From contig NC_011693.1 of the NCBI RefSeq assembly GCF_000150955.2, positions 428,047 through 492,046 on the forward strand: DNA of 64,000 bases, read 5' to 3'. A model generated the notes under the pieces. That model searched no databases. It was not told the DNA's origin and saw only the letters and a program-made list of their open reading frames with translations. Every line of letters begins with the position of its first letter. Position 1 is the stretch's first letter. Both the position numbers and the translations under genes were made by a program. This DNA is from Phaeodactylum tricornutum CCAP 1055/1 (taxonomy: Eukaryota > Bacillariophyta > Bacillariophyceae > Surirellales > Neidiaceae). Positions 1 through 64,000 of this stretch are shown in pieces.

Positions 1-1719
1 CTTGCGTCGCTCCAGGCTTCGCTTCGCGAGGGCCGAACTGCCTTATGGCAGAGGTTGGAGGAGGAATACGGATCCTCACACGCCGCCGCCATCTTTGCGG
101 ACGCCAGTGGTGTAAGTCGGGGGCGTCTCGCCTTACGGCCTCCACTAGAGCCCAAGGACACCAACAGCGACACTGCAACGGAGGATGCCAACGATGGCTG
201 GCAATCGATGGTCCACAAATTTGCCTTGAAACTACTCCAAAATGCATTACAATCTGATGGAGACAAAGCCAAGAGTCCCTTTGTCTGGGCGACGGGTGGG
301 CACTCCGCCACGGCAGGGCACGGCAATTTTTACGACGAATCCTACACTGCCGTATTGGAGGACAAAGTCGTGCCGATTCTGGAACCGCTCGGCATTGCCT
401 TTCAAGGTCGCAATTACGCCATGGGCGGGACTCCTAGTGGACCCGAGATCGCTTCTTGTATCGAAAGTGTTTTTGGGAGTGATCCTGATGTCCTTGTTTG
501 GGACACTGGCATGACGGATGGAAATCGCGTAGACTTGATGGGCCTGTACTTGGCACGAGCGGCCTTATTGCCTAGCCGACCCGTGACTTTGGTCCTGCAC
601 CATGGTGCACAGCCACAACGCCTCCAAGTACTAAAAGACTGGCAAGCGTTCGGCCTGCCGATTCTCCAGCAAGACGAGCGGGTGTCCCGAGACATGAACA
701 GTGCCATTCCGGAAACGTTGGGTTTGAACCAAGCCCAAATCGACGCTATGCCACCTTTCGTTCGACAGTTTAAATGCGAAGGCAAAATTGAAAGCGGCGA
801 TCCTGGCTGTGCCGATGCGAAATGGAATAGCAAGGCGTGCACCGGTCGCAAGTTTAGGACATCCTGGCACCCCGGTTGGAAGTGGCACGCGATGGCTGGC
901 AATTTGTACGCTCTTTTCGTTACAGACATTGTCCAGGACGCCTTGACGCTGCTCCAATCGCGCGTGGCGGAATGGCCCGACCTTCGAGAGGAGCTACTGG
1001 CGCGGGAAGCTGCTTTGAACGAAGCTTTTCGCAAGGCACCCTTGCCGGCGTGGACCCGAAAACTACTGGACGAAGAGCCGCAATCCGATATCGATTTAGA
1101 CGTGATCTTTCGTCAACCCAGTCTTTGTCACACGGCTAGATTGCCGGCCGAGATTCGCCACCTGGGTATACTGACGGACACCACGACTCAGGTTGGGTTT
1201 TCACACTACGATAAGGGCCTGTCTCAAACTGATGCCATTGCGTTGCCCAATAAGGCTGATACTACCATGCGGCTCGCATACGATCCCGACGATCGGCAAG
1301 ACTGCAACGAAACCATCCAAATGGACTATAAAGATTTTTTTCTGGTCCACGAAAAGGATGGGTGGCAGGAGCTAACTTTGCCAAATGATCGCGAGGTGGA
1401 AGCCTACTTTCCTACGACGCCACCTAAATTCCACGGTTACGTAGCCATTTGTTTCGCTTTTTGTGACTGGGATCATTGTAAGCCACACGACAGTCACGCC
1501 GAAGCAATGAGTGCTAGCTCTAATTCAACGTCGAGTGTTGGTGAGATGCAAGTGAACGGGGTGGCCGTGACGAATCTGACTACCTGGGAAGGATGCGAAT
1601 TTTTGCGAAACTTACAAGGACACCGATGGCTACCCGACAATAATGGTAAATTCACTATACGAGCTCGAATAACTGAAACCGACGCGTATTTCCGGTTCAG
1701 TTCCTTTATAATATGGTAA
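1..1719 (+). CDS. SGNH-hydrolase-like protein, 5' partial
   Basis: The frame is open from the first base of the window to a TAA at 1717-1719, so the 5' end lies outside; 572 codons are visible. Blocks typical of SGNH/GDSL-type esterases or acyltransferases occur in order: a Gly-rich GGHSATAGHG (candidate nucleophile Ser, about residue 98 of the visible part), RNYAMGG, WDTGMTDG (in the place of the GxND block) and SWHPGWKWHAM (candidate catalytic His, about residue 290). The last 200 residues form a separate, probably beta-rich region with several Cys. Family membership is inferred from these blocks; substrate is unknown. A glycan or polysaccharide O-acyl substrate would fit the neighbouring glycosyltransferases but is a guess. 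The first Met in the neighbourhood (45) is in another frame, so the true start must be upstream. Confidence 0.6.
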   Translation, partial: LASLQASLREGRTALWQRLEEEYGSSHAAAIFADASGVSRGRLALRPPLEPKDTNSDTATEDANDGWQSMVHKFALKLLQNALQSDGDKAKSPFVWATGGHSATAGHGNFYDESYTAVLEDKVVPILEPLGIAFQGRNYAMGGTPSGPEIASCIESVFGSDPDVLVWDTGMTDGNRVDLMGLYLARAALLPSRPVTLVLHHGAQPQRLQVLKDWQAFGLPILQQDERVSRDMNSAIPETLGLNQAQIDAMPPFVRQFKCEGKIESGDPGCADAKWNSKACTGRKFRTSWHPGWKWHAMAGNLYALFVTDIVQDALTLLQSRVAEWPDLREELLAREAALNEAFRKAPLPAWTRKLLDEEPQSDIDLDVIFRQPSLCHTARLPAEIRHLGILTDTTTQVGFSHYDKGLSQTDAIALPNKADTTMRLAYDPDDRQDCNETIQMDYKDFFLVHEKDGWQELTLPNDREVEAYFPTTPPKFHGYVAICFAFCDWDHCKPHDSHAEAMSASSNSTSSVGEMQVNGVAVTNLTTWEGCEFLRNLQGHRWLPDNNGKFTIRARITETDAYFRFSSFIIW

Positions 1720-2116
1720 AGCAAAACCGATCAACACATGTAGAGTCCAGGTAGTGATTACATTGCAGTGCATTCTTTTTGTGATTTTTGATGCAGCAAA
1801 AAATTTCAAAAGTTGACTTGAACTTACATTAGAAATAATTGTTCACCGGACATAGGTTAGACACACACCTCAGAATTGATAGTCACTGTCGGTATTTACA
1901 GTACCTTTAAAAAGGCCTCGAGCGTTAATCAACAAACCTTTTTGAAACGAAAATGACCGCAGAATGTCAAACACATCAATTCGGTAAAAGTGAATGTGGT
2001 CTCAAAAAGGCTGTTCACTACAGGATCAGAATGGAGCGTCATGGGCTGCGACCTGTAAACCCGTGGGGACCAACTCGCTCCTGACAAACTCCATCGATGA
2101 TTGGTGCGCAATTTGC
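1720..2116. other. Intergenic, AT-rich
   Basis: About 400 bases between two same-strand genes. It must hold the 3' UTR of the SGNH-like gene and the promoter of the GT47 gene. The GT47 frame is also open for 41 codons upstream of the chosen Met, from 1994. No other gene or repeat seen. Confidence 0.5.
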
Positions 2117-3505
2117 ATGAAGACTGTGTGGCTTGGCATCGTTTTGTTAAGTGGGTTTCAATGCTGGCTCGTCCTCCGACAACAGCGGCACTACCAATCA
2201 TCGTTTGCTAGAAACAATCCCGATATTGAACATAGTTCCACCCCCCAACCTTTGCGTTTTCGAACTGCGTTGCAGCAATGGGGAAATTTTAATGCAACAA
2301 GGACGTTGAATGATCGAACTATTTCAATCACTTATGATGTCGAAACTGGCTTTCATAAGAACGAACAAAGACTAGGTCCTGAGCCACCAGCCAGAGTCCT
2401 ATTGACTAACTACGGTTGGAATCATCCTAATCAAACTCATCGCGGTCTTCAGTTCCCTCGATCCCTAAGGATGCGAGAGATCCTTGGTGGTATAGTTCAG
2501 CATCCATGGTTTGAACCCACTGGGTGGGAAGACTTTACTTCTGGTAGACGAGAGATGAATCCCCGCCAGCGCTATTATGTCTTTCTGGATGTGGAAACCT
2601 GTTTTGAATCTAACTGGCCTGCCTACGGACGGGGATACCAAGCCAACTCGGACCGATTCGGGGGTCGCCGAGTCCGACCCAAAGTATCCGCCCCCTGTAG
2701 ACGTCTCGAAAATTGTGAGTATCTTCACAAGGCTCTGAACTCGTCTGTGTTTCTACACCGTGGCCGCAACTCTACTCATGATCGTCGACATGTGATCATG
2801 ATATACTTTGACTGTCGAGGAAGTGGTGTGAACGCCAAGCTGCGTGCTGAGATTTTTCCAGACGCGCCGATAGCCTTGGTTTCTATGTCATCTTCGAAAA
2901 CACAACTGCAAGGCGAGTTCGACCAAGGACTGCCACCTCCAGCCGCTACCAGTATTGAACTGGACGAAGTCCAAAAAGAACAAATACAAGATTGTGACGA
3001 ACGCAGTCGACCCTACAAGCTATCCTTTATTGGAAATTTTCGTCACTTTATTCGAACAGAGTTGCAGTTCTTGCACAATGGTGACACTTTCATTGTTCTG
3101 AACAACACCGAACTCAACCAACAACGGCCCAACGAAACATACACGGATATCTTGGCGAAATCACAATTTGCTGCCACTCCCCGTGGGGACAATCTGTTCA
3201 CATATCGTTTCACGGAAGTTTTAGCCAGTGGCGCAATTCCAGTTGTACTAGCAGATCATTGGGTTTTGCCCTTTCGACCAGAGTTAGTCGATTGGACTGG
3301 TTGCGCTGTTATTATCCCAGAAGGTCGAGCGATAACGACGGAACACGTGGTGAACGCTATTTCTTCGGAAGAAATATGTCGGCGAAGGAAGCGGTGCTAT
3401 CAAATCTACGAAAGCTACATAATTTCTGCCACTAAAACCGTCGCGGCTATTGTTGACGGTTTAGAGCTGGTCGGCATCCCTGGACCCGAAGAAAAACTTC
3501 TTTAA
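2117..3505 (+). CDS. Exostosin-like (GT47) glycosyltransferase
   Basis: A 462-residue type II membrane protein. The Met at 2117 is chosen because it is followed at once by a hydrophobic signal anchor (about residues 2-19: KTVWLGIVLLSGFQCWLVL). The frame is also open upstream to a Met at 1994, which would bury the anchor 42 residues in. The C-terminal half matches the exostosin fold pattern: LSFIGNFRH, then SQFAATPRGDN (about residue 350), then the EVLASGAIPVVLADHWVLPF block that in GT47 enzymes forms the nucleotide-sugar site. Several Cys and N-x-S/T sequons fit a Golgi-lumenal enzyme. The family transfers sugars to polysaccharides or glycoproteins; donor and acceptor cannot be read from the sequence. 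No intron is needed. Confidence 0.8.
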   Translation: MKTVWLGIVLLSGFQCWLVLRQQRHYQSSFARNNPDIEHSSTPQPLRFRTALQQWGNFNATRTLNDRTISITYDVETGFHKNEQRLGPEPPARVLLTNYGWNHPNQTHRGLQFPRSLRMREILGGIVQHPWFEPTGWEDFTSGRREMNPRQRYYVFLDVETCFESNWPAYGRGYQANSDRFGGRRVRPKVSAPCRRLENCEYLHKALNSSVFLHRGRNSTHDRRHVIMIYFDCRGSGVNAKLRAEIFPDAPIALVSMSSSKTQLQGEFDQGLPPPAATSIELDEVQKEQIQDCDERSRPYKLSFIGNFRHFIRTELQFLHNGDTFIVLNNTELNQQRPNETYTDILAKSQFAATPRGDNLFTYRFTEVLASGAIPVVLADHWVLPFRPELVDWTGCAVIIPEGRAITTEHVVNAISSEEICRRRKRCYQIYESYIISATKTVAAIVDGLELVGIPGPEEKLL

Positions 3506-3806
3506 TAGCGTTTGCGGTTGGAAACCTACACTCTAGTAGCAATTTCAATTAACCTGTGAGCGCCACAGCAAGCCAACAAGTGGACGAACTGGGATATGCC
3601 GGCCTTTGCAAGAGCAACGTGGCAACAAGTTTCGGCATGTCAAGGTCTATATCCAAACCATTCTACGAATTCTTTGGTCCGACAGGATAAGCACCCCATT
3701 AGAGTAGGCACTTGACTGTGCACGCTTGTCCTCTGTTTTCGTGACACGTATCGGCATGCCTTTAACTAAGCTGCTTCACGTGTTGTCTCTGCACTTACGA
3801 TGACAT
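3506..3806. other. Short convergent intergenic region
   Basis: About 300 bases between the 3' ends of the GT47 gene (+) and the duplicated glycosyltransferase gene (-). Nothing beyond 3' UTR sequence is recognised. Confidence 0.4.
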
Positions 3807-6581
3807 CTACATTCCGTCTTCGATGAATGCTTGCCTACGTAGCCACTTCGCATAATTTGGTCCGAATCGATCCCACTGGTGAACCACCCGAGATCGTGTA
3901 CCGTCAGCTTCGGTAAAGAAACCCTCATCGTCGGTCAGATTGTATTGGAGACCAATCCAGAGCTTTTCTCCTGCGCCATCGTATGGAATGTTGGCAGCTA
4001 CTCAAAGACGTGGCGCAGAAGGGTGAGGCCGAAGTCGTTTTCAAAACCATGATTTTCATTGCCACTAAAATCGTACCTTGTAGTTCGGAAATGCTTGCAT
4101 TTCTGGCTTTCATATTCTTGACATGCTGGTGATAGGTGCGTGCCCCCGGAACACCAACGGTATTAACGGTACCCCCACTCCGGTTCCTGATAGCTGTGGC
4201 GAATGGTAGCTGTCCGGAATAAAATAGGTAGTTGTGTATACTTTGGTCGTCTCCGTTGATGTCAAATCGACATTTTGGATCTTCGATCCAAACCTTCATC
4301 TCGGCGTACATTATTTCGAGGTACTTCAGCATGGCGGCTCGAGTACCGGCAGTCGTCCCCGAACAAAGCATTGTCTGATTGTACTCCACGCCCTTGCATG
4401 CTTCGATAGGCCACTGTGTGAGCCAATGCTTTGTCGTTTGCCGGGGATCTTCTTCGAACACGTGCAGGCCCTGCACTGCCGGTGATCCTGGACCGAATGG
4501 GTCTCGCTGAAATATTGAGTCTCGAACGTCCATAATCAAAACAGGCCCGGTACATGTATCACAATCTTCCAGCCAATCCTTTATCAAAGGAAAGCGACTC
4601 CATCGAATCTTGATATCAGCATACGGAGCCGCGCACTGCGTTTTCTTGAAGATGTCGTTTTGTTTGTTGGCATCGGAATACGAACAATTCACCCATTGCT
4701 GTATCTTGGGAACGACATTACGGGATTCGAAATAGTCCAGGACTTCTTGACTCACATCAGGCGCCACTCCTAGTATCACATGGCCTTTGTAGCCGCTGTT
4801 TCGCAACGAACCGACAAATTGAGTGTATACCCTTAGGTCGTACCCAGACGCCATTCCTAGAACGGTGGCGGTAGAGCTATCACCCATCACATCGATTGTC
4901 TCGTAGAGAACAGTGTCAGTCAGATCAACCCCAGTATCGGTGGCGTTTCGAATCAAGCTACTTTCTGGTGGTGCATCCTCGCGTATTGTCTCCGAAACAA
5001 CGGAAGAGACCTGCAAGGCTGCCTTTTTTTCTCCTACCCCATCTCCTTGCATTACTTCCTCGTCGTGTACAAACGACTTTCCGTTTAGCCACATTCCATG
5101 AAATTGTGGACCAAAGCGATCAAATTGGTGTATGACACGAGATCGGCTACCATCGGCTTCAATAAAAAAACCTTCGTCGTCAGTGAAGTTGTAGTCTAGC
5201 CCAATCCATAGTTTTTCGTTGGCTCCGGGGTACGGTACTTTATTGGCTATCGTTTCGTGCACTCCAAAAGGTGAGACCGAGTGATTGTCTTGCCGTATTC
5301 TGATCACCACAACAACAGTAACATACCTTCCTGAATGTCTTTACCGTACAACTCTTGCTGTTCCTTGGTGTGTTGTTTCCACGTCCGGGCACCATCGACG
5401 CCAACCGTGTTGACGATTCCACCGGAGCGGTGGGGTATAGCGTTGGCGAAGGGTAACTGTCCGGAGTAGAAAAGGTAGTTGTGCATGCTCTGATCGTCAC
5501 CGTTGATATTGAACCGGCACTTGGTATCGTTAATCCAAACTTTCATTTCAGCGTACATGATTTCCAAGTATCGGAGCATGGCGACTCGGGTACCGACGGT
5601 CGTTCCGGAACAAAGCATAGGCTTTTCGTACTGGACTCCCTTGCACTCTTGGATTGGCCACTTGGTCAACCAGTGTTGCGTCGTCTGTCACGCAATCCAG
5701 AAGCGTACAGCGTGAGTACTTTTTTTTGTAGACCCGCTGACTGTAAAATCATACTATTGGATGGAGGGGTTCGCCCAACCTTACCTGAGTAACGTGTTCT
5801 TCAACTACCTGCAAGCCGTATACCGTAGGAGAGCCTTGTCCGAAAGGATTTTTCTGAAAGTACGAATCGCGGACGTCTATAATGAGAACCGGACCGGTAC
5901 AGGCTGCGCACTCTTGCAGCCAATCTCGAATCAAAGGAAAGCGACTCCACCGAATCTTAATGTCCGGATAGGGATGGGCACAGGTTGTCTTTTGAAAAAT
6001 ATCGTTCTTGCGATCGCTGTCCGAGTACGTGCAATTGACCCACGTTTGCACTTTGGCAGTCACGTTGCGTCGACGCAAGTATTCCAGGATTGCGGGGTCG
6101 ACGTCGGGTGCCACACCCAAAAAAACGTGACCTTGGAATCCGGAACGTCGCAACGACCCCACGAATCTTTGGTAGACACCCAGTCGATATCCGGAGGCCA
6201 TGCCCATGACGGATGCCGAAGAAGTGTCCCCGTGCCAATCGGTACCTTGGTACAAGATAGGATCCGATACGTCCACTCCCGTGTCCGTCTGTGTTCGAAC
6301 TGTGGTAGCGATGGTTGCGGGGCGTCCCACAATTGCATGGTGCGGGATGGTCCGACTGGTATCGGTAACGTTGCGGACGGAATTTCTCGTTGAGTGCTGC
6401 TGCTTTTGTTGTTTCGTTTGTCGTTTAGGCGGGGGCCGACCCCGTTCGGAATCCAATTCTCGAACGCGCGCGAGAATTCGGAGGATTGCGACAAGACGGC
6501 AATGTGGAAGCCGATGCTGACCAATGCCGTGAATCCTGCCGCTCCCAGCAGAAGGGTCCGCATGGACTTTGTCGTCAGCAT
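3807..6581 (-). CDS. Internally duplicated GT-A-like glycosyltransferase
   Basis: Proposed model: complement(3807..3997, 4077..5261, 5327..5684, 5785..6288, 6441..6581), about 792 residues. Two homologous units of about 370 residues lie head to tail in one reading frame. Each has TDTGVD near its start, GMASGY, then WVNCSYSD or WVNCTYSD, then a DxD-like LIMDVRD or LIIDVRD followed by FQ..PFG, then CSGTTAGTR or CSGTTVGTR, INGDDQS, and a terminal GEKLWIGL-type or NEKLWIGL-type block. This is the pattern of nucleotide-diphospho-sugar transferase-like GT-A proteins. Both units keep a phase-1 intron at the same place, before the last block (5262-5326 and 3998-4076); an additional phase-0 intron (5685-5784) is in unit 1 only. 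The signal anchor (about residues 7-28 from 6581: MRTLLLGAAGFTALVSI) lies in another frame from unit 1. It joins with an intron from a GT donor at 6440 to an acceptor at 6289 (152 nt) or to nearer acceptors 38-44 nt away. The frame of unit 1 has no ATG of its own before the domain. Donor sugar unknown. Confidence 0.65.
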
Positions 6582-7725
6582 TTGTGTCGACGAAGAACGG
6601 CAGCCCAAATCCAGCAACCGGCCTGAACGGTAGAAAACACACAAAAACCTCAACTATCGGATTTCTCGTGTGAAATGCCAAAAAGTGGAAACCCTCTGGT
6701 TGGAAATGGATTCCGAGGTTATTCCAACAATTGTTTGTGTTCGATAGCTACTTACTCTAGTAGAGGACACCAGCTAGGCAGAGGTCACGGTCGATCCAGC
6801 TGGGGCCGCGGCTCCCATGGTGTTGCAGTAGTAGACCGCATGTACATTCCAGACGGGCGCGTCGTCAACGGACAAGTACCGGTCTTGGATGTATTTCGAT
6901 CCCGTTCGGTACCGGCAACTAGAGAGGAATCCTACACCAGATAACGGACAGTGAGTATACTATGCAGTGTTGTCGTGTAAGGAACCCGTCCGTCAGAATC
7001 GATCCATTCCCATTGTCTGCAATAAGTCTTCTACCTACATAGGGGAAAAACCGTGTTCTGCTGTCTGCTACAATAAATATCAGATCGTCTGAGAAAAAGG
7101 TAGGAATCAGAGGTCGGTATGGTTCGTCCGCGTGCACGGTTGGCTGTTGGTGTCAAGGCGACCTTCGAATTCGTACACGGCGGGACGCTGGCAAGGTTCC
7201 TTCCTTTGTCGAGAGGTACCTAATTACAGAAAAAATGTAGAAAGATAACCTTGCCCGGCGATTGACACTGAAAGCGGGATTTGCCGGCATTTACAGTTAT
7301 CCATGTGCTTCAATTCTTATGTTGTCTACGAATCAATTTACCTTCCCGTATGACAACGACACATGGCTTCTCAACGACATCTCCGCACTAATTGCTGGTT
7401 CGCAGTAAGCGCGGTGAAAAACGTCTGAGCGAGCTATCTCACGTGTTGATTCTAGAGTAGAGAGCAGAAAATGCCATAGAGCTTGACTAGGTAATGGCGC
7501 CCGCATGGTTTCGCTCCCACGGTTCTTCATGTACGAATACTGAAAAGGAGCGAAACTGCTCTGAAGCTAGAGAGCGCCTGACCCGTCATACGTTTCGAAC
7601 GGTAGTATATCGTCGGACTGGACCCTCTCCTCTGACACCGACGCCTAACGCGTAGTACACCAGGGCATTGTCTCTCGTCTCGTGCCTCCTGGAGTTGGTA
7701 TACTACAGCATAGTACACCAGCATC
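6582..7725. other. Divergent intergenic region, about 1.1 kb
   Basis: Between the divergent duplicated glycosyltransferase (-) and methyltransferase (+) genes. Short open frames here (for example 6675-6944 +) show no recognisable protein features. Presumably two promoters and 5' UTRs. Confidence 0.4.
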
Positions 7726-8922
7726 ATGTCCAACACAGCACGTACACAGCGGAAAGGTACTTTCGGTAACGGCTCCAAACGAAGGGCATCATGGACCGTA
7801 ACACCGCTTGTCGTGGGAATCGTCGTCATGATAGGTTTCGGCCTCTTCAACTACGACGCAGCATTCGATGCGAGCCGTGGAGTTGAAAACACACTGCTGC
7901 ATCTGGCCAGGGTAGACACGGCTAGCGCAATCGCCTCCTTCACGTCCACCTCGTCCTCTCCTTACCCTGGCTGGGATCCAGCCAATCCCCTCGGGATTCC
8001 ACAGGGCCAGGCACCCAACCTACCGTCAATACGTGACTCCACGTCCAACGCTAAGCGTGCCAATTACGGCGGCCAAGGTGACAAGCCCCACCTCGGCGGC
8101 TTTACCGAATTCGACATCCAAGGCCTCTCTCCTCATGTATGGAAGCACATGATTCAAGACTATGGCGTACACTCAGTCCTCGACGTTGGTTGTGGACGCG
8201 GAATAAGCACGTCGTGGTTCCACATGCACGGCGTGCAGGTTCTGTGTGTTGAGGGATCCTACGATGCCGTACAAAATTCTGTCCTACCCGATCCAGCGAA
8301 TCAGGTCGTCGAACACGATTTTTCCCGCGGTCCCTGGTGGCCCCGCGACACCTTCGACGCTGTTTGGGCGGTCGAATTTCTCGAACACGTCAACGTACAA
8401 TACCACTTCAACTACATCGCTGCCATGCGCAAGGCCGCTCTCTTGTTCGTTTCCAGTTCCCGTTGGGGCGGCTGGCATCACGTCGAAGTGCATCAAGACG
8501 ACTGGTGGATTCGCAAGTACGAACTCTACGGCTTCCGCTACGACGACACCTTGACCCAACAGGTCCGTGAGTGGGCTACCGAGGAAAGTCGGGACGTCAA
8601 CGCCACGACGGCGCCCAATGGAAAACCCTGGAACGCCCAACACGTATGGTTGTCCATGAAGGTATTTGTCAATCCTGCTGTTGCCGCCCTACCCGCCCAC
8701 GCCCATTTGTTTCCCGAAAACGGCTGCTTCCAGGGACGAGGGGAGGGTGGCCGCATTCATAATCGGGAGTGCGGCACCGGCAAGGACGCTGCCCTGGAAA
8801 CCAAACTCGATCCGGCAATGTATCCGCTCACCCTGGATCCCAGCATGGATACGGCGTGGACGACACATATTCAAAGACACCTCGCAAAGTCCCAGAGTAT
8901 TCAATCGTCGCAAGCGCAATAG
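7726..8922 (+). CDS. Membrane-anchored SAM-dependent methyltransferase
   Basis: 398 residues, single exon, ATG at 7726. A basic N terminus is followed by one hydrophobic anchor (about residues 26-43, VTPLVVGIVVMIGFGLF), giving a type II topology with the domain in the ER/Golgi lumen or facing away from the cytosol. The class I methyltransferase core is clear: motif I VLDVGCGRG (about residue 152), an acidic end of strand 2 (VLCVEGS), FDAVWAVEFLEHV as the post-II/motif IV region, then ALLFVSSSRWGGWHHVEVH. The region after the core is Cys-poor and rich in Trp and His. The family uses S-adenosylmethionine; the acceptor is unknown. Location between glycosyltransferase and sugar-nucleotide genes makes a glycan O-methyltransferase an attractive but unproven idea. 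Confidence 0.75.
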   Translation: MSNTARTQRKGTFGNGSKRRASWTVTPLVVGIVVMIGFGLFNYDAAFDASRGVENTLLHLARVDTASAIASFTSTSSSPYPGWDPANPLGIPQGQAPNLPSIRDSTSNAKRANYGGQGDKPHLGGFTEFDIQGLSPHVWKHMIQDYGVHSVLDVGCGRGISTSWFHMHGVQVLCVEGSYDAVQNSVLPDPANQVVEHDFSRGPWWPRDTFDAVWAVEFLEHVNVQYHFNYIAAMRKAALLFVSSSRWGGWHHVEVHQDDWWIRKYELYGFRYDDTLTQQVREWATEESRDVNATTAPNGKPWNAQHVWLSMKVFVNPAVAALPAHAHLFPENGCFQGRGEGGRIHNRECGTGKDAALETKLDPAMYPLTLDPSMDTAWTTHIQRHLAKSQSIQSSQAQ

Positions 8923-9186
8923 TCGCTAACTCAATAACGATCGAACCGATTTGATGCTTTTTGTTTGCTGCAACTTCTACTTATAGTGACGGTTTAAGAG
9001 ATCTGCCGTTAGTAATCGAAACGGCCCACGGCAAGCACAACGCAAGCAAATCTAAATGTCGAAAACGTGTTCGGAACCGTGTGTTGCGCCTCCAATAGAG
9101 TGCGAGAAAAGCTTGGTCGCACCGTATGCTTGAGCTTGTAGGTGCATCCAGAAGCGAAGATAGACCTGATGAGGCCTACTACTCGT

Positions 9187-11559
9187 TTACTCTGCCGCCT
9201 TTTGCACATTTCCGGAAGCATCGATGACAAAGTGGCCGGGTTCATCGAGAAGATACTCGGTAGTCTCGTGTTTGGTCATGGTGTAGCCCCGAATCGCTAC
9301 GTGTTCCGGATAATTCTGCTCAGGATCCAACTCTTGCAGCTCCCATCCCTTATTTGTGACCACTAAACCATCGACTGTGACGAACGTGTCTTTGCCCGTC
9401 CGAATCACTAAAGCTCCGTCCACTTTCAAACTCTTAATTGTCAAGTGATGTCCGTCCATCACGAGCGCGGATCGCTGCGTGAGTTCCATCTCCCCCTGAA
9501 TCTTCTCCCGGTATGCTTCTTGTGAGATACCAAAGGCTGAACCCAAAACAATCCGTGGACCGGGCGTCACCGGAATGCCCCCCACGACGACTAAATCGTC
9601 CGCCATCGTGACTGGAACCTTGACGCCGAGCGAAGCCAGCTTGCGTTGGTTCTGAATATACTTATCCGATTCTGCACTCGACATGGTACCGGGCGCCGTA
9701 CTTCCGGCCTCGACAGCGTCTTGGCCAGCATCCAAAGCATTCTTGGCTGGCGAAAAGGTAAACCATCGATCAAACAAGGTGAACCCAATGTTCGCTTCGG
9801 CGCCCATTTCCTTTTGGAAGAGCTTTGGAATATCCTGCATCATACATTCCAGACGTGTCGGCTTTTTGAATTCGGTCCGACTGGCATCCTTATATTTTGG
9901 ATTGACAAATTCCAGCACAACACCCTGGTCCTCCCCACGCAGCGTTTTGCCGTACGCCGTTAGTTCAATAATTAGATTATTGGCGTTTCCTGGAAAGGGA
10001 GAATATCCCGTTTCCGGATCGGCAACATCTCCCTTGCCATCACCTTGAGTGCGCAGCAACGGATCCAATTGGTTATATTCCACGTTAATCACTAGTGATT
10101 TGTTGGGATCCGTTTTGTGTCTGTTGCAGTGGAGGAAGCACGTTTGTAAGCAGGCCGACACGGGTCAGATTGGTTTCGATGAAGTTCTCAAACTATTCCT
10201 TATCACACGCAAATGCGGAAATGGCATACTATACGTACTCGAGCCGAGCAATGGCACCCGCTGCTTCACCCGCCAGTCTCGGTATGCAAATGGAATTCAT
10301 GTGAAAGCCGCGGGTGACACTGACACCCAAGGCCGGAACGACAGAATTGATCACTAAAGCATTGGTATCTTGCAAGAAGACCACGTGAGTTTTGCCTTGG
10401 TCCTGCCACTGATCCACAAGCCCCTCGCGGTACAGAAGGTGGTGTACGTCGCCGTGCCCGTGTGGTTTCGTCTCCACGGTCCATCGATCTTTGTCGTCCA
10501 GGGCCAACCCGGCGGCGCCGTCTTTCAAAGCCGCCACCTTGTCTTGCGTGACAATAGTAACCATGTCAATGTCCATGCCGAAATACTTATTGTCCTCGAG
10601 GAGCTGTCGTGTCAAGGGATCTGTATCTCCGGAAGTCATAATGACGAGTGGGATTCTCAACTGTTCATTGCCCGTCCGTTGCCGAGCTGTATACTGCATG
10701 GCTTGTATATAGCGCACATAGGTTTCCAAATACGACTTGTTGGTACACAGGTTAGTCTCAAGTGACAGTTTGATACCGGAATAGCCAAGGCGTTCACCCA
10801 ACCCGCCGGCAACGAGGACAAAAACGGCGGTACCGCAGACGTCGAGGCCAGCTTGTTCCGCGTCGGCAAAAGCCATGGTGCTGGTGGCTGGTTCGTTGTC
10901 GTAGCTGAGGGATTCGCCTTGCGGCACGACGGCTTCGTATTCATCGAAAGGATTGAGTCCTTCAGCAGATTCTCGCAACAGCACTTTGGCTTTGGAAAGG
11001 TAGGCTGGTAAGCCTCCAGGATAGGATTCTTCCAAATCAGCCAACTACGGATAGTATGTACAAATGGATTTGTTCCGTGAGTGCGATTCAGAGTTGACAG
11101 CCCCGCGTCCGTATATGGATTTGGCAACGCAAGACTAGCTCAGATGTTTGATTTACGTACTTGTTCGGCCAGACGTTGTTTGTCGGAGTCGTGTAGTCCG
11201 GGAGGGGGCCAGTGTCCGTATACGTGTTGCTGTGCGCCATCCGTGTCGTACTCCACGAGACGCTCCAAGGCGTTCCGTCCTCGTGGCGACAAAAGGGCCA
11301 GATTCTCGTCCGTCAAGCGATCGCTGCTAGTCGAAGACGACGACAGATGCAAGGCCGAGGTCAAGGTTGATGGCGTTCCCCCACCCCGAAGACCGAACGA
11401 CGCAAACGGGCGAGAGGACGTGAACCCGAGTAGAGACGAGTGGGATAATCTCGTCGTCGCTCTCCAGGATGAACGATCACTTTGGTTTTTGGCCGGGGTT
11501 CCGAACGACGATGCGGTGCTCCATAAGAGCAAAAAGGAAACAGCAATGGCTAGTCTCAT
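9187..11559 (-). CDS. USP: UDP-sugar pyrophosphorylase with plastid-type presequence
   Basis: Model: complement(9187..10120, 10239..11044, 11161..11559), 712 residues; both introns (118 and 116 nt) join in phase. It converts a sugar 1-phosphate and UTP to a UDP-sugar and pyrophosphate. The nucleotide-binding loop AGGLGERLGYSGIK is at about residue 213. Further family blocks are MTSGDTDP, KPHGHGDVHHL, FLQDTNAL and VINVEYNQLDPLLR. The blocks and the long C-terminal beta-helix-like part match plant USP rather than bacterial GalU. The first exon adds about 130 residues absent from plant cytosolic USP. It starts with a signal peptide (MRLAIAVSFLLLWSTASS) and an ASS-F-GTP cleavage motif followed by a Ser/Thr/Arg-rich transit-like stretch, so plastid import is likely. 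The product could supply UDP-glucose for sulfolipid or other plastid glycans; that use is inferred. Confidence 0.85.
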
Positions 11560-11560
11560 G

Positions 11561-11578
11561 TTGTTGTTGTTGTTGTTG
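11561..11578 (-). repeat. (CAA)n in the 5' leader of the USP gene
   Basis: On the minus strand six CAA-type triplets run up to the base before the ATG at 11559-11557. A CAA-rich leader is unstructured and leaves the start codon accessible; whether it matters for translation here is inference. Confidence 0.6.
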
Positions 11579-12125
11579 GCAATTTGCCGTCACGATAGTC
11601 TCGCGCTTTCTTGAATCAGGAATTGGGCAGTGTCAATTCGAAGACGCACAAAAGCCAAGCGGTTCCGAAAGACGTACGAAGATAACTGTGAATCCTATAC
11701 TTGATTGATCTCTGTACCGAAATGTACCTAGAGTCAGAGCTTGACTGTGAACAAGGTGTATACCACCAAACCGCTCCATTCTCAGGACGGGAAAGACGCA
11801 TTCGTCGGCACCCCTCGAAAATCGGTTCCAACTCGTTCGTCACTAACACTTGTCCCAGACATTGAGATGGGAATCTAACAGTAAAGGTACGCCACAATCG
11901 TGAACCAACCGGCATACACGACCGACAGTCGACGCCATCGTGGAACGGCGCGTGCGAATCTAGCTCGCCCCCCCCCCCAAAAACAGTATCTTTTCAGACC
12001 TTTTGGGCTGCTTCTACCATACCCTCTCTCGCAAACCAATACCACCGTATACGTACCGTGCTTCATAAAATACATCTTTTCCCCTGTGAACAAGTCATTG
12101 TTGGGTTGAGTCGAAACTTGTCCCA
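11579..12125. other. Divergent intergenic region between USP and the fusion gene
   Basis: Contains a TGACTGTGA element at 11742-11750 (TCACAGTCA in the direction of USP) and a run of C at about 11970. The last 50 bases resemble the region just before the ATG of the sister gene at 16258 (CATTGTTGGGTTGAG against CATCGTTGGGTTGCC), so the tandem duplication began in the 5' UTR or upstream. Confidence 0.45.
11742..11750 (-). promoter_or_regulatory. TCACAGTCA element upstream of USP
   Basis: Reads TCACAGTCA on the minus strand, 183 bases before the USP start codon. One of several copies of TCACWGTCA or TTACAGTCA near 5' gene ends in this window. Role inferred only from recurrence. Confidence 0.3.
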
Positions 12126-15100
12126 ATGTCGACAGAAAAGGATTTTCCGATGCCGCCTTCCCAGGTTTACAACGAACAGCAGGTGAGAACGAAGGAATAG
12201 TTTGTATTGCTTCGCGTGAGGGGCGTGAGCGCTGTGATTGGTTGGTCGGTTGTATCATAATTCTCTCTATGTGAGCGTAAACAAACTTCTGTCTACTACA
12301 GTGTTCTAATGGTGATCCTTTGTTGCATTTTGCCGAATTTTGGTGCACTCATATTCTCACACTGTGGAAATTGTCGCTCGTCACACTTTGCTCTCGGCTC
12401 GCTGCCATTAGATTGCGGATTCGTTCGGGACCGCTTTTGATCAGCCCAAAGTCTTGGAAGGATACGTGGACGATAATGCCGACGCCGAGCCCTTTCGTTA
12501 CTTGTCTCATTGGTACGTGACGGACCGAGCGAGTCCGACACCAATGCAGCGTGTGGCTTTGCCGGCGGATTATGTCTTTGCACAAAAATCCCTCTCGATT
12601 GCGGGTTGGTTACAGCCCTCCACGTCGGCCTCGAAGTCGCCCGCTTCCAGCAACCTTAGTATTACTGCACCGGAACCCATCTTTGTTACCCTGGACGCTG
12701 CCGAATACCTCGCCTTTGATCGAACCCGACGTTACCGAGGATACTGGGTTGGCACTGCGGACGCCCTTTACTGGCTGCAGCAACCCGAGACTATGCGCTG
12801 GAACGGCGCTCTCTCGCAACAAGACTTGCACGTGGAATGGCGGGCCGCGCTAGCTCTATTGAGTAACTTGTTGGATCTTGTCTTCACTGACGAACGCACT
12901 GCGGCTGTGTACGCTCGTTCGACTATGTTGGATACCTACAAGGCACTCACGGATCAGCGCGGATACGAACCGTTTGACAAGGAACTGCTAGTGCACTTGC
13001 GCAAATTGGTCAAGCCACATTTGCTTGAAGCACACCCGGCCTTGTTGCAGGATTGCAAGTTTCTGAGATCCCTCATGACATACAAACCCCCCAAGTTGGA
13101 TAGCCTTACACCAGAACGCATTCTGGAATCCATTGCTGTTGCGGAAGCGCGGTCCCAGATTCATCCCTGGGGTGAGTCAAAAATTGCGCTGGATGAGCTT
13201 TCTGACTTGGACAACTTGCCATTGGCACTGTCAGGAGAATCAGAAAAGCACATGAAGACAAGGAACTTGCAAGCTGGGAAGAAGAGAAAAAAATGTCACT
13301 GGATTGAGGAACAGCAAAGAGGACAAGGTACTCCAAAGGCATCCTATATGCAGCTTGTAGCTGGGCCTGACAATGATGGGTACAATATACAGTCAGAAAA
13401 GACCAAGTCAAGCCGGCAACACCCCTTCAGAAGCAATCATAGTGCCACATTTGCCAGTGATACCACTGTTGCTTTGGACCCACCCTTGGCATCAGCTTCT
13501 CCTTTGGAGGTAGCCTTGAGGTCTCCACTGGATCTAGACCAGGACCTTTTGGACAAAGCCATCAAACTGAAAGATGTGGCAACAGGCCCATCCATACAGG
13601 CACCAAATGCATCTAGTGCTCCATCTTCTTCAACAGAATCTGCAGGCTCTGCAAGCAAGGAATACTCTTTATCAGATGAGAGCACCAGCAATCCAGGTGT
13701 TTCAAAAGCTGCAGTTGCTGCCCATCAATCACAGAAAAGGCCCAAACTACTCCAAAGAAAGCATAGAAAGCCTCAACCAATGAGAGGCTCCAGAATGTTT
13801 GAAAGTGATGAGACTGAAGCTGTTGACCAGATCCAAATGCCTACTACTTTGGCTTTACTGTCACCAATGGAAAGTCATGTCTCAAAGCTTATTCAAGGTA
13901 CTGACTATGACCAAAATCTTTCCTTGCGTGTTATTTTGGCAGCCATGAGGCTCCAGAAGGAGTATCTTTTAAGAAAGTCCAAAAAAATGGGTCATAAAAT
14001 ACCTCCGGCCCAAGTCCAAAAGACAGTATGCAGGCTGCTTGGCGTTTCACCCCAAACATACTCCAGAATTGTGTCAGGATACCTCCAAGATGGCTCAATT
14101 TATTCAACTGGGGTGGATGGAGAAGGAAGGGGAGGAAATACTCAGGCCAAAGAGACTAGGATCCCAAGAACACCAGCTGTTTCAGTTGCTGTGCGTGAAT
14201 TTATTGACAAAGAGTGGAAGAAACAGAAAAGGGTGACTGCCCGCCAGCTGTTGGACTTCTTTGTTGAAAGCGGTATTCTCCATATTCCAACTAATCAGCA
14301 TACTGGTTTGTACCAGAAGAAAGACTTTCAGGCAGCTTCCCGTAATGTGCGCCGGTATGTGGAAGATGGAGGCTACTTGAGAAGATGGGGAAACAACCTC
14401 ACTCCAGATCGTAAGCTTATATTTAAGAGGCATGAGTATCTGCATGATTTCTTTGCCAATCAAGCTATGCCCAAGGCGAAACAATATCGCAATGTGTATG
14501 TGGATGAATGCTTCATTTGTGAGCACCACCACAAGACAAAAAGTGAATCAGACATTGAAAAGGCCAAGTCTAAACACACAGGCCAACATCACTTTGTTGT
14601 TGCTGTCCAGGGACCTGATCCCAAAGTTGATGACCCAAAAAACTCATCAGAAAAGGCTGGACTGGTGCCAGGAACAGTGTGGGGGATTCATTGTGGCAAC
14701 CATCAAGGGTTTGACTGCAGCAATTTTTCTGCCTGGTGGAAAGGTCAGCTGCTCCCCAATCTTCACCAGCCCTCTCTTATTCAAATGGACAATGCAGAGT
14801 ATCATAAAGGTTATGGAAGTGAGGTTCCAAAGTGGAATAAGCTGAGCAAACAGGAATGTATTGAATTCCTCCTATCCAAAGGGATTGAGATAGGGCCACT
14901 TTACTCTGCAATTGTGCTTAAAACTTTGGTGAAAGACTGGATTTTTGCAAATGAGAAGTATGAGTGTGTGAGGCTTGCTGAGGAACTGGGTCACAAAGTT
15001 CTTTTTATTCCACCCTACCATAGTGATCTGCAGCCATTGGAACTTATATGGGCTGACATCAAAGGGAAGACTTGCAGAAATTCTTCACTTGAGCTGATGC

Positions 15101-15327
15101 ATCAAACAATTATGAGAAAGTTCCAAAACTTACAGCAGTCTGGGCAAGATACTATCCAGGACAAAATTGGACAGTGTGTCAAAAAGGCAGAGGAGTTTTA
15201 CAGTGACATTCCAGCTGAGGACGCAGCTGAGGAGGCTTTGACTGATAAAGAGGCCAATTATTATGGTACAGTAGGTGTGACCTTAGAGGATGAGTTTGAG
15301 GGTGATACTGGGGAACACAGTGATTGA
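12126..15327 (+). CDS. Host paralogue fused in frame to a Tc1/mariner-like transposase
   Basis: Model: 12126..12182 joined to 12412..15327, 990 residues. Exon 1 (MSTEKDFPMPPSQVYNEQQ) and exon 2 up to about 13890 are collinear with the gene at 16258-20427, including the phase-0 intron. The residues up to IHPWGESKIALD are nearly identical to the sister; afterwards identity drops but landmarks persist (FASDTTVA, PLDLDQ-LLDKAI, RPKLLQ). From about 13900 the same frame continues into a transposase: a helix-turn-helix-like RLLGVSPQTYSRIV, then YVDECF (first Asp, about 14502), LIQMDNAEYH (second Asp, about 14788) and PPYHSDLQPLELIWADIK (Glu, about 15038). Asp-to-Glu spacing is about 84 residues, longer than in classical Tc1. 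No stop interrupts the 2.9-kb exon. Codon and base use change sharply at about 13195. It may be a captured transposase, a chimera still expressed, or a silenced locus whose frame has survived. Confidence 0.7.
12337..13010 (+). repeat. Direct duplicate of 16787-17460, offset 4450 bases
   Basis: Runs from the last 75 bases of intron 1 into exon 2 and is about 97 percent identical by eye to the downstream copy, with no indels in the coding part. Flanking homologous sequence (exon 1, and exon 2 after 13010) is far more divergent, roughly 80 percent or less. Confidence 0.8.
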
Positions 15328-15930
15328 CAGTAAGGACTCAGTGTTCTACTTAATGAGCATTTTTAGACCATTACGCAGTATTCAAGCAACCCTATCCCAT
15401 GTTGAGAATCCTTAAGTTAGAAGGGGCCGTCACTTCTTGAATTATAAACATTACCTAGAGTGGACCCAAGTTGTTCAATAGGGAACCAGGGATTGTGTAC
15501 AAACTTGATATGTAGGAGAGAGTGAGAGTCAATCCTGAGTACAGTTGGTCCAAGACAAGGTTTCTTCACAGGACAAATGTCACCCACCAAAGAATCTAAG
15601 GGCAGGATCAGCAATCTCACAACCAATGGTGGCGTCAACTGGGAATACCATAGTAAAATGTGCAATGAGTTCCAAAATTGGCCTTGTGACACCCAAGCCA
15701 AGCCTGTCAAAACTAATTTGTGTCTGTTTGCCCATAGAAACCTGCAACATTAATCAGCTAAATTGTGCCTGAGGGACCAAAGGATTGTTGATACTTTTGT
15801 AAGCAGATAAAACACAACTCATAACTTGTCCCCACCATAAAGGGATATTGAACCCCATGTGCTCTTTGTAGGGTGTTCCTAATTAAAAAAATACATAAAT
15901 TACAGTTTCCACAGTCTGACTCTAGCTAGC
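13890..15930 (+). mobile_element. Tc1/mariner-superfamily DNA transposon, ends not resolved
   Basis: Holds the DDE transposase part of the fusion gene (about 13900-15327) and about 600 bases of non-coding, CpG-poor 3' flank. The left edge is placed where similarity to the sister gene ends; the right edge where CpG frequency recovers. I could not identify matching terminal inverted repeats or a TA target duplication, so the limits are approximate. The transposase frame is whole, and all three acidic catalytic residues are present. Confidence 0.55.
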
Positions 15931-16257
15931 GTTAGGACTATCACGGGGGGCATTGAAACCCGGATGTCCGCTAACTTACAGTTAGCGGACATAAAGACGG
16001 GGATGTCAGCCATAACGACGCATGGCATGGTTTGTATAGAAATGCGCTACCCGGACAGTGGAGTCCCGTTGCTGCATCACCGCTTTATTCACTTACAGTT
16101 TAACATGCATTGAAGACAATATAACAAGCATTCATAGTCATCCTTGCGACTACTCTTCCGCTAAGCAAGTCATACGAGGTATACTCGGCGATCCCAAAAC
16201 ACTTTTCTCCCTTCTACGAACCATCGTTGGGTTGCCAGTGAGTCGGACCTTGTCACG
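15328..16257. other. Region between fusion gene and sister gene
   Basis: The first 600 bases are CpG-poor with no convincing coding frame. Bases 15931-16257 return to normal CpG content, contain the 15964 palindrome, and should hold the promoter and leader of the gene at 16258. Confidence 0.5.
15964..15992. repeat. Perfect 13-bp inverted repeat with 3-base loop
   Basis: Arms ATGTCCGCTAACT (15964-15976) and AGTTAGCGGACAT (15980-15992) around TAC. It lies just past the right edge of the CpG-poor zone and about 265 bases before the ATG of the sister gene. It could be a transposon footprint, a protein-binding palindrome or a hairpin in a leader RNA. Confidence 0.7.
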
Positions 16258-19200
16258 ATGTCTACAGAAAACAATTCCCCGTTGCCGCCGTCCCAAGTTT
16301 ACAACGAACAACAGGTGAGTGCGCTGTGTTTGGCGCAATTCGAAGGCGACGTGACGATTTTGTGTTAAAGGGGAGGCAGCAATGAAATAAGTTTCCACTA
16401 GCTTCTTGTATGGGAAGTACCCTTCTGGCATCGACGCTATGGACTGGGAATTGCAGCTAAATGTATGTTCAGCGGTAGTCACCGGAGGCTGCAACGCCCC
16501 TCACGCCAAACCTGAAACCCTGGTGGATGTCTCCTGGGCACCCGACGATGATTAAGATTGGAAAGAGGCCTTCTCTATACACCGACCATCCAGATTATGA
16601 GACGACGCATCAATCAACTCAATCTTCAGGATACGAACAGCTACCCACTCCCCGTCGTTCCCTGCCTGGGAACGTTCGGTCGCACGCAACGATACCCTGT
16701 TCCCGTCGAGTTGATTTGTACGTGTTTGTATCGCTTCAAAAGCCTTCCTGGGGTGTCCTGATGACAATCTTTCGTCTTGTTACGTTGTTTTGGTGCGCTC
16801 ATATTCTCACACTGTGGAAATTGTCGCTCGTCACACTTTGCTCTCGGCTCGCTGCCATTAGATTGCGGATTCGTTCGGAACCGCCTTCGATCAGCCCAAA
16901 GTTTTGGAAGGATACATGGACGATAATGCCGATGCCGAGCCCTTTCGTTACTTGTCTCATTGGTACGTGACGGACCGAGCGAGTCCGACACCAATGCAGC
17001 GTGTGGCTTTGCCGGCGGATTATGTCTTTACACAAAAATCCCTCTCGATTGCGGGTTGGTTACAGCCCTCCACGTCGGCCTCGAAGTCAACCGCTTCCAG
17101 AAACCTTAGTAGTACTGCACCGGAACCCATCTTTGTTACCCTGGACGCTGCCGAATACCTCGCCTTTGATCGAACCCGACGTTACCGAGGATACTGGGTT
17201 GGCACTGCGGACGCCCTTTACTGGCTGCAGCAACCCGAGACTAAGCGCTGGAACGGCGCTCTCTCGCAACAAGACTTGCACGTGGAATGGCGGGCCGCGC
17301 TAGCTCTATTGAGTAACTTGTTGGATCTTGTCTTCACTGACGAACGCACTGCGGCTGTGTACGCTCGTTCGACTATGTTGGATACCTACAAGGCACTCAC
17401 GGATCAGTGTGGAGACGAACCGTTTGACAAGGAACTGCTAGTGCACTTGCGTAAACTGGTCAAGCCGCATTTGATTGGAGCGTGCCCGGTCTTATCGGGG
17501 AATTGCAAGTTTTTGAAATCCCTCATGGCAGCCAAACCCTCCAAATCGGGTAGCCTTACACCGGAACGCATTCTGGAATCCATTGCTGTTGCGGAAGCGC
17601 GGTCCCAGATTCATCCCTGGGGTGAATCGAAAATTGCATTGGATCGACCTTTCGACCCGGATGACTTCGCACCGGAAGTATTAGGGAAGTCGGAAAAGGG
17701 CGTGGAGACGAGCATCCCGCAACCTGGGAAGAAGAAGAAGAAGAAGCGAAAAGTATCAGACTGTCTCACGGAACAGCAAAAAGGCCAAGCCAATCAGAAG
17801 ACGTCCCGTGTTCAGCTCGATGCTGGTATTGCGGGTGATGTGTGCATTGTACCGTCAGACAAGAATACGTTCTGCCCCCTCAAAAAGATCAAAAGACCCA
17901 CGTTCGCGAGTGATACCACTGTTGCGTCGGAACCACCGTTTTTGGCGTCAGCTTCTCCTTTGGAGATAGCGTTGATGACTCCGTTGGACCTGGACCAGAC
18001 CTTGTTGGACAAAGCTATCCAACTGAAAGGATCAGTAATGGTCTCGTCAACCCTCACGCCAAGTACGTTTATCACTTCATCTTCTTCAACAGAATGCGCC
18101 AGCGGAGCAAATTCTTTATACGGCTCAGACGACAATGTTCCTAGCCTGCACTTGAAGCGCAATAGAAAGGCATCCAACAAGCGTAAGGCTGATATCAATA
18201 TGCTGAAGACGGCCCAGAAGGCGCATTCCGCCGAAAGCGGCACAGTACAGTCAAAGGATGGTGATAAGGGAGGTTTGCGTCTGCTGGCTGACACGGAGAA
18301 AGCAGCGGATGCTGTGAATACTCAATGCCACGCCGATGCTCACCGCCTTAAGACGTCCAAGAAGGGTCGGTCCGACAAAAATGACATGGCAAGTTTGAAA
18401 GACACAGAATCGTCGATCGACAGAGCCGATGATCCGGGCCTTTCATGTACGCGCTTACCACTGAAAAGTGGCGACAAAGCTGCAGGTGCTGCTTTTGAAT
18501 CGAGGGAAAGGCCTAAGCTTCTTCAAAAAACGCATAAAAAGCCTCGTCTTTTAAAAGAGTCCAACCCGTTTGAAGACGAAGGACGTGAAGCCGTCGTCGA
18601 GCAGAGGGTCAACCTCGCAGATTTGCCAGCGCAAAAAAAGGCCGAACCGATGTCGCCAACTATGACCATGAAAGGTGTTTCGACTTTGAGAAATGAACCA
18701 AAGTCTACGAAGTCATACGCGTTGGATAGGAAGTGTTTGTCTGGTCCTATTGTGCAAAATACAAAACGAATGAGAGCCCAAATGGTAAGCAGATGAGGTT
18801 AGGACTCTGGCCGGAGGAAATAGTGTCTGATAGTTGAATTTCTCTATATCGCAACAGATGCGCCTTCGTGATTACTTGAGTCCACGCCCTCTTCGTACCG
18901 ACAATTATGAGCACTGGGAAGCTATCAAAAGCCGTGGTCACTCGTTAACGGACGAAGAGACAGTTATTTCGCTATTTAGACTTGTCATGAAAGATTTGGA
19001 CTTGGCGTCAGAACCGCTGGAGCTAGCGTTGGTGATTGTCGAAGCTTTTCGTCAAAGCTGTTGCAAACGCGAGAACGATGCGGTCATAAAACTTTTTCGT
19101 TTCAAGAAGGCGATAATGGCACAGAAGATATTTCACGACTGGTTCCGCCACGCTCTCGAAATTTTAGAGGGCTATCAAAAAGCTGGAACGAGCTTGGATG

Positions 19201-20427
19201 GAACGATCGCTCTGTTTTTGGTCTTATCCATTGTCGACTTGATTGCTGATTTTAAAATCGTTAAAAGTGCCGACACCTTAGCTAAACTGAAGGACGAACG
19301 GGGTGTGGATTGGGATTCGATCCTGATCGAGGTGAGTGCTGATGACCTTTTCATTCTGGAATTAAGCTTGGATTCCTCATATGGAGGCTTGCTTTTCGTA
19401 GGTATACATTGCTGCAATCAAATCGAAAAACGACTCTCTCATGACGGCTTACATGCGGGCAAAGTTACGTTTGGAAGGAATCAAGGCCCAAGATCGCAAA
19501 GATTTAATCTCAAATTCACTGTCCCCAAGAGACCAGATCACATTGAGCGTTCCAAAACCTGACGGCGCGGTTTACGCTACGCCAGCAGAAACGGAGAGGA
19601 CTCTCTCCGTTGCCGTTGAGAACAAAAAGTTGAATTCGATAGACAGTGGCGAGAACCAAATGGCAAAACATCAACGGTTGGCCACAAAAGAGGCAAATGA
19701 CAAACGGCGTGCAAAAGTTCTTGCTGCTATCGCTCAATCAAATTCACTGCAGGAGAGGAACGGATTGGAAAACAAAGCGAGTGATTTAGCGGTAGGCAGA
19801 AGCTTTAATCGCGTACCCCGTAAAAAGAGTGCGTCGTCACGCAGACTGCCTCCGAAGATTTGGGGGAAGCCAAAGGAGATTCATGACAAGGACTTGGCTG
19901 CGTTGTGGGGTTTCGAAGAAGTTTCCCGTAAGATGATGTACAATTTTTCGAGCAAAGGACATGTTATAGCGCCGAGCGATACGTCACAACTTGCTTCGAA
20001 GGCGAAGATTTGGGGCACCAAATCCGAACGCCCTGTGCCCAAAGCGCCCAAAAATCGTACGGCGGCGATCAGCGCTGAACATGAAAGGCAACCCGATGGC
20101 ATATTAAATACAACCTACAGTAAGCTGGTAGGGAACGGGCACGTTTCTGTACAACGGGTATCCACGAATCCGAACGGTAAGCTGCATGGTATGTCGGTAG
20201 GCAAAACTGATATGCTGCCTGTACATTGTTCATCAGCCAGGCCGTCATTGGAAAATCCTTTGCTCGATGGATTGGCACCTTCAAATGAAATATTACGTCA
20301 ATCCAGGGGCGCTGACGGAGTGATATTACCGGAAGCGAATTCTTTGGGTCGTGGACGGGGTCGAGGTAGGGAGAAAACACTGCCAGCTTGGATGCTTAAG
20401 GAGGAGCATTCGAGGGCAAGTCATTAA
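16258..20427 (+). CDS. Uncharacterised nuclear-type protein, intact sister of the fusion gene
   Basis: Model: 16258..16314, 16862..18784, 18858..19331, 19402..20427; all joins in phase 0, about 1159 residues. I do not recognise the family. Exon 1 encodes MSTENNSPLPPSQVYNEQQ. The N-terminal 300 residues are the part shared with the gene at 12126 (landmarks MDDNADAEPFRYLSHWYVTD, FDRTRRYRGYWVGTADALYW, LVHLRKLVKPHL). A long polar, Lys/Ser-rich middle includes KKKKKKRK, a likely nuclear signal. Exon 3 is a helical stretch (DEETVISLFRLVMKDLDLAS onward) of ARM- or MIF4G-like character. The C terminus is basic and ends with GRGRGRGREKTLPAWM, an RGG-like tail. A nuclear or RNA-linked role is a guess from composition. 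Intron 1 (547 nt) is over twice as long as in the paralogue but shares its last 75 bases. Confidence 0.7.
16787..17460 (+). repeat. Direct duplicate of 12337-13010
   Basis: The downstream partner of the high-identity tract. CpG content here is normal on both sides of the tract, unlike in the upstream copy. Confidence 0.8.
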
Positions 20428-20714
20428 TAGATACTAACTGTAAGTAATTTTGAAAACGTACAAAACAGACACCTGTTCTTGTTGAAAGGTGTTCTACACT
20501 AATTAAAGATGCTCCAAAGATCGCTTCTCGCGACATGAACCTTCGCGGCCGTGTTTTGCATTTTGTCTTGTAGTTGTGACAATACTTTGTAGTGCGGCCG
20601 TGTCGCCTGGTGGCCCAAATGTTACGCAATAGTCTTGTACATTGGAAAATGATAAAAATAGTACTGACTGTGATGATAATTTGTTCCAGCACCACATAGG
20701 TAATAATTTTCGTA

Positions 20715-22121
20715 TTAGAATCCAGCTTTCATGGGGTTACGCAAACACAAGATTTTGCCGCCAGGTCGTGTTGCACAGGCTTCATCCTTGGCGTCTTTAA
20801 AGGCTTGCTTCTTGTCGTTGGCAACGGCCCGCAATTCCAGCGCCTTGGCTTCAATCTCTCTGGCGGTATTGTCGGCGTCGGCAAAATCGGCTTTAGCAGA
20901 GCGCGCGCGTTCGTCTCGGACATCTTGGGATTCCAGCGGAGAGGAAGGATTGTCTGACGAAGAAGCACCACCACCACCACCAAAAGATGGAAGGGCGGGC
21001 ATAGCAATCTTGGGCATATCCACATTGGGAATATCGACCTTCGGTGCTTTGATATCGGGGAAATCGTAGCCATCCGTTGCCATTTTGGGCATGGAAAATT
21101 TGGGCAAGTCGGGCATCTTGATGTCAGGTGCTTTGAAATCGGGAATGGTAATGTCGGGAGCCTTGAAGTCTGGAATGGAGATATCGGGGAGTTTGAGATC
21201 CACCGAAGGGACCGACGGCAGCTCCACACTACTGCTCGCTGGCGCCGCAGCTTTCTCTTCTTGAGCAGCCTTGGTACGTTCGGCGGCAGCTTTTTGCTTC
21301 TCGAGCTCCGCTTGACGCCTCGCCTCCTTTTCGGCCTTTTTGGTGGCGGCCTCTAATTCCGCACGTGCTTTGTCCTCGGCCTTTTTGGCCTCGGCAGCCG
21401 CCTTTTCTTCCGCTTTAGCTGCAGCCGAGGCAGCGTCGTCTTTGGACGAATCTTCAAAGGGATTAAAGGACGGAGGGGCTGGCTTGGATGAGGACGAGGC
21501 GGAAGTATCCAGAGTTGCGGACTTGATGGCATCCGAATATGAAGGCATGGAAAAGTCCATGGAATCTATTCGATCCGCGATCAGTACCGATGAGGTTTGG
21601 GGGAGTAGATCGTCTGCGTTGGCAAGGTCAAGCAAAGTTCGGACAACGGCAAAGGAGGGTGAGAAATGAATTACGAAAGCGACGATGAGGCTCGCAACCT
21701 CCCTCACTTGGAAGCAGCAGGCAAGGATACCGACGGGGAGATTTTCGAAGCACTTGCTCCAGTCTTCTCAAGATCTCTGCGTCTGAACCGCAGAGTCGTA
21801 CGCATCACTCCTCACAATCAATTAACATCTAACTACAGACACACACAAACACACACCTGCGGCGCCAGTCGTCCAAGTAGGTTCCGGAGCCGCCACGGCG
21901 ATCTGTGCGACCAAAGAAACTCCCGCAAAAGCCGTTGCCACGGGTCCCCACCAAAACGAGGATGCGTGTGACTCCTCGGCTCGCAGTGCGGAAGACACAG
22001 TCCGGACCGAATCGGGATTTGACCCAGGCCGAGCATTGGTGTGACTGTGAGTCTGTGGCACAAAGGCATCGACGGAAGCAATTGTCAAGGCCGCACTGAC
22101 TGCAGCAAAGGAGAACTTCAT
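20715..22121 (-). CDS. Plastid-targeted coiled-coil protein with PDFKAPDI-type repeats
   Basis: Exon 1 is 22121..21857 (88 codons, phase 1). It starts MKFSFAAVSAALTIASVDAF-VPQ, a signal peptide with a plastid DAF-VP cleavage motif, then a transit-like stretch and a second hydrophobic segment (about residues 49-69). Exon 2 begins at 21613 (acceptor GCAG) or 21565 (acceptor ATAG). Both keep frame, so one intron of 243 or 291 nt is certain in principle but its acceptor is not. Exon 2 encodes a long Ala/Glu/Lys coiled coil (about residues 120-200), then a run of near-identical units built on PDI-x-IPDFKAPDI and MPKIAMPALPS, a Gly run and a second acidic helix ending at 20715. The repeats resemble the P-D-x-x-x-P pattern of AHNAK-like proteins. 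Function unknown; a structural plastid or thylakoid-associated protein is plausible. Confidence 0.65.
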
Positions 22122-22518
22122 TTTTGATAGGGTTGTTTGGTGATTGGAGGACTTCGTTACACACTGTTCAGAGAAAGCTGTTTTCTCCCTTGCCGTGAGA
22201 TGTAGACGCTCGTATTCACAGTACACTCTAAAAGGAGGTCACCGTCAGTTGGTGGATGGGTAAGTAGTTGAGTTGGGTGGGGAGGAGGAAGTCGTATGGG
22301 AGGGCTGGGGAGGTAGGTAGTTATGTAGGTTACTTTGCTAGCACCATCCGATGCCATGCTTTTTTTTCAATGGCGCAATCACCGTCACTGTCAATCAAAT
22401 CATGCCAAGATCCCACTTCAAATTATTTGGGAGTGACATCAGTACAGAAATAGTGTTTTTCTAGTTTTCCGGGTTTCATAGTTCCCCAGAGACCGATGGA
22501 TCGCCGAACGTATAGACG
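22122..22518. other. Divergent intergenic region
   Basis: Carries a G/A/T-rich stretch with several GTAG units (about 22258-22330) and a TCACTGTCA element at 22385-22393, 126 bases before the next plus-strand ATG. Confidence 0.4.
22385..22393 (+). promoter_or_regulatory. TCACTGTCA element
   Basis: 126 bases upstream of the ATG at 22519, in the orientation of that gene; a member of the recurrent TCACWGTCA set. Confidence 0.3.
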
Positions 22519-24908
22519 ATGATTGGTGCAAAGATGTCAAGCCAGCCGGTCCTTTTTGAAACGTTTCTCGAATTGACCTCCTCTTCGAAAAGTTTGTTTA
22601 AGTTTGGAAACTGTCGCATGACAACGGTCCTGTATTTAATCATCGCCGGCCGAGAGTCAACTTGCCTCCGACAACTGCTTCCAAACTCCCGTCGGGCACG
22701 GGCGATCGCGCCATCCCCGAACGGGCGTTACACAATTCGCAACACGCCGCCACAACGGCCTCGCGCCCACACTACGAATGCCGAGGCGATCCGGAGGAGA
22801 ATGGGCACTCATCAACGGAGTAAGAGCAGTAGTAGCAACGTCAACGAGAACGTCAACCGCAATAACAACATTGGCAACACCATCAACGTCAACAACAATT
22901 GCAGCTCGAGGAGCTTTCGCACAAAGCTCTCCGACGCGATGCCCCGTGCAACTTATTTGTCGCCTCCTTCTCACAATGGTCACACCAATGTTCATCCGCG
23001 CCGGAGCACGATCGATACCGCCAACAGTGGTGCAATCGATGGTGATCCGAATACGACTCACCAGAATCCCCGAATGTCTTATCCACCGTCGATAGGCGCT
23101 ACGGTCCCGTCGGTACCGGCACCCTATTCACAGGCGGTTTCCTTTCAACATCACCGTTCCAATATGAGCTGCAACGTGCAGACGCACGCACCATCATTCC
23201 CCATGAATTCCACTGCTCACCTTGCGGATCATTCCCGTTTGTACGGAACAGGAATAGAAATGCAGCAGCAACACCATCAGCGTACGATGTATTCGTCAAC
23301 GTCGGCGTATCATTCGAGTGCTGGACAGCATCCGCACGGAAATTTGCCCCCTCACCTGCATCACCAGCAGCGGCAAGACTTCTCTCGTCCCTACCACCAG
23401 ATCTCCGTGGACCAGAGGACTGGAGGGCCGCTCGTTCCCATCATGGGACAACCGGCGTTGCATCCATCATCCGCCCGTCACTATAACGCCAATGTGGTGC
23501 CATCCAACAGCAACCCAATCCGCGCGTTATACGCCTCAGCCAGCACGGATCTCCGCACACCATATTTACCGCACAGCGATCACCACAACCGGTCCAGCGA
23601 CGAATCTCCCTACGGATCACCACACCAGCGAAATCGTCAATATCATTGCCACTATCATTATGATGCTACCGACGAGAGCAGTGTGCCCCTTCAATCACGG
23701 TCCGACGCTCCAGGTGCTCCGCTTCGGCAACAGGACAGGATATCTACGCCTTACCAGAGCGGAAGAATGCCCAAGAAGAAATCTCGCAAAGCTCGTCTCC
23801 CGACGGGATTGGGGAAGGATGTTCGGCCGATAGACAATCGTCGATAATCGAAGAACAACGTGGAGAAGCCACTGTAGTTGTGGAGGAAGAGCGAGCTATT
23901 GTACCCAAGGATTCTCCTGACCTCAAAGACGACAACGAAACCTCGCTTGCGGTTACGGTAAGCGCTGACTCCTTCCAAGACGATGGGACTGTCAACGTCC
24001 TGGAAAGTACACCACTCCAAACACCCGTACCTGTGGGAAAGCTGAAAATGGACCATTCCATGTCCAGCATAGGTGCTGCGCCCTTTAAAAGCCCCATTTC
24101 GATATGTTTCGATCGCATGCTGGGAGCCGGTATGTGCTCCCGCGTCATCTTTTCCCCGACGCATCTCGCAACTACTCACACGCACTTTGTACCTTCTTCC
24201 ACTCCAGCCAAAATGATTCAAACTCCCCAAAACGAGAATGGTACGCAGCATTCTCGCAAACGAAAATCTTTCAGTGACTGGCCAACGGAAAGCGTCCCCA
24301 ATCTTCCTACTAAACCCAGCTCTACTTCTCGTGCAAAACGAAGCATCCTGGTTCAAGGAGAGGCCACAAGGTTGGAATTTGACAACCCGTTTCGTCATAT
24401 CGCCACGGACACTGCACTTCGTCAAAAAGTTATTGTTCAAATGGCGATGCAACGAGAATCTACGAACCGCGGTGACAGTTCGCATGCGCCATCAACCTTG
24501 GGCGAAGGATTTTACTGGAGGGATTATCCAGTCCTCGAAGAAGTATTGTATAAGTGTATGCCGAATTATTACCAAGTCTCGTCCAGCAATCGGCAATCCA
24601 AATATCAGCAGTCCTTCAACAATGGGCTCGTTGCCAAAATGCGCCAAGCTGCGGTCGACGCTGGTCTCGTGTTTGATACTTTCTTCGACGATAAGAAACT
24701 ACGGGACAGGATTCGATGCTTTTTTAAAACGCATTTGCAAAACGCCAAGAAGCGACTCACGACGTTACAAAAGCATCCCACTTCGGCCGATCATCAAGCT
24801 ACGTTGCGGTCTGTCATTGAAGAAGTCCAACAAAACGGCGGTCTTGCATGGTACCAACCGCACGGGGACACGGATGAAATGAGCGAAGGAGATCACACAC
24901 AAGCGTGA
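22519..24908 (+). CDS. Asn/His/Ser-rich protein with conserved basic C-terminal module
   Basis: Two overlapping open frames make most sense as one gene. The first frame (22519-23847) is very rich in Asn, His, Gln and Ser. The second frame is open from 23664 to 24908 but has no ATG before about 24048, so it needs splicing. A 44-nt intron 23714-23757 (donor GTGCTCC, acceptor TTACCAG) joins them in phase 1, giving 781 residues. The last 150 residues are folded-looking and basic, with landmarks FYWRDYPVLEEVLYKCMPNY, RQSKYQQSFNNGLV and KKLRDRIRCFFKTHLQNAKK. I recall this module from other diatom predicted proteins but know no function. Basic residues and low-complexity arms suggest a nucleic-acid-linked regulator (inference). 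The start could also be later, for example the Met at 22801. Without the splice these would be two separate genes. Confidence 0.5.
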
Positions 24909-25961
24909 ACTTCTTCTTCAAAAGATGCTTTTGTCCGTTGGATGATTCGAAGAAGCACCTGGGTCGGCTTTGTTGATGCCAGAGAAAAGCCCGAGCAGGG
25001 AAAACATCGCCACGCTAAACCAATAGCCCACTCTTTACATATGTAATGCAATATATTAAACATCTGGTACAACGTCATGGAACGACACCTTCTTTGGTTC
25101 GCCCACTGCAGTACCACGTAACGCTCCGGTCGAGGTCCGATTGACTGTGGGTCCTCGTCGACCTACTACATGCTCACTGTGAGGACGGAATGTTTACAAC
25201 GACAATCATCAATACCATGCTTGCAAAATCTGCATTGACAGCATTTGAAAGACCTATTATGTATGAGCGTTGAACCTTGAAAAACTAACATTGACTTGAA
25301 AGGATCCAGCTATGTCAATATTGTCATTGCGTTGCAGGATAAGGTTGCTTGCTCCAATTCTTATTCGATATCTTTCGATGCCATAAGGAGTGTTTAAAAT
25401 GTCAAAGTGCTGGGATCCGATCAATGCGAAAGAAAATTTTGGCCTGAAGTGGAACGCCAGAAAGTATATGCGGTATCGTTATGTTCGAACGTCTTTCGAC
25501 GGAATCAACGAAAGGCCTTTCTTTGGCGTTCACGTCGAAGCTCCTGACTGTGAGAGGAATGCATGGATGGAGCCTGGTCATTTTGTGGGCATGAGAAGGA
25601 AAATCTCGTCGTAAATGACCAAAATGACTCTGAAAAATCAGATTGAGTGTGAATATGATTGTGAATGACTTGACTACCTATGCAAGTCATAAAGCTCTAT
25701 AGTTGCCTTTTCCACTTACAAATGATATTTCTTATTACATTAATGAACTTGTCCGTTCAGACTACGTTTATTTGACACTCAGTGAAATTTGGATCGTCGT
25801 CTGAAGATCGGGGTCACAAAACAAAATTCTCGATATTTCGTCCAAGAGGTCTTTTCTGAACTCGTGAAACATGATAGCACTAACAAAAACGCCAATTCAC
25901 AGTCACATTAGAACAATACATATACATCCCGCTATTTTAAGCAAAGAAGTAAACCATTAAA
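24909..25961. other. Intergenic, about 1.05 kb
   Basis: AT-rich, with small open frames (for example 25390-25614 +) that lack family features. Contains TGACTGTG-type elements near 25140 and 25546, and TCACAGTCA at 25897-25905 just before the next gene. Confidence 0.4.
25897..25905 (+). promoter_or_regulatory. TCACAGTCA element, 57 bases before an ATG
   Basis: Closest of the set to a start codon (ATG at 25962), so it could sit at the transcription start of the ADF-H-like gene. Confidence 0.35.
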
Positions 25962-27199
25962 ATGACAAGACCCGTGATTGTTGGAGTGAACGACGCTCGT
26001 TCTGTCGGGCTCCGCGGAAAGAATGATGTGAACGTACTAATTGAAGTCGAAGAAGGTGGGTCTCGTCGGTCATGGTAGAAGAGGGGAGAACTCTATCACA
26101 GTCCACTCATGAGCCGGCATTCTCTCGGCCAGAAAGCATTTCACACAAAGGTACTCTAAGTGGTCTTTTCTTTTATAGCGTGGAACGATGTACGCAACGA
26201 CGGCAACTCCAACATCGACTGGGTATTGGCAAGTTATGCGGAAGGTAGCAAGACGGATATTACCGTGTTGACCACGGGCAATGGCGGAATTGGACAGTGT
26301 TTAGCTGGACTTCCAAGCAACAAGCCGATCTTTGGCGGCTTTAAGCATAGCAAGGGCAGGTTTTTGTCCTTTTTCCACACCGGAGACGGAGTGTCAGTTC
26401 TTAAGCGTGGCAAGGCGTCTATGCACAAGAATGGTAAGTGCCCATCTTGCAAATGGCGGATAGCAGCTTTTGTTCACGCCTATTGTGATCATTTGATCGT
26501 CGTTACTATACATGTTGTCGTATCTGAAAGCTACTTTGTGTCTCTTCACACCAAGGAGTGTTCAAGGCCTACATTGGGTGCGATGGAGAGGTTCAGGTGG
26601 AGCCTGGCATGGCAGAGGGAGATATCGTTTTGCCGAACGCCAAAGCAGGTGGACCGACTGAAAAGTCTCCGAAAAGAATCACCACCTTTTCCAAGAATTT
26701 CACATTGCCAAATTCTTTCTTTCCCAAGTCTATGGATACAACAGCGATGAAACCAGAGAAGCCTGCTGTAACGGGGAGTACCTCAGACAGCACTGGGCCA
26801 CCGCAACCAATTGAGATCTCGTCCCCAATAATCGACGCAGACGCTTTCGAAAGTAAGGGCTATGGTACAGAGACAACTCCAAAAGAGCTCGAACCGAAAG
26901 TCGAAGTAAGCGCGAAGACACAAGTAGAGCTTGTAGTCACCTCAGTTCCTGAGAATTTTCCCACACTGAAATCGGAACCCGGCAGAGATATGAATAGCGG
27001 GTCTTTGGAAGACGAAAGAAAGGCCGTTGCAGAAATGGCGTCCGAGGCAAACTTGCAATTAACAGTGTCGGAGATTACTTCATTGGACCCCGCAGTCGAG
27101 GAGGCTGCATCAGAGGTAGTTGACGGAGATGACGGTGAACAGCCTCTGCAGTCGCCCACGGTTGACTCTAAAGTACCTGGTGAAGAGCACACCGCCTAA
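25962..27199 (+). CDS. ADF-H-like (coactosin/Abp1-type) protein with acidic tail
   Basis: Model: 25962..26055, 26179..26433, 26556..27199; 330 residues, introns of 123 and 122 nt, both phase 1. The acceptor of exon 3 could also be three bases later (one Gly less). Residues 1-140 read like an ADF homology domain: an N-terminal helix (VGVNDARSVGLRGKNDVNVL), WNDVRNDGNSNIDWVLASY, then FGGFKHSKGRFLSFFHTGD and HKNGVFKAYIGCDGEV. In this family the domain binds actin filaments without severing (coactosin, drebrin, Abp1). The last 190 residues are Glu/Pro/Ser-rich, probably disordered. Assignment rests on pattern similarity; actin-contact residues were not checked against a profile. Confidence 0.5.
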
Positions 27200-27614
27200 G
27201 AAATACTAATTGGAAAGAAAAACTACGTATGTAGAGCGACAAGAAATGAAATTAGCATGGCATCTCCCATTTTTTTACCTGAAGTGTGAATAGTGACTCA
27301 GACTAGATTTGAATCCCGATCCACACAACATAAATGACGACCTATATCCGGGTGGTAAGAATAGAATCAAACAGAAAGTGACCCAATTTCACTCCGAAGT
27401 GACAATGGCTAAAAACAGGCGACACAAAATGCAATCTCCATCTACAGCGACCTCAACGAGAACTGACAACAACGAGTCAACATTGTAAATTTCACAAATC
27501 AGATAAAGCATGAGTGGAAACTAGCAAGAAAACTTACTTCGATTGATCGAGCAGGATCATTGTACTGACTGTAAGAGACAGTCAATCTTCAGGTCGCTGC
27601 GGCCAAGTCTACAA
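27200..27614. other. Intergenic, about 415 bases
   Basis: AT-rich. TGACTGTAA occurs at 27566-27574, about 40 bases before the next ATG but in reverse orientation compared with most other copies. The glycosyltransferase frame extends upstream to about 27543 without an ATG. Confidence 0.4.
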
Positions 27615-29819
27615 ATGAGGTTTTGTCCTGGTTGTATTGGAGCAACCAGAATGCACACTGGTCCGGCTACGGACAAAAATTGTGACGGAAGGAATGCAAG
27701 TGCCCGTAAATGCACTTTGTTTGGTGTGTTTGCCGCTTTTGCTGTCGCGTACATAGTTGTGGAACTATCTCTGGTGTTGACCCGAATGGACTTCGCTACT
27801 CCCTCAAACAGTATTAGCAACTTTTTTGATCGACCTCAGTCGTACATTTTACTGCAAGATTTTCAGGACAAGTCGGAGCTTTTGAGAAGCAATTTCCCCA
27901 ACAGCGCTGTCTCTCCCGGAGCCACAGCTCTTTGCGACACCACACCAGGGATGTTTCTGAACGCAGAACGAGGCGTGCGAGGATTTCAAGTTCTCTACGA
28001 AATTTACTACTCAATGCCACGTAGAGCACCATTGCCGGACTCGCGTCTTCTGTGCATTTTTACGGACTTTCCCACCCTAAATTTCCAGAAAGCGGCGATT
28101 GAAACTTACGGAAGCTGCTGCGAAGGAATCTTGTGGGTGGCCAAGAGCGCTCCCCCAGTCTTTGAATTCCTGCCCACGAACAGCACTTTCCCATCTCCGC
28201 AGGTTCATTGGACATCGAAGACTGTTTCTCCAATGAGCCTACTTCAATACGTTTATCACAATTTATATGAGCAATATGACTGGTTCTACCTAGCGCGCCC
28301 GGATCGATACTTCGTGGTGGAACATGCGCGTCAAAGGATACGTCTCGGCAAGGTGTCATCTACCGTTCGAGCGGCTACTCTGGAACGCTATATTATGGAA
28401 GACCCGGACGGCAAAGATCCGGTAACTGGGAAAATGTATATGGGGCGGAAAACAAATGCAACGCTACCGAATCCGGGAGGTTGTCAAGACTCGACTCTTT
28501 GGAATCGCTCCGCGTTATTGCGCCTGTTGGAAAGTGGCCTCAAGCGTGATCTGGAAGATAAATCGACAGCTGAAGTTATTCTCAAGGCTCTCTCAAAGCT
28601 CCCAATTGAATGTGTGCGCGGGTTTGACCACACTTCAATCCACAAGTATCAACAGTATACCGAACTGCGGCTACTTGAGCTAGAATCAGCAAATGCAATG
28701 ATACTTGCGTTGCGTCGGACACATGCTCTTCTGACGGGTGATTGCGAAGCACAGTGGAGAGGACGGTTGGGAGCCCTAGATGCCCACGGCCAGCCTGGAT
28801 ATGTACACGATCCCACCTTTTTACGTAAACACTCGGTGGCGATGTTTCAGTATCGTCCACCGGGATATGGAGAGGCTATTTGCGAACGTCCATTTGCCCA
28901 AGGGCCGGAAGGCAAAGCTGGCTACCAGGGCTTGCGAAAGATTGAAATTGCGAGGACGAATCAATCAATCAAAGTGCTGTGTATGGTGTATACCCATAGC
29001 AAAAAGCATGATAATCTCCGTTCGGTAGTCGAGACCTGGGGCAGCAAGTGCGACGGTTTTATGGCGGCCTCGAACGTGACCGATGCTTCGCTGGGTGCGG
29101 TAAATTTGCTCCACGAAGGGCCGGAAGACTACGGCAACATGTGGTTGAAAGTCAAGGCCATGTGGCAATACGCGTACGACCACTACCGGAACGACTATAA
29201 TTTCTTTCACGTGGGTGGAGACGATCACTACGTAATTGTGGAGAATTTGCGTTACACGGCGGCGACTGGAAATTGGCACGGTCCTTGGAATCAATCGTCT
29301 CCGTTGTACTTGGGTGGACCCATGGCGGACAAGTTCGAATCGACGCGCTACTGTGGGGGTGGTAGCGGGTACACATTGAATCGTGTTGCTTTGCGACAAC
29401 TGGTGGAAGAGTTGTTGGCGCATCCCGACTGCTGGCCGCACTGGCGTGCACCAGACGAAGATCGTATCATGGCGAGCTGCTTTCGAAGGACGGGACTCCA
29501 GTGTATGGATACAAACGACGAAAGCAAGGAGTCTCGGTACCATCCATGGGACGTCAATTACCATGCACAGTGGACGAAACGGCAGGGCGGCAACTGGTGG
29601 CCCTCGCTATTGGAAACCCGGCAGGGCATTCCGCAACCGGAGGGTCTGGGCCAAATTTCCAAATCGAGCGTTTCGTTTCATTTGAAACCAATCAAGGAAA
29701 ACGGGAGAAACGATTTGCCTCCAGACAAAGGGATGCGGCGCTATCACGCGATTCTGTACGGTCTGTGTGACAATCACACAACCGGTACCTCCAATACTAC
29801 TACCCTACGCATAACATAA
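27615..29819 (+). CDS. Double-domain GT31-like beta-1,3-galactosyltransferase
   Basis: 734 residues, single exon; start at 27615 or at the Met at 27651. A signal anchor (LFGVFAAFAVAYIVVELSLVL, about residues 37-57) marks a Golgi type II protein. The C-terminal domain follows the core-1 galactosyltransferase (C1GALT1/Fringe, GT31) pattern: LCMVYTHSKKHDNLRSVVET, WGSKCDGF, NMWLKVKAMW, then the metal-binding VGGDDHYVIVENL, LGGPM and CGGGSGYTLNR, and EDRIMASCFRRTG. The N-terminal half repeats the outline (LLCIFTDFPTLNF, YGSCCEGILWVAK, YLARPDRYFVVE) but the DxD-like motif is replaced by PDR, so it is probably not catalytic. The family adds galactose from UDP-Gal to O-glycans or related acceptors; the acceptor here is unknown. 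Confidence 0.75.
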   Translation: MRFCPGCIGATRMHTGPATDKNCDGRNASARKCTLFGVFAAFAVAYIVVELSLVLTRMDFATPSNSISNFFDRPQSYILLQDFQDKSELLRSNFPNSAVSPGATALCDTTPGMFLNAERGVRGFQVLYEIYYSMPRRAPLPDSRLLCIFTDFPTLNFQKAAIETYGSCCEGILWVAKSAPPVFEFLPTNSTFPSPQVHWTSKTVSPMSLLQYVYHNLYEQYDWFYLARPDRYFVVEHARQRIRLGKVSSTVRAATLERYIMEDPDGKDPVTGKMYMGRKTNATLPNPGGCQDSTLWNRSALLRLLESGLKRDLEDKSTAEVILKALSKLPIECVRGFDHTSIHKYQQYTELRLLELESANAMILALRRTHALLTGDCEAQWRGRLGALDAHGQPGYVHDPTFLRKHSVAMFQYRPPGYGEAICERPFAQGPEGKAGYQGLRKIEIARTNQSIKVLCMVYTHSKKHDNLRSVVETWGSKCDGFMAASNVTDASLGAVNLLHEGPEDYGNMWLKVKAMWQYAYDHYRNDYNFFHVGGDDHYVIVENLRYTAATGNWHGPWNQSSPLYLGGPMADKFESTRYCGGGSGYTLNRVALRQLVEELLAHPDCWPHWRAPDEDRIMASCFRRTGLQCMDTNDESKESRYHPWDVNYHAQWTKRQGGNWWPSLLETRQGIPQPEGLGQISKSSVSFHLKPIKENGRNDLPPDKGMRRYHAILYGLCDNHTTGTSNTTTLRIT

Positions 29820-30596
29820 AACACAATTGGCCTACCAATAGGTAATTGGCAAGTCTGCACGGATGGATTGTGTCGCGTTACGTTACCGAAAGGTTGATTG
29901 GGACGCAATGACGGTTGATGACGCCTCGTCCGGGAACTGCGACTCCGACTAGACTTGGGGTTTTATTTGGAATGACCGTTCCGAACTACGACAAATGACT
30001 TCACCCCAAAGAATAGTCTGAAGCTAGTTATGTCGTATCTGAATGACAAACAGCAGCTGTCGGTTGTGACGCGAGTATTCCACCAACGACGGATATCGTT
30101 CCCAATGAGCCGCGGCTTGTCGGTGTGTAGGTATTTCACCGTAGACCCTTTCATATCTGTAGAACCAGACGAAACTGCCACGTTTGTTTGGTTGAACTCG
30201 ATCGAAATCGGTGGAATACCGCGAACCCTTCGATGCTGACATACACATACATACATACATACATACATACATACCGTATTCACGCGCACACAAGTCAGTC
30301 AACACACGAACATAGACAAGCTGCCGCGTGCCAAAAGACACCACGGGACAAAAAAAACAGCCTCGGGTGCCAAAATCCAAAATTGCATTCCACAAACCTC
30401 ACAAAGTGACCGCTAACTGCCAGCTTCCGGTTTTCGATTCGCATTTATATTCACGGGGATCGACGACGGTGAACAACGCAGTCACAAGGCACGAGGCACA
30501 GCAGCAATACACACACGGAAGCAACAAACGTGCTCTACATCTCTGTCGGCTCGACCCGACTTTTTGCCTGTTCCCTTCAACAAGACGTCTCGTCTC
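29820..30596. other. Intergenic, about 780 bases
   Basis: Between two plus-strand genes. Contains a tetranucleotide microsatellite. Small frames on the minus strand (with repeated CMYV residues) are translations of that repeat and not genes. Confidence 0.5.
30245..30274. repeat. (ACAT)n microsatellite
   Basis: About seven tandem ACAT units in the region upstream of the pyrroline-5-carboxylate reductase gene. Confidence 0.85.
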
Positions 30597-32015
30597 ATGT
30601 TTCGTGTCGTCGCTTCCAACGTCGTGGCATCCGCCAGAGCTATTTCCAGAAGCCCTTCTAGCGTTCGCGCGGCTGGAGGAGGCCTTACACGTTTGCCTGT
30701 CCAAGCGTACTCGAGTGCGGCATTGCTCAGCGACGTCTTTGACAAGATCGCCTGTATCGGAACCGGCAAAATGGCACAAGCCGTCATTGAGCCCATGATT
30801 AAAAAGGGCGTGCAATCCGCCGAGAACTTCTCCGTCTTTGACGTCAGTCCCAAGACGATGGAGCAAGTGCACCAAAAACTCGGCGTCAAGACGGCGGATT
30901 CCATTCCCGAGCTCGTCTCCGGCGCCGATCTCGTCATTTGCGCCGTCAAGCCGCAGAACCTCACGCCCGCCTTTTTTCAAGAACTCCGCAAAAGTGACAT
31001 TCGACAGAACGCCATTCTGCTATCCGTCATTGCGGGAAAGAGTAGTTCCGTCTTTACACAAGGCGGATTCGAAAAGGTGGTCCGATCCATGCCCAACACG
31101 CCCGCCACCATTGGTGAAGGCATGACGGTCTGGAGTTGTACGCCAAATCTCACCGTCGACGAACGCAAGAAAATCCGGCAAGTCCTGAGCTCGTGTGGAA
31201 AATCGGTACGTATCACGACGGAAGAAATTGCAATGGAATGGACCCCATCGGTCGCCCAACCCATTATTGACGCTGATTCACTACGATATATCGGGCAACC
31301 ATCACTGACCCCCAGTATCCTTTTTTTTATACTTCTGAATACTTTTCCATACCGACATTTTAACTTTCACAACAGATGTACGTCGACGACGAATCCTTCA
31401 TTGACATGGCGACTAGTATTTCGGGATCTGGTCCAGCCTACATTTTCATGCTGATGGAATCCATGATTGGTACGTTCACGGAAACGGGAACGGGTACATG
31501 CTACTCGACACTTCTACTTGTTTGAGCTTGCTGACTGGCTGAGTGAGTATCTGCCTAACGACGGAATGAAAAACTCATCTGTGTTCTATTCTTCTTGCAT
31601 TGGTACCGCATCAGACGCTGGTGTGCATATGGGTTTCCCTCGCGACAAGGCTACCACGTTGGTGTACCACACAATGTTGGGATCAACCTTGTACGCCATG
31701 GAAACGGGCGAGCATCCCGCGATTCTCCGCAACAGCGTAACGTCTCCGTCCGGCACCACGGCTTCGGCCTTGTACGAGCTTGAAAACGGCCGTTTCCGGA
31801 CCGTGATCAAAGACGCCATGTGGGCGTGTTACCGACGGAGTTTGGAAATGGGCAATCACGATTCCAACGTGGGACCGGGAAGGTACACGACCCCGGAACC
31901 GCGGATAACGCTAGCCACGGACTCGGACGAAGAATCCGGTGACGAAGTACCCGGGGGTGGCACTTCGAACGCACGGATCATAATTTCTACCGATTCCAGC
32001 AATCAACGCAAATAG
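30597..32015 (+). CDS. proC: Pyrroline-5-carboxylate reductase
   Basis: Model: 30597..31205, 31376..31469, 31615..32015; 367 residues. Catalyses the last step of proline synthesis, reduction of 1-pyrroline-5-carboxylate with NAD(P)H. The Rossmann motif CIGTGKMAQAVI is near residue 50, followed by ADLVICAVKPQNL, RSMPNTPATIGEGM, and the substrate loop ATSISGSGPAYIFMLMESMI spanning exon 2. Exon 3 has the dimerisation helices and SPSGTTASALYELENG, the family signature. The N terminus (MFRVVASNVVASARAISRSP) is Arg/Ser/Ala-rich with no acid, like a mitochondrial presequence. The C terminus carries about 50 extra acidic, Ser-rich residues compared with the usual 270-280-residue enzyme. ATG 30597 is the first in frame. 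Confidence 0.93.
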
Positions 32016-32175
32016 ACCTACAGCCACTGGATGCGGAGGACAAAAGGACGCTACGGAGGCCGCCCCATCCCGCAAAGCCTTTTCGCGGGCCTGCCTACGT
32101 TTACGAAACTCCGGTACACTTTAAACACCAAACGCCACCTAGACACTTTCTTGTTTGCGGAACCCTTTTGTATAG

Positions 32176-32704
32176 TTACTTCATTTGCGTTTGGTAGTAT
32201 CCGTAGGCAATGGCAAAGAGCGCCATGAGTACAATGAGCATGATTCCCGTACCGGAATTTTTTTGTTGGGCCTTGGCTTCGGCGTCGGCCTTCATTTTCG
32301 CGAGAGTGGCGGCGTCGATTTTGAAATTGCCGACGAGGTAATTCTTGAGTTCGGCGCGGGCCTCCTTGGAGTGGCCAATGTCTTCAAAAAACTCATCGGC
32401 GTCTTGTCCGGCCACGTCTAGCATGACTTCGGCACCACCGGGATGATCGTCCAGGTACTTGGTGACGTCGTAGACCTTGGGACCACCTGTCAATAGCCAG
32501 ACATTCCAGGGGAGGGGGTAAGAGAGGGAGTGTGAGTAGGTGCCAAGAAACAATTGCACGAACTGCGAAACGTCACCCCGAATCACTACTCTAGGCCCCC
32601 CACGCATACTAACCATTGGAAGCATTGCCGATGATGAGCCAACAAGACTCTGTCGTCGTGTGCTGAGAGATTTCGTCGAGTATGTATTCCTTTTCGGCGG
32701 ACAT
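32176..32704 (-). CDS. Tail-anchored cytochrome b5
   Basis: Model: complement(32176..32486, 32614..32704), 133 residues; one 127-nt intron in phase 1. The heme-binding fold is clear: [40 protein letters not shown] (first heme His in HPGG, about residue 46), then [10 protein letters not shown] (second His, about residue 70). A C-terminal hydrophobic anchor ([18 protein letters not shown]) followed by QTQMK is typical of ER tail-anchored cytochrome b5, which passes electrons to desaturases and other ER oxidases. The gene is convergent with pyrroline-5-carboxylate reductase (160 bases apart). Confidence 0.93.
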
Positions 32705-33540
32705 GATGATGGTGTGGGGATTTTACGGTGGACTGTTGGTAGTCGAGTGTTGTGCAGTACAGTACAGTGCAATGCAGTCCTATTCAAGGGGTTAGGATTG
32801 AGTGGGGAAGGAGAGCAGCGGCAACAATGACGATGACTACTACTGTTACTTGCTACGTATTCCAAAATGTAAGGAGGTGTTCGGATGGTGGGTCGGTAGG
32901 GGACGGCAGTACCGGATACTCGACCATGGCGACCCGAGAACGAGAAGGATGCGGCGCACGCGTTTGGATGACGAGGCATCTTCTCCTCCTCCGCGTCGGT
33001 GAGAAACCAAAGGGATTGGTCGATTGGTCGGTAGGCCGTTAGGTACAAAACGGATTATAACGTTCACTAACGGTAAAACTAATGTCGACCGGTCCCAAGG
33101 ATCGTACGAATGCGTGTGGGACCCCGACACACAACGTACGAGCACCACGTACTTGTGTCTGTTGGAAGGACGGACGGTGTCCAACAGAGCGTCCGTCCAC
33201 CGCGCTTTCAAACGGAATGCGGAGGGATGTTTTCGTCTAACCCAGCCCTCTCTTTGGAATAGGGGTCGCCAATTCCCTGTACGACAAAAGCCCGGCTGTG
33301 GAAGGCCGACGAATCGACGAGAAGATTAACAACGTAAGGTCGTCTCCCGGTGTTACGACAAAACTGTTGTGTCGCCTACCGTACCGAATCACCGTACTTT
33401 CTGCGATGCAAGTTACCGTCACTGTTCCTTTGTAGTAGTCCTCGTTTGCTTGCTATCGTTTGCTTGCTAGCTATTAGTAGTATCGACAAGATCCCTTGGA
33501 TTCCAACACACACACTCACACGTATACTCGCGTCTCTCCC
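32705..33540. other. Divergent intergenic region, cytochrome b5 / RPN13
   Basis: About 840 bases. The open frames here, including one covering the cytochrome b5 intron to 33048 on the minus strand, show no domain. Presumably two promoters; a CA-rich stretch precedes the RPN13 ATG. Confidence 0.45.
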
Positions 33541-34695
33541 ATGTACGCGGATATGTTTGATCCGTTGGGTGCGGCGGGAGCCCGTCGTCGGGCGGCCAAC
33601 GCGCGGAACGTCGTCGCGGCGCCTCCGCCGTTGGTCTCCTTCGACGCGGGCCTCGTCGATTTGACACTCCGGGACGACGGTTCGTACGACTGCCAACCCA
33701 ACGAACACTTGCGGGCACAAATCCGTTTGCTCTGGAGCGACGGGAACTTGCAGTGGCAAGTCTACAATCGACGGGACAACAAGGTGGAATCCACCACGCC
33801 CGTGACTGACGACGTAGGAACCTTTCAACGCGTCCCGTTGTCCGAGAAAACGCATCCTCAAGACAGAATCTACGTATGGAATAAGGCACCGGGACAGTAC
33901 CAAATGTATTGGATGCAGGATGCGACCTTCGAAGACGAAGACGAGACGATTCTCAAGGTCAATCAGTATCTGGCGGATCCGCATTCGGCGAAACCCGCTT
34001 CCGAAACAGCCACCGACAGTGAGGGGGCTTCGCACAGCAATCGTTTGATGGGCATGGACGACACGATCGCTGCCGACGAGAGCCACCTCCGAAGGATCAA
34101 CAATGACAACAATAACAATACCAGCTCGTCGCAGGTCGATGCTCTCAGTACCATTCTCGAAAACCTAGGAATCCCCCAAAGCAGTCAAGGAACCCCATCC
34201 GGGGCCGATACCACTCCTGCTGCTGCGATGAACACCGGCACTACTGGGTCCCTAACTTTGGCCGACTTACAGGGTGCCATGGCGAGTATGCAGCAGCAAA
34301 CGGGAGCTGCGACTCCCACGGTCGGTCCGCCCTTGGATCAAGTCGTCACACCGCAAGCCATGGATCGCTTGATGGACAACGAGGCCGCTCGGGGTCGCCT
34401 CGTGGCCCTCTTGCCTGAAGGGCAACAAACTCCAGAAGCGCTGCGGGAAAATCTACGATCGCCGCAAATTCAGCAAACGCTACGCGCCTTGACGCAAGCC
34501 TTGTTGCCGGATGACGAAGGCAACACCGACGGATTTTACTCCGTCCTTGCCAATTTTCAACTAGATCCAGCCCACGGACAAGATGCTCTCACCCAACACA
34601 ACAATCCTATTCAAGCCTTTCTCGATGCTCTCCTCGCCAAGGTGGAACAGGACTCGAACACAGAGAGCCCGGACGAGGAAGCGAAGCAGGACTAA
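33541..34695 (+). CDS. RPN13: 26S proteasome ubiquitin receptor Rpn13/ADRM1
   Basis: 384 residues, single exon, ATG at 33541. The N-terminal Pru domain (about residues 30-145) shows VSFDAGLVDL, DGNLQWQVYNRR, DRIYVWN and QYQMYWMQD, the core of the PH-like fold that docks on Rpn2 and binds ubiquitin. An Asn/Ser-rich linker follows. The C-terminal DEUBAD domain (about residues 235-380) has LTLADLQGAM, LDQVVTPQAMDRLMDN, RLVALLPEGQQTPEALREN and a final helix IQAFLDALLAKV, the region that recruits and activates the deubiquitinase UCH37 in animals. Length is close to human ADRM1 (407). Confidence 0.92.
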   Translation: MYADMFDPLGAAGARRRAANARNVVAAPPPLVSFDAGLVDLTLRDDGSYDCQPNEHLRAQIRLLWSDGNLQWQVYNRRDNKVESTTPVTDDVGTFQRVPLSEKTHPQDRIYVWNKAPGQYQMYWMQDATFEDEDETILKVNQYLADPHSAKPASETATDSEGASHSNRLMGMDDTIAADESHLRRINNDNNNNTSSSQVDALSTILENLGIPQSSQGTPSGADTTPAAAMNTGTTGSLTLADLQGAMASMQQQTGAATPTVGPPLDQVVTPQAMDRLMDNEAARGRLVALLPEGQQTPEALRENLRSPQIQQTLRALTQALLPDDEGNTDGFYSVLANFQLDPAHGQDALTQHNNPIQAFLDALLAKVEQDSNTESPDEEAKQD

Positions 34696-35205
34696 TAGTA
34701 AATGGAATCATCTCCTTACACGTAATGCATTCAGCAAGAGATTTTTGCTACTGATTTACCTACCATAGATGTATCTACAGTTGGAAAAAGTAACCTTTGT
34801 GCCTCGCCGACTTTTTTTATTCAACTAGAGTGCTTTGTGTTTGTTGAGTCAGAAACGATTATTGGCCCGCAGTGATCCTTTTGTAGGTCGTTTGTCCGTC
34901 TCGCAGTGTTGTTGGGCTCACGTTCCTCGACTCTCCGCTTCCCAAAGCGAGCCAATTTGTAGTTCGTGTCCGGGAATTCCATCCAACCAAAAGCAAGTTG
35001 GCCCTTTATCATTGCAAAAATGTCGGACGCATTCAGCACCTACAACTTTTTTTTACCTACGGACGTTTAGTAAAGCTAAAGGAAGAAAGGATCACGTACG
35101 GAAACGACTGTTTACACGGCAAAGTCTCTGAATATAGAAGATATTTTTCAACGAGTTGACCACCATGTCCAATCAAGGAGCGGGGCAAGATGAATACACG
35201 CCTTT
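34696..35205. other. Convergent intergenic region
   Basis: About 510 bases between the 3' ends of RPN13 and the phosphofructokinase gene, with T-rich runs near 34810 and 35045. No gene seen. Confidence 0.45.
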
Positions 35206-36601
35206 TTACACTTGTCCAATTTCCTTGAGCATTTGTTGGAACCATTCCTGAGAAATATCAAAGGGTTTGCCACCCTTGATGCGACTGAATTCAATCGCTC
35301 GAATGGGCGTGTTGGGTTTGTCTTCATCCTGTCCCATGCATCCGGAATGTCCGTCAATAGCGGCGGCGACGCCAGCCTCGGCACAGGCCCCGATGAGTTG
35401 GCGATCGAAATCGTTGGCCGCGGCGGAACGGGCAAAGTATCCCGACTTTTGCACAATGGTCTTTTCGGCACCAATATTGTCCGCCAAGTGTTGGGAGAAG
35501 TACTGTCCGGGATTGATTTTAGCCAACGTGACGTGTCCAAAGGCATCGCGCGGCACGGCTTCACCGTTGGCCTCCATGTCCGCGACGATTTCCTGCACGC
35601 CCGTGCCCTCGCCGAAAAAGATGTTGACGCAACCGACTTCGTCCATGACTTTCTTCAAACGCGCCGACTCGGCGACCAAGTCTAGCTTGAGTTCGGGAAT
35701 CCAAATGGCGTGAATATCGCGGGCAGACTTGCGGTGGAAGGGCAAGTCCGAGCCGACGGGCAAGTCTTGGGCATTGAGAATGTCGCGGTACTTCTGTGCC
35801 GTAGCGGCCGTAAGGTATCCCGAATCGCGTCCCATACACTCGTGGAGAATAAGCATGCGAGGATTGGCAGTGCATTCATTGACAACGTTCTCGAAAAATC
35901 GTGCCCCCTGTACGGCAGCTGTGTCGGCTCCGAAGGTCTGGACAATAGGATAAACATCGTTGTCGATGGTCTTGGGCATACCGATGACGGCGACTTTGCC
36001 ATTGTGCTTTTCCAACAGGTAGTCGGAAAGGGTAGCAGCTTGTGTGTTGGTGTCGTCTCCGCCAATCGTATGAACGACGTGGACTTGGTCCTTGATGAGC
36101 TGCTGCGAAGCTACTTCCAAGGGCGTGCTGCCGTGTTGGACGTATCCCTTCTTAATGCAGTCGGCAACGTTCGTCAGCTGTGGAAGCACAAAAACCGGAA
36201 AGGTAGAAATCGGTGAGTTTAGCTGATTCGAGCCATTCACGTCACGTCTCTACGAATCAGACGCTAGCGGTGCACTTGCATCAACTGTGTGAGTGGGGTT
36301 TGGCGTTTACACTGACCTTGACGCGCGAATTTCCAATGGGCGATCCTCCCACCGTATTCAGAGAGTCGAGTGAATCCCATTGATGTTCGGGAATGACGAT
36401 GGAATCTCCCGTAACCATTCCTTTGTACCCGCCAAGGTACATGCGGAGCGTAAGACCGGAGATGGTTCCTTCGCGGTAGGACTGGACCCAGCAGCGCGCG
36501 AGTTGCGCAATACTGGACGACAGGCAGGGCGCGAGGCCTCCGGAAGTCATCATGGCGACGTTCACGTGCGTGCCTTTCAGTACATTGGCTTGGTGACTCA
36601 T
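35206..36601 (-). CDS. PFP: Pyrophosphate-dependent 6-phosphofructokinase, bacterial type
   Basis: Model: complement(35206..36177, 36317..36601), 418 residues, one 139-nt phase-0 intron. Interconverts fructose 6-phosphate and fructose 1,6-bisphosphate using pyrophosphate. It has the N-terminal TSGGLAPCLSSSIAQL, GGSPIGNSRVKLTNV (across the intron), HTIGGDDTNTQAA and GMPKTIDNDVYP. The second Asp of GGDD and the Lys of PKTIDND are the known signature of PPi rather than ATP use. Later blocks are ILHECMGRDSGYL, GCVNIFFGEGTGVQEI and AKINPGQYFSQHLADNIGAEK. Length and motifs match the short homodimeric enzyme of Propionibacterium and other bacteria rather than the long plant PFP subunits. No targeting extension is visible, so it is probably cytosolic. 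Confidence 0.93.
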
Positions 36602-37302
36602 GGTGGAAAGAGGAAGGAGTGGATGTCGATTGAGGTTGTCGTAGTCTTACTGTCGGTACGTGTATAGATAGATATACGTTTGAATATGGGAAGTGTCAGT
36701 CTCTCAAACCAAGAAGCAACGAATGGAGAAGATGCTTGTCAGGCTCGGAAGGCTAATTTATGAAAGGCGAACAGAGCAAGTCCGGAGCCGCGTGTCCTCC
36801 ACCCCAATCCACCCACAAAAGCAACACGAACCCCCCGTAGAAAGATCGCGTTCCCTCGTGTGGGTAGGAACAACCGCAACACAAATTCTTGAACCCGGTC
36901 GTGGGTACGTCGATTCCATGTCTTTTCGGCAGCTGGTTTAAGAGTTAGCGTTCCAAACTATTTCGTGACATTGTATGTAAAACATTATCAATGTTTTTCG
37001 GATAGCTTAGGAGACCATCAGGTCGAAATTTCATAGATCAGCAAGCTGTACGATTGGTTCGATTGGTGGAAAAGCCAGATGGAACGAATACGAAAGAATG
37101 CAAAAGACATGTCTCGGATGGTAACTAGTTTGTGGTGCTCATAACCTTATAAAAACGCCGACCATGACTCGTTGGAATCACGAAGACGTACCGACGCACG
37201 CACACGGATGACGACGCGATCGGAAGGCGAACCCAGAACTCCTTGGCGAATTACGTACCATACTGCCATACCGAACATCGAGAATTCCAATCGAAGTCTC
37301 TC

Positions 37303-37311
37303 TCACTGTCA
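37303..37311 (+). promoter_or_regulatory. TCACTGTCA element, distal copy
   Basis: 165 bases before the ATG at 37468, preceded by a CTCTC tract (AGTCTCTCTCACTGTCAG). Confidence 0.3.
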
Positions 37312-37387
37312 GTACACACACTGTGTATCACCTGTTAGGTACCGATGCAGTACGTAGTCGTAGGACTAAGTGTAAGTGTTATATCTC

Positions 37388-37396
37388 TCACTGTCA
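37388..37396 (+). promoter_or_regulatory. TCACTGTCA element, proximal copy
   Basis: 80 bases before the ATG at 37468, with the same CTC context as the copy 85 bases upstream. Confidence 0.35.
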
Positions 37397-37467
37397 ATCC
37401 ATCATAACTGCAAAGGAAGCTTCCACTGGTTCCTGTTCGACTCGTTGCCCAACAAAAGCAAGGCCGT

Positions 37468-38568
37468 ATGTGTGCGCCCCAGAACTCGGCTTTTTCTGTT
37501 AGTTCACTGGCAGAGTCTTTGGGGAAGCGGAAGCGACTCTCGTACAAAGCTTGCGTCCTTGCAACGGTTATTTGTCTTGGAACCGCAACTGGTGGGTGTT
37601 GCGCGTTTCATCCCGTCGTTTTGTCACGGGTATCCACACGTCGACGTGTTAGTTCATCGTCGCCTTCGTTGCCATCCGTACGGATACAGCAGCAATATCA
37701 TCGAGACTGTCGCCATCAACATGGACTAGTGCTCTTTGCGTCTATACCCGTCGTTCCCAACGCAGCTTCGATAGCGACTGGCAACAGCACGAATATCGAT
37801 ACCAAGACAACAAGCCATCTACAACCGAGAACACAACCACCAAACCCACTCTCTCGGACTACTAAGAAGGAGTCTTCGTCAAAGCAACTCACGACAGCGT
37901 TGGCATTTTTGACGGGAGTTGCCGACGTTTTTCTCATTCGCAAATACCAAACCTTTTGTACCATGATGACGGGAAACACCATGTGGATGATGAAAGCCGC
38001 GACGGAGTGCCAGTTTAGTCTGGTTGGCTACTACGTCGCCGTTATCTCGTCTTACATAGCCGGTCTCATCATTTTTCGCAAGGCCGAAATGACGTGGAAG
38101 ACGCAAAGTCTCGGCCGATTTTGTGCACCTTTTGTTACCATCAGCTTTCTACTGGCCGACTTTTGGTCCTCCCGAAACGCTGCAATTCGGTGGCCCGCCG
38201 CCACTTTGCTGAGCGCCTCCTATGGTATCATAAACTCGGTAGGGTCGGAAATGGCGGGGTCTTTGGCGTTTGTCGTCACCGGGCACATGACTAAACTTAC
38301 TCACGTGTTGACGGACCGCTTTTCCAAACAAGCCGGAAACAAACCCATCGCCGACAAGGATAAGTCCACACTCTTACAATCATCACTAATCATAGTGGGG
38401 TTCGCGGCCGGAGCGTTCGTCGCGTGTGCGCTATTGTTCAAACGTCCGCACCTTCTCGATCAATGGGGAGCATTTACGGCTTTAGGAATCCTCTACGGCT
38501 CACTCTTTGTCTGGCAAGATCGAGAGTCGATCCAGGCTTGGTGGCTGGCGCACAGATCACCAACGTAG
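37468..38568 (+). CDS. DUF1275 (YoaK-like) membrane protein with plastid-type presequence
   Basis: 366 residues, single exon. The C-terminal 240 residues match the DUF1275/YoaK family: a first membrane helix with LTGVADVFLIRKYQ, then FCTMMTGNTMWMMKA (the family's MTGN motif), followed by about five more hydrophobic segments (VGYYVAVISSYIAGLIIF, APFVTISFLLADF, ATLLSASYGIINSV, FVVTGHMTKL, LIIVGFAAGAFVACALL). Function of the family is unknown; a transport role has been suggested. The N-terminal 45 residues contain a signal-peptide-like segment (CVLATVICLGTATGG) ending in CCAF-HPV, close to the ASAF motif, then a long Ser/Thr/Arg-rich stretch, so a plastid envelope or inner plastid membrane location is likely. 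Confidence 0.75.
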   Translation: MCAPQNSAFSVSSLAESLGKRKRLSYKACVLATVICLGTATGGCCAFHPVVLSRVSTRRRVSSSSPSLPSVRIQQQYHRDCRHQHGLVLFASIPVVPNAASIATGNSTNIDTKTTSHLQPRTQPPNPLSRTTKKESSSKQLTTALAFLTGVADVFLIRKYQTFCTMMTGNTMWMMKAATECQFSLVGYYVAVISSYIAGLIIFRKAEMTWKTQSLGRFCAPFVTISFLLADFWSSRNAAIRWPAATLLSASYGIINSVGSEMAGSLAFVVTGHMTKLTHVLTDRFSKQAGNKPIADKDKSTLLQSSLIIVGFAAGAFVACALLFKRPHLLDQWGAFTALGILYGSLFVWQDRESIQAWWLAHRSPT

Positions 38569-39149
38569 CTGCACAATATGCCAAGCCGTGCAACGATGCA
38601 TCGCTGACGCGGTAAGGGTTTTTTGATCGTTACGTTTTGTGTTGGTGGCCGAGTGGTTTCTATTTTGGAGCCACACGGATTGACTCTTCTCTCGGCTAGC
38701 TTACTATTTTCCCGGTATGCTTCACTCGTGCATTGATAGCGATGTTCCCTCTTTTCACGCTGCTTCGCCACGAGTAGAAAGGAAGGGATAGCCACTGCTT
38801 AAAGGAGGATTATTTGTAACAGTAAGTCCAAAGCGGTTTTTCGGGGCCGTCGTAAACCTAATGTAAAAATGACAGTCGGCCTTGGCCCGTGGTAATCGTA
38901 AACTGCGACTGGTCGTTGGGAACGTTGTGAGTCCCGGGTGTCCGGGTTCCTGTCATGTCCGTCGTTGGGCTAATTGTAACAAAATAATCTAGGCTCCACA
39001 AAACGGCATCACTTTCAACTTGAAATAACGAGCGCGGGCATCACGGAGAAAATTTCCGAATTTTGCGAGCACGTCAAACCTCTGACTAGTCCATTGTGAA
39101 AACAGGAGGAGAAGGGTTCCGTTCTGTCTGGACCATCGCGACCGAGACG
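38569..39149. other. Intergenic, about 580 bases
   Basis: 3' flank of the DUF1275 gene and promoter of the MFS gene. The MFS frame is open upstream to 39096 but without an ATG. Nothing else recognised. Confidence 0.45.
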
Positions 39150-40964
39150 ATGCAATCTCGATGCTCGGTCATGTCGCAAGCGATTCCAATGGATCGGCTA
39201 GTAACGGAAAGAGCAATAACTCCCAAACGGACTCGATTGGACCTCCACCGATCCGAGGCGTATACAGATCGGAGCGCCATCAGTTGCTTCGAGCTAAATT
39301 CTGGAACTCCACCTGCGAAGAGGTCTACCCTTCGTTGGCGTAAAGGTGCTAGATCTTGTACTTCACCTTCATATACGCTGCTCAATGTACTAAGCTTGCT
39401 GCTTACGCTACTGGGACAGTGCAACTATACTTCTGCCGCCAGTAACTTGCCGCCATGTTTGCCCAAGATCAACTCTGGTCTATCCATCATGACAATACGG
39501 GGAGGTGCGCGGATATCCTCTAGCTTCCAGGGAACAAAAGCATTTACTCGGCCCGCGGTAAAGTCCCGCATGTCGACTTTGGAAGCCAGGTCTCCACCTT
39601 TGCAAGATTCTTTATCACGTTCAAAATTGCTTTTGATTCGACTCATGTTCCTGACGTACTACGGATCCTTAGGCACAATCATGCCATATCTTCCCGTCTA
39701 CTATCATCACTTGGGACACGGCGGACAAATTATCGGTTTGTTGGGCGCCGTCAAACCCTTTACCACCTTCTTGGTTGCTCCTCTTTGGGGTTTGATTGCC
39801 GACCAAACACAAAAGCCGTTCGTCATCCTGAACATTACTTTTTTGGTATCCTTGGTCGGTCAACTGCTTGTGGGTGTTCGTCACGAAGCGCTGTATATCA
39901 CGTTTATGGTGTTTCTCACGGCCGTTTTTAATGCCCCTGTCAAGTCATTGATCGATTCCATGGTTATGGAGCACATTCCGGAGCAGTCGAGCTATGGCCG
40001 GCTTCGGTTGTGGGGTCAGATGGGATTTGGCGTGGCGAGTTCGTGCGTCGGTATTTTGTTGTCCAAGAGCAAGCATGTACCGTGGCCGGACACCAACGAC
40101 TTCTCGTTATCCACCGAGAATACCCTTGCACGGCTTCCCTCCTTCCTGCAGAAGTTGGTGCAATTTACCGATAAATGGTGGCGTTCGATGACGGGGTACA
40201 AGCTACTGTTTTTGACGTACGCTGCCCTTTCTGCACCAACTTGGTTTTGCATTCAAGCATTCCGACAAATGGATGAAAAAAGCAAACGAGTAGCGAAGAA
40301 ATCCAGAAAAAGAGAAGAGACTACCAAAGTAGGCGAAGGTTTGCTACTCTTGCTCCAGAACGCCGATGCCCTTCTTTTCTTTTCTTTGGTTCTAGTCGTG
40401 GGTATTTCGAGCGGAGTAATTGAGAATTTTGCCTACGTTCGGATGCGTGAAGTCGGTGGAACGGGTAAACAAATGGGATTGAGTAGGCTCGTCAGTAGTT
40501 TGGCCGGTGCTCCAATGTTTTGGTTTTCGGGACCTTTGACAGAAACGCTGGGAGCCGACCGTGTGATTGTGCTCTCGCTACTCAGCTACGTGACGCGATT
40601 TCTTATCTATGCTTTCATGCGTAATCCATATCACGGCCTCCCAGCAGAAGCGTTGCGTGGCGTGACATTTGCGGCGTTTTGGTCCACAGCGACAATTTAC
40701 GCTCATCGAGTGTCGCCACCGGGACTGCACGCTACCATGCTTATGTTTCTGAATGCAATATACGGAGGACTTGGACAGTCGGTGGGTGCCATCATCGGGG
40801 GTAAAATGCAGCATCGCTTTGGCACGGTGAAAACTTTCCTGTACTCGGCGGGGGTTGATCTTGTGTTCGTATGCGGTGTGGTGGCGTATTTAAATATCCG
40901 GCAGGATTCCAGCTTTAAGAATCCCAAGCCGATCGTAGCCCGAAAGAGAGGAAAACAGAGTTGA
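39150..40964 (+). CDS. Major facilitator superfamily transporter (MFSD6/LacY-like)
   Basis: 604 residues, ATG at 39150. An N-terminal region of about 160 residues with a hydrophobic stretch (LLNVLSLLLTLLGQ) precedes the transporter. The core starts with LLLIRLMFLTYYGSLGTIMPYLPVYY-type sequence, GQIIGLLGAVKPFTTFLVAP and the inter-helix loop LWGLIADQTQKP, equivalent to the MFS G-x-x-x-D-R/K signature. Also seen are APVKSLIDSMVMEHI, YGRLRLWGQMGFGVASS, a central basic loop (KSRKREETTKVGEG) and six further helices ending with GGKMQHRFGTVK. This arrangement matches the MFS_1_like/MFSD6 group. Substrate unknown. The N-terminal extension could be a targeting sequence. Confidence 0.8.
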   Translation: MQSRCSVMSQAIPMDRLVTERAITPKRTRLDLHRSEAYTDRSAISCFELNSGTPPAKRSTLRWRKGARSCTSPSYTLLNVLSLLLTLLGQCNYTSAASNLPPCLPKINSGLSIMTIRGGARISSSFQGTKAFTRPAVKSRMSTLEARSPPLQDSLSRSKLLLIRLMFLTYYGSLGTIMPYLPVYYHHLGHGGQIIGLLGAVKPFTTFLVAPLWGLIADQTQKPFVILNITFLVSLVGQLLVGVRHEALYITFMVFLTAVFNAPVKSLIDSMVMEHIPEQSSYGRLRLWGQMGFGVASSCVGILLSKSKHVPWPDTNDFSLSTENTLARLPSFLQKLVQFTDKWWRSMTGYKLLFLTYAALSAPTWFCIQAFRQMDEKSKRVAKKSRKREETTKVGEGLLLLLQNADALLFFSLVLVVGISSGVIENFAYVRMREVGGTGKQMGLSRLVSSLAGAPMFWFSGPLTETLGADRVIVLSLLSYVTRFLIYAFMRNPYHGLPAEALRGVTFAAFWSTATIYAHRVSPPGLHATMLMFLNAIYGGLGQSVGAIIGGKMQHRFGTVKTFLYSAGVDLVFVCGVVAYLNIRQDSSFKNPKPIVARKRGKQS

Positions 40965-42401
40965 CTTTTGAAGATCAAGCTATGGAGTTAAAGAACATGA
41001 GAGTAGAAGCGCAAGCTTGCGAGGCAACAATGCGAAGGCGCAAGGTTGTTCCCGTAAGACCGCATTTGTTATATGTATCCTGTATGTTCTGTATGTCTAA
41101 AGTAAGGGCAGGCAGGTGGGGGAAGGCTTTCATTTCCATGATGTTCAACTCGCAGCTACGACGTACAGTAAGTTGAATACCTATGTAATCAGGGGAAAAT
41201 GCAACATTGGAAATTGTCCCCCTAAACTAAAAGGCCAAGATAGGATCGAAAAAATAAAATGGAAGGACAACTATTTTGATAAACCAAACCTCCTACACAA
41301 TCTCTACTGTCTCATTGTCAGCCCATACTGTAGTAGTCCGGATTTGGACTGTTTGTTTCCTGGCGGCCAGTCAAGAAGCGTCTGACGCGCGTCGGGATCA
41401 ACAAACGACCTACTAACAGTACGCCAAAACAAGATCAAGAAAGAGTTGTGACAACGCTGCCAAACAAATTGGCTGGATCGTCGTATCAAGCTGCTTCGTG
41501 TTATATGCAATCTGCGACCGAGAATGATGTCGTAGCGTATCAATAGTACAATCGTGTCGTAAGAACGAGCCACGTAATGAGAGGTTGCAACAGGTTTGCC
41601 TCGAAATCGATCTTTGGCCTACTGTAGGCAGCTCGCGGGGATCGACAGACTCGAGCACGACAACGGGTTGTGAACAAAAGTTGCAATCAGACTAGGGCAC
41701 ACCTACAGGTCAGTCTGTGCTTTGTGTTTTCTATCCTTTAGGTTCTGTAATTTCTCTCCATGTGTGTGTGCTGTGACGAAAGGGGTGTCGCAACCCACAA
41801 TCCTATTTGCTCGAGGGTAGATCTCGATGGGAGCAAATCAAGTCTTTTTAACTGCAATCCGAGCATACACACTCGTCTCATGAGTTTTATGGCTAATCTA
41901 AACCAAACCGTTTTGACCATACGCCGTCTCAAATTGTCTTGGCTCTGTGTTTCTTGCTCAGGTGCCCTAATTATAATGTATCTTGAAGCATACAGTGACG
42001 TCATTTGAGACGCTGATTTTGTAATTGATCCACCGTTAAAAGGTGGACCGCCGATGGAAACCAAATATCTCCAACACTATGCCGCGAACTTTTAATTTAC
42101 TCAAGATGCAGTCGGCTAAACATTCCAACTTTCAAGCTTTGTTTTCTCGTCTTCGGGGTCCATGGTAGTTTTTCTCATGTCTGTGAAAAGAGCGGTCGTC
42201 CTGCTAAACTAACAACGATCATTGGACGATTCAGTAGTGGCTGAAAACTTGGTCGAGGGGTCGAATCTCCTTCAGAGAGTGGGAGAATTACAGAGGGCTT
42301 TATATTCTATTCTCTTATTCTATGATAAGTAGCTAGGCACGATGCACACATGGTCGAAAGACGTACATTGATTTATAAACGAAAACGCGTAGACTATTTT
42401 C
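40965..42401. other. Convergent intergenic region, about 1.4 kb
   Basis: The longest gene-free stretch, between the 3' ends of the MFS and AAA-protease genes. Small frames exist on both strands but none shows a domain or start context of note. No repeat or RNA gene recognised. Confidence 0.45.
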
Positions 42402-45077
42402 TTATGCGAGGCCTGGTGTAAGAACACCATCCAGCTCAGTATTATCAATTTCTTCTTGGGGCTCTTTCTTTTTCATCGGCCCTCGACCGCTTACGTATTC
42501 CTGGTACGCGCTGTCACCCTGAAACGGACGGGCCCCAATTAGATCGACCAAATCGTCGTGCGTAATCGTTTCCTTTTCCAAAAGTAAGTTGGCCACCATC
42601 TCAACTTGTGCTTTCTTCTCCGTCATCAAGTCTACAGTCCGCTGGTAGGCCTCGTCTACAATGGCGCGGGCTTCGTCGTCCATTGCTTCGGCCGTCGAGT
42701 CGGAGTATCGCTTTTCACCCGGCCCGGCATTATCGTCTCTCGGGAAAGAAAGTTGACCGACTCGACTATTCATTCCGTAGTCCTTGATTGTGCTGTAGAC
42801 CAACTGCGTCACCCGTCGTAAGTCATCGGAAGCACCCGTTGTCACGCGTCCAAAAAATACCTCCTCAGCCGCTCGTCCAGCTAATGCCATACAAACGAGG
42901 TCCATTATTTGCTCTTGGCTGCGCAAAAATACTTCTCTTGGCAAGTATTGAGCAAATCCAAGAGCACCGCTCGTTCGAGGGATAATTGTAACCTTTAGCA
43001 ATGGATCGGCATGTTCCAGGAACCATCCAGCAACAGCGTGTCCAGCTTCGTGGTGCGCTACGATACTGCGCTCTTCCGTGCTCATGATTTTGTTGCTTTC
43101 CAAGCCGCCAATAATACGATCTGTTGCCGTTTCAAAATCCACAATTGTGACGGACTCGGCCTTGCGACGCGCTGCAACAATCGCCGCTTCGTTACATATA
43201 TTGGCTATATCGGCACCAGCGAACCCGGGCGTCAACCCAGCTAGTCTACCCGCGTATTCTTTTACCTCACCTTCCAATTTGATGCCCCGCAAATGAACCT
43301 CAAAAATTTCTTTGCGCCCTTGCAAATCGGGTCGATCAACGGTTATTTGTCGATCAAAGCGTCCGGGACGAGTCAATGCCTGATCAAGAATGTCGGCTCG
43401 GTTGGTACCAGCCAGAACGACCACCCCGGTTGTCGGCGAAAACCCGTCCATTTCTACCAGTAGCTGATTCAATGTGTTTTCTCGTTCATCGTTACCACCG
43501 GAAAAACCGCCACGTCCACGTTGGCGACCGACGGCGTCTATTTCATCGATAAAGACAATACAGGGAGCATTTGCTCTGGCTTCTTTAAACAGATCACGGA
43601 CACGTGACGGTCCAACACCAACAAACATTTCAATAAAGTCGGAACCGGATATACTGTAGAAGGGCACACCCGATTCGCCGGCGACTGCTTTCGCCAACAG
43701 CGTCTTTCCGGTTCCAGGAGGCCCACACAGCAGCGCGCCCTTTGGGATTTTGGCGCCCAGTTTTGTGAAGCGCTCCGAGTTTTGTAAGAAATCCACAAAT
43801 TCCATGATTTCCATTTTTGCCTGTTGGCATCCTGCCACATCTGCAAAAGTCACACTGACGTCTTCTTTGGTGATTTTTTTGGCGGTCGATTTGCCGATGG
43901 AAAATATCCCACCAGCCCCTCCTCCCCGACCGGCAGCGCCGGCTCCTGGTATTCCAGACAAACCACGGGATCCAAAATACACTGCAGCTACAAAGGCCAC
44001 CATCGGAAGTGATTTGAGCAACTCCAACGTCCAATTGGTCCGGGACATGTATTGAACTTCAACCCAGTCTTCGGGATGAACATGGGCCTGAGCCTTGGTC
44101 AGTTTTTCTTCTAGAGATTCGACGCTGCCAATGAAAAAGTAGAAGGACTTTTCTTTCTTTCCGTTGGAGTTGGGAGAGGCCGTGAGTCCATTTGTGGTAT
44201 TCGAAGATCCCGCAGTTGTCTCAAACGCCATTTGGGTGTTATCGTTGGCAGACGAAGACCAGTTCTCCGAGGAAATGCTATTATTGTGCAAGCCCGGTTC
44301 GTTCACACCAACGACATTGGACACCTTTGCGTTGGGTTTAAGGACAACGCGGGCCATTTTCTTATTGATGACTTCCAATTTTTCCACCATGCCCGTGTGC
44401 AAAAGCGTATTGCGGAAATCAACAAACGTGATCTCCGTCCCCATATCTCGCTCTTCCTGTTCGAGCCACTGGCGGAGGGTTACGATGAGTGCAAGGAGAG
44501 CAAGCAGACCTGGAAGATTGGCCGTATCGTCGTTGGGAGGTGTTTTTTGTCCTTTTTTACGACTGTCGTTTTGCTTTTTGTGTTCGTCCTTCTTCTTATC
44601 CTTGGCACTCAAACGCTCCCATTTTTCACCATCGGGCTTGGATGTAGTCTTTTCAGATGACTCCCCACTGGTGGTATTCGTCTCCGAATCCTCACCATGC
44701 TTGGGCTGATACTCATCTTTGGGAAAGAAATCTTGGAAGCCACGCGGAACCTTGGCGAGTAACCAATCGTACGATAGCGACGGTAAAACAGCCAGAGATT
44801 CTTCCCATGACGATCCGATAAGTTGAGGAGGAGGAGGTACCGAAGCCGAGAGTATTCGGGGTTCTCGCTGACTGTGAGCACGATGATTACTTCGCCTCGT
44901 GCAGTTCTCATTGGGGGCGCTCGTACCACTGTCACTCGTCGAGGTGGACAGGGGCCGTAGCACACCTCCGAGAGCCTGCTTCGAAAAATGAATTCGAGAA
45001 GCAGCGGAAGAAAATGACATGTCATGATTAGCTCGCTTTAGCGATCGGGAGAAGCCCCGAAGCACAAGACTGGTCAT
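42402..45077 (-). CDS. Mitochondrial m-AAA protease (AFG3/FtsH family)
   Basis: 891 residues, single exon. ATP-dependent zinc metalloprotease of the inner mitochondrial membrane, which degrades unassembled proteins and processes some precursors. N terminus is basic and Ser-rich ([18 protein letters not shown]), a mitochondrial presequence. Two membrane helices ([18 protein letters not shown], about residue 185, and [17 protein letters not shown], about residue 350) flank the intermembrane FtsH_ext domain. Then come Walker [10 protein letters not shown] (about 452), Walker [13 protein letters not shown] (about 506), the SRH region [20 protein letters not shown], and the zinc site [12 protein letters not shown] (about 675) with the third ligand region near [14 protein letters not shown]. 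Length and the two-helix layout match AFG3L2/Yta10-12 rather than the plastid FtsH or i-AAA types. Confidence 0.93.
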
Positions 45078-45915
45078 GGTATGTAGAGAAGTGTTGGAAA
45101 ATGCCTTTCTTGGGAGGAACGGACAGCACAGATTTGTCGAAACCTCGACAGATGGGTAAAATGTTCGACTGACCGTCCACTAGCGAAAGAATGCTTTCCT
45201 CCTCCTTGACTGACTGTAAGGTATCAAAGAAGATAGCCGTAATGGACGCGACAAAAGGATGAGATTGGAGTGTACAGTGTGTCAGGTAGGATGACTGAGA
45301 AGCACAGTGTTCTGCTTTATCGTCGTTGTGTCACGGTGCGGATGGAAACGTTGTATTTCGCGTGTCCTGCTTCGTGCTTCTGTTACGTAACTACCTTCCT
45401 TCTTTGCCGTTCTGCGGGTGTGACATCCAAACGAGGGTTAAAATATAGGGTTCAGTCGTAGACTGACTGTTAGAGTCATTGTCAACGAACAATATTTTAC
45501 ACAGACCGAGAAAGGCCACTCTCTGGTGATCCACACTGAGAAATATCGGATCGCGATTCAATAGTAGCAACGAGTATTTCCACGTTATCCAAAAATGCCG
45601 TAGCGACAGACAGTTAAATAATAGTATGACATATTATTTTTATTTAACAACAGAAGAACATGCCAGTGTCAACAGCACAGCAAGCCAATTGTCAAAAATT
45701 CCAATTTTGTGACGAAAAGGCGAGAGACCAATCTTGAACGGAATCAAATATCCCGCGGCCATCGATCCCGGCAGGTTCCGTTTATGGAGCCGTTGCTCGT
45801 ACATGATTGTTATGAGATCGGAAAGCAATCTAGTCAGAACATTACTGATTGTGCACCCCAGTGTGTCTCCATCTTGATATAGCAGCGATCGAAACGCTAA
45901 AAAAAGTTCCTGGAC
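45078..45915. other. Divergent intergenic region
   Basis: About 840 bases between the protease gene (-) and the next plus-strand gene. TTACAGTCA (minus-strand sense) lies at 45211-45219 and a TGACTGTTA variant at 45464-45472. Confidence 0.45.
45211..45219 (-). promoter_or_regulatory. TTACAGTCA element upstream of the m-AAA protease
   Basis: 134 bases before the protease ATG, in the gene's orientation. One-base variant of the TCACAGTCA set. Confidence 0.3.
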
Positions 45916-47737
45916 ATGGCAGCCCTAAATCGTCCCACACAGGCAACGTACGAAATTCACGAAAGCGTCAAGGTGGATACATCCGGTAAGATGCGGACTC
46001 TCGGCACCAGCTGGCCTTCCATTGCAAGTTAACGGCAGCTCATTGATATCCACAACGAGCATTTTTTTCTCGGATCTAATCTTTTGTATGCTTTCTTCTT
46101 GACGGTTTCCTTTTCGCTGACGTTTTCTTTGACTTCTTTGTCCCATCGAATCCGTAGACAATGAAGATCACACGTTCTGGTAAGAAAGCTACGTTGGTCT
46201 ATACGACGCATCTTTACACATGCATTCATTGTCGATGCATTTCTCACAGCAAATTCTCTTTTGTCTCTTGCAGTGGAATCATGTTTCCGATTAAAGCCAA
46301 GGCGGTGTTACCGATGGAGCGAGTTTTCATTCGTTCGATCGCGGTGCGCGGACAACTGGGGCCCTTGACGGTCTGGATCACAAAACCGGAGGCATCGCCG
46401 GACGACCACCAAACGTACACCTTTCGATTGAACGCTCGCCATTGGGATAAAGTATACGATCACACCTTGCCATCATCTCAACGAACGTATCAAACACTCC
46501 ATTTAGACCCACCTATCGAATTGCGGCCTGGGCAAGTTCGGGCCCTGTACATTCATTCGACGTTGCCGGGGGATGAGGCAATCGTTTATGACAATTCCTA
46601 CCCCACAGCCCGCCGGCCCGCCCGACCCCGTTACGAAGATTCCATGATTACCATCTTTAGTGGCAAGGCACACTTGTCACCCACACCCTTTGGTCAGGTA
46701 CGTAAGAGGTACACACACACACACGCACATATATATATATAGTCTCGTATAGCAGGGAATGCGAAAGCAGGCTAGGAAGGCTTGGACCGCTCAAGGCTCA
46801 AACGTGCCGCTCTTATTATATCTGCACTCATCCACATTGTGCGTGCTCTACTTTGCAGATGCCCATTTGGGGTTGGGGCAACGCGTGGCGTGATCACCGG
46901 GAGTTTGTTGGACAGATTGAATACGGTGCCGTGTTTCAGCTATGGAATCCCGCTTGCCACGGTAACTTTGGTACCGAGTTTGATCAGTGCGTTCAAGCTA
47001 TGCTCGCTTGTCAACGGCGCAACGAGTCCCCCATCTGTCGACTACCCGACGAGTGCTTGTACTATATTTTAAACATGTGTCGGTGGGACTGGTTCCGCGA
47101 CACATCCGATGGTATCAAGGCAGTGAAACGGTTTCGCAGACGACAAAGACGGGAACTAGAATCGGAAGTCGCCCGCCTGCGTGCAGAACAAGCCGAGCAA
47201 AATCGTTTAAATGCCGAGAATCCTACCGGACGACGAAGCGCCGAAAGCGATAGTGATATGTATTACGATGCCGAGGAAGAAATCGAGGACTCCACGGCGA
47301 TGGATACTTCGAACCATTGTAGCAATCGAGCTGGTGTGGCCGCTCAAGCCTTGGCGGCGGTCCCAGAGATATCAGAAACACACTCGGGCGATGCTGACGA
47401 AGATGAAGGGAACCAAGGTGATGTTGAAGACGTCGAGGATGATGACGATGATGAGGAATGGAACGAAGATGAGGAGGAGAATGAAGACGACGAGGATGAC
47501 CTAGATGACGATGGAAACGAATCAGACGAGAGCGAGTGGGAGCGTGCAAACGGTTACCGAGCAGATAATACAGTTTTCACGTATCGAGATGTTTCATCCG
47601 ACGAGGAAAGCGAAGGAGACGAAGCCCGTACGGCAGCCGAAAGACAAGCGTGGTTTCGCCGACATTTTGCCCGCATTCATATTTTGAGGGCATTGGCACG
47701 AGGAAACGATGGTACTGGAGAGAACATGCAGATGTAA
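45916..47737 (+). CDS. Uncharacterised protein with CRWDWF motif and acidic tail; 22-nt micro-exon
   Basis: Model: 45916..45985, 46158..46179, 46274..46697, 46859..47737; 464 residues. All phases agree only if the 22-nt micro-exon (encoding most of DNEDHTFC) is included. Residues 30-175 look like a beta-sandwich (VFIRSIAVRGQLGPLTVWIT, WDKVYDHTLPSS, ELRPGQVRALYIHS). The next block has MPIWGWGNAWRDHREFVGQI, FQLWNPACHGNFGTEFDQCV and RLPDECLYYILNMCRWDWF, the last with an F-box-like feel. I recall this block from diatom predicted proteins; no function known. The C terminus is a long Asp/Glu-rich, likely disordered segment with an Arg-rich helix before it. The intron 3 carries (AC)n and (AT)n runs at about 46711-46741. 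Confidence 0.7.
46158..46179 (+). other. 22-nt micro-exon
   Basis: Flanked by CCGTAG and GTAAGA. Needed to bring exon 1 (phase 1) and exon 3 (phase 2) into one frame. Confidence 0.65.
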
Positions 47738-48045
47738 GTAGACGCTCTTTGAAATGCGCTGCGAGACGGTGGACGGCCGTATTGCTGTTTAAAGTCTTGT
47801 TGCTTCCCTACTTGACTTCTAGTTAGAATCCCCTTTCGCGTGGACGCTTTCCATGGAAAGAGTAGAAAATAAACGATGAGGTCCCAAATGGTGCTGGAAA
47901 TGATAGCTAGAGAGAAAGTACTATAATTGTTGGCTGTGACGAGAAGTTTTCGATTTGTAGTTAGCATCCAGGATATATAGGGAGCGTACGTGACTGATGG
48001 ATCCCGTTGTGCCGGTAGGGTCCAATTGCCTTCGGCGTTTCCAAA
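47738..48045. other. Intergenic, about 310 bases
   Basis: 3' flank of the acidic protein and promoter of the mitochondrial carrier gene, both on the plus strand. Nothing else seen. Confidence 0.4.
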
Positions 48046-49257
48046 ATGTTGTCGACAAAAATGACCATGGCGTCGGCATCTACCACGAAGGCGACACCGC
48101 CCGAAACTGGTGACGATACACCCAAGCCAGATTCCGAAGCTCCAACAGCTCAGACCAGGCGAAAGCCTGCGGTCAAGACAGCTGCTGATGTTACTGCGGA
48201 CGTAGGGCGTCGCATGATATGCGGAGGATTGGCCGGAATGATTGCCAAGGTGTGTCTGCGCTTTCCTGTCGAATGTTTTCTGAATACATGCCAAATGTAT
48301 GAATGTGATTTTTACGTCTCCTTCGAATTGTTTTCACTGCATCGAAATTGTTAAGTTTAGCCTGCACGCGTGAACCCTTCCAAAACCATCCACCTATACT
48401 CAGGCACAACTTCTTGCTCCTTTGAATCATACTCTTAGACGGCTACAAATCCGCTGGAACGGATCAAAATGCTGTCGCAAACAGGAGAACACAGCGGATC
48501 CAACACAGTTGTTGGCCTTTATCGAGACATCCTTCGTAACGAAGGGGTTGTGGGCTTATGGGCGGGCAACGGTGCCAACTTGCTCCGCGTGTTTCCAGCC
48601 AAGGCCATTGTCTTCAGTAGCAATGATATATACAAAAAGACATTGCGAACGACCTCTCAAACACCTTCCGATCAAGCACTGTCAACGCCTCTTTCATTTT
48701 TGGCCGGGGGCTTGTCGGGAATGACGGCGAGTGCCTTAACCTACCCCTTGGATTTTGCCCGCGGAAGGATCTCAGGAAAGCTGGGAGCTGCTGGCAAGAA
48801 AGCCTACGGGGGAATTTTAGAAACAGTCCGTCTGACGGTAAAGGACGAAGGATTCTTGGCGCTTTATAAGGGCGTCACACCGACACTGATGGGTGCAATG
48901 CCCTACGAAGGTATCAAGTTTGGAACTGTGGGGGTTTTGGAATCCATTTTTCCTCACGAGGGCGACACGCCGCAACCTCTCAAGAAAATGCTATACGGTG
49001 GTCTCGGCGGAATCATGGCGGGTCTCATTACGTATCCCAATGATACCATTCGGCGATTGCTTCAGCTACAAGGTAGCCGAGGAACCTCTGTACAATATGC
49101 AGGGTATTGGGATTGTGTGCGACAAACTTACCAAAAAGAAGGCATCCGTCGTTTTTATCGAGGTCTGACAATCAATTTGATACGAATGGCTCCCAATGCT
49201 GCTGTACAGTTTGGCTCTTATGAATTTCTCAAGCAATGGTCGGCCAAATGGTTCTGA
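48046..49257 (+). CDS. Mitochondrial carrier family protein (SLC25)
   Basis: Model: 48046..48249 joined to 48439..49257, 340 residues, one 189-nt phase-0 intron. Three tandem carrier repeats are seen, each with the P-x-[DE]-x-x-[RK] signature: NPLERIKM, YPLDFARGRI and YPNDTIRRLL. The matching GLWAGNGANLLRVFPAKAI, ALYKGVTPTLMGAMPYEGIK and RFYRGLTINLIRMAPNAAV follow them. The N-terminal 55 residues are polar and Thr/Lys/Pro-rich. Overall layout resembles the CoA/adenine-nucleotide subgroup (PYEGIKF, AGNGANLLRVFP), but the substrate cannot be fixed by eye. Repeat 3 has Asn in place of the usual Leu after Pro (PNDTIRR), a variant seen in nucleotide carriers. Confidence 0.88.
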
Positions 49258-49544
49258 AAAGATATATTCCAGTGCGTTTCGTTTCCTTGGCGCAGACGAC
49301 AACGAAATTCCTCCATCCACATCGTTCGCATCATCGATACACGGCTCCGGTGACTTTGAAAGTTGAATGTCCGTCAAACGACTTCTCACTTACAGCGGGA
49401 TAAACCTCCACCTACTGAATTTGCCCGTACGTACACTGCTCTAACAAGTATAGAGATCGTATTGACATGAACTTATTCGTGTACAGTAATACTTCTTTCT
49501 CCTGACGAACTGTAAGTAAATACTGTAGTGTTGTAGTTGCGCAG

Positions 49545-50354
49545 TCACGCCGTTGGAGCGGAAGGTGCTTCTTCCAAAAGGGAGCTTCCACCAGTCCCCC
49601 TCGTCCCTCGACCATTTTCTGCCCGTGCGGCATCCGATTCCAGCGTCAGATTTTCCATATTCGTCAAAATGATTTGTGGCGAAGGACCAACGGACGAATC
49701 CGATTCATCCAAATCCGATCCTTCTTCTTCGCATTCGTCGAGTGGCTGTAGGGCCGCTTCCCCACCAATCGACACGGAATTGGCACGGGATGCGTTGGAC
49801 GAACGCACGTCCGAAAAGGCGTGTACATCCTCCAGCGTGTCTTCTGTCATACGCTCGTTGACGGGTGGAAGGTTGACGAACTCACGACTGTTGTGGAGTT
49901 TGCGTGCCTCGGCGACTTCCTTACCGTAATCCAATTCTTCGAAACCGGCACGGTCAGTCAATAGATCGTTGTCAAAGTAGTCTTCGAGACTGCTGATTGA
50001 GGAATTTTCCGTCACAGTTGTCTTATGCGTCCGCGTGGTTTCTGTCTTCATCGAGGGTGATCGCGATCGTGATCGCGAGATGTTGTCTCCAGACTTGCGT
50101 CGCACGTGATGATGCTGCGCGACTGATCCGGCCAGATTTCCGCTGCTTCCCGACAATCGTTGCGGAACCCGCGTGGCGTGCATACGACCCGGGGGTAAAT
50201 TCAAACCATTTGGATCATTATCACCTGTAATACCGCTGTTGCTCGACTTGAGATTGGGACTGAAAGGATCTTCGGGGTTGAACGACTCTTCGCGGAGCAA
50301 GGCTGCCGTCGCGGGGCCTAGAGTTTCTTGTTTGTTCGAATTCTCAGCGGACAT
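49545..50354 (-). CDS. Low-complexity Ser/Asp/Glu-rich protein of unknown function
   Basis: 269 residues, single exon, ATG at 50354. No recognised domain. Short landmarks: EESFNPEDPFSPNLKSS (NPF-like), an RS stretch RKSGDNISRSRSRSPS, and SSISSLEDYFDNDLLTDRAG. The rest is polar and probably disordered with many potential phosphosites. The frame is clean over its whole length and codon use resembles the neighbours, which supports it as a real gene. Confidence 0.5.
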   Translation of the reverse strand: MSAENSNKQETLGPATAALLREESFNPEDPFSPNLKSSNSGITGDNDPNGLNLPPGRMHATRVPQRLSGSSGNLAGSVAQHHHVRRKSGDNISRSRSRSPSMKTETTRTHKTTVTENSSISSLEDYFDNDLLTDRAGFEELDYGKEVAEARKLHNSREFVNLPPVNERMTEDTLEDVHAFSDVRSSNASRANSVSIGGEAALQPLDECEEEGSDLDESDSSVGPSPQIILTNMENLTLESDAARAENGRGTRGTGGSSLLEEAPSAPTA

Positions 50355-51559
50355 AATTAATACGTCAGCGAATCCTGAAAACTTGATTTCGATCGTTTGG
50401 TCGGTATCAAAGTATCAGGGTCTGGAAGGATGTTGGACCCTTCGAAAGCCTTTCAAAAGAAGAAAAAGGCTAGAGTTTATGTTCCTTTTCAAGCGAAAAA
50501 CGTACACGTTCACGTCCCCTGTAACGAGTGCGACGCTTACGGTAGCAGAGGAACTAGACAATGAAAGACTGAAAAAAGTTTAGACAAGGGTAATGACTAT
50601 CAGTGACACAAGAATATTGTCGACACTTCGGCACTAATCCCAACGCCCCCAAGGTCCGCAACACGGGTTCATGGGCACACAGTTTTCCCGCTTACATTAG
50701 GGCAAACGCACAAAGTCGCAGTCGCAAGAACGGAAGCGTCTCGTATCACTAACAAGTCTGTAAAAGTTGCGAAAACCCGGAGGTAAAGCAGTCCTTCAAA
50801 AACGACTGGAAATTAATAGTAATAGTAGTTACATAATAATCTACATTATTCCGGGTACCTTATCTCTTCATCAAATCGAAATTCTGAATGTCACGCGATA
50901 AGGTCCCAATCGCGTTCTCATCTTTTTCGGTGATCCGTAGGACTGTAAGTGTCCACACCAAAACCCCACAACCCTAAAATTGGTCCTCCAGAAACAGCCC
51001 TTGTTGTGGAGGCCTCATGGAAGCTCGAGAACACTCTGAACTCACGGTCAGTTAGGGTACTACCGTATTGCGCTTGATTGATCTCTGCCCGTCTTTGAGC
51101 AATACTCACAGCCAGTCGGAATCATCAAGTATTTTACGTTTACGTTTGCTGAATCCCCTAATTTGTTGTTTCCTACAAGCAGTTTATTCGAACATAAAAA
51201 ACGATGGTGAAACGTCGATCCAAACGCAAGGCCGCTGTGCTCGAGTCGCTTTTGGAAAAAGGAAAGCTCCGACGGAGTGCCCGAAAACGCGCGCTCAAGG
51301 AAGCCGATGCCAAGATTTTCGGTGCAGATTGTGGCATTTTGCCAAGCGACTGATCGCTCGTTAAGGCCTCGACTATTCCAGGGCGGTAAGAATATGTCTG
51401 CTAAACCAGATACAGTTGACATTGCCTCGCAAACACGACTAGAGCATTTGGTTTCGTCTTTCTCAGCACGCGCGACTTTCCCAATTGCAATCCTTTAGGG
51501 TACCTCTGGGATTTGTCTGTGGCTATCCATTGGCGGGCGGGGAACTCTACGGCGGCTCC
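50355..51559. other. Divergent region with probable 5' UTR intron
   Basis: Between the low-complexity gene (-) and the gene at 51560 (+). A strong donor (GGTAAGAA, intron from 51386) and a pyrimidine-rich acceptor (TTTCGTCTTTCTCAG, ending 51466) outline an 81-nt intron in the 5' leader. A 49-codon ORF with good start context lies upstream of it. Confidence 0.4.
51204..51353 (+). CDS. Short basic ORF, possible uORF
   Basis: 49 residues from an ATG in good context (AAACGATGG): MVKRRSKRKAAVLESLL and RRSARKRALKEA are strongly basic. It sits in the probable 5' leader of the gene at 51560. Either a regulatory upstream ORF, a micro-protein, or chance. Confidence 0.25.
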   Translation: MVKRRSKRKAAVLESLLEKGKLRRSARKRALKEADAKIFGADCGILPSD

Positions 51560-52129
51560 ATGTTCGCCCGCTCGGCGGCATCGGACACGTTACAGGGAAG
51601 AGCAATCCAGTCTGTCAACGAAAAATGGGGAGAAGATGCGCTGAAAAGGTCCGGGCGAGAGAGTTTGGGATTACCGGTATGTAAGAAAAAGTACAAACCT
51701 TTTAATTTTCCTGTTGTGATGCGAAAAGACGGACGACTGGAAGTTAAAGTTGTGCGAATGTTTGGCTGCAAGTGTCATCATGAGCCTCGTAAAGCGGTGA
51801 TTGAACGATATGGACAACGGAATGGATGGGAGCCCTTCGGACAGTGGAGTCTGCGGAAGGCTGAAGAAATGGCACGTTCCGAGACCATTCGACTCAACCA
51901 AGCAGTGGAGGATAGCGTCACAACAGTATCCGTTGACCTTGTAGATGAAGATGAGGATTCGGTGACTTCCGAGTCTTCAGAAGACGCTTCTTCGCCGCAT
52001 GTACGTGTTGCTCAGAATATGTGTCTCAATGGAGCATGCGCGTGGAAGATCAAATCAGCCTACGACGATATTTACAAAGAAATCCATGGACACACCGAGT
52101 CAGAAGCAGAAGACAACCAAGACTGCTAA
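51560..52129 (+). CDS. Uncharacterised Cys/His-containing protein
   Basis: 189 residues from the first ATG after the leader intron (MFARSAASD). The frame is open further upstream to about 51443, without an ATG. A compact block around residues 40-95 has LPVCKKKYKPFNFPVV, LEVKVVRMFGCKCHHEPRKA and QRNGWEPFGQW. The Cys-x-Cys-His-His cluster could bind metal. An acidic segment (DLVDEDEDSVTSESSEDASS) and a final Cys-containing helix follow. No family recognised. Confidence 0.45.
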   Translation: MFARSAASDTLQGRAIQSVNEKWGEDALKRSGRESLGLPVCKKKYKPFNFPVVMRKDGRLEVKVVRMFGCKCHHEPRKAVIERYGQRNGWEPFGQWSLRKAEEMARSETIRLNQAVEDSVTTVSVDLVDEDEDSVTSESSEDASSPHVRVAQNMCLNGACAWKIKSAYDDIYKEIHGHTESEAEDNQDC

Positions 52130-52590
52130 CACCATTTTATGCTTTACTAGCACTCCATTCAATTTTGAGCAGAGCCGGTTCGATGGAAATGGTTCTTTGG
52201 CTTTTGTGGATGTGCCCGCTTCACACTAGTCGACCGTTGCAGCCATGTTCGATGTCTTTGAATGACCCGAGGTGGAGGTTCGGTGATGCATAATTGCTAT
52301 CCGAGCGCTGCCTGGGCGACAAAAAGACTTGATCGCAGCGGAGCATTTCGTAGAATGTCGAGAGTCTGGCTGGCAGGCAGTCATAGTTGCGCGCCTGTAA
52401 TTTTTGCACTGTAGAATGCACAAAAAGCTATTTACACAACTGTTGCAAACGAGGTCGTTACATAGTTCCTGTTTTCTCAGTCAAATGAAACTGGATCGAG
52501 CTTCTTGGACAAGTGGAGAAGAAATGACTATCTTTGTTTGGTCAACTCTAGTGTGTCGCGGAAACAGACGTAGACGTGCAGTCGGAGTAC
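52130..52590. other. Convergent intergenic region
   Basis: About 460 bases between two 3' ends; no coding frame with support. Confidence 0.4.
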
Positions 52591-55434
52591 CTAAACAACG
52601 ACTGACTGAGAGTCGCACAAACGCTGGAGCAGGCGCCCACAGAGTTCCACGCTGCACTCGGACACGGCAAGTGCAAAGATCTTGGGAAGGTTGTCTACAA
52701 CATCGCCATTGCGTAGCACTCGGATAGCTGAAGGCAGCGAATAAGCAATGCATCTAGGGCGTGTAGACAAATACACAATGTGGATAGATGCCGTTCCGGG
52801 AAGCTCTACACTGATCATATGGCGATTTCCCACCGACTTCATTGTAACCTGATACACTCGGGAAATAGCATACACTTCCAGCACTACCTGATTGAGTCGC
52901 TGCTGAAAGATGCCGATGTGCTCTAGGGTGTCGATTGCGTCCCACATTGCTATACCGTTGGATCTTGAGAAAACGTTGGCATGCTCCTGTGCGAGAGCCT
53001 CATACAACCTGGCAGCCGTCGAATCTGAAGGGACGCTTCTAAAGCTCTGCAATGTAGGAAATATCTCAACGCGGACATCGTTTACCTCGAATTGTGTATC
53101 AGTGAAAACAGACAGCTGTGTCCCGGTTACGACACTAGCGAACTCGCAGCGACAAGGACCGGTAGTCCCCTGATTTGGAGCCCATTTGATTCTAAAAGGA
53201 GTGAGATGGTCTTGAACGCCCACCTTTGAAGCTATTTCTTTAGCGAAAACAAGATCGGCAACTAAATTCTGACGACGCATTTCCCTGGCGTAATCTTTGG
53301 CGTCTTGCAGCCTTGTCTCTAGCTGTTCGACGGCCTGACGACATTTGTCGAGAACTCGCTGGCTCCCACTTAGTTCGAAGTGCAAAAGCTTACTTGTACA
53401 AGTGGAAATTTCGCCGGCGCAAGCAACAATTTCTCTGTGGAGTCCTTTTGACTGTAATAGGATTGTATCCAGAATACGAGTCTCGAATTCCAACACCTCT
53501 TTTTCATATTGTCTTTTGAGATATCCAGGCAATCCGTGTCTTTGGTCGGAAAGACAAAGGTCATCATGGTTCCTTTGAAAATTCTGATTTGAGCTTTCGG
53601 CTTGGAATTCCTCAGTAACAAACTTTAGTATATCTTTGATACAAGTGAACGAATTAGAGAGCGCGTCCATCCAATCAAGGCTATCCTTTTTCGGGCTCGT
53701 TGTGTTGGAGTTGTCGAGTCGGGACAAATTACGTAGAGCAGTTTGAGGGTCAATGATCGAATAGACAAAGTCAACATGTGAAGGTGCGTCGAGGACGCTT
53801 TGCCATATGTTTGTCGCTGAAGGACTCTGCCTAATCCAAAACATAGGGCGATGAGTTTTGGAGGATACCACAGAAAACACAATGCACCGTTTCGGAGCTT
53901 CCAATACGTACCTTCAAATTCGCTAGACATACCGCCGTTTCACGAACATCGCGCACATCGTTGGGAGATTTATTGAACGATTTCATAAGATCGCTAGGGG
54001 AGCTTGAATCGTCTTCGGGGGAGGAGTGAGTACACTCTGCAATTTCTACCACAGGGGGTGACTGGACGGAAAGATTTGTCAGTCCCTGCAAACCTAACAT
54101 TTCCGGTGAATCAATCAAGGCCTGCTCCGGCGATTCGCTGACAACCTTGTTTTCTGGATACTCAACCTGCTCTGGAAGACATTCTAAAAGATTAATGGCC
54201 GTGCCTGAAGGAGAAAAAATACTGGAACGACGCCGATTGGTTTTGCGAGAAGGCGGTGCTGGCAGAGAAAACATCAGTTCCTCCTCGTCATCCTTGGCAT
54301 CTTCAAAGACGGCCACATTATCCCAATCATCATCCCATTCAGCCAGGACTGCGGCGTTGTCTTTGGTTTCTTGCGTAAGCTCCTCGGCATTGTTGTCCGG
54401 TTCCGGTGGGTCCAACGAGTATTTTCTGGAGGCCTCGTCCTCGGGGATTTCCGTCCACACTGGAGGTGGATCGTCAACGTAGTAGACAACGGCTTGAATG
54501 GAACCGAATTGTACTTTGCGATTGTGACTGACTGTTCTTTTGGGCTTATCGTCTGGCGACGATTTGGGTGTAGTGTAGCGCAAAGATTGGAAGCCGTTTC
54601 GCAGAGGTGTGTCATAATTTGTTTCCGTCCTTGCAGCGATTGTGTTTTCTACCTGCGGTCTCTTACTGAGATCGTCTGCGGAAGTTACCAAGCTACAGGG
54701 AGAGAAAACATGTGAGACTGTCTGGTCGTAAATTCTCAAACAGGAGCGTTCGATGGCAACGCAACTTACCATCCTTTCGTTGGCGGTAAACGCTGTGCGG
54801 ACCAAGCTCCCGAACATCCAGCCATCGAGTTGCTAGTATCGCCAAAGGCTTCGTGTGAGTCGTTCCCGTAAAGATGGGCCCAGTAGTATTCGATCTGCGC
54901 AAGAGGATCGAGTTGTCGGATAGATTTCCAAGGTTCTAGCTGAGTCAAATCCATCGGGGCCCAACGATCTTGTCGGCTGCTCTTAGGGTTCCGTGGACGA
55001 CCTCCCTTTTGAAAAAGCGAAATCCCTTGAATCGCATCTTCAGAAGCATTACGAGATGTTCCACCAATCGAATCAGTTTGGCGTTCGCATTGGTTCTCAT
55101 TATTGCACTTGAAAGGCGTGGCACGTCGACGTTTGTGACGATGCGTGGAAAGGTTGGATGGTAAGGCGTAAGGAGTAGCTGTTACTTCGATCGACGAAAG
55201 ATGCGGCGCTACTTCTTCCTCCTCGGGATCCAAGGAATCCCCGCTCGAATGGGAATAATGCGAGAAGTGCGAAGACTGTAGTGATAGTTCACAGTCAGTG
55301 GAATTCATTGCTGGATGGAGATTCGTGGACGACGTGCAATGGTGCGTCTCCGGGGTTGGCTGCGGTCGAGTCCTCGCAGGGTCTTGCGTTTCATCGAACG
55401 CCAAGCCTCGGACACGCTGAGTTTGAGAGGTCAT
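52591..55434 (-). CDS. Coiled-coil protein, possible KNL1/Spc105-like kinetochore scaffold
   Basis: Model: complement(52591..53826, 53912..54692, 54770..55434), 893 residues; introns of 85 and 77 nt, phases agree. Exon 1 is Ser-rich with a basic cluster (HRHKRRRATPFKC) and WAHLYGN. Exon 2 has a [KR]VxF-type motif (HNRKVQFGSIQAV), RRRSSIFSPSGTA and acidic stretches. Exon 3 begins with helices, then a coiled coil (about residues 610-700: LDKCRQAVEQLETRLQDAKD), then a beta-rich end with FRIKWAPNQG, FEVNDVRVEIFPTLQSF and YQVTMKSVGNRHMISVELPG. An N-terminal disordered region with PP1-docking and RRSS-I-F motifs, a central coiled coil and a C-terminal RWD-like fold is the KNL1/Spc105 layout. MELT repeats are not obvious, so the identity is tentative; structure is certain, name is not. 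Confidence 0.6.
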
Positions 55435-55857
55435 CGTCGTCCTGTCGGATATGAAATAGAGAGAGAATCGTGCCGATCGTCGAGTTGTCTGTTGTGTCTC
55501 TCACAGTCAGTCAGTGTCGGGCTGTGTTGTGTTCGGACTGGAGCCATTGTCATTGTGGTGGGAGAAAACGCTTCCATCTCGTCGGAGCGCGCGCCTACGA
55601 ATTATTTCGCTCGACTCCCGTTCCTTTGGGAATTCAAAAACAACGACATCTCTGTGCTCATTTTTATTATGTCGCTCGACATGAACATCCAATCGAAAAG
55701 AGCTCTGAGCTTATTTATGGATTTGCCGGACGCGCCGGAGATGCCATACGGAAAGTGCGAGGAATACATAGACAACAATGTTAGTCTTTTCTGACCGACA
55801 CAACATTTTCCTTCGCTTGATTGAGTTCCGGAGAAAGACGGGACAGTGTCCCCCACA
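55435..55857. other. Divergent intergenic region
   Basis: About 420 bases with TCACAGTCAGTCAGTG at 55501. Short frames that overlap the flanking genes lack support. Confidence 0.4.
55501..55509 (+). promoter_or_regulatory. TCACAGTCA element
   Basis: In plus orientation, 349 bases before the SET-gene ATG and 67 bases upstream of the divergent gene. Preceded by TGTCTC as in the 37303 and 37388 copies. Confidence 0.3.
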
Positions 55858-57594
55858 ATGCGTCGTCGTTCGACTCCTTTGCGGTGCCTTCCTTACCTTC
55901 TGGTAGCCCTACTCGTTCTGACTTCTATCGCGTTGGCGTTAGTTGATGATACCAACACACAAAGAGATTCGGTCGAGTCCAAACAACGCGTCAGTGAGAA
56001 AAAAGTGGACCACGCTCCAGTTTGTGACACCAAACAGCCAGTGCCCGACGAATGCGGCCTTGTATTGGCCCCATCCTCCTTACCGAACGCAGGATGGGGG
56101 ATTTTCTCTCTTCGTGATCGCATTCGGGGGACGCCGCTGCTTGCTGGAGACGTCGTTATTCAGCTCACGGACCCGAATGTCACACACGCCCAAAACATTC
56201 ACCGAATGCTCCACGACTATTTGTGGTCAGCCGAGGAGACGGGCGGATTTTATGAAGGCCGCGTCGTTGTTTCGTTACTACCTGGACCTGGAATGCTCGC
56301 GAACGGACTTGATGGGAACCGGCACAATGTAATACCCTTTGTTCCAGCCGTTGATGAGGGTGGATGCACGCGCTTGGATTCCCCCGGAGCCGGAGCCTTT
56401 ACGCACTATCACAACTACACTTTCTTTGTCCAGAAGCCTATTGCTGCAGGAAACGAAGTTTTTATCGATTACAGTGCCGATTGGCTAAAGGAGCGCAAAC
56501 AGAATTTTGTCCAGCCGGAAACAACTGTCGATTTGCGCCGCGACCTGGATTGGCTACGCGACCACGGGAAATGTCTCGATAATCTCAAGGGGGGACGCTC
56601 CCCAATTCCGCACGCAGGGAGGGGAGCATTTGCAGCTCGTCCACTGACAAAGGGAAGTATCGTGGCACCGGTACCGGTCCTACCTATTGCTAAGCGTGAA
56701 GCAATGGACATGACGAGCACCAAAACATACAACAACGTCATCGCCAAAAAACAACTACTTCTCAATTACTGCTTAGGACACCCAAAGTCATCTCTTTTGT
56801 TTTTGCCATACGGTCCAATGGTAAACCTTGTCAATCACGGGGGAAAGAAGGCCAATGTTAAACTGCAATGGTCGTCGTCACAGTTGCTAATCAACAGCAA
56901 AAACCAAAGCGAAATGACCTTGGAAGACGTTTGGGCGATGGAACAGTCAGGTTTATTGCTTGAACTCATCGCAATTCGTGACATTGCGTCAGACGAAGAA
57001 GTGTTGATGGATTACGGAGATGCTTGGGCGGAGGCGTGGGCAGAGCATTTGCTTTCGTGGAAGCCATTACCGGGTTCCGAGACCTACGCACCGTCTTACG
57101 TTCAAGACGACGCAATCAAAAGCTTGCGTCTGGATTCGGAGCTGAAGTTACACCCGTACCCAAACAATGTACTGACATCCTGCCTCTATCGCTATACTGG
57201 CAACGTCGGGAAATTGGAGGCGCCCACAGCAACCAGTAAAACCGACGTCGTAGCAACGGTACAGTGGAACATGACTAAAGGATTATTCCAGCCGATTAAC
57301 TTGAGGCCGTGCAGAGTATTAGAGCGTCGCCACGACAAGAGAAAAGGAACTCTTTTTACAGTACAAATTCACAATCGGTTTGGGCTACCAGAATCGCAGC
57401 GCATACCAAAGGGTATCGTGCATGTAGTGACGGATTTGCCTCGCAGGGCAATTCGGTTTTCGGACAAGATATTTACGACGGACCAGCATCTAGAAAATGC
57501 CTTTCGACACGAAATTGGAATTCCCGAAGAAATCTTCCCACTCAAGTGGATGGACTTTGCAAAGGAGGATAAAAGCGTCCTTCCCGAGTTTTGA
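55858..57594 (+). CDS. Secretory-pathway twin SET-domain protein
   Basis: 578 residues, single exon, ATG at 55858. A signal peptide (LPYLLVALLVLTSIALA) opens the protein. Two SET-like units follow. Unit 1 (about residues 65-210): LPNAGWGIFSLRDRI, LTDPNVTHAQNI, FVQKPIAAGNEVFIDYSADW. Unit 2 (about 250-400): PHAGRGAFAARPLTKGSIVA, then MVNLVNHGGKKANVKLQW (equivalent of the NHS-x-x-PN motif) and LIAIRDIASDEEVLMDYGDAW (equivalent of GEE-x-x-x-DY). Unit 2 has the more complete lysine-methyltransferase features; unit 1 lacks a clear NH motif. The C-terminal 170 residues form a further domain. SET proteins usually act in nucleus, cytosol or plastid, so a signal peptide is odd. The presequence has no ASAF motif, which argues for ER or beyond rather than plastid. 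Substrate unknown. Confidence 0.75.
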   Translation: MRRRSTPLRCLPYLLVALLVLTSIALALVDDTNTQRDSVESKQRVSEKKVDHAPVCDTKQPVPDECGLVLAPSSLPNAGWGIFSLRDRIRGTPLLAGDVVIQLTDPNVTHAQNIHRMLHDYLWSAEETGGFYEGRVVVSLLPGPGMLANGLDGNRHNVIPFVPAVDEGGCTRLDSPGAGAFTHYHNYTFFVQKPIAAGNEVFIDYSADWLKERKQNFVQPETTVDLRRDLDWLRDHGKCLDNLKGGRSPIPHAGRGAFAARPLTKGSIVAPVPVLPIAKREAMDMTSTKTYNNVIAKKQLLLNYCLGHPKSSLLFLPYGPMVNLVNHGGKKANVKLQWSSSQLLINSKNQSEMTLEDVWAMEQSGLLLELIAIRDIASDEEVLMDYGDAWAEAWAEHLLSWKPLPGSETYAPSYVQDDAIKSLRLDSELKLHPYPNNVLTSCLYRYTGNVGKLEAPTATSKTDVVATVQWNMTKGLFQPINLRPCRVLERRHDKRKGTLFTVQIHNRFGLPESQRIPKGIVHVVTDLPRRAIRFSDKIFTTDQHLENAFRHEIGIPEEIFPLKWMDFAKEDKSVLPEF

Positions 57595-58717
57595 AAAGGT
57601 GTAGGTGGTTAAGGCGCCGTATGTATGAATGGCACTACAGGGATAGAGGAACCGACGCGTCGACATTCTCTTCGTTGAAGACTTCAAAATTTGATGGGTG
57701 GATTCCAATTGTGTACGCTTCCTCAGCACCAGGTTTTAACGCCTCCTCCAGCATAAGGTCCATTGTAGAACTTTAACATCCGCTGGTTATTATTGATAGT
57801 TGACGAGTGACGGCTGCTAATGTAAGTGATTTGTATTGATGCCAGTCCACTTCTGCATCCCGGGGGTGGCAATTGCAAACATCAAAACGAATTCGATAGC
57901 GAGCGATGTTTTCACGATAGAGACCAATTGAATCAAAATGCTAGGCAAGGTGGTTGGTGTGATTGCTGTATGTGTCAGCTTCCTAATCCCAGCATCCTAA
58001 TAGAGGCAGCACATTTTATGCCGCATGGTTTAAAAACACTAACTGTAAAAAAGGAATTTTTGAAAATCCGTATGGTAGTCTGTCATTCCCCATCTTCGTT
58101 TATCCTCTGTAAAGTAAAGATAAGTCATTGTTTTACATTAAACAAAAATTCTCCAATGTCTGTTTTAGATGTAAACTATTTTTTGGGCAGTGAGTCTTGT
58201 TGTATCGGCGTCTATTTGACTGTCAGAACCAATATTTATAATGGCCGTACACGATTGGATAGAATCACATGCGCCTCTTTCTTGTAGATTGACGTAGAGT
58301 TACAGTTAACGCGCAAATGTATGAAAAAGAAAAGGGCTGTGCTGCGTGCTGTTTACAGTAAGCCTATTCTATGAGAGCGTGGAGAGCAGCGATTTTTTGT
58401 TCCTGCGTGATCTTCGCGCCCTCCCTCCCCCAAGCTTTCTCCAGGAAACCTTTCCTTCGAACCGTTCCCCGAAGAGAATTCACGTTTGTCCACAACATTT
58501 GACTGGATTTACATCTCAAATTATAATTCGGATTTCTTCATCTTCCCGAACCGTTTGCCGAGAGGAAGATTGGTGTTCGCAGCTGCTCAGAAAGTCAAGC
58601 AGCTGATTGCTCCGTCTTGTGTCCGGAGTGATTGACTGCGAGTCTTAATCCGCTATACACGTTCAGGCAAGAGCTCTTGAGCGCAATTTCTCGGTCCCGT
58701 TACATTGTGTTTTCAGC
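57595..58717. other. Intergenic, about 1.1 kb
   Basis: AT-rich. The open frame 57826-58287 has no early ATG and is Cys-rich by chance composition; I do not call it. The last 200 bases should be the leader of the SBF transporter. Confidence 0.45.
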
Positions 58718-60458
58718 ATGAACGATCTACGCTGGCTGCAAGACACGGCAGGAGAGGCAAATCAGCAAGAGAACGAGAGCACTGACACTTCTGCTGAGTC
58801 GAGCAAAAGCAATCAACTCGTCGGAGTCGTGTTATCAAATGTTTTTCTGTTCTTTCTAATTTTTGGACTGTCCGCGACTGTCGATGTCAAGAATATGAAG
58901 CGACAACTCACCAATAGATTCGCTATTGGCTGCGGTGTTGCAATGCAGTTTATTGTCATGCCACTGCTAGGGTTTGTCGCTGTCGTTTCCCTTCGAAACC
59001 AAGGTCTTTCCGAAGCTATGGGAGTTGCGTTGTTGGTTGTTACATCATCTCCTGGAGGATCCTACAGCAACTGGTGGTGTTCGACTTTTAATGCGGATCT
59101 GGCTTTGAGCGTTGCCATGACAACTGTTTCAAGCATACTCAGTATATGCTTGTTGGTACGTTCTTTTCCGACTGGTTTTGTGGGGACCACGTAATTGCTA
59201 CTCTGTTGTAAAAATTACAAGATCCACCTTCTTACCCTAAAACTGGTCTTCTAATGTTCCATTTTTAGCCCCTCAATCTCTTTCTATACACCTATCTGGC
59301 CTTTGGTATCACGGATAAGGACCAAGAGTCTGTAGTTGAAGCTTTGGATTTTGGAACTCTCTTCATAACACTTGGAATTGTACTCGGCGCCATTCTATCT
59401 GGTCTCGCAGCTGGCTATCGTTGGGACAACGCCACCTTTCACGTCTATGCCAATCGGTTTGGTACTATTTCGGGCATGTTACTCATCTTGTTCTCGGTTT
59501 TCTTTTCTTCGGGGGCCGATGGGGCTGAGTCTAATTTTTGGAGTCAACCTTGGGCCTTTTATTGGGAGTTGCCTTTCCTTGTTTGCTCGGTATCGCCCTC
59601 GCCAACATTATTGCTCGATCCGTGCGTTTAAGTCCACCGGAGACGGTTGCCATTTCGATCGAATGCTGCTATCAAAATACAGGCATTGCAACATCAGTGG
59701 CTATAACAATGTTTGATAATGTCGAAGAGAGGGCTCAGGCAGTTGCAGTCCCGTTATTTTACGGTATTATCGAAGCTGTGGTAATCGGCATTTACTGCAT
59801 TTGGGCCTGGAAAGTTGGCTGGACGAAGGCCCCCAAGGATGAGAATTTATGCCTTGTCATTGCGAGGACGTACGAAATCGATGAAATTGCTGCAAATGAC
59901 GAACCTCAGGATGAAGAATTCAACGGCAAAGAACAACTTGTAGAAGCCTCTAGCCCCATGGGTGCTCAAAAGGATAGTTGTTGCATGGAAGGATCAGGAG
60001 AAAGGGTGATCGAGCTGCATCAAGAGAACACTGAGAGGGACCGCCTTTACAATGAAGGTTCAGGCTTTTGGGCGAGAATATTTCCACCTATTCTGCTTCG
60101 AAAGCTCTCGTCTCTGTTGATGAATGGAGTTGAAGTTGACGAGAACTTGGAAGAGCAAGGAGACGGCGTTGATATCAAAGTCGAAGGAAATTTGTTGGCT
60201 CGAAGTCGATTAGGAACAGCTGAAACATCACTCTCATCGTCAGTATCCAGTCCGCCACATCGCTCTAGAACGGGCTCAAGCATGTCCATTGAGCAAGGTT
60301 GCCTAAACACGGACGACCCCTCAATACCATGTTTAACCGTTCCCGAAGACTCTGAACACGCCTTACCCGACCTACTACCCATGATCTCCTCGTCAACTGA
60401 GCACTATCTGGCTTCAGAAGACCTTCCTTATGCAAACAGAGCCGCTAAAGAGGAATAG
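58718..60458 (+). CDS. SLC10/SBF (bile acid:sodium symporter-like) transporter
   Basis: Model: 58718..59155, 59269..59496, 59544..60458; 526 residues. The SBF core is clear: LFFLIFGLSATVD, MQFIVMPLLGFVAVV, the family block LLVVTSSPGGSYSNWWC, and NADLALSVAMTTVSSILSIC, followed in exon 3 by LGLLLGVAFPCLLGIALANI and ECCYQNTGIATSVAITMF (the E-x-x-x-QN-x-G ion-site block). Exons 2 and 3 are in different frames. A 47-nt intron 59497-59543 with a CTAAT branch-like site restores the frame exactly; otherwise there is a frameshift here. The family carries organic anions with sodium. The 200-residue cytosolic tail is Ser/Glu-rich and atypically long. Substrate unknown. Confidence 0.8.
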
Positions 60459-60652
60459 ATGTTGTCGCGATAGCAACTTGTCACCGAAACGGACTCCCGG
60501 ACAAAACTACCTGAAGGTAGACCATACTACCTAATGATACTAGAAACCATTCTAAGCAGTGACCATAAAAATAAAGCATCAACAAACACGATCAGAGTAA
60601 CTAACTGCTAGTATTGCGACATATATATAAGCCTTCGCTATCATCGTATCAC

Positions 60653-63600
60653 CTATAGAACGCCTACGAAGTAGCGTTGATACCTATCGTACCAATCCGT
60701 CCTCCAATTCTCAATGCTCGCATCCACAAGCGAGTTGACGTACTCTTTACACGCACGATCATTCAAGTCCAGCCGGAACCGTTCACGAAGCTGCTGGATA
60801 GCATTGTCGGGTTGCCCACGGAAGCAATTTAGCTCCTCGTTGCCATTCTTGAGCATTTCAACCAATAATATAATTTCCATACAGTTACGACGAAGTGAAA
60901 TGAATGTGCGTACACACAACTCACGAAAGGTTCTGAAAAGACGGCTATCCGGCCCGTCCAACAGCTCCACAAAGTCTCGAGTCAATTTGAACGGAGCGCT
61001 CTCAAATCCAGTGTTATTCCCAGGTGAGCTTAAAAAAAAGAAACCGAAGTCAATATGAATGATGTGACCACGATTGTCTAACAAGATATTTCCGTTGTGT
61101 CGATCCTTTAGCTGCAAAAGGAAGCAAACAACTGAATATGCTGCGAGGCTTTCCACAAAATTAGCTTTAGCGTCTGCAAGCTCATTCGTTCCTTCTCCAT
61201 AATGCGAGGAAAAGAAGTCTTGAAGCCCGCTGTAATTTGGGTCGTTTCGTTTCAGTGAGTCAAGACTGATAGTGTCCGGTATTGCTTCGATAATGCCGGC
61301 AGAATCAGTCAAAGCAATAATCTCGTAGGGGCATAGCCAAACTGGGATTCGTTCCCGAGACAAGATTGCAGCCATACGATATATCAGCTGTGACGCAAGC
61401 TGCTCTTGACGCAAATCATCATTCGCTTTTATCAAAACAGGGAGCAAACGCCAACCTGGGTGCGTACCGTACACCGATTGTTTCCGCACACGCTCTTGTT
61501 TTGTCAACCAGCTTTCTCGAAAAACGACCGGTGGCTTCTTCAAATACTTTTCAGTCTGTGGTTCAAAGGCGGACTGTGGCAGTTTATTGCATTCCCTACG
61601 ACGTGATTTCGAAGGGGATGGTTCGATTTCAGCGTCTTCGTCATGATCGGACCCGTACTTGAGTGAAGAATTTGTGCCGCAATCTTCTTCCTTGTCGAAC
61701 CTACGGCGCACTGAAGAAGGCACACGGTCGCACCTCCGTTTCGGATTTGCCAAAGAAGTAGATTGTTCACCTAAATTCTGCGGAGATCCCCACTGGCCCA
61801 TTGATGCAAAAGACGCAGCGCTGCTACTTCGTGAAATAGCGTTTTGAGCCGACGCCCCCTCTTTTTCCATTTTTGCTTGCGACTGTGCAGAGATACCCTG
61901 TTCTTCATCATTGAGAGCATTGTTGGAAAGCTTTTGCGCTGGTGCGGGTTCCGCGCACACCTGCCCAACAAGTTTTTCACCCAGTGTCAAACTCTTCAAC
62001 TCCTCGCTGACGGTTCGATCACGAAACACGTTTAGACTGTCCTGAACCTGTGATTTCATCTTTCCTAGCGGTCCCTTGACCTTTTCTGAGACAGAATTTG
62101 TCACCCGGTCGATCAATGGTACTCGACGCAGTGGATCTCGATATCCACCACGCCACTCTTCAATGATTTCTGCTTCAGTAGTTTCAGTGCCTTCAAAAGC
62201 ATCGTCAGAGGACTGACTCGATGAACGCGCAAGCGTTCCTGCAATCGATCCTCCGGTATCCTCAGGGCCCTCTCGCTTATCTACACGTCTTGTCCGGCCC
62301 GGGAGGTGCTCCAAGAGCCCCCACCCCTGTGGTCGTCGACGGCGAGCGGCATAATCAACGACCTCCATGCAAATAATGCACGGAACTCGCTCCTTTGTAT
62401 GGATAGGGATACTCTCGTCGGCCACAATGCGCCACACTCTATGATAGACATTTTTGATCGGAATATAGGTGGCGTTGCATGGCAGTAACTCACACTCTAG
62501 TGCCATGAGTTGTTCCCTCATTCGTTGGCGCCTGTCCTCACGGGGTACATCAAATAGGGAATTGGCCAGATAAACTAAAGCGTCTAAGAACATGGGAGTT
62601 TTGTCAAATTGCTCCGTTTCGCATCCACGATCAGCGTGCCGTTCGATCGGTACCGAAAGTGACTTGGCTGTATCTAAAGGAAGAAAGCCGAATTTTCGTT
62701 TTGCGGAAAGACATTCCAAATGTTTTGTCGACGCGTCTCCGCTATTGGGATCTATTGGGATCGACCCATTCTCAATGGCTGCTGTCAAAGACGAATCAAC
62801 CCGCTGTGGCATATTCTTGCTCGGGCTCTCAAAATATTGGGTGGAGTTTGCTGAAGTTGCCTTGCTTTTGAAAGCAGCAGGATTTCCCGGATCGCTATCT
62901 TGTCCAAAGCCGAACTGAAGTATCCGAGCTGACTCTTCACCGAATCCTTTGACGCGTAGCATGAGCCGTTCAATCATGGCACGCTCCTCTGGTAACAATT
63001 TATCTGCAGATTGAAATTTAGGACGTGATGCAGTGGTTGGCATGCAGTCAATAACTTTATGTGGTGAAGAAGGTTTGTCCAAAAACTGTGAACCACCAAT
63101 GCTCAACAGTTGCGATTCCGAATTCTGGCGACTCATTCTAGGGGTTAACACTTCGGCTGGGGCTTCCAGAAACCAAGCCCTCAAAAACCAGTAGCAGCGA
63201 TGGGCAAACACAATGTTCTGTCCGCATTTTCTTAGAATCCACGCTTCTAGGTCAGACGAAGAATATAAAGCACCATGCAACAAGAACGACAACAATTGCG
63301 GAACGTAAAATGTAATGGAAGCGCCGTCGTCAATATCGAACACGTAATCCAACTTTCCATTCGCCAAGACATCATCATATGCAAAGAGCTGGAGCAACAC
63401 GCGAAACGGTGTAAGAGGTACCAGAGGATTTTGAAGCGAACGATGGTGCGACCGGTCAGTGTTCGACAAGGGCGCCGCAAAATCCTCCAAACGAGACGTC
63501 CACTCCGTTTTAGCCCGGTGTAATTTTGTCTGTAAGTCGACCAGAAAGTCTTTGCCTAGTTGTGAGTGTCCTAGTTTGAATTCATAAGACCGCGATACGA

Positions 63601-64000
63601 AAACAAAATCAACGTACCGCTCATAGCGTGCATAAGTGCAGGTTCACCACGATTGTATTCATCATATCCAATATCCGACGTCATGCTTCGAACGGCAAAA
63701 TAAACCGAGGGTCGCTTCCTGCCTATCATATATTGAGGAGCTGTACTTCGAACGTGCCAAAACAGCAGCAAATGACAGGCGTCGGCGATTGTACTGAGAA
63801 GCAGCATCCACCAAATCCGTCGCAATTCGTGCATATGCTGCAATAAGGATCGGTCGTGAAATTTTGTTACTTCAAAGAAGGGAAGTAAAGATTCCAAACT
63901 TTCGGGAGTTGCGAGAGTCAGAGCTAGCATGTGGAAGAGCAAGATTGCCAAAGTACCCCAGTAAAACGCTTTGTATATCATTGGCAGTTTGAGTGCAGTC
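60653..64000 (-). CDS. Type III phosphatidylinositol 4-kinase (beta/PIK1 type), 5' partial
   Basis: Model: complement(60653..63570, 63618..>64000); the frame is open to the window end. At least 1093 residues from the Met at 63981. A 47-nt intron (63571-63617) joins in phase 1 into SGHSQLGKDFLVDLQTKLHR. Phosphorylates phosphatidylinositol at position 4 with ATP. The C-terminal 300 residues are the kinase: WRLLPVLIKANDDLRQEQLA (ATP-binding Lys region), VWLCPYEIIALTDSAGIIE, the catalytic loop LLQLKDRHNGNILLD, activation segment HIIHIDFGFFFLSSPGN and FVELLDGPDSRLF, matching PI4K-beta/Pik1. Upstream is a Ser-rich linker and a helical lipid-kinase-unique-like region. The 5'-most visible part has two hydrophobic stretches (FYWGTLAILLFHMLALTLA; IWWMLLLSTIADACHLLLFW), unusual for this family. 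Its true start is outside the window or at 63981. Confidence 0.88.

What the first reader, a model, noticed from the sequence alone, without database searches (positions are those of the whole stretch)
12126..15327. Host gene duplicate fused in one open frame to a DDE transposase
The first 590 or so residues are collinear with the neighbouring gene at 16258-20427 (same exon 1, same phase-0 intron), and the last 480 are a Tc1/mariner-like transposase with D, D and E in place. The 2.9-kb exon has no stop. Transposase capture into host proteins is a known route to new DNA-binding regulators, and survival of a long frame through a sequence that has lost most CpGs hints at selection or very recent origin. 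The Asp-Glu spacing of about 84 residues marks an uncommon branch of the superfamily.
Basis: partly seen in the sequence, partly recalled or inferred. Interest (0 to 1): 0.8.

Follow-up and report, generated by a model that had tools for sequence, protein, structure and literature searches.

The report
Diatom gene fused to transposase
In what looks like the diatom Phaeodactylum tricornutum, part of a duplicated gene has been joined in one reading frame to a mariner-like transposase whose DNA-binding half is still kept while its cutting half is eroding, which is what one expects when a cell turns a jumping-gene enzyme into a DNA-binding protein of its own.

Summary
Exon 1 (12126-12182), a phase-0 intron and one stop-free 2916-nt exon (12412-15327) join about 492 residues of a tandem gene duplicate to about 496 residues of a DD83E Tc1/mariner-like transposase; the joint is at about 13831-13837, not 13890. 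P0069, predicted from a separate contig, has the same fusion with 16 substitutions and one extra codon over 844 aligned residues. The fusion is old: the host linker differs from the neighbour at 30% of non-CpG sites. Only about 13.0-15.9 kb has lost its CpGs; 12412-12999 keeps them and is about 97% identical to the neighbour, as after gene conversion. Selection is uneven. The transposase DNA-binding half evolved no faster than stand-alone copies (18 fusion-only changes against 25 and 25), the catalytic half much faster (69 against 14 and 18; Fisher p=1.4e-7). A host-derived block has dN/dS of about 0.17. I read this as an exapted host-transposase fusion that kept DNA binding and is losing catalysis. 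Not shown: transcript, protein, DNA target, or an orthologue in another species. A new member of a known kind; the literature searches listed below showed no earlier diatom case.

The parts
12126..12182 (+). Exon 1 of the fusion, 19 codons, ATG start, ends CAG|GTGAGA
   Evidence: 48 of 57 nt identical to the neighbour's exon 1; same splice phase
12183..12411 (+). Phase-0 intron, 229 nt; only its last 74 nt align well with the neighbour's 547-nt intron (98.6%); the other hits are 13-24 nt long
   Evidence: splice letters
12412..12999 (+). Host-derived N-terminal part, likely gene-conversion tract: 2.9% divergence at non-CpG sites, CpGs kept (55 in 588 nt; 51 in the neighbour)
13000..13830 (+). 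Host-derived linker: 13000-13113 diverged (19% at non-CpG sites), 13114-13175 identical to the neighbour, 13181-13824 diverged (29.6%) and CpG-depleted
   Evidence: CpG o/e 0.06 at 13181-13850
13447..13572 (+). Conserved 42-codon block inside the diverged linker: 83% aa identity to the neighbour, dN 0.10, dS 0.60, no CpG left
   Evidence: scan P 0.0004
13831..13837 (+). Joint: last host-like codon ends about 13830, transposase likeness starts at the ATG codon at 13837
13828..14367 (+). Transposase DNA-binding half (residues 1-180 of the first row of A1); sub-threshold helix-turn-helix match (HTH_23, E 0.0015) at about 14020-14094; no faster than stand-alone copies
14368..15237 (+). RNase H-like catalytic half (residues 181-470): fold predicted, D/D/E kept, fast evolving, D1-D2 interval 94 residues against 110 in the two relatives measured
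14503..14505 (+). Catalytic D1 codon
14788..14790 (+). Catalytic D2 codon
15040..15042 (+). Catalytic E codon (83 residues between D2 and E)
15325..15327 (+). Stop codon TGA of the fusion
13000..15900 (.). Island of CpG depletion (o/e 0-0.6 in 250-nt bins, window 1.08), read as long-standing methylation
   Evidence: methylation itself not measured
16258..20427 (+). Full-length neighbour (source paralogue), 1159 aa; exons 16258-16314, 16862-18784, 18858-19331, 19402-20427; intron 3 placed from P0071

Best explanation
An exapted host-transposase fusion gene. Step 1 (seen in the sequence): a diatom gene was duplicated in tandem, and only its 5' part (exon 1, intron 1, most of exon 2) is present upstream. 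Step 2 (seen): that part is joined in frame to a Sailor-like DD83E transposase at the start of its conserved DNA-binding region; the N-terminal stretch of the stand-alone copies is gone and no inverted repeats are recognisable, so I take it to be immobile. Step 3 (from sequence statistics): since then the frame has stayed open, the DNA-binding half and a host linker block have stayed constrained, and the catalytic core has been relaxed, while parts of the 5' half have been overwritten by gene conversion with the neighbour. Step 4 (inferred, untested): the protein is made, enters the nucleus and uses the transposase DNA-binding domains to bring the host N-terminal part to DNA, most plausibly to inverted repeats of the resident transposon family or sites derived from them, as a regulator or repressor without efficient transposition.
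For: Three-way comparison with two intact stand-alone copies, L030 and L032: in the DNA-binding half, 18 fusion-only changes against 25 and 25 (174 sites); residues 181-330, 43 against 5 and 8 (150 sites); 331-470, 26 against 9 and 10 (140 sites); Fisher p=1.4e-7 for DNA-binding half against 181-470. With L031 in place of L030, p=3.5e-5. Relative-rate tests, 5 outgroups x 2 comparators: catalytic half faster in 10 of 10 (p<=0.013), DNA-binding half not significantly faster in 10 of 10, the halves different at p<0.05 in 7 of 10. DNA-binding identity of the fusion to L030, L031 and L032 is 0.56-0.57, no lower than that of L030 or L031 to L032 (0.51-0.53); a neutral load large enough to explain the catalytic half (between 0.10 and 0.15 per site) would lower it to between 0.39 and 0.44. 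Host block 13447-13572: dN/dS about 0.17. No stops where the randomised model expects 3.2 in the host linker at half the differences (P 0.036) and 7.3 in the transposase half at a third (P 0.001). 33 of 117 family-conserved positions are lost, the most of the 36 rows, while D, D and E are kept. The fusion is also open in P0069. The host protein matches only itself and the fusion in the own genome at E<=0.001.
Against: No transcript, protein or DNA-binding data. CpG depletion suggests long methylation, which in this diatom marks mainly transposons and repressive chromatin (PMC9998398 section 9). No orthologue was found outside P. tricornutum-like assemblies. The CpG-outcome test I hoped would show selection (18 silent against 6 changing) did not separate the fusion from decayed copies (24 against 14 in seven copies). 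Intact free copies are also stop-free (0 seen, 10.4 expected for L030 to L031) and two decayed copies show fewer stops than the model expects (L034 5 of 10.9, L035 4 of 16.4), so stop-freeness counts only for the time after the fusion. In 3 of 10 relative-rate comparisons the two halves did not differ significantly (p 0.064, 0.14, 0.64). P0069 differs from the window at 1.9% of residues.
Confidence: 0.63

Rival explanations
1. Silenced relic: a duplicate ran by chance into an old transposon copy, was methylated, and happens not to have acquired a stop yet.
For: Strong CpG depletion over 13.0-15.9 kb including the repeat in the 3' flank; family-conserved catalytic positions are eroding; P0069 differs at 16 of 844 aligned residues plus one extra codon; the CpG-outcome test does not separate the fusion from decayed copies; L034 and L035 show that old copies can have fewer stops than the neutral model expects.
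Against: Domain-specific constraint, a host block with dN/dS 0.17, zero stops against several expected, while five of the seven decayed copies tested are within the neutral range (9 stops seen, 14.3 expected).
Confidence: 0.23
2. Two genes, not one: the host half and the transposase half are transcribed and kept separately, and the open joint has no product.
For: No RNA evidence over the joint; the transposase has an ATG codon at 13837.
Against: The N-terminal stretch of stand-alone copies is absent at the joint and no inverted repeat is recognisable. The frame is continuous from host exon 2 into the transposase, and the indels in the well-aligned part of the linker (12, 9, 3 and 9 nt in the nucleotide alignment) are multiples of three.
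Confidence: 0.07
3. Active chimeric transposase: the fusion still cuts and moves resident elements, with the host part steering it.
For: D, D and E present and the RNase H fold predicted with good confidence; resident elements with inverted repeats exist.
Against: The D1-D2 region lost motifs otherwise conserved in the family (the S-L-W-D-P and G-D-Y-H-K-V-F stretches), has 94 instead of 110 residues, and evolves fast.
Confidence: 0.05
4. Assembly artefact joining two loci.
For: None beyond the general possibility.
Against: P0069 comes from a separate 3283-base contig and spans the joint with diverged letters.
Confidence: 0.02

Closest known systems
SETMAR/Metnase (primate SET gene + mariner transposase)
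   Different: Here the host part is a tandem duplicate joined inside an exon, the transposase is DD83E Sailor-like, the host is a diatom, and gene conversion and CpG depletion shape the locus.
Host-transposase fusion genes of vertebrates (Cosby et al. 2021, e.g. KRABINER)
   Same: Transposase DNA-binding part joined to a host domain; KRABINER binds DNA and regulates expression (as cited in PMC12062965 passages) and the fusions tested are under purifying selection (as cited in a PMC8700633 passage). The paper itself was not read.
   Different: Those join host domains by new splicing (recalled); here the joint is inside one exon. No transcription-factor activity has been tested here.
DD82E/Sailor superfamily of IS630-Tc1-mariner transposons (PMC8533490: abstract, results part 1 of 2, passages)
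   Same: D-E spacing of 83 lies in DD78E-DD111E; DD83E is reported from Stramenopiles among others; the resident relative L030 has 24-28 nt inverted repeats, within the reported range.
   Different: The fusion has no recognisable inverted repeats, a shortened D1-D2 region and no stand-alone N-terminus. L030, the one element end pair read closely, is not flanked by TATA.

Membership tests
Host-transposase fusion gene | Host and transposase coding sequence in one open frame | tested here: met
   971-codon exon without internal stop; also in P0069
Host-transposase fusion gene | One transcript or protein over the joint | not testable with these tools
   no RNA or peptide data on hand
Host-transposase fusion gene | Immobile, without element ends | tested here: inconclusive
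   best ungapped inverted-repeat match 19 of 28 (L030) or 17 of 30 (L032) between 11001 and 17000, not calibrated against chance; one locus only
Host-transposase fusion gene | Purifying selection on the fused protein | tested here: met
   sequence statistics only; the CpG-outcome test was not informative
Host-transposase fusion gene | Present at the same place across species | tested here: inconclusive
   found in one further predicted protein from what looks like the same species; no other species among the candidates scored
DD82E/Sailor superfamily | D-E spacing 78-111 | tested here: met
   83 intervening residues, the commonest value, 17 of 36 rows
DD82E/Sailor superfamily | Catalytic D, D and E | tested here: met
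   D, D and E kept; 31 of 36 rows are DDE
DD82E/Sailor superfamily | Terminal inverted repeats of about 23-57 nt | tested here: inconclusive
   present in resident relatives L030 and L032; none recognisable at the fusion
DD82E/Sailor superfamily | TATA target-site duplication | tested here: inconclusive
   not seen at L030, the one intact element whose flanks I read closely; cannot be tested at the fusion
DD82E/Sailor superfamily | Monophyly with reference Sailor transposases | not tested
   no reference Sailor sequences were on hand, so I say Sailor-like
SETMAR-type gene | SET methyltransferase host domain | tested here: inconclusive
   no Pfam match in the fusion's host half at E up to 1 or in the neighbour's first 280 residues at E up to 10; no usable model (pLDDT 32.5)

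The most novel reading that the evidence does not exclude
A Sailor-like transposase has been turned into a sequence-specific nuclear factor in a diatom, in a gene that is partly overwritten by conversion from its parent and partly under long-term CpG methylation yet protein-level selection. It would bind the ends of resident DD83E elements and act in trans on them and on nearby genes, a home-grown transposon guard or regulator.
Probability: 0.28. Interest if true: 0.72.

Novelty: new member of a known kind. Interest (0 to 1): 0.55.

Why it matters
Host-transposase fusions are known mostly from animals (recalled). A case in a diatom, from a transposase superfamily named in 2021 (PMC8533490), would widen the reach of transposase capture, and it comes in an alga in which genes can be knocked out (DNMT5 knockouts in PMC9998398). 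The locus separates selection on DNA binding from selection on catalysis within one protein, and pairs the CpG-depleted fusion with its CpG-rich full-length parent 0.9 kb away, which makes the effect of methylation on mutation and coding constraint directly measurable.

Tried and rejected
Recent origin: rejected (intron and linker divergence). CpG-outcome test as proof of selection: 18:6 in the host linker, but 24:14 summed by hand over seven decayed copies against their nearest reference (L033, L034, L036, L037, L038, L040, L041); L035, left out of that sum, is 9:2; so not used as evidence. Frameshift counts from nucleotide alignments were noisy even between intact copies and were not used. 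Inverted repeats or target-site duplication at the fusion: none convincing. Host-half fold: AlphaFold failed (pLDDT 32.5 on an alignment of 3). Pfam gave nothing for the fusion's host half at E up to 1 nor for the neighbour's first 280 residues at E up to 10; the C-terminal stretch and P0070 gave only chance-level matches. Solved structures: one match each at E 2.6 and 0.61, taken as chance. A recalled likeness of its secondary-structure order to RFTS/RFD domains is only a lead. Viral contigs: 60 pattern matches, none confirmed. Rfam at gathering threshold: nothing at 11000-21000. Literature: the listings (10 of 10 papers shown; 12 of 21; 15 of 221; 4 of 4; 2 of 2; 3 of 3) showed no title or abstract start about a domesticated Sailor/DD82E transposase or a diatom host-transposase fusion; this covers only the held open-access library, and supplementary tables could not be read.

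Full report
What was checked. The window is G000:C25:428047-492046 of a genome of 27,450,724 bases in 88 contigs. Its size fits Phaeodactylum tricornutum (27.45 Mb haploid, PMC6604790 passage); the organism is an inference. The frame 12412-15327 is open to TGA. Exon 1 (12126-12182), the phase-0 intron (12183-12411) and exon 2 give a protein of 990 residues. The neighbour at 16258-20427 encodes 1159 residues in four exons; I moved its third intron to 19332-19401 because P0071 shows a different splice pair than my first guess.

Host half. Against the neighbour the host half is a mosaic. The last 74 nt of the intron are 98.6% identical. Within exon 2, 12412-12999 differs at 2.9% of non-CpG sites, 13000-13113 at 19%, 13114-13180 at 1.8% and 13181-13824 at 29.6%. 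The rest of the intron gives only hits of 13-24 nt, and upstream of the gene only about 19 nt before the ATG still align. Near-identity that includes intron and silent sites, beside strong divergence, is what gene conversion leaves. The low-divergence patches keep their CpGs and the diverged ones have lost them (55 CpGs in 588 nt against 2 in 665 nt). CpG o/e is 0.06 at 13181-13850 against 1.08 in the neighbour at 17631-18600, and stays low through the transposase to about 15900, where a piece of a dispersed repeat lies at 15735-15885. I read this as long-standing methylation; methylation was not measured. [quoted passage not shown]

The joint. Host likeness ends at about 13830 and transposase likeness begins at 13837, at the start of the region conserved in the family. 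The N-terminal stretch of the stand-alone copies is missing and no inverted repeat is recognisable. P0069, predicted from a separate 3283-base contig, carries the same joint with 16 substitutions and one extra codon over 844 aligned residues, so an assembly error is unlikely. By domain the substitutions are 9 in 345 host, 1 in 180 DNA-binding, 4 in 290 catalytic and 2 in 29 tail residues. With the published silent diversity of 0.0166 (PMC6604790 passage), neutrality would predict about 32 amino-acid-changing differences; I count at least 17 by hand (Poisson P 0.003). This assumes that P0069 is an allele of the same population, which I could not check. The neighbour's counterpart P0071 differs by 15 residues and a 5-residue indel outside the mis-spliced stretch, counted by hand. 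Both host-protein searches scored only about 7,990 candidates.

Selection. The main test is a three-way count among the fusion, L030 and L032. In the DNA-binding half (174 sites) changes unique to each are 18, 25 and 25. In residues 181-330 (150 sites) they are 43, 5 and 8, and in 331-470 (140 sites) 26, 9 and 10; Fisher p=1.4e-7 for DNA-binding half against 181-470. With L031, whose first catalytic D is G, the counts are 19, 29, 28; 35, 12, 8; and 24, 12, 14; p=3.5e-5. Relative-rate tests with five outgroups and two comparators agree in the main: catalytic half faster in 10 of 10 (p<=0.013); DNA-binding half not significantly faster in 10 of 10 (one slower at p=0.047, one faster at p=0.07); halves different at p<0.05 in 7 of 10, the other three giving 0.064, 0.14 and 0.64. 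Terminal branches for the fusion are 0.22 in the DNA-binding tree (rank 28 of 36 from the longest) and 0.60 in the catalytic tree (rank 8 of 36; the four longest are P0053, P0032, P0035 and P0040), against 0.07-0.22 in the catalytic tree for P0001-P0003. In the host linker the block 13447-13572 has 35 of 42 residues kept, dN 0.10 and dS 0.60, between flanks at 40-45% identity (scan P 0.0004); it has no CpG left and 13 silent codon changes, so it is not a converted patch. Over the whole diverged linker (210 codons) dN is 0.36 and dS 0.79 (NG86; YN00 gives 0.42 and 0.55).

Open frame. If the observed differences are scattered at random over extant relatives, the host linker should carry 3.2 stops when half of the 209 differences belong to the fusion (P of none 0.036), and the transposase half 4.6 at one fifth or 7.3 at one third of the 519 differences from L030 (P 0.009 and 0.001). 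Which fraction arose after the fusion is inferred from the linker's divergence, not measured. Calibration: five decayed copies (L033, L036, L037, L038, L040) show 9 stops where 14.3 are expected; L034 and L035 show fewer than expected (5 of 10.9 and 4 of 16.4); the intact pair L030/L031 shows none of 10.4. Free elements are thus also kept open while they move, and the argument rests on post-fusion divergence.

Results against. The CpG-outcome test was uninformative (18:6 in the fusion's linker, 24:14 in seven decayed copies). The host half could not be modelled and matches nothing named. Methylation, if present, argues for low expression. No RNA or orthologue evidence exists here. Of the 117 positions conserved in at least 85% of the 35 relatives the fusion has lost 33, the most of all 36 rows, so full transposase activity is unlikely.

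Conclusion. The most likely reading is a host-transposase fusion gene kept for its DNA-binding and host parts. Its product, targets and effect are inferred. In kind it belongs with SETMAR and the vertebrate fusions; the Sailor-like source, the diatom host, the in-exon joint and the conversion/CpG-loss mosaic are what is new here.

Noticed in passing
L030-L041 (own genome; C6, C12, C3, C10, C15, C31, C2, C17, C23): A resident Sailor-like family with at least two groups and different inverted repeats. L038 and L039 carry shortened copies 99.7% identical over 1501 nt, a sign of recent movement or exchange.
   Followed up: partly
L031 (C6:715137-716582): An open stand-alone frame (same lineage as P0002) in which the first catalytic D is G; the same change is seen in Nitzschia proteins P0022 and P0023.
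   Followed up: no
window 16258-20427: The parent gene encodes a 1159-residue protein with no convincing Pfam or solved-structure relative; besides P0069 and P0071, which look like the same species, only one distant relative (P0070, 39% identity over 31%) was found among about 7,990 scored candidates per search.
   Followed up: partly
window 15735-15885: Piece of a dispersed repeat with about 40 further listed places in the genome, within the CpG-poor stretch.
   Followed up: no
window 4190-4440 and 5437-5687: Direct repeat, 76% identical over 251 nt, with a second pair at 4450-4627 and 5797-5974.
   Followed up: no
P0071, residue 147 of the neighbour: The other allele or strain of the neighbour has M where the window's neighbour has K; the fusion also has M, as expected if conversion between the two genes continues, or from a shared older state.
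   Followed up: no
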